The translations under genes and the position numbers were made by a program. DNA of 19,074 nucleotides from Spirochaetia bacterium (lineage in GTDB: Bacteria > Spirochaetota > Spirochaetia > Treponematales > Breznakiellaceae). Of this stretch, positions 1 through 19,074 are shown in pieces. The DNA is taken from assembly GCA_026002265.1 (NCBI GenBank), contig BOBG01000033.1, forward strand, positions 1-19,074, in the 5' to 3' direction. Position 1 is the first letter of the stretch; every line of letters starts with the position of its first letter. The notes beneath the pieces are model-generated. The model saw nothing but the letters and a program-made list of their open reading frames with translations, had not been told where the DNA came from and did no database searches.

Positions 1-726
1 AAAACCAGTAATCTGACGAACATTCGTGATTTTCCCGCACGAGCCTATCTTATGAAAAAACTCGATGGTATCCGCGTAATATTGGATAATGATTCGCATA
101 CCGGTGCAATTGCTGAACACCGGTTAGGAGCCGGACGCGGTTTTGATAATATGCTGTACTGTCCGGTCAGCACCGGAATATCTTCCGGTATAATCATTAA
201 CGGGGAAATTTTTCGCGGGCGCTACGGCTGGTCAGGGGAAAGCGGACACATGATTGTTAGCCCAGGTGAAGGTATTGAGTGCGGGTGCGGAAACCGCGGG
301 TGCATTATGTCATGGTGTTCCGGTTCAATGATTGTAAAACATATTATTAAATGGATTGAATCCGGTGAAAAAACATGTATGACGGAACTAGCCGGCAGTG
401 CAGATGCTATCACCTGTTTTCATATCGAAAGCGCCTATAATTCCGGCGATGCACTCGCAATCCGCGCGGTGGATCAGATGTCAACATATTTAGGTATATG
501 GACATATAATCTTTATGTAACACTGAATATTAATTGCTTTGTGTTCGGCGGAGGGCTATTAAAAATGAAACGATATCTTGCAACCGGTGAAGCCGAGGGA
601 ATATTGCTCAGCCGTATGAAAGAAATATTTGATGAGTATAATAAAAACGATATGCCTGTTTATTTTAAAGAAGCGGAGCTAGGCGATGATTTTGGTATTA
701 TCGGCGCTGCGGAACTTTTATTTTAA
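1..726 (+). CDS. ROK-family protein (sugar kinase or transcriptional regulator), 3' part
   Basis: The frame is open from base 1, so the gene starts outside the window and only about 241 C-terminal residues are seen. The ATG at 52 is internal. The ROK hallmarks are present: an LDNDSHTGAIAE segment matching the N-D-A-N-x-A-x-x-E region that carries the catalytic Asp in ROK kinases, then GESGH followed by ECGCGNRGC, which is the His plus CxCGxxGC zinc site. ROK proteins are either cytoplasmic glucokinase/N-acetylhexosamine-type kinases or repressors with an N-terminal helix-turn-helix. The missing N terminus means these cannot be told apart. The retained NDS (rather than NDA) motif and sugar-ABC-type genes elsewhere in the window are compatible with either. 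The gene ends in TAA just before the promoter of the next unit. Confidence 0.85.
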   Translation, partial: KTSNLTNIRDFPARAYLMKKLDGIRVILDNDSHTGAIAEHRLGAGRGFDNMLYCPVSTGISSGIIINGEIFRGRYGWSGESGHMIVSPGEGIECGCGNRGCIMSWCSGSMIVKHIIKWIESGEKTCMTELAGSADAITCFHIESAYNSGDALAIRAVDQMSTYLGIWTYNLYVTLNINCFVFGGGLLKMKRYLATGEAEGILLSRMKEIFDEYNKNDMPVYFKEAELGDDFGIIGAAELLF

Positions 727-738
727 CGGGCACTGTTC

Positions 739-767
739 TGGACAAATAAAGAATTATGGTGTAGAAT
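739..767 (+). promoter_or_regulatory. Candidate sigma-70 promoter upstream of the glycyl radical enzyme gene
   Basis: A -35 TGGACA (739-744) and a -10 TAGAAT (762-767) are separated by 17 bases; each differs from consensus at one position. Predicted transcription start is near 774, ahead of the mini-ORF at 785 and the enzyme gene at 885. Seen by eye only. Confidence 0.5.
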
Positions 768-784
768 TATTAATAGGGTACGAT

Positions 785-874
785 ATGCTTTTTTGTATTA
801 AATGTAGAGCAAAATTGCCGGATTCCGCGGATTTTTGTTTGCGTTTTAATGTTTTGGCGGCATATTTTTTATGA
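785..874 (+). CDS. 29-codon leader-like ORF resembling the first half of a zinc ribbon
   Basis: An ATG at 785 opens a 29-residue frame starting MLFCIKCRAKLPDSADFC. This closely resembles the start of the common bacterial zinc-ribbon module (M-x-C-x-x-C-G-x-x-L-x-x-x-A-x-F-C). The second Cys pair is incomplete: FCLRF instead of FCxxCG. The stop codon (872-874) touches the Shine-Dalgarno sequence of the next gene, so translation of this ORF could be coupled to that of the glycyl radical enzyme. It sits just downstream of a candidate promoter. It may be a true leader peptide, or the remnant of a zinc-ribbon gene truncated when the present arrangement formed. Its ribosome binding site is weak. 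Confidence 0.35.
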   Translation: MLFCIKCRAKLPDSADFCLRFNVLAAYFL

Positions 875-884
875 AGGAGAAAAT

Positions 885-3284
885 ATGTACTTTGGAATTG
901 TAACAGAACGTATGAACCGGTTCCGTATGAATTTATTAAATGCAAAACCATATATTTGCGTTGAACGTGCAAAGATTACCACGGATACCTACCGGGAAAA
1001 TATGGATCAGCCGCTGGCACTCCGGCGCGCACTGATGTATAAAAATGTCCTCGAAAAAATGAGTATTTTTATTGAAGATGAAACACTAATCGCCGGAAAT
1101 CAAGCTTCATCAAACCGTTCTGCGCCGATATTTCCGGAATATGCGATGGATTGGGTTATTGACGAACTCGATGCCTTTGATAAAAGGGACGGGGACCGAT
1201 TCTATATCACTGAAGAAAATAAACAAAGTTTGCGTGACATTGCTCCATTCTGGAAACATAATACAGTAAAGGACCGGGGACTTGCCGCGATGCCGGCTTC
1301 TGCAAAAATCTTTTATGATCTTGGTATTATTAAAGCTGAGGGTAATATTACTTCGGGTGACGCGCACCTTGCTGTTAATTATGAACGGGTTCTTAATAAG
1401 GGACTCTCTGAGTACCGGATCCGGGCTGAAGAAAAACTTGCCGGACTTGATCTTACGGATTATAACAATTTAAATAAATCGTATTTTTACCGTGCAGTTA
1501 TCATTGTTATTGATGCAACCATTGCTTTTGCGAAACGCTATGCTGATTTAGCTGCGGAATTGGCCGGGAAAACAACTGACGAAAAACGGAAAGCTGAACT
1601 GCTTGCAATGAGTGAACGTCTAAAGAAAGTTCCGGAACATCGTGCGGAAACTTTTATTGAAGCAGTACAATCGTTGTGGCTGTTACATTTATGTTTACAA
1701 ATTGAAAGCAACGGTCACAGTCTTTCGTACGGCCGCATGGATCAGTATCTATATCCTTTTTATAAAAAAGATCTGGAAGCCGGAATAATTACCGAAGATT
1801 CTGCCTGTGAATTACTGACAAATCTGTGGCTCAAAACATTTACGATCAACAAGATACGCAGTTGGACTCATACGCGTTTTTCTGCCGGAAGTCCGTTGTA
1901 CCAAAATTGTACGATTGCCGGACAGACAACAGACGGAAAAGATGCGGTTAATGCATTGAGTTATTTGATCCTCCGTAGTGTTGCCCAAACGCATTTGCCG
2001 CAGCCTAATCTCACGGTGCGCTACCATAAAGGTTTAGATGACCGGTTTATGAAGGAGTGCATTGAAGTTGTACGCCTCGGTTTTGGTATGCCGGCTTTTA
2101 ACAGCGATGAAATTATTATTCCCTCTTTCCTTAAATTAGGTATTAAAAAAGAAGATGCCTTTAATTACAGTGCAATTGGCTGTGTGGAGGTTGCAGTGCC
2201 GGGAAAGTGGGGCTATCGTGTTACCGGAATGAGCTTTCTCAACTTTCCTAAGTCGCTGCTGATTGCGATGAATGACGGCGTTGATAGTGAAAGCGGTACA
2301 AAAGTGTGTGAAGGAATCGGCCATTTTATTACATGGAAAAGTTATGATGATGTCCAAAAAGCATGGGATAAAATTATCCGGGAATTTACCCGTCAGTGCG
2401 TCATCATTGATTCGTGCTGCGACACGGTGCTGGAAAGAGATACAGCCGATATCCTCTGCTCCGCGCTGGTTGATGACTGCATTGAACGTGGGCTGAATCT
2501 CAAAGAAGGCGGTGCAGTCTACGATTTTATCAGCGATTTGCAGGTCGGAATCGCTAACCTTGCGGACAGTCTCGCTGCAATTAAAACATGCGTTTTTGAA
2601 GATAAGACAATCAGTACAAAAGAGTTGTGGGATGCGCTCCACAGTAATTTCTCCGGCGCTGAGGGTGAACGGATTCGGAATCTACTCCTCGCTGCACCGA
2701 AATTCGGCAATGATGATGATTATGTAGATGCTCTCGTGCGTGAAGCCTACGATATTTACATTGACGAAATGAAAAAATATCATAATACCCGGTACGGCCG
2801 CGGGCCGATCGGCGGTATTTATTATGCCGGAACCTCTTCCATCTCGGCAAATGTGCCTCAAGGCGCGGGTACTACGGCTACACCCGACGGACGGAAAGCC
2901 GGCGAACCACTGGCTGAAGGCTGCTCCCCTTCTCATGCGATGGATACTCATGGACCGACAGCTGTCTTTAAATCGGTCTCCAAACTGCCGATTGGCGAAA
3001 TAACCGGCGGCGTTCTGCTCAACCAAAAAGTAACACCGCAAATGCTTGAAACTGAAGAAAATCGTATCAAGTTAATCGCTCTGCTCCGCACTTTTTTTAA
3101 CCGGCTCGGCGGTTTTCATGTGCAATTTAACGTAGTTTCCCGGAAAACGCTCATTGACGCTCAGGTACACCCGGAAGATCATCGGGATCTTATTGTGCGC
3201 GTTGCTGGTTACAGTGCATTCTTTACCGTTCTGTCCCATCAGACACAAGATGATATAATTGCTCGGACAGAACAGGCAATCTAA
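885..3284 (+). CDS. Glycyl radical enzyme of the dehydratase/PFL2-like family
   Basis: The start is the ATG at 885, preceded by AAGGAG (875-880); it gives 799 residues, normal for the family. In order: a PFL-like barrel; H161 in a GDAH segment; the NGHS loop at H278/S279; the active-site GCVE with thiyl Cys C433 and general-base Glu E435; and the C-terminal glycyl radical loop RVAGYSAFF with G775. The GCVE signature and NGHS loop place it with C-O/C-N bond-cleaving eliminases (glycerol/diol dehydratases, hydroxyproline dehydratase, choline lyase and uncharacterised PflD/YbiW types) rather than true pyruvate formate-lyase, which uses adjacent Cys-Cys. The sequence after GCVE (VAVPGKWGYRVTGMSF) lacks the Asp that glycerol dehydratase has about 12 residues after its Glu, so the substrate is open. 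These enzymes act in the cytoplasm under anaerobiosis and need a radical-SAM activase, which is not encoded in this window. Confidence 0.9.
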   Translation: MYFGIVTERMNRFRMNLLNAKPYICVERAKITTDTYRENMDQPLALRRALMYKNVLEKMSIFIEDETLIAGNQASSNRSAPIFPEYAMDWVIDELDAFDKRDGDRFYITEENKQSLRDIAPFWKHNTVKDRGLAAMPASAKIFYDLGIIKAEGNITSGDAHLAVNYERVLNKGLSEYRIRAEEKLAGLDLTDYNNLNKSYFYRAVIIVIDATIAFAKRYADLAAELAGKTTDEKRKAELLAMSERLKKVPEHRAETFIEAVQSLWLLHLCLQIESNGHSLSYGRMDQYLYPFYKKDLEAGIITEDSACELLTNLWLKTFTINKIRSWTHTRFSAGSPLYQNCTIAGQTTDGKDAVNALSYLILRSVAQTHLPQPNLTVRYHKGLDDRFMKECIEVVRLGFGMPAFNSDEIIIPSFLKLGIKKEDAFNYSAIGCVEVAVPGKWGYRVTGMSFLNFPKSLLIAMNDGVDSESGTKVCEGIGHFITWKSYDDVQKAWDKIIREFTRQCVIIDSCCDTVLERDTADILCSALVDDCIERGLNLKEGGAVYDFISDLQVGIANLADSLAAIKTCVFEDKTISTKELWDALHSNFSGAEGERIRNLLLAAPKFGNDDDYVDALVREAYDIYIDEMKKYHNTRYGRGPIGGIYYAGTSSISANVPQGAGTTATPDGRKAGEPLAEGCSPSHAMDTHGPTAVFKSVSKLPIGEITGGVLLNQKVTPQMLETEENRIKLIALLRTFFNRLGGFHVQFNVVSRKTLIDAQVHPEDHRDLIVRVAGYSAFFTVLSHQTQDDIIARTEQAI

Positions 3285-3590
3285 ACTATAAACGCTGTGC
3301 GTGGGATATTCATACGCAGTCTGTCAGAATTGACCTCCGCGGGGAGACTCGCGGTGCATAGTCTGTAGATTTCTACAGATTAAATAATTCGGAATCACGC
3401 TCCTCATTCAATTTTTACCAAAAACAGCGTGAGCTAAACCGCCGGTTCGAGACTTTTCAAAAGCCTATACTTTCTGGTCAAGAGTGATTTCAAAATCGTT
3501 GTTGCACCGTTTTTCGTAAAATCCAATTTTTAAATCCGGAACTGTGTTCTTATCCTTGATTTGTGACTATTTATTTATTATATTTATCAC
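3285..3590. other. Intergenic region between the glycyl radical enzyme gene and lon
   Basis: About 306 bases with no convincing gene. It holds a perfect palindrome TCTGTAGA-TT-TCTACAGA (3362-3379) and a short CCGCG/CGCGG inverted repeat just upstream (about 3341-3360). Neither is followed by a T-run, so a classical intrinsic terminator is not evident. The palindrome could be an operator or a weak terminator. The lon promoter lies at the right end. Confidence 0.5.
3556..3584 (+). promoter_or_regulatory. Candidate promoter of lon
   Basis: TTGATT (3556-3561) and TATATT (3579-3584) are spaced by exactly 17 bases. The predicted transcription start (about seven bases beyond the -10) falls on or next to the lon ATG at 3591, and no Shine-Dalgarno sequence precedes that ATG. 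No heat-shock element such as CIRCE was recognised. Confidence 0.5.
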
Positions 3591-5954
3591 ATGTCAGACC
3601 AGAGTGTTCTACCCTTAGATCCGGAATTGCCAATCCAGTTACCGCTTATTGCCATAACTGGTCATCCTATTTTTCCGGGAATTTTTACGCCAATCACTAT
3701 CGGAAATCCAGATGATATCATTCTTATTGATACCTTGCTCACGGGCGATTCCATTGTTGGAATTGTCATGCTCAAAAATGAGACCAATGCACCGTCTATG
3801 CGGGACCTTTACCGGGTTGGTTCCGCGGCTCGGATTCTCAAGAAAATAAATCTGCCGGATGGCGGAATCAGTATCATCATTTCTTCTTTAAAACGTTTCA
3901 GAATAAAGAAAACAGTAAGTGAAACGAATCCCATCATAGCTGTTGTTCGTTATTTAGAAGATATTGACGATGATACGAGCGAAGTGCAAGCTCTCACGAG
4001 AACGCTTCTGAGTGAAATGCGCCAAATTTCTGAAAATAATCCGCTTTTTTCCGAGGAAATGCGTCTCAATATGATTAATATTGATCAACCGGGGCGAATC
4101 GCGGATTTTATCGCAAATGTGCTGAACATTGGAAAAGATGAACAGCAAAAAATTTTGGAAATGAATAATGTTCAGAAACGCATGGAGCATGTTCTTATCT
4201 TCATTAAAAAAGAGCAGGATCTGCTCCGGATTCAAAAACGGATTCAGAATGAAATCAACGATAAAATGGAAAAATCCCAGCGGAATTATTTCCTTAAAGA
4301 GGAATTAAAAGCAATTAAAACCGAGCTGGGCATGAGCGGGGATTCAAAAATCAATGATGCACGCCGGTTCAGGGAAAAATTCGAATCCTTCAATCTCCAA
4401 GGAGAAATCAAGGAGGCTGTGAATCAAGAGCTTGAAAAATTCGAACTTCTGGACACCCAATCGCCGGAGTATATTATTGTACGAAACTACATGGATTTGA
4501 TTGTGAGTCTGCCGTGGCAGGATGCCAAGCCGGAATTTTTCGATCTTTCTCATGCACAGGCAATTTTAGAAGCTGACCATTACGGGCTGGACGATGTAAA
4601 AACCCGGATTGTTGAGTATCTTGCGGTCCGGAAGCTCCGGAAAGATACCCAAGGTTCGATTATTTGTTTCGTGGGGCCGCCGGGTGTGGGCAAGACATCG
4701 TTGGGGAAATCCATTGCCCGGGCCCTTGGGAAGCAATTTTTCCGGTTTTCTGTGGGAGGAATGCGCGATGAAGCCGAGATCAAGGGACACCGCCGGACCT
4801 ACATCGGTGCGATGCCAGGTAAAATTATTCAAGGATTGAAAATAGTCAAAACCAAGGATCCGGTTTTCATGATCGATGAGATCGATAAAATGGGTGCAAG
4901 TTACCAAGGCGATCCCGCGAGCGCACTTTTGGAAGTCCTTGATCCGGAACAAAATAATACCTTCCGGGATCATTATCTCGATCTGCCGTTTGATATTTCC
5001 CGGATCTTCTTTATCGTTACAGCAAATACACTTGATACCATTCCTCAACCGTTAATTGACCGGATGGAAATTATCGAAATTCCCGGTTATATTGATACTG
5101 AAAAATTGGAAATTGCCAAGCGGTATTTGGTTCCCAAGAGTCTTGAAAAAAATGGACTCGCTAAAAATCAAGTAAAATATGCCAAGGAATCGCTTTTGTA
5201 CATTGCAAATGCCTATTCGCGTGAGGCCGGCGTCAGAAGTTTTGAAAAAAATCTCGACAAGATTCACCGGAAATTGGCAAAGTATATTGTTGAAGCTAAA
5301 GAAAAAAACGATGAATCCGCGCCGGATAAATTCACCATCACCAAAAAAAATATCGAGGAACACCTGGGTAAGCCGGTTTTTCCGGAGGGTTTTATCAAAA
5401 AGGCGGATCGACCCGGAATGTCGGTCGGGCTTGCATGGACGAGTATGGGTGGCGAAACCCTTCTCATCGAGGCGCTTGCAGTGCCGGGCAAGGGCGGCTT
5501 GACTCTCACCGGAAAAATGGGTGATGTTATGAAAGAATCTGCCACCATAGCGATGACTTTCGCGCAAAAATTGGGGACGGAGCGTTACGGCATTGACCCG
5601 GAGTGGTTTGAAAAAAATCATATTCACCTGCACATTCCGGAGGGTGCGACTCCAAAGGATGGTCCGTCGGCCGGAATCACGATGGCAACTGCGCTCGTTT
5701 CTCTGGTCCGGGGCAAGACGATCATGGAAAATTTAGTAATGACCGGCGAGTTGAGTTTGACCGGTCAGGTGCTTCCTATTGGCGGGCTTAAGGAGAAAAC
5801 GGTTGCCGCAGCCCGGAATAAAGCAAAATATATCATTATACCCAAACAAAATATACGTGATCTTGATGAAATTCCGGATAATATCAAGCAAAGTATTGAA
5901 TTTTTTCCGGTTGAACGTTTTGAGGAAGTGTTGGCATTGGCATTGCCGGATTAA
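3591..5954 (+). CDS. lon: ATP-dependent Lon protease
   Basis: A 787-residue protein with the full LonA layout. The N-terminal substrate-binding domain begins around residue 15 (LPLIAITGHPIFPGI). A coiled-coil linker follows, then an AAA+ module with Walker A GPPGVGKT (G362-T369) and Walker B MIDEID (D429, E430). The C-terminal protease domain has catalytic S693 in PKDGPSAG and K736 in LKEKT, 43 residues apart as in E. coli Lon. It degrades misfolded and regulatory proteins in the cytoplasm as a hexamer. The ATG at 3591 is the first start after an in-frame stop at 3564 and fits the domain boundary. It has no Shine-Dalgarno and may be read from a leaderless transcript. carA starts 21 bases after its stop, so co-transcription is likely. 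Confidence 0.96.
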   Translation: MSDQSVLPLDPELPIQLPLIAITGHPIFPGIFTPITIGNPDDIILIDTLLTGDSIVGIVMLKNETNAPSMRDLYRVGSAARILKKINLPDGGISIIISSLKRFRIKKTVSETNPIIAVVRYLEDIDDDTSEVQALTRTLLSEMRQISENNPLFSEEMRLNMINIDQPGRIADFIANVLNIGKDEQQKILEMNNVQKRMEHVLIFIKKEQDLLRIQKRIQNEINDKMEKSQRNYFLKEELKAIKTELGMSGDSKINDARRFREKFESFNLQGEIKEAVNQELEKFELLDTQSPEYIIVRNYMDLIVSLPWQDAKPEFFDLSHAQAILEADHYGLDDVKTRIVEYLAVRKLRKDTQGSIICFVGPPGVGKTSLGKSIARALGKQFFRFSVGGMRDEAEIKGHRRTYIGAMPGKIIQGLKIVKTKDPVFMIDEIDKMGASYQGDPASALLEVLDPEQNNTFRDHYLDLPFDISRIFFIVTANTLDTIPQPLIDRMEIIEIPGYIDTEKLEIAKRYLVPKSLEKNGLAKNQVKYAKESLLYIANAYSREAGVRSFEKNLDKIHRKLAKYIVEAKEKNDESAPDKFTITKKNIEEHLGKPVFPEGFIKKADRPGMSVGLAWTSMGGETLLIEALAVPGKGGLTLTGKMGDVMKESATIAMTFAQKLGTERYGIDPEWFEKNHIHLHIPEGATPKDGPSAGITMATALVSLVRGKTIMENLVMTGELSLTGQVLPIGGLKEKTVAAARNKAKYIIIPKQNIRDLDEIPDNIKQSIEFFPVERFEEVLALALPD

Positions 5955-5975
5955 AAATCGGTGGAAAGGATTGCT

Positions 5976-7079
5976 ATGAAAGAAGCTGTGCTCATTCTCG
6001 AAGATGGACTTCGTTATTACGGCTGCTCATTTGGCTCTCTCCGATCAACGGCTGGAGAAGTTGTGTTCAGTACCGGGATGGCCGGTTATCCGCAGTCGCT
6101 CACGGATCCGAGTTTTTGCGGGCAGATTCTTGTCTTAACTTACCCTTTGATCGGTAATTACGGTGTGCCGCTTGACCCAAAAACCATGCAGCCGCTTCGT
6201 GACGAATCCGGGATTCCTCTGCATTTTGAGTCGGATCGGGTGCAGGTCGCGGGTTTTGTCGTTTCGGAAGCTTGCCAAGAGCCGAGTCATTTTTCTTCCG
6301 GAGCTTCGCTGGGTGCGTGGCTGAACAAAAACGATATCCCCGGAATCTGCGGCATCGACACCCGTGCGCTCACCATGCATTTGCGTGAACAGGGTGTTAT
6401 GAAAGGCATGATTCATGTTGCCGGAACAAAAGAAGTGAGCTTTGAATCCGGCCTCATTCTGCATCCAGTTGAACGCGTTTCCGGAAAAGAAATTACCATT
6501 TACAATCGGGGGGCAAATACCCGGATTGCGCTTATTGATTGCGGTGCAAAGGCAAATATCCTCCGGTGCCTCATAAGCCGGAATGTTGAAATTACCTGTC
6601 TTCCGTGGGATTTTGACATACGGACCATTGAGTACGATGGGCTTTTTCTCAGCAATGGACCCGGCGATCCAAAATCGTGCTCAAAAACAATCGCCGCGGT
6701 CCGGCACGCCTTTACTAAAGGAAAAGCGATTTTTGGAATCTGCCTCGGGCACCAAATCATGGCTTTAGCGGCTGGTGCGGATACCTACAAACTCCTCTAC
6801 GGGCATCGCGGTCAGAATCAGCCCTGTGTCGAATCAAACACAAAACGCTGTTTCATCACCAGTCAGAACCACGGATACGCAGTCCGGGGCGACAGTCTTC
6901 CGGAGGGCTGGGAACCATGGTTTGTCAATGCAAATGACGGTACTATCGAAGGAATCCGGGCAACGAATGCCCCCTTTTCCGCGGTGCAGTTCCACCCGGA
7001 AGGGTGTCCGGGTCCGCGTGATACAGAATTTTTGATCGACCGGTTTTTGGAACAAGTACGGACGCAGGCGGACTCTTAA
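5976..7079 (+). CDS. carA: Carbamoyl-phosphate synthase small (glutaminase) subunit
   Basis: This 367-residue protein hydrolyses glutamine and channels ammonia to the large subunit CarB for pyrimidine and arginine synthesis. The N-terminal CPSase small-chain domain (EAVLILEDGLRYYG, then GNYG) is followed by a class I glutamine amidotransferase domain. That domain has nucleophile C256 in FGICLGHQ, the SQNHGYAV segment, and H340/E342 in QFHPEG completing the triad. I chose the ATG at 5976 because GGAAAGGA ends about six bases upstream; a GTG at 5961 would add five residues but overlaps that ribosome binding site. It lies 21 bases after lon and is probably transcribed with it. carB is not in the window. 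Confidence 0.95.
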   Translation: MKEAVLILEDGLRYYGCSFGSLRSTAGEVVFSTGMAGYPQSLTDPSFCGQILVLTYPLIGNYGVPLDPKTMQPLRDESGIPLHFESDRVQVAGFVVSEACQEPSHFSSGASLGAWLNKNDIPGICGIDTRALTMHLREQGVMKGMIHVAGTKEVSFESGLILHPVERVSGKEITIYNRGANTRIALIDCGAKANILRCLISRNVEITCLPWDFDIRTIEYDGLFLSNGPGDPKSCSKTIAAVRHAFTKGKAIFGICLGHQIMALAAGADTYKLLYGHRGQNQPCVESNTKRCFITSQNHGYAVRGDSLPEGWEPWFVNANDGTIEGIRATNAPFSAVQFHPEGCPGPRDTEFLIDRFLEQVRTQADS

Positions 7080-7090
7080 AAAAAATTGTA

Positions 7091-7119
7091 TTGATATTAT
7101 TTTCATGCTAGAGTATATT
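7091..7119 (+). promoter_or_regulatory. Promoter of the hemerythrin gene
   Basis: TTGATA (7091-7096) and TATATT (7114-7119) with a 17-base spacer, in an AT-rich stretch after carA. Transcription would start near 7126, leaving a short leader containing AAGGT before the ATG at 7149. This is the best-formed promoter in the window. Confidence 0.65.
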
Positions 7120-7148
7120 ATATTTCAAAATAAATACAAGGTAACATT

Positions 7149-7631
7149 ATGAATGAAAGTAAGTATGCATCAGAGTTGATCTCATGGTCTTCATCATTTT
7201 CTGTGGGAATCACGCTGATAGACGATCAGCACAAAAAATTATTGGAATTAACGAATGCTTTGTTTAATCATTGTGTCGGAAATGATGAGTCAGAACGACT
7301 TTACTTTAAAGAAGTAATAGATGCGGCTGTAGACTATGTTAATCTGCATTTTGCTACAGAAGAAAAAATTATGCAGTTTACAAATTTTCAAGGATTCCGG
7401 GAGCATAGAAAGGCGCACAATCAATTCAAAACCGCGGTAATGGAACAAGTCCAAAGGTTTGAGGACGGGAGACCGTTTAGCCTCATTGCCTTTACCAAAT
7501 TCTTAAAAAATTGGATCTTAACCCATATAGCAGTGTGTGATAAACAATATTTTGAATATTTCAAAAAAATTGCCACACGCAAATCAAATGGGAAACTCAG
7601 CATTACGGCCGGTGATGTACCGCTTTTTTAA
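7149..7631 (+). CDS. Bacteriohemerythrin (di-iron oxygen-binding protein)
   Basis: A 160-residue single-domain hemerythrin. All seven iron ligands of the family are visible: H28 (DDQHK), H67 and E71 (HFATE), H86 and H90 (HRKAH), H126 and D131 (HIAVCD). The usual N-terminal W-S-x-x-F-S-V-G-I segment is present (W13 to I21). Such proteins bind O2 reversibly at a di-iron centre and are linked to oxygen sensing, transfer or detoxification in microaerophiles and anaerobes. There is no attached chemotaxis or cyclase domain, so it is a stand-alone cytoplasmic form. About 29 residues follow the last ligand. It has its own promoter and runs convergently towards the folE2 unit with only 14 bases between stop codons. 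Confidence 0.93.
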   Translation: MNESKYASELISWSSSFSVGITLIDDQHKKLLELTNALFNHCVGNDESERLYFKEVIDAAVDYVNLHFATEEKIMQFTNFQGFREHRKAHNQFKTAVMEQVQRFEDGRPFSLIAFTKFLKNWILTHIAVCDKQYFEYFKKIATRKSNGKLSITAGDVPLF

Positions 7632-7645
7632 CGTTCCGGAATGTC

Positions 7646-8020
7646 TCACTTTTTTGCCTTGAGACCTTTGAAGAATTTAATGGCATTCCAGACTCCAAAT
7701 GATACAAGTCCTAACGCTCCCAAACCCAGTAGCGTTCCGGAAATTGGTTTTAAAAGTGGAATTCCGGATCGTGCTATAAAGGAAAGAATTCCGGCTGTCA
7801 ACGCAATAGTGCCCGGTTTTTTGTCATCAGGATCCTTTGACAGGAGTGAGCCGACTCCGACTACGAGTGCTGCACCGCCGAGTATCATTCCGGGTAAGGG
7901 CGGAAGTGATCCTAGTGCCCACAAAGCGATTCCACCGCCGACACCAAAGACAGCGTTGACGCCCTGTTTGTTTAATTCTTTGAGCGAGGGCGGGGATTTC
8001 CGGGGTTCTAACTCATTCAT
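7646..8020 (-). CDS. Small membrane protein of unknown function, overlapping folE2
   Basis: Counting from the ATG at 8020 (MNELEPRK), 124 residues. I chose this start over one 21 codons upstream because GGAG sits about seven bases before it and it overlaps the end of folE2 in an ATGAATGA arrangement, typical of translational coupling. After a short charged N terminus there are glycine-rich hydrophobic segments at about residues 20-40, 42-60 and 70-112, suggesting three to four membrane helices, and a basic C terminus (FFKGLKAKK). I do not recognise the family. Its context with a GTP cyclohydrolase gives no clear functional hint. Confidence 0.7.
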   Translation of the reverse strand: MNELEPRKSPPSLKELNKQGVNAVFGVGGGIALWALGSLPPLPGMILGGAALVVGVGSLLSKDPDDKKPGTIALTAGILSFIARSGIPLLKPISGTLLGLGALGLVSFGVWNAIKFFKGLKAKK

Positions 8021-8786
8021 TTTTATACTCCGTATAGGCAAATGCGCTATGATTGTGGATACTCTCAAGATTTTCAGCCTCAACCGAAAACCAGGGGAAT
8101 TTTTTTAATTCCTTTACTTTAATATACACATCTCGCACTAAATCTTCAACAAATTTCGGATTATCGTAGGCATATTCTGTGATATATTTTTCATCCTCAC
8201 GTTTCAAGAGCGAATAAACCGGACTCGACGCACAACTTTCAACGACTGCAATGAGATCTTCGATCCAAAAAAAGGGCCCCAATTCAACCTCCACAGTCAC
8301 AATGCCCCGTTGATTATGTGCACCCCGGTCGCTGATCACCTTTGAACAGGGGCATACTGTTGTAACCGGCACCGAAACCGCGACTTTAAAGTGCCGTCCG
8401 GAAGAATTTACCATGCCTTGATAGCGACACTGGTAAGACATCATACCCGGAAATCCCGACACCGGTGCAGTTTTTTCCAAAAAATAGGGGAAATGCACCG
8501 TTCCAAATGCAGCTTCCGCGTCAAGCCGGTTCCGGATTTCCTGCAACATTTCCAAAAAGTGCGGCATCGAAATGTCGTTCCGGTACTGATGGAAAATTTC
8601 AACAAAACGGCTCATATGCGTGCCCTTAAAATGCCGCGGCAGGTCCGCGGAAAGACAAATCTGTGCGGTTGTCCACTGCACTTTATTTAGTTTATCCAAC
8701 ACCCGGATTGGGTACTCAAGTCCCTTGACGCCGACTTTGGTCAAAGGCACTTCGCGCTCGTCCGTTTGATTCTGAACATCGATCAT
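8013..8786 (-). CDS. folE2: GTP cyclohydrolase FolE2 (type IB)
   Basis: A 257-residue member of the COG1469 family. It converts GTP to dihydroneopterin triphosphate, the first step of tetrahydrofolate synthesis and a precursor step for queuosine. Family motifs are clear: KGTHMSRF (54-61) and VTTVCPCSK with C145/C147, where the second Cys is the likely catalytic and metal-ligand residue. DRGAHNQRG with H157 and the WIED segment near 174-177 are also present. FolE2 is unrelated in sequence to FolE and tolerates metals other than zinc, so it is often kept by organisms facing zinc limitation. No Shine-Dalgarno is obvious before the ATG at 8786. Its stop overlaps the start of the small membrane-protein gene by eight bases, so the two form an operon. 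Confidence 0.94.
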   Translation of the reverse strand: MIDVQNQTDEREVPLTKVGVKGLEYPIRVLDKLNKVQWTTAQICLSADLPRHFKGTHMSRFVEIFHQYRNDISMPHFLEMLQEIRNRLDAEAAFGTVHFPYFLEKTAPVSGFPGMMSYQCRYQGMVNSSGRHFKVAVSVPVTTVCPCSKVISDRGAHNQRGIVTVEVELGPFFWIEDLIAVVESCASSPVYSLLKREDEKYITEYAYDNPKFVEDLVRDVYIKVKELKKFPWFSVEAENLESIHNHSAFAYTEYKNE

Positions 8787-8829
8787 ACAAATTTTTCGGC
8801 TGTCTAATGCAAAGCTTGACTCAAATATA

Positions 8830-8993
8830 TTTTTGGGGACAGACCTCGATATTTCTTTCCAACATAATGAGATACTTGAGGTCAGACCTCGATCGGAATT
8901 TTCAATTTACGATATCCGCCCCATAAAAGCTGATTGTAGATCCGGTAGATTCTTCGGAGGACCGGATCCGGGATCGATTTTTGTCCCCAAAAA
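8830..8993. mobile_element. MITE-like element with inverted terminal repeats
   Basis: The left end TTTTTGGGGACA (8830-8841) has its exact reverse complement at 8982-8993. Comparing inward, the match extends imperfectly to about 21 bp (both ends continue to TCGAT), 18 of 21 identical by eye. Inside is a palindrome GAGGTC-A-GACCTC (8878-8890), and CAGACCTCGAT occurs twice directly (8840-8850, 8883-8893). At 164 bp it is too short for a full transposase. A minus-strand frame ending at the inner palindrome (LLWGGYRKLKIPIEV) might be a decayed transposase tail, but I do not recognise it. No target-site duplication was seen. Confidence 0.5.
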
Positions 8994-9045
8994 GAGAGCT
9001 GGAACATACTGTTAGGCGAAATAACAGTCTGGAATTTCTGAATAG

Positions 9046-9069
9046 TCTCCCCGCATCCGTGCGGGGAGA
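9046..9069. repeat. Strong isolated hairpin, 10-bp perfect stem
   Basis: TCTCCCCGCA (9046-9055) and TGCGGGGAGA (9060-9069) pair perfectly around a TCCG loop. There is no T-run on either strand, so it is not a standard intrinsic terminator. The CCCCGC/GCGGGG core resembles a type I-E CRISPR repeat stem, but only one copy is present. It sits in the leader of the brnT/brnA unit, between the cassette boundary at 9011 and the promoter at 9122. Confidence 0.6.
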
Positions 9070-9121
9070 GGAAAAATAATGTGTATAAAAAAGTATACAA
9101 TAAAATATTTTAAAAAAGTAC

Positions 9122-9151
9122 TTGACAAAATAATGATAATATAATTATATT
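9122..9151 (+). promoter_or_regulatory. Candidate promoter of brnT-brnA
   Basis: A perfect TTGACA (9122-9127) is followed after 18 bases by TATATT (9146-9151). The -10 nearly touches the brnT start codon (GTG, 9154), so the transcript would be leaderless or start slightly inside the assumed frame. A perfect TATAAT at 9140-9145 is also present but only 12 bases from the -35. BrnT-BrnA pairs are known to autorepress their promoter through BrnA. Confidence 0.5.
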
Positions 9152-9153
9152 AT

Positions 9154-9432
9154 GTGTATGGAAATTATTGGGACTCAGATAAAGAAAAAATAAATATTTC
9201 AAAACATAAAGTGTCTTTTGAGGAGGCAAAATCCGTATTTTTTGACCCAAATGCTAAAATAATACATGATCCAGATCATTCTATCGAGGAAGAAAGATTT
9301 ATTATATTAGGATTAAGTAAAAAATTAAATTTATTAGTTGTATGTCATTGTTATAAAGAAAATGAAGATATAATTCGGATAATAACTGCTCGGAAAGCAA
9401 CTAAACAAGAAACGGGTCAATATGGAGGGTAA
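9154..9432 (+). CDS. brnT: BrnT-family toxin (DUF497, RelE-like ribonuclease)
   Basis: A 92-residue protein matching the BrnT pattern: YWDSDKEKINISKHKVSFEEA near the N terminus, a central EEERFIILGLS strand, and the conserved RIITARKATKQE segment near the C terminus (R-x-I-S/T-A-R-x-A). BrnT is a small ribonuclease toxin that blocks translation and is neutralised by BrnA. The start is taken as GTG at 9154 because the conserved W lies only six residues in; no Shine-Dalgarno is visible, and an out-of-frame ATG overlaps it at 9152. brnA follows after four bases, with its ribosome binding site inside the brnT end. Toxin first, antitoxin second is the usual BrnT-BrnA order. Confidence 0.88.
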   Translation: MYGNYWDSDKEKINISKHKVSFEEAKSVFFDPNAKIIHDPDHSIEEERFIILGLSKKLNLLVVCHCYKENEDIIRIITARKATKQETGQYGG

Positions 9433-9436
9433 ATTT

Positions 9437-9646
9437 ATGAGAAAAGAATATGATTTTTCAGAGGCAAAATTGAATCCCTATGTAAAGAAGTTAAGGAAAC
9501 AAATTTCAATACGGATTGACATTGACACAATTGAATATTTCAAGAAACAGGCGGAGGAAACAGGAATAGCCTATCAAAATTTAATTAATTTGTATTTAAA
9601 TGATTGTGCTGTTCATTCTAAAAAAATAAATATAGCCTGGAAATAA
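9437..9646 (+). CDS. brnA: BrnA-family antitoxin (ribbon-helix-helix)
   Basis: I start this at ATG 9437, seven bases after GGAGGG (9424-9429), giving 69 residues; an ATG at 9422 in the same frame is inside brnT and lacks such a site. The core SIRIDIDTIEYFKKQAEETG followed by YQNLINLYLNDC is a ribbon-helix-helix DNA-binding fold with an N-terminal beta strand, as in BrnA/CopG antitoxins. A Trp close to the C terminus is common in BrnA. The protein would bind BrnT and repress the shared promoter. It forms a two-gene operon with brnT. The base composition is AT-rich like brnT and unlike the chromosomal core genes. Confidence 0.85.
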   Translation: MRKEYDFSEAKLNPYVKKLRKQISIRIDIDTIEYFKKQAEETGIAYQNLINLYLNDCAVHSKKINIAWK

Positions 9647-9694
9647 TATAAATTGTCAATTGGTTAAATGAAAATATATTCACAAAAAGTTTTA

Positions 9695-9718
9695 ACCCGC
9701 CCGCCGTCCTTGGCGGGT
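9695..9718 (+). repeat. GC-rich hairpin after brnA
   Basis: ACCCGCC (9695-9701) can pair with GGCGGGT (9712-9718); an alternative register pairs 9700-9705 with 9712-9717. There is no T-run after it. It lies 48 bases after the brnA stop and 20 before the attC-like site, and may slow or end transcription of the toxin-antitoxin unit. Confidence 0.4.
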
Positions 9719-9741
9719 GCTTCATAGCAGACTTTTACTTC

Positions 9742-9910
9742 GCCTAACATACGCTATATGCTGCGCCGCAGTAGCGGCTTGGCCGGAGAAAAAACGCAGT
9801 CGGGCTGCGCCCTTTGTGCGTTTTTTCTCCGGCACATTTTTGCGGTTGCTGGAAACCTGCGGTTTCCTTTATCGCAACCGCAAAAATGTCGTATAGCTTT
9901 CACGTTATAT
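9742..9910 (+). repeat. attC-like recombination site of cassette 1, long and branched
   Basis: The outer box GCCTAAC (9742-9748, fitting RYYYAAC) and GTTATAT (9904-9910, close to GTTRRRY) flank a second pair, GCTATA (9753-9758) and TATAGC (9892-9897). The spacers are 4 and 6 bases, which is the R-spacer-L layout of attC. Between them is a large variable structure. A 17-bp perfect stem joins 9782-9798 to 9817-9833. A 16-bp perfect stem joins 9834-9849 to 9874-9889 and is capped by GGAAACC/GGTTTCC (9851-9857, 9861-9867). A small CTGC/GCAG hairpin lies at 9761-9771. The length (169) is at the long end for attC sites. Confidence 0.6.
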
Positions 9911-10675
9911 GCAATGCGGACTAAATTGGTTGGTAAATAATGAAATAAAGAATTTACTGGAAAATGATTGACAAAATTTTTGAAAATATTATAATGGATT
10001 ATATGATAAAAGAAACGGCTGAAAAATTATTGGGAAGGTCTCTTGAAAAAGATGATGGAATAAACATTGAAAAAATAGAAGAAGTTGAATTTATTCTTGA
10101 AAATAAATTACCACAATGTTTAAGGGATTTTTATATATACATTGGAAACATAAAATTATTTACAAAATCATTTGAACAATTTTTTGATATTGATAAATTA
10201 TATTTTAAAAATAAAAAATTGGTTTTTATGGAAGAAAATCAAGGTGTATGTATTTGGGGAATAAATTTATTTGAAAATGATCCAATAGTTTATCAAAACA
10301 CAGGCGATGAAGACTGGTATTCGGAAGAAATACAATTGTCTGAATTTATAAAAATTATGATGTATTACCAATGTGCTAATGGAGATGAAAATACTGAAAA
10401 TATGGATACAATAGAAATTAAAAAAATAATGGAAATATGTAACGGAATGGAAAAAATTGTAGACAATAATCATTTAATAATTTATTGGAAAAATGATGTA
10501 TTATTATGGTATTTTACTGATGAAGAAAATAAAATAATAAATAATTCCGTTATAATAAACGGATTAACTGAAGAAAAAATAAATGAATTTAAAAAAGAAA
10601 ATGGAATAAAAAATAATTAAAACAAGAAAAGCGGCACATAACAGGACTGTATATGCTTCGCCTACAGCCGGAACG
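9905..10675 (+). mobile_element. Integron-like gene cassette 2 (SUKH-like gene)
   Basis: This unit starts after the G of GTTATATGC (9904-9912) and ends at the G of GTTATTT (10675). Its 5' core GTTATATGC is complementary at 8 of 9 positions to GCACATAAC (10634-10642), repeating the cassette 1 geometry. It holds one AT-rich gene in cassette orientation and no CCGG between 9833 and 10667. The 3' site is short, so the assignment is weaker than for cassette 1. Confidence 0.5.
9964..10620 (+). CDS. SMI1/KNR4 (SUKH)-like protein, possible immunity protein
   Basis: A 218-residue, strongly AT-rich gene rich in Lys, Asn, Ile and Glu. The N-terminal half shows a SUKH-like pattern: IEEVEFILENKLPQCLRDFY (an I-E-x-x-E-x-x-L-x-x-x-L-P-x-x-x-x-x-F-Y start), later FMEENQGVCIWGINL, and then DEDWY before a predicted helix. 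SUKH proteins are often immunity factors against polymorphic or contact-dependent toxins, and are also found as lone genes in mobile cassettes. No toxin partner is next to it. The C-terminal part (from about residue 135) has no motif I recognise. The start has only a weak GGA upstream. The family call is by pattern alone and could be wrong. Confidence 0.6.
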   Translation: MIDKIFENIIMDYMIKETAEKLLGRSLEKDDGINIEKIEEVEFILENKLPQCLRDFYIYIGNIKLFTKSFEQFFDIDKLYFKNKKLVFMEENQGVCIWGINLFENDPIVYQNTGDEDWYSEEIQLSEFIKIMMYYQCANGDENTENMDTIEIKKIMEICNGMEKIVDNNHLIIYWKNDVLLWYFTDEENKIINNSVIINGLTEEKINEFKKENGIKNN

Positions 10676-10681
10676 TTATTT
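10636..10681 (+). repeat. Short attC-like site of cassette 2
   Basis: ATAAC (10638-10642) pairs with GTTAT (10675-10679) and CTGTA (10647-10651) with TACAG (10663-10667), around a loop TATGCTTCGCC that can form a further GC-TTC-GC tip. Spacers are 4 and 7 bases. The arrangement resembles attC, but 46 bases is below the usual range and the left box departs from RYYYAAC, so it may be degenerate. Confidence 0.45.
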
Positions 10682-10707
10682 TGACGGAAATTTTCAAGAG
10701 GGATTTT

Positions 10708-11547
10708 TCACCGGAACATAAAAGAGTACAAGAGATAGTATACCGGTGCAGCCATTGAAATGGAATCAATAGAATCCAAAATTCCGCCGCGACCCGGAAT
10801 GAGGACTCCGGAATCCTTGACATTAACGCTTCGTTTTAAGGCGGATTCAGCTAAATCACCGAATATAGCGATTATTCCGGTGATAATTCCTAATAAAAAT
10901 CCTGACAGAACCGGTGGCATAGTTCGTGAGTTAAATGCATCCGGTACAATAAATACTGCACCGATTCCCACGATAATTGATGCGATTAAGCCGCCGCAGA
11001 ATCCGGCTGCGCTCTTATTCGGACTCACCGGAATAATGCCTCGGTTTCCCTTGCCGAAAAGTGTTCCAAAAACCCACGCAAGGGAATCATTTGCAATGAC
11101 TATAAGGAGAAAAACCAAAATCGGAACGCTATCGAGCCGGATAATCCAGAGTAACAGCACTCCCGGATAAAGCACTAACGCACAACCGGACCTAAATTTA
11201 TCCACAGCATGGGGAAATCGTGATTCCGGCACAAAAATCAGGGAAATAAGAAGCCACAGTACACCAGCAATAATTGCAGCCGGCACAATATGAGGATTCA
11301 GGTTAAAACTGGTGGCAAGTGTTTGTGCAGCCGGACCCAGTATTCCCAACAGAGCAGCTTGCACCGGTTTCACCGGAGAACCTTTTATTTTGTAAAGATT
11401 TGCACATTCAGCCGCGCCGAGGGCACTCGCGAGGACGCAGAGGAGGTTGAGGGCGAGATGGTGCTGGTAAGGAAGAAACAAAACAATACCAACCACCAGC
11501 GGAAGTCCTACAAAAAATATCACTAATCGCCCAATCAGTTTATTCAT
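10708..11547 (-). CDS. cdsA: Phosphatidate cytidylyltransferase (CDP-diglyceride synthase)
   Basis: A 279-residue integral membrane protein with about seven to eight hydrophobic helices. It makes CDP-diacylglycerol from phosphatidic acid and CTP, the branch point of phospholipid synthesis. The C-terminal signature is present: S-A-L-K-R followed by K-D-S-G and LIPGRGGILDSID. In the usual signature this end reads PGHGG-x-x-DR-x-D, so an Arg and a Ser replace the typical His and Arg; since the rest is intact, I take this as a lineage variant. The ATG at 11547 overlaps the uppS stop by eight bases (ATGAATAA), indicating coupled translation. In Treponema dxr normally follows cdsA; here the cassette-like array does. 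Confidence 0.93.
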   Translation of the reverse strand: MNKLIGRLVIFFVGLPLVVGIVLFLPYQHHLALNLLCVLASALGAAECANLYKIKGSPVKPVQAALLGILGPAAQTLATSFNLNPHIVPAAIIAGVLWLLISLIFVPESRFPHAVDKFRSGCALVLYPGVLLLWIIRLDSVPILVFLLIVIANDSLAWVFGTLFGKGNRGIIPVSPNKSAAGFCGGLIASIIVGIGAVFIVPDAFNSRTMPPVLSGFLLGIITGIIAIFGDLAESALKRSVNVKDSGVLIPGRGGILDSIDSISMAAPVYYLLYSFMFR

Positions 11548-12232
11548 TTAGGCCACCAAATCTGCGTTTTCTCCGGCCAAAAGCCTGAATCGCGTCGATA
11601 AGATCCGCCTCGGTCCAATCTGGCCACAATGTATCGGAACTATGGTATTCCGCGTACGCACTTTCCCAGAGCAAAAAATTAGATATCCGGTATTCTCCAG
11701 CCGTCCTTATGATGAGATCCGGATCCGGAATGTCCGGATTGTCAAGATACGCATGGATAGAATCCTCGGTGATTGGCTGCGGAACGCCAGATTCAATCAT
11801 TTTCCGGACCGCCCGGACAATTTCGTCCCTTCCTCCATAATTTATCGCCAGCACAACTTGCATTCCGGAAAACTCCGCAGTCTCCTCACTTATCTTCCGG
11901 AGTGAAGATGCAATATCCGCTGGCAACGCATCCATTGATCCTGCGTGACGCACCCGAATTCGGTTTTTTCGGCAAAAATCCATTTCCTCGTTCAAGTAAT
12001 GCCGGATAAGCCCCATAAGAAAACCAACCTCGTCAGCCGTCCGTTTCCAATTTTCTGTTGAAAAAACATACAATGTAAGGAATTTGACGCCTTGTTCCGA
12101 TGCAGCGGAGACGATATTCCGGGCAACTGCCAAGCCTTCCCGGTGCCCGCTGGTCCGAGGCTGCTTACGGTTAACTGCCCACCGGCCGTTTCCATCCATA
12201 ATAATGCCGATATGCACCGGAATATCTGCCAT
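11540..12232 (-). CDS. uppS: Undecaprenyl (cis-polyprenyl) diphosphate synthase
   Basis: 230 residues, typical length. It condenses isopentenyl diphosphate onto farnesyl diphosphate to make the C55 lipid carrier for peptidoglycan and other envelope glycans. All conserved regions are there: HIGIIMDGNGRWA with catalytic D13, the SGHREG segment, YVFSTENWKR, INYGGRDE, and DLIIRTAGEYRISNFLLW near residues 175-192. That last motif usually reads RTSGE; the S-to-A change is outside the catalytic Asp. The start at 12232 follows AAGGA by about six bases. It is the penultimate gene of the minus-strand block, overlapping cdsA. Confidence 0.96.
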   Translation of the reverse strand: MADIPVHIGIIMDGNGRWAVNRKQPRTSGHREGLAVARNIVSAASEQGVKFLTLYVFSTENWKRTADEVGFLMGLIRHYLNEEMDFCRKNRIRVRHAGSMDALPADIASSLRKISEETAEFSGMQVVLAINYGGRDEIVRAVRKMIESGVPQPITEDSIHAYLDNPDIPDPDLIIRTAGEYRISNFLLWESAYAEYHSSDTLWPDWTEADLIDAIQAFGRRKRRFGGLNE

Positions 12233-12274
12233 TTTTATTCCTTATACCATATACTATTACCGCAAAAAAGCCGG

Positions 12275-12712
12275 CTAATCAAATGAATATCCAACGAAAA
12301 ACAGCTCATCGGGTTTATCCCCTTCATACACAGTGATACAGAGACCTTTTCCCCGTTCGATTTTAGCCGCAAAATCGTTAAAATGCTCCTCGACCAACGC
12401 TTTTGTGGGTTTATCGGTACCAAAATATTGGTTCAACTCATCAGTTCCGGGGACTCGTGCCGTACAAAAATAATCGTCTCCGGAAACACCAACCAGATCC
12501 AAAATGGAGCGCGTTCCATCTTCCTCAGCGGCTCTAATCGCATCCTCTATAGTCGCGTGCTGTTTTCCCGGCGGCTGATCGTCCGAAGAAAACGGAAAAG
12601 ACATAGCCGGATTGTACCTACCGGCCCCAAATTCACGTTCCCGTAATTTCTGGAGTGCATTATTTTTATCATTTTCATACGGGACATAGTAATAATAACA
12701 TTCACTACCCAC
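12275..12712 (-). CDS. Conserved-looking protein of unknown function between frr and uppS
   Basis: 145 residues from a GTG start at 12712. The GTG is supported by GGAGG (12721-12725) eight bases upstream; no ATG is better placed. The N-terminal stretch (YYYYVPYENDKNNALQKLRE, then REFGAGRYNP) and the central EDAIRAAEEDGTRSILDL look like parts of a small cytoplasmic protein family seen in other bacteria whose function I do not know. There is no signal peptide or membrane segment. It is in the same direction as its neighbours, 67 bases after frr and 42 before uppS, so it is probably co-transcribed. This position is not occupied in the usual spirochaete order as I recall it, so it may be a lineage-specific insertion. 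Confidence 0.75.
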   Translation of the reverse strand: MGSECYYYYVPYENDKNNALQKLREREFGAGRYNPAMSFPFSSDDQPPGKQHATIEDAIRAAEEDGTRSILDLVGVSGDDYFCTARVPGTDELNQYFGTDKPTKALVEEHFNDFAAKIERGKGLCITVYEGDKPDELFFVGYSFD

Positions 12713-12779
12713 AGAAGTTTCCTCCAGTAAAGAAGATAGGGACCGCCATAATTACTGCCCCCTATTTCCGGCCATTGAG

Positions 12780-13334
12780 CTAAACTTTGAGAATCTCGTT
12801 CTCTTTTTCTGTTGCAATATCACCGATTTTTTTGATCAATGCATCGGTAAGATCCTGTAAAGCTTTTGTTGCCTGTTTCTCTTCATCTTCTGTCAACTTG
12901 GAATCTTTTTGCAGCTTTTTGAGCTCCTCGTTACCATCCCGCCGGATATTCCGCACGGCCACTCTCGCCTGCTCAGCTTGAGTCCGGGCTTGTTTTGCAA
13001 GATCCTTCCGGCGATCTTCGGTGAGCGGAGGAATCTGAATCCGGATCACTTTTCCATCGTTGGAAGGATTTAAAGAAAGTTCTGAGATCCGGATCGCTTT
13101 TTCGATTTCGCCAATCGAATTCTTATCAAAAGGGTTGATAACGACAAGCCGGGCTTCGGGAATCGAAAGGGTTGCAACCTGATTCAGCGGAACTTTTGCA
13201 CCGTACTGCTCGACCCGGATTTTGTCAAAAAGTGCCGGAGACGCACGCCCGGTCCGCAAAGCTCCCAATGCATCTTTTAACGCTGCAATGGTTTTGTTCA
13301 TACGCTCTTCACATTCAGCAGTAACCGGATTCAT
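12780..13334 (-). CDS. frr: Ribosome recycling factor
   Basis: 184 residues, standard length. With EF-G it splits the post-termination ribosome. The long alpha-helical domain and the conserved core are evident: LRTGRASPALFDKIRVEQYG, LNQVATLSIPEAR, INPFDKNSIGEIEKAI, then IRIQIPPLTEDRRKDLAKQA and VRNIRRDGNEELK. The start overlaps the tsf stop by one base (TAATG), and AAGGTGGG just upstream provides the ribosome binding site, so expression is coupled to tsf. pyrH, which often lies between tsf and frr in other bacteria, is absent, as in Treponema. Confidence 0.97.
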   Translation of the reverse strand: MNPVTAECEERMNKTIAALKDALGALRTGRASPALFDKIRVEQYGAKVPLNQVATLSIPEARLVVINPFDKNSIGEIEKAIRISELSLNPSNDGKVIRIQIPPLTEDRRKDLAKQARTQAEQARVAVRNIRRDGNEELKKLQKDSKLTEDEEKQATKALQDLTDALIKKIGDIATEKENEILKV

Positions 13335-14185
13335 TAAGCACCCACCTTAAAGTATACATAATCACTTATCCGGATTTGAGTTCCTATTTGTTTACTACAC
13401 TCCGCGAGAATCTGCGCCACGGTGAATTTTTCGTCTTTGACATAGGGTTGATCCAAAAAGCAGATGTCTTTGAGATATTTGCTCACTTTGCCCTTCAAAA
13501 TATTTTCCAAGACATTAGCCGGTTTTCCGGCGAGTGAAGTGTCCGTTTCCATTTGTTTCCGGAAAATCTCCTCTTGTTCCTTCAAGAATGCCGGATCGAC
13601 CCGGCTCTGCTCCAAAACTACAGGATTAAATGCCGCAACGTGCAGGGCAAGGTTGAAGGCCAATTCTTTGATCGACTCATTTTGCAAAACAGTTGGATTC
13701 TCAGCCGCAATTTTTACCACAACACCGATGGCACCGTCACCATGAATATATTGAGTCAAGAGTTCATTCCCGGCAGCTTCCACAACCTGGAGGCGTTTGA
13801 GACTCATATTCTCCCGGATTTTGGTTGCCAGATCAGCAGTCAGCGCGTTCAGTTCCGTCTGGAGGGATTCAGAGCAGCCTTTTTCCAGAGTCCGGTCAGC
13901 AATACTCTCTCCAAGGGCAATAAACTCCGGATTCCGCGCCACAAAATCAGTTTCACTCGCCAATTCCACCAGTACCGCTTTATTTCCGGCGCTTTTTACG
14001 AATATTTTACCTTCGTTGGTCGCCCGGCCGGAGCGTTTTTCCAGAGCCGCAAGACCTTTTTCCTTGAGCAATTTCTCAGCCGCAGCCATATCGCCATCGG
14101 TCGAAACCAACGCATTTTTACATTCCATCATACCAGCCCCGGTTTTTTCACGGAGCGCTTTTACATCGCTTGCACTTACCGCCAT
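13334..14185 (-). CDS. tsf: Elongation factor Ts
   Basis: 283 residues from the ATG at 14185 (MAVSASDVKALREKTGAGMM). A GTG three codons upstream overlaps the AGGTG ribosome binding site and is rejected. EF-Ts promotes GDP release from EF-Tu. The N-terminal UBA-like domain with LREKTGAGMMECK (residues 11-23) and the TDFVARN motif (79-85) that contacts EF-Tu are intact. It is the second main gene of the rpsB block and overlaps frr by one base. A Cys-rich short ORF lies between it and rpsB. Confidence 0.97.
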   Translation of the reverse strand: MAVSASDVKALREKTGAGMMECKNALVSTDGDMAAAEKLLKEKGLAALEKRSGRATNEGKIFVKSAGNKAVLVELASETDFVARNPEFIALGESIADRTLEKGCSESLQTELNALTADLATKIRENMSLKRLQVVEAAGNELLTQYIHGDGAIGVVVKIAAENPTVLQNESIKELAFNLALHVAAFNPVVLEQSRVDPAFLKEQEEIFRKQMETDTSLAGKPANVLENILKGKVSKYLKDICFLDQPYVKDEKFTVAQILAECSKQIGTQIRISDYVYFKVGA

Positions 14186-14303
14186 AATTTTCACCTAAAA
14201 CTTAGCCAAACCTACTCACTCTTTCAGAGTACCAGTTTGAAATTTTTTCTGCTTTCTTCCTCTTTCAAGGTTTTTCTACACTAGTTTCACTGCTGCCATT
14301 TGT

Positions 14304-14483
14304 TCAGCAGCCAGAGCTTGCATATCCACAGACTTTCCGCCAACGGCGGACTCCGGTCCACTCGACCGTACAATATTTTTTGCAGCGTTTAATCACGGTC
14401 CATTGACCGCACTTTTCACACCGGAAAACTCTACTATCAAGAGGCGCATCCACAGGATTTTGAGAAAAATGTTTTTTATTCAT
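14304..14483 (-). CDS. Cys-rich 59-residue ORF in the rpsB-tsf gap
   Basis: An ATG at 14483 opens a 59-residue frame that fills much of the 329-base gap. It is basic and has six Cys residues, including CEKCG (22-26) and RCKKYC (33-38), which resemble the two knuckles of a small zinc ribbon, then C52 and C59. The Shine-Dalgarno is poor. A run of six A's within the Cys region could let reading shift to another frame that continues to 14276 (ending MQALAAEQMAAVKLV), so this may be a frameshifted gene or two overlapping non-genes. Its position between two highly expressed genes, same strand, and the paired Cys favour something real. Function unknown. Confidence 0.35.
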   Translation of the reverse strand: MNKKHFSQNPVDAPLDSRVFRCEKCGQWTVIKRCKKYCTVEWTGVRRWRKVCGYASSGC

Positions 14484-14514
14484 TATTTAAGCCGGATCTT
14501 ATGCGCCCCTATCA

Positions 14515-15399
14515 CTACTCCTCATCATACACTTTGTCAACATCAACCGGAAGCTCATCTTCCTCGCTATTCGCATCTTCGGCTTTCAATGCTTCTGCAT
14601 CAACCGGGTAAGACGCCAGATCAATTTCCCGATCTTCTTCTTTCACAGAGGCATCGGCCATCGCAGCTTCCATATCTTCATCTTCGTCACCCAAGGTTTC
14701 GATGATCTTAAGTCCGGATTCATTATCAGCTTCAATAACCGCATTGGCAATAATTTGTGTAAAAAGGGTAATTGCCCGGATCGCATCATCATTACCCGGA
14801 ATGGGATAGGTAATTCCCTCGGGATTACAGTTAGTATCGACTACTGCAACAATGGGAATACCCATACGCCTAGCTTCATTCACTGCAATATATTCTTTCC
14901 GGGTATCAATGATAAAAATGATCCCCGGCGGACTCTTCATTTCTTTGATTCCGCCGAGATTTTTTTGTAATTTTGCCCGTTCCTTTGCCCGAGCGGCAAT
15001 TTCTTTCTTCGTAAGATTCTCAAAAGTACCATCAACTTCCATTTTTTCAAGTTTTCTCAGGCGTTGAAGCGACTTTTGAATAGTCGAAAAATTCGTCAAC
15101 ATACCGCCAAGCCACCGGTTGTTTACATAAAACATTTCACAACGCTCGGCCTCTTTCTGAATAGCCTGTTGAGCCTGCTTTTTGGTACCGACAAAGAGCA
15201 CTGTTTTTCCGGTACTAACTGTTTTCCGGACAACTTCGTACGCATCTTTGATCGCCTGAATAGTTTTTTGCAGATCGATAATATGAATTCCGTTCCGTTC
15301 CGCAAAAATATACTTTTTCATCCGCGGATCCCAACGCCGTACTTGATGTCCAAAGTGAACACCAGATTCCAACAAACTTTTCATGGTAACAACAGCCAT
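14515..15399 (-). CDS. rpsB: 30S ribosomal protein S2
   Basis: 294 residues, longer than the roughly 240 of E. coli S2 because of an acidic C-terminal tail (about residues 235-294, rich in Asp and Glu, ending DKVYDEE) of the kind I associate with spirochaete S2. The core is clear: [49 protein letters not shown], the [25 protein letters not shown] segment split around residues 175-200, and [15 protein letters not shown] four bases before the ATG at 15399 is a strong ribosome binding site. It heads the minus-strand block and has a candidate promoter and structured leader upstream. Confidence 0.97.
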
Positions 15400-15413
15400 A
15401 GTTCCTCCCGTTT

Positions 15414-15465
15414 TCCGCCTTTATGGTTCGGAGGCGGAGCCTTCTTTAGTTGAACCACATGAACC
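15414..15465 (-). promoter_or_regulatory. Structured rpsB leader, possible S2 autoregulatory element
   Basis: In the rpsB mRNA, TCCGCCT (15438-15432) pairs with AGGCGGA (15420-15414) to form a 7-bp stem just upstream of the ribosome binding site. The 11-base loop holds GAACC, which is complementary to GGTTC at 15456-15452 further upstream, allowing a pseudoknot; a second GGTTC is at 15465-15461. rpsB leaders in several bacteria bind S2 to control the operon; assignment here is inference. Confidence 0.35.
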
Positions 15466-15518
15466 CCGCAGAGGCAGGCTCAGCAGCACAAAATTTCGGA
15501 TGTCTCATTCAAAACTAA

Positions 15519-15547
15519 AAGATAGCATTTTTTTATGAAAAAGTCTA
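15519..15547 (-). promoter_or_regulatory. Candidate promoter of the rpsB block
   Basis: On the minus strand, TAGACT (15547-15542) and TATCTT (15524-15519) are spaced by 17 bases, with TG one base before the -10 (extended -10 type). This would give a leader of about 110 bases before rpsB, long enough to hold the hairpin described above. Confidence 0.45.
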
Positions 15548-15648
15548 TACCTCCTTCTACCTTCAACGGGATTTGCTGCACTTCTATCTTCACACTTTCT
15601 TCTCTCTGTGTTAGCCTAAATCAGATAATGTATAAGGGAGGATTTTCT

Positions 15649-16134
15649 ATGTCACTGCTGGTGGCTTATTTCTCATGGGGCGGCACTACCCGGATTATTG
15701 CAGAGCAGATTCAAAAAACAGTAGGCGGCGATCTCTTTGAGATTAAAACCTTAGATCCCTATCCAAAAGAGTATAATCCTACTACAGCAGTTGCTAAACG
15801 AGAGCAGAGAAGCAATGCCCGGCCGGCACTTACAGCACAAGTAAATGGTATGGATTCATATAAAACAATATTCCTCGGTTATCCTAATTGGTGGGGAACA
15901 ATTCCAATGGCCATTGTCACGTTTCTCGAATCATATAATTTTTCCGGGAAGCTTATTATTCCTTTTTGCACGCACGGCGGAAGCGCCTTGGGCCGGAGTA
16001 TTGCTGATATTAAAAAACTCTGCCCCCAATCAACAATCGGTGAAGGACTTGCCATCCGGAACGGAACGATTGATCATGCTGGAAATGCTATAACTGTATG
16101 GCTGCGTCAACCCTGTCTTGATCAACCCAAATGA
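15649..16134 (+). CDS. Flavodoxin-like protein
   Basis: 161 residues from the ATG at 15649, chosen because AGGGAGGA ends seven bases before it; the open frame extends further upstream but lacks a ribosome binding site there. It shows the flavodoxin fold of the Flavodoxin_4 type: strand one LLVAYFSWGGTTRIIAEQI, where SWGGTT is the FMN phosphate loop; GYPNWWGTIPMAIVTFLE near residues 83-100; and PFCTHGGSALGRSI near 107-120. Such proteins carry FMN and transfer electrons in the cytoplasm. There is no signal peptide with the chosen start. It is divergent from rpsB, sharing the intervening region. Confidence 0.88.
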   Translation: MSLLVAYFSWGGTTRIIAEQIQKTVGGDLFEIKTLDPYPKEYNPTTAVAKREQRSNARPALTAQVNGMDSYKTIFLGYPNWWGTIPMAIVTFLESYNFSGKLIIPFCTHGGSALGRSIADIKKLCPQSTIGEGLAIRNGTIDHAGNAITVWLRQPCLDQPK

Positions 16135-16269
16135 TTCCTGTCCTGTAAGTCTCGCCGGATCTTTGCTGTTCGGTTATGTAACCGGGCTATGCTCACTCGC
16201 ATCTTCTTCTGCGACTGCGAATAATCCTATTCACCTTCATAACCTAAATATCCTCCCTCCATATAAGGA

Positions 16270-16395
16270 TTAGCGAGTTAAAAATCAGCTTTTTCTAGTT
16301 AAAAGCTAAGATTTTCTAGTTCTGAACTAGCTTTTTCTAGTAAAAAATACTGAAATCTGAGTTCAAAATAGTGAAAATGCAGTTCTGAAGCAGAA
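16270..16395. repeat. Six degenerate 21-bp tandem repeats in exact phase
   Basis: AGTT or AGTA recurs at 16276, 16297, 16318, 16339, 16360 and 16381, each exactly 21 bases apart. The middle three units share TTTTCTAGTT/A (16291, 16312, 16333). Several units are partly palindromic: AGCTTTT/AAAAGCT (16287-16307), CTAGTTC-T-GAACTAG (16316-16330) and GTTCTG/CAGAAC (16382-16396). On the minus strand the AAC of each unit is in the same reading frame as the stop codon of the neighbouring gene, which is also 21 bases away. Function unknown. Confidence 0.75.
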
Positions 16396-16402
16396 CAATG
16401 TA

Positions 16403-16873
16403 TTATATGTCACGTTTTTTGTGTTTTCCACGCGGGAAACGGTTCTTTAATTCATCGTAAATGGTTTTTGCACCCGGTACATCCTGTGCTGCGGCTAACT
16501 TTACCGAATTATAGAATAGAAGAGCCGCTTGAAAAGCTTCGCTTCCGGCAACCATTTCTGTATCGTCAAGGTTTGCATACAACTGTTCAACACTGTTGAC
16601 CAGCGCCCACAGTTCATGCGCATCATTAAAGTCAATGCTAAAAGCATCGATATCAAGATATGATGGATTGAATATCTGATTTTGTTTGGAAAAGTCAAGA
16701 GCTTTTTCCACAAAGCTCAATGTTTTTGATCCCATTTTAGGCAGTTTTTGGCGTTCTTTCGGCGTGAGTGCAATTAGATAGGGTTTAAGCAGTGTGGAGG
16801 CTTCATCAATTTTGGTCTGCACCTCTGTTAAAACTTCTATGGGAATTGCCTGACTGTGTTTGTTATTTTTCAT
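16403..16873 (-). CDS. Conserved-looking cytoplasmic protein of unknown function
   Basis: 156 residues, mostly predicted helical, without signal or membrane segments. Recognisable stretches are LLKPYLIALTPKERQKLPKMG near residues 28-48 (split here as a helix and loop), KTLSFVEKALDF, ELWALVNSVEQLYANLDDTEM, a central GSEAFQAALLFYNSVKLAA, and PGAKTIYDELKNRFP near the end. I recall a family of this appearance in other bacteria, notably Bacteroidetes, without known function. AAGGAG lies five bases before the ATG. It has its own promoter (16891-16919), and its 3' end abuts the 21-bp repeat array. It is convergent with the flavodoxin gene. Confidence 0.8.
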   Translation of the reverse strand: MKNNKHSQAIPIEVLTEVQTKIDEASTLLKPYLIALTPKERQKLPKMGSKTLSFVEKALDFSKQNQIFNPSYLDIDAFSIDFNDAHELWALVNSVEQLYANLDDTEMVAGSEAFQAALLFYNSVKLAAAQDVPGAKTIYDELKNRFPRGKHKKRDI

Positions 16874-16890
16874 ACGATCTCCTTGCGTTA

Positions 16891-16919
16891 AAAATAACGT
16901 ATCGTCCGCAAAAAGTCAA
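16891..16919 (-). promoter_or_regulatory. Candidate promoter of the 156-residue unknown gene
   Basis: On the minus strand TTGACT (16919-16914) and TATTTT (16896-16891) are 17 bases apart, about 12 bases before the AAGGAG of the gene ending at 16403. Confidence 0.45.
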
Positions 16920-16977
16920 TTATTTATACTGCTCTTGACAAATATTAGCATTGCTTTTAATCTTATTGTCCAGATAG

Positions 16978-17437
16978 TGTGATGAGTATTTGATTTTTGA
17001 CAGTGCTACTGGGTACTAAATAAAACTATTTATTATAAACATTTACAGGTCAAGCGTTCTGATGGAATCGGCCGGAACATTATTGATACCTTTATTGCGA
17101 CTGTGCAACGCTTTGAGGAGATCGTTCCCATTGCCGTAAAGCCGTCTATCGCTGTACATATCAATGAATTATCTCGTGATAGCGCTGGCATCCGGAAAAT
17201 CGAATTCACTGCAATAGGTGAAAGCCCGGCTGGAATCGAGTTTTATAGCTGGGATTTCGATTATAATCCGGAGAAGGGATTCAAACCGGAAATTGTACTT
17301 GACAAAACTGGGATTCAGACACGATACTTAGAGCTGGAACGTACCCTATTGCCGTCAAAGTAGTTGACAACAATGGTCTGGAAACTATCGAAAGCATCCG
17401 GTTGAAGGTGAACGGCATTGTAGAAAGGAATGGATAA
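16978..17437 (+). pseudogene. Decayed gene tail with a PKD-like C-terminal domain (possibly a DNA methyltransferase)
   Basis: Protein-like sequence runs through three frames. The first piece (DEYLIFDSATGY) stops at 17017-17019. A second frame, open from 17001, reads TIYYKHLQVKRSDGIGRNII and continues through WDFDYNPEKGF to 17363. The end resumes in a third frame from about 17320 as LRAGTYPIAVKVVDNNGLET to the TAA at 17435-17437. The last part is a PKD-like beta-sandwich ending. I recall similar tails at the C terminus of adenine-specific DNA methyltransferases of type III-like systems, but this is not certain. The upstream catalytic part is missing, so the gene is a truncated and frameshifted remnant. 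No restriction subunit is nearby. Confidence 0.6.
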
Positions 17438-17443
17438 CAAGAT

Positions 17444-17971
17444 ATGAATATAACAGTTGAGCCGGTAAAAATTGAAGAAAAAGAAATATTAAAAAATCTT
17501 TTGGAAAAATATTTATATGAATTTTCACAATGGGAAAAAGAAGATGTAAATAATTTAGGATTATACGGCTATGATTATTTGGATCATTATTGGACAGAAA
17601 AAAACAGATTCCCGTTTTTTATAAAAGTAGAACATACACTGGCCGGATTTGTAATGATAAATGATTATCCGGAAAGCGATATAAAAACAGATTATACAAT
17701 GTCTGAATTTTTCATAATGCACAAATACCGGTGTTTAGGAATAGGAACATATACTGCACACTATCTATTTGACAAATTTAAAGGAAAGTGGCAATTAAAA
17801 TATCACCCGAAAAATACAGCTTCAGAACAATTCTGGATAAAAGTTGTTAATGAATGTACAAAAGGAAACTATGAAATAATAAAAAGTAAAGCTGAAGATA
17901 AATATAAAGATGGAACAATCGGAAATATACTGGTGTTTGAAATAGATGGGAATGGATTTAATCATGAATAA
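17444..17971 (+). CDS. GNAT-family acetyltransferase
   Basis: 175 residues with the GNAT layout: an N-terminal helix pair (IEEKEILKNLLEKYLYEFSQ), a central strand AGFVMIND, then motif A KYRCLGIGTYTAHYLFDKF near residues 92-110. There R-x-x-G-I-G forms the acetyl-CoA pyrophosphate loop. The C-terminal SEQFWIKVV segment matches motif B. The substrate cannot be told; such stand-alone GNATs modify small amines, antibiotics or protein N termini. The gene is AT-rich but still has some CCGG. It begins seven bases after the decayed gene and its end overlaps the next gene by eight bases, so a three-gene cluster with the membrane protein and YbjQ protein is likely. Confidence 0.85.
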   Translation: MNITVEPVKIEEKEILKNLLEKYLYEFSQWEKEDVNNLGLYGYDYLDHYWTEKNRFPFFIKVEHTLAGFVMINDYPESDIKTDYTMSEFFIMHKYRCLGIGTYTAHYLFDKFKGKWQLKYHPKNTASEQFWIKVVNECTKGNYEIIKSKAEDKYKDGTIGNILVFEIDGNGFNHE

Positions 17972-18191
17972 TCATACTAAGAAAATGATAGCACCTATTG
18001 TTGTCGTAATCTGTTTAGCGGTGTATTATACTGCTATTGGAATAATATTATTGAATATTGCACTGCCGACTATAGTTAAAATCGCATTCATCGGTGTATC
18101 AATACTAGTAACTATAGTTATTATTCTTGTAATGATCGAAAGAATAAAGGAAATAAAAAAAGGGGAAGAAGATGATCTTAGTAAATACTGA
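17964..18191 (+). CDS. Small two-helix membrane protein
   Basis: 75 residues from the ATG at 17964, chosen because it overlaps the acetyltransferase stop in an ATGAATAA arrangement; an in-frame upstream start at 17946 lies inside that gene. Two hydrophobic segments (about residues 8-30 and 34-57) form a helical hairpin, followed by a charged cytoplasmic tail (ERIKEIKKGEEDDLSKY). The family is not recognised, but small membrane proteins of this kind are often found next to YbjQ genes. It overlaps the YbjQ gene by 20 bases, so the two are probably co-translated and may act together at the membrane. Confidence 0.75.
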   Translation: MNNHTKKMIAPIVVVICLAVYYTAIGIILLNIALPTIVKIAFIGVSILVTIVIILVMIERIKEIKKGEEDDLSKY

Positions 18192-18483
18192 TTTTATTAC
18201 CGGAAAAGAATTGGAAACAATTAGTCTGGTAAAGGGCAGTACCATCCAATCAAAAAATATTGGAAAAGATATTACCCAGGCATTTAAATCATTGGTCGGC
18301 GGTGAATTAAAAGCATATAATGAAATGATGAATGAGGCCAGAGCCTTAGCGACAAAAAGAATGGTTGAAGAAGCAGAAAAACTTGGAGCAGATGCTATTA
18401 TAAATATTCGGTACGCTTCATCATCAGTAATGCAAAATGCGGCTGAAGTAATAGCGTATGGAACAGCAGTAAAATTTAAATAG
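18172..18483 (+). CDS. YbjQ-family (UPF0145) protein
   Basis: 103 residues with the UPF0145 pattern: early strand ITGKELETISLVKGSTIQSK, then KDITQAFKSLVGGELKAY, a helix with ARALATKRMVEEAEKLGADA, and the strand IINIRYASSS followed by AEVIAYGTAVKF. These proteins form small ring-like oligomers; some annotations call them heavy-metal binding, but no clear function is established. GGGGAAG precedes the ATG within the previous gene, and the 20-base overlap points to coupled translation with the small membrane protein. Confidence 0.9.
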   Translation: MILVNTDFITGKELETISLVKGSTIQSKNIGKDITQAFKSLVGGELKAYNEMMNEARALATKRMVEEAEKLGADAIINIRYASSSVMQNAAEVIAYGTAVKFK

Positions 18484-18515
18484 TTGTTTTAATAGAATTC
18501 TATAAAGGAGCTATT

Positions 18516-19074
18516 ATGAGAAGTAAAAACTATGGGAAACTCATCAAAGAAAATGCGTCAAGCTATGTTTTTCTTTTGCCATGGTTAGTGGGTTTTTTTG
18601 TTCTCACCTTTTATCCGATGATCTATTCTCTTTATTTATCGTTTACCCAATTCAACATACTTCAACCGCCCAAATGGATAGGATTCCGGAATTTTTTTAT
18701 TATGTTTGTCGGAAATGATGAATATCCAAAAGATGCCAGGTTTCTTAATTCGCTTGGAGTTACTTTCCGGTTTGTGTTTCTTTCAGTGCCTCTTAAACTG
18801 ATTTTTGCACTTGCAGTCGCAATGCTTATGAATCAAAAACTCCGGTTAATTCCTTTTTACCGGACCATTTATTATATTCCAACTCTCCTCGGCGGATCCG
18901 TTGCAATCGCGGTGCTCTGGCGCCGGCTTTTTGCTGCTGATGGTATCATAAATGCTATTCTCCGGGCAGCTTTTCATGCGGATCCTCCGGCATGGATTTC
19001 CAATCCAAAGTATGCGCTGTATACACTTATTTTATTGGCAGTATGGCAATTCGGCTCCCCTATGATCATTTTTT
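18516..19074 (+). CDS. Sugar ABC-transporter permease (MalF/UgpA type), 5' part
   Basis: The frame is open from ATG 18516 to the window end (186 codons, no stop); AAAGGAG (18504-18510) is a strong ribosome binding site. The N terminus has a first membrane helix YVFLLPWLVGFFVLTFYPMI followed by the SLYLSFTQFNI segment typical of MalF-like permeases of carbohydrate uptake ABC transporters. A second helix is VFLSVPLKLIFALAVAML, with the NQKL-x-x-x-PFYRTIYYIPT stretch usual before helix three. The EAA loop would lie beyond the edge. It starts 32 bases after ybjQ, but its base composition with CCGG is core-like. A binding protein and second permease would be expected nearby. Confidence 0.9.
   Translation, partial: MRSKNYGKLIKENASSYVFLLPWLVGFFVLTFYPMIYSLYLSFTQFNILQPPKWIGFRNFFIMFVGNDEYPKDARFLNSLGVTFRFVFLSVPLKLIFALAVAMLMNQKLRLIPFYRTIYYIPTLLGGSVAIAVLWRRLFAADGIINAILRAAFHADPPAWISNPKYALYTLILLAVWQFGSPMIIF

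What the first reader, a model, noticed from the sequence alone, without database searches (positions are those of the whole stretch)
9011..10681. Two consecutive integron-like gene cassettes without an integrase, in a spirochaete-like chromosome
Seen: GTTAGGCGAA (9011-9020) is the exact reverse complement of 9739-9748, and GTTATATGC (9904-9912) matches the reverse complement of 10634-10642 at 8 of 9 positions. In both units the 5' core is complementary to the start of the folded site at its own 3' end, genes point toward that site, and the content is AT-rich and free of CCGG. Established: this is how integron cassettes join to their attC, and toxin-antitoxin genes with their own promoters are common cargo. 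Inference: this is an integrase-less cassette cluster (CALIN type), placed by a remote or former integrase.
Basis: partly seen in the sequence, partly recalled or inferred. Interest (0 to 1): 0.8.

Follow-up and report, generated by a model that had tools for sequence, protein, structure and literature searches.

The report
Orphan integron cassettes in a spirochaete
Two movable gene cassettes sit alone between housekeeping genes of an uncultured spirochaete; their end-signals match long cassette arrays in related spirochaetes, which seem to be run by an overlooked integrase lacking the part thought essential for the job.

Summary
The two units are real. Cassette 1 (9012-9904, BrnT/BrnA toxin-antitoxin) ends in attC1 (201 bits, E 1.7e-51, under a covariance model built without window sites). 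Cassette 2 (9905-10675, product unknown) ends in a short attC (15.5 bits; E 0.81 genome-wide, 0.041 over 129 kb), good on cores, weak by fold. A copy of cassette 1 in another genus is 93% identical over exactly 9011-9748. The genome holds many related attCs, in arrays and scattered. Both outer junctions look like host DNA around a G|TT, which fits off-platform (attG-type) insertion; no empty site could be tested. No integrase was found in the window's genome (83% complete) or its three genus mates.

The attC type led further. In the window's family, complete integrons carry such arrays, among them Breznakiella homolactica (39 attCs on one strand) and Treponema primitia, a termite treponeme reported integron-free. 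Their integrase, named XerD or phage integrase in databases, lacks about 41 residues that hold the I2 helix considered necessary for cassette capture. New variant of a known kind; recombination is inferred, not shown.

The parts
9011..9022 (+). Left junction and R' core of cassette 1, GTTAGGCGAAAT; crossover inferred between G9011 and T9012; preceded by CATACT, not by an attC tail
   Evidence: array cassettes start after an attC tail; homology to a copy in another genus starts at 9011
9012..9904 (+). Cassette 1 (TA genes plus attC1)
9122..9151 (+). Sigma-70-like promoter site of cassette 1 (11 of 12)
   Evidence: consensus match only
9154..9432 (+). BrnT-type toxin gene, 92 aa, GTG start
   Evidence: PF04365, E 7.4e-28
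9437..9646 (+). BrnA/CopG-type antitoxin gene
   Evidence: PF12441 E 1.4e-8, PF14384 E 1.6e-6
9740..9912 (+). attC1: R'' (TCGCCTAAC, 9740-9748), long structured centre, R' GTTATATGC (9904-9912)
   Evidence: 201.2 bits, E 1.7e-51, held out of the model; DNA fold z -8.7
9905..10675 (+). Cassette 2 (one gene plus attC2)
9968..9995 (+). Sigma-70-like promoter site of cassette 2 (12 of 12); lies inside the first codons of the longest reading frame, so the gene may start at ATG 10003
   Evidence: consensus match only
9964..10620 (+). Cassette 2 gene, up to 218 aa, no family over cut-off (Treslin_STD E 0.017, SMI1_KNR4/SUKH-1 E 0.14)
10634..10683 (+). attC2, short; R' G10675|T10676; followed by host-like TTATTTTGACGG
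   Evidence: 15.5 bits, E 0.041 over 129 kb, 0.81 genome-wide; fold not better than shuffles
8013..8786 (-). Left host flank: folE2
   Evidence: PF02649
10708..11547 (-). Right host flank: cdsA
   Evidence: PF01148

Best explanation
Two integron cassettes stand outside any integron platform, between cdsA and folE2 of a spirochaete of the family that holds Breznakiella. Shown by sequence: cassette ends, attC1, membership of a large attC stock in the same genome, a precise copy of the body of cassette 1 in another genus, no integrase detected in this genome. Inferred: an integron integrase joined circular cassettes at a G|TT in the chromosome, by recombining the folded bottom strand of attC with a double-stranded non-attI site (attG-type), as one two-cassette unit or one after the other. 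Inferred from the family: the enzyme is (or was) an I2-less tyrosine recombinase that in related genomes sits just upstream of an attI-like stretch and of cassette arrays with this attC type. In the window's own genus it is lost or not assembled, so the cassettes are at present stranded, each with its own promoter-like site.
For: attC1 201 bits held out; 126 matches in the genome; up to 98% identity between the window site and array sites. Cassette starts pair with their own R'': mean mismatches in 12 nt 1.21 vs 3.52 for other starts in Breznakiella (34 cassettes), 1.92 vs 3.47 in the window's genome (48 pairs, window not among them). Cassette 1 copy in G007, 93% over 740 columns, from 9011 to 9748. 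Other cassettes of this genome among ordinary genes. I2-less integrase: complete genomes of B. homolactica (39 same-strand attCs after it, 3 elsewhere) and T. primitia. Of 29 loci analysed, 13 have the cassette-start signature within 300 nt after the stop codon and 3 more a same-strand model attC downstream; signature controls: opposite strand 1 of 29, upstream 0 of 29. 0 model attCs in 39 control loci. Model attCs in 116 of 145 family genomes and in 0 of the 5 with a canonical IntI. GxR box to HxxRH spacing 90-98 in 166 of 175 listed relatives, 133 in 117 of 120 listed IntI. Catalytic R, K, H, R, Y invariant in 53 aligned proteins.
Against: No integrase in the window's genome or its 3 genus mates (one search had no positive control); all four are incomplete (67-83%). 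No empty site: the cdsA-folE2 order was not seen in the relatives looked at, with short flanks. attC2 is weak. 13 of 29 I2-less loci show neither signature nor same-strand attC in the sequence held (two are cut 44 and 263 nt after the stop). The model knows one attC type and is blind to others. The G007 copy ends at AAC of R'', not at the far R', so its attC centre differs. Of the three other cassettes among ordinary genes, two (C12, C23) have no clean G|TT at the far end. No recombination has been observed.
Confidence: 0.75

Rival explanations
1. The arrays and the window cassettes were placed by a canonical IntI acting from elsewhere or in the past, and the I2-less recombinase is a neighbour with another role.
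For: Canonical IntI exists in 5 of 145 family genomes. I2 is described as necessary for cassette capture (PMC7790495, abstract and passages).
Against: None of those 5 genomes has this attC type. B. homolactica and T. primitia have arrays but no match over the IntI cut-off. The I2-less gene stands before a cassette-start signature in genomes of 11 genus codes and two further named records.
Confidence: 0.15
2. The locus is what is left of a larger array: platform and most cassettes were deleted; it was not an off-platform insertion.
For: Deletion can also leave two cassettes; short attC2 could be a decayed long one.
Against: The left flank is not an attC tail and the right flank is not a cassette start. 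Other cassettes of this genome lie among unrelated genes.
Confidence: 0.2
3. attC2 is a chance match and cassette 2 is not bounded there.
For: E 0.81 genome-wide; fold z -0.34; 4 of 12 mismatches to its own start.
Against: The model match has the exact ends; the cores fit an array variant; the AT-rich, CCGG-free body ends there.
Confidence: 0.12
4. An inverted-repeat element (MITE-like) rather than a cassette: the 22-nt inverted ends of cassette 1 are transposon ends.
For: 22-nt ends, 20 of 22 complementary; the G007 copy is bounded exactly by the two repeats.
Against: In the arrays the pairs of ends differ from cassette to cassette and match within a cassette; no fixed terminal sequence.
Confidence: 0.04

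Closest known systems
[quoted passage not shown] IntegronFinder)
   Same: Two attCs, no integrase found in the assembly
   Different: The genome is rich in the same attC type and its family has complete integrons with an integrase that the TIGR02249 cut-off does not recognise
attG insertions of cassettes outside integrons (Loot et al. 2024; seen here only as cited in passages of PMC12901181 and PMC12444791)
   Same: Cassettes at a non-attI chromosomal G|TT
   Different: Natural case, two cassettes, spirochaete; empty site not seen
Treponema chromosomal integrons (Wu 2013, PMC3607928; abstract and two sections seen)
   Same: Spirochaete arrays, integrase transcribed toward the cassettes
   Different: That study found none in termite treponemes; here T. 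primitia has one, with an I2-less integrase
Canonical IntI, e.g. VchIntIA (PDB 2a3v)
   Same: Aligns over 2a3v 13-180 and 241-318, same platform position
   Different: 2a3v 181-240 (60 aa) is replaced by 17 aa; separate group in the tree
XerC/XerD/XerA recombinases
   Same: Spacing without I2, catalytic residues, database name XerD
   Different: Tied to an attI-like stretch and attC arrays; separate group from family XerC/D in the tree; extra N-terminal part

Membership tests
Integron gene cassette with attC | R' GTT start complementary to R'' AAC of its own 3' site | tested here: met
   11 of 12 in cassette 1; 8 of 9 (8 of 12) in cassette 2
Integron gene cassette with attC | Folded 3' site of attC type, cassette 1 | tested here: met
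   201 bits held out, fold z -8.7
Integron gene cassette with attC | Folded 3' site of attC type, cassette 2 | tested here: inconclusive
   15.5 bits, E 0.81 genome-wide, fold z -0.34
Integron gene cassette with attC | Unit with precise ends in another context | tested here: met
   cassette 1 only: 9011 to 9748 in G007; right end at R'', not at R'; no copy of cassette 2 in the loci held
Integron gene cassette with attC | Excision and integration by an integrase | not testable with these tools
   needs an assay
CALIN | At least two attCs, no integrase | tested here: met
   assembly 83% complete; my model, not IntegronFinder's; second attC marginal
attG-type insertion | Uninterrupted G|TT site in a relative | tested here: inconclusive
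   no shared gene order in the relatives looked at
IntI integron integrase (for the family's recombinase) | TIGR02249 curated cut-off 265 bits | tested here: not met
   186, 204 and 210 bits for three members
IntI integron integrase (for the family's recombinase) | IntI-specific segment holding helix I2 | tested here: not met
   that this segment holds I2 is recalled
IntI integron integrase (for the family's recombinase) | Adjacent attI-like stretch and attC array | tested here: met
   signature or same-strand attC in 16 of 29 loci; 39 attCs in B. homolactica
IntI integron integrase (for the family's recombinase) | Groups with IntI in a tree | tested here: inconclusive
   own group (36 rows, 93/89); IntI own group (25 rows, 100/100); order with the Bacteroidetes group open

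The most novel reading that the evidence does not exclude
The family of Breznakiella carries a second kind of integron: an integrase lineage without helix I2 captures and scatters cassettes by the same bottom-strand attC route, so I2 is not a requirement for single-strand cassette recombination. Tools that ask for canonical IntI would read such arrays as integrase-less, and the window shows one of its off-platform insertions.
Probability: 0.65. Interest if true: 0.88.

Novelty: new variant of a known kind. Interest (0 to 1): 0.75.

Why it matters
The I2 helix is described as what turned a double-strand recombinase into one that handles folded single-strand attC sites, and as found in no other protein (PMC7790495, abstract and passages). 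A widespread integron family without it, present in named strains with complete genomes, makes that claim testable by experiment. It also means that some arrays counted as CALINs may have an integrase that goes by the name XerD, and it goes against the report that termite treponemes lack integrons (PMC3607928).

Tried and rejected
Rfam has no hit in the window at gathering scores. Empty site by gene order: none of 19 folE2 loci of relatives showed CdsA, and the genes next to cdsA (7 loci) and folE2 (6 loci) that I listed differ; flanks were about 1.5 kb, so this is no test of the site. Integrase remnants in the held stretches of the window's genome: only weak matches, best E 0.29. Bacteroidetes relatives of the I2-less recombinase (5 loci): no R'/R'' pairs by a simple exact 11-nt search and no model attC, so I do not call them integrons. 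Tree to tell loss of I2 from primary absence: order of the groups not resolved; the AU test does not reject I2-less plus Bacteroidetes (p 0.873, likelihood 18 higher than the free tree); two further tests did not finish. Bottom-strand bias: position 11 of the core pair is A.C on top and G.T on the bottom in 33 of 34 Breznakiella and 42 of 50 own-genome pairs (the window's two included), but shuffled partners lean the same way, so only suggestive. The structure model (mean pLDDT 79.9, pTM 0.45) has no helix between residues 289 and 306; its best PDB matches are XerA and 2a3v with high rmsd, domain placement being poor. The gene in G045 looks shortened inside (two profile pieces 4-139 and 240-315; spacing 51) and its 8 kb locus has no model attC; two same-strand attCs lie about 4-5 kb downstream.

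Full report
What was claimed and what is there. The finding names two integron-like cassettes at 9011-10681. The inverted core pairs are at the stated places. The pair of cassette 1 extends to 20 of 22 complementary bases; 60 shuffles reached 18 at most. The bodies have GC 0.29 and 0.22 and no CCGG, against 0.42-0.45 and 12-14 CCGG per kb in the flanks; the two attC sites themselves contain CCGG. Cassette 1 codes for a BrnT toxin and a BrnA/CopG antitoxin. Cassette 2 codes for a protein of up to 218 aa with no family over cut-off; the nearest are weak (Treslin_STD E 0.017, SMI1_KNR4 E 0.14). Both have promoter-like sites, 11 and 12 of 12. The flanks are folE2 and cdsA.

attC. The window is contig C33 of a 2.53 Mb, 381-contig assembly, 82.9% complete. 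BLAST with the first site found near copies in the own genome (up to 98% identity) and matches in 13 of 39 genomes searched, the own one included. From 30 such sites of the window's genome, G007 and G021, none of them from the window, I built a covariance model, R1. Held out, attC1 scores 201.2 bits, E 1.7e-51 over the genome; attC2 scores 15.5 bits with exact ends, E 0.81 over the genome and 0.041 over 129 kb. The genome has 126 matches at E<=1, some of them the two strands of one site. They form arrays (for example on C6, C80, C93) and lie scattered on other contigs. The DNA fold of attC1 is far beyond shuffles (z -8.7); that of attC2 is not (z -0.34).

Cassette logic. In arrays R'' is close to the reverse complement of the start of its own cassette: over 12 nt the own genome has a mean of 1.92 mismatches (48 pairs) against 3.47 for other starts, Breznakiella 1.21 (34) against 3.52. 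In the window cassette 1 has 1 mismatch and cassette 2 has 4.

Ends. Array cassettes typically start after an attC tail...CTTTCAC|GTTA or ...CCGGAAC|GTTA. Cassette 1 is preceded by CATACT, which is no such tail, and attC2 is followed by GTTATTTTGACGG, which lacks the cassette-start pattern. So both outer junctions look like one host site split at G|TT. A copy of cassette 1 in genome G007 (another genus) is 93% identical over 740 alignment columns, from 9011 to 9748, and similarity stops at both ends. The right limit is the AAC of R'', so the attC centre differs there. I found no relative with the same gene order to read an empty site. Three other cassettes of the same genome lie beside an MCP gene (C20), near ispD and a CHASE2 cyclase (C12), and beside an AraC-type regulator and a solute-binding protein (C23). 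Their starts fit their R'' with 1, 0 and 2 mismatches and have no attC tail before them; at the far end only C20 has a clean R', followed by another cassette-like start, while C12 and C23 do not.

No integrase here. Profiles TIGR02249 and PF00589 give nothing in the window's genome, while 14 of 14 control genomes ring. In the four genomes of the genus TIGR02249 gives none, PF00589 one hit (G002), and the family's own recombinase none, the last search without a positive control. All four are incomplete (67-83%).

The family's integrase. In G021 the same attC type follows a 384-aa tyrosine recombinase: 195 nt after its stop, past four GTTA motifs, comes the first of four cassettes, each start matching its own R'' with 1 mismatch. 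Two of the G021 attCs are in R1, so that locus is no independent test of the model. The named record is Spirochaetia bacterium MS502-30; relatives are in Treponema and Spirochaetaceae MAGs and in Breznakiella homolactica RmG30, whose contig length and place equal genome G050; NCBI puts it in Breznakiellaceae. G050 and the window's genome carry the same family code. In B. homolactica (one contig), no site of which is in R1, 42 matches reach E 0.001, 39 of them on one strand in 3,521,956-3,560,488 right after the recombinase (one search lists a few more in that stretch). Wu et al. 2013 (outline with abstract, the methods section on detection and the first part of the results) reported no integrons in the termite-gut treponemes.

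Association. I listed 31 recombinase loci; 2 were not analysed because the script found no reading frame (G046, G101). Of 29, 13 have the cassette-start signature within 300 nt after the stop codon; the opposite strand of that stretch has it in 1 of 29, the upstream stretch in 0 of 29. Three more have a same-strand model attC downstream (L160, L177, L178). The other 13 have neither in the sequence held; two of them end 44 and 263 nt after the stop, and L162 has a partial opposite-strand match of 16.5 bits. A few loci may be one genome under two handles. In 39 control loci (XerC/D, folE2, cdsA, canonical IntI, Bacteroidetes relatives) the model finds nothing at E<=1. Over 145 family genomes, 116 have the attC type at E<=1e-4 under the stricter filters used for large searches; the 5 with a canonical IntI over cut-off (G039, G044, G054, G084, G112) have none. 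R1 was trained on this attC type only, so their own attCs may simply differ.

What the integrase lacks. Against VchIntIA (2a3v) it aligns over 13-180 and 241-318; the 60 residues between are replaced by 17, while a canonical IntI of the family aligns straight through. The distance from the GxR box to HxxRH is 90-98 in 166 of the 175 relatives listed by two searches (7 gave 125, 2 gave no usable value) and 133 in 117 of 120 listed IntI (2 none, 1 gave 182). That the missing stretch holds helix I2 is recalled from the 2a3v structure and fits the account in PMC7790495, of which I saw the abstract and passages: I2 is necessary for cassette capture, and its deletion abolishes IntI1 function. In 53 aligned proteins the catalytic R, K, H, R and Y are invariant and the second H is kept in at least 90%. 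Among the best 120 hits of two searches, source names are XerD, site-specific or tyrosine-type integrase, or phage integrase; TIGR02249 scores of three members are 186-210 with a cut-off of 265, and NF040815 (XerA-like) 205-215 with a cut-off of 220. The tree of 70 rows and 250 columns, from which columns rare in either set (I2 among them) were removed, uses 20 of the 120 listed IntI and 8 of the 175 listed relatives beside the loci; G045, G101 and L162 were left out, and one long Xer row after the first tree. I2-less rows are one group (93/89), IntI another (100/100); their order with a Bacteroidetes group is open, so loss and primary absence of I2 cannot be told apart. Class 1 and Vibrio IntI were not in the sample.

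Mechanism. Most likely the window's pair was joined to the chromosome at a G|TT by an integron integrase, as attG insertions are described (Loot et al. 2024, seen only as cited in passages of PMC12901181 and PMC12444791). Shown: sites, units, ends. Inferred: the act, the strand, the enzyme.

Print. Searches: termite + integron + attC gave only Wu 2013; Treponema primitia + integron gave 3 papers, 2 listed; Breznakiella + integron gave none; at least 3 of integron integrase, XerD, spirochete, cassette gave 36, of which 12 were listed. In those listings I saw no report of these integrons. The library holds open-licence papers only.

Noticed in passing
window 8830-8993: A 164-bp stretch with 21-bp inverted ends (86% complementary) lies 17 bp left of cassette 1; 22 further partial matches occur in the genome, one group as a tandem array of about 172 bp period next to the cassette on C12 (L142:7454-8378). 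A Y1 (IS200-like) transposase gene lies beside a copy (L141:6644-6708 and 6800-7339), which suggests a REP-type palindrome.
   Followed up: partly
G000-G003 (the window's genus): No XerC/XerD-like recombinase rings in three of the four genomes (one PF00589 hit in G002), although 136 of 145 family genomes ring with TIGR02249. Possible loss of Xer in the genus; all four are incomplete.
   Followed up: partly
L187:3490-4536 (G045): The I2-less integrase gene of this single-contig genome looks shortened inside. The contig length, 3,855,671 bp, is what I recall for Treponema azotonutricium.
   Followed up: no
window 9122-9154 and 9968-10003: In both cassettes the -10-like box ends only 2 or 7 nt before a possible start codon, which would give leaderless transcripts.
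   Followed up: no
L076:3776-3971: Between integrase stop and first cassette of G021 lie four spaced GTTA motifs, two of them GTTAATATGTGA, similar in layout to accessory integrase-binding boxes of attI sites (recalled).
   Followed up: no
L051 (G046): attCs abut the 3' end of the I2-less integrase in inverted orientation.
   Followed up: no
G045, G050, G055: These single-contig genomes also hold model attCs far from the platform (3 of 42 in B. homolactica, 4 of 13 in T. primitia, 4 of 6 in G045), so scattered attCs are not special to the window's genome.
   Followed up: partly
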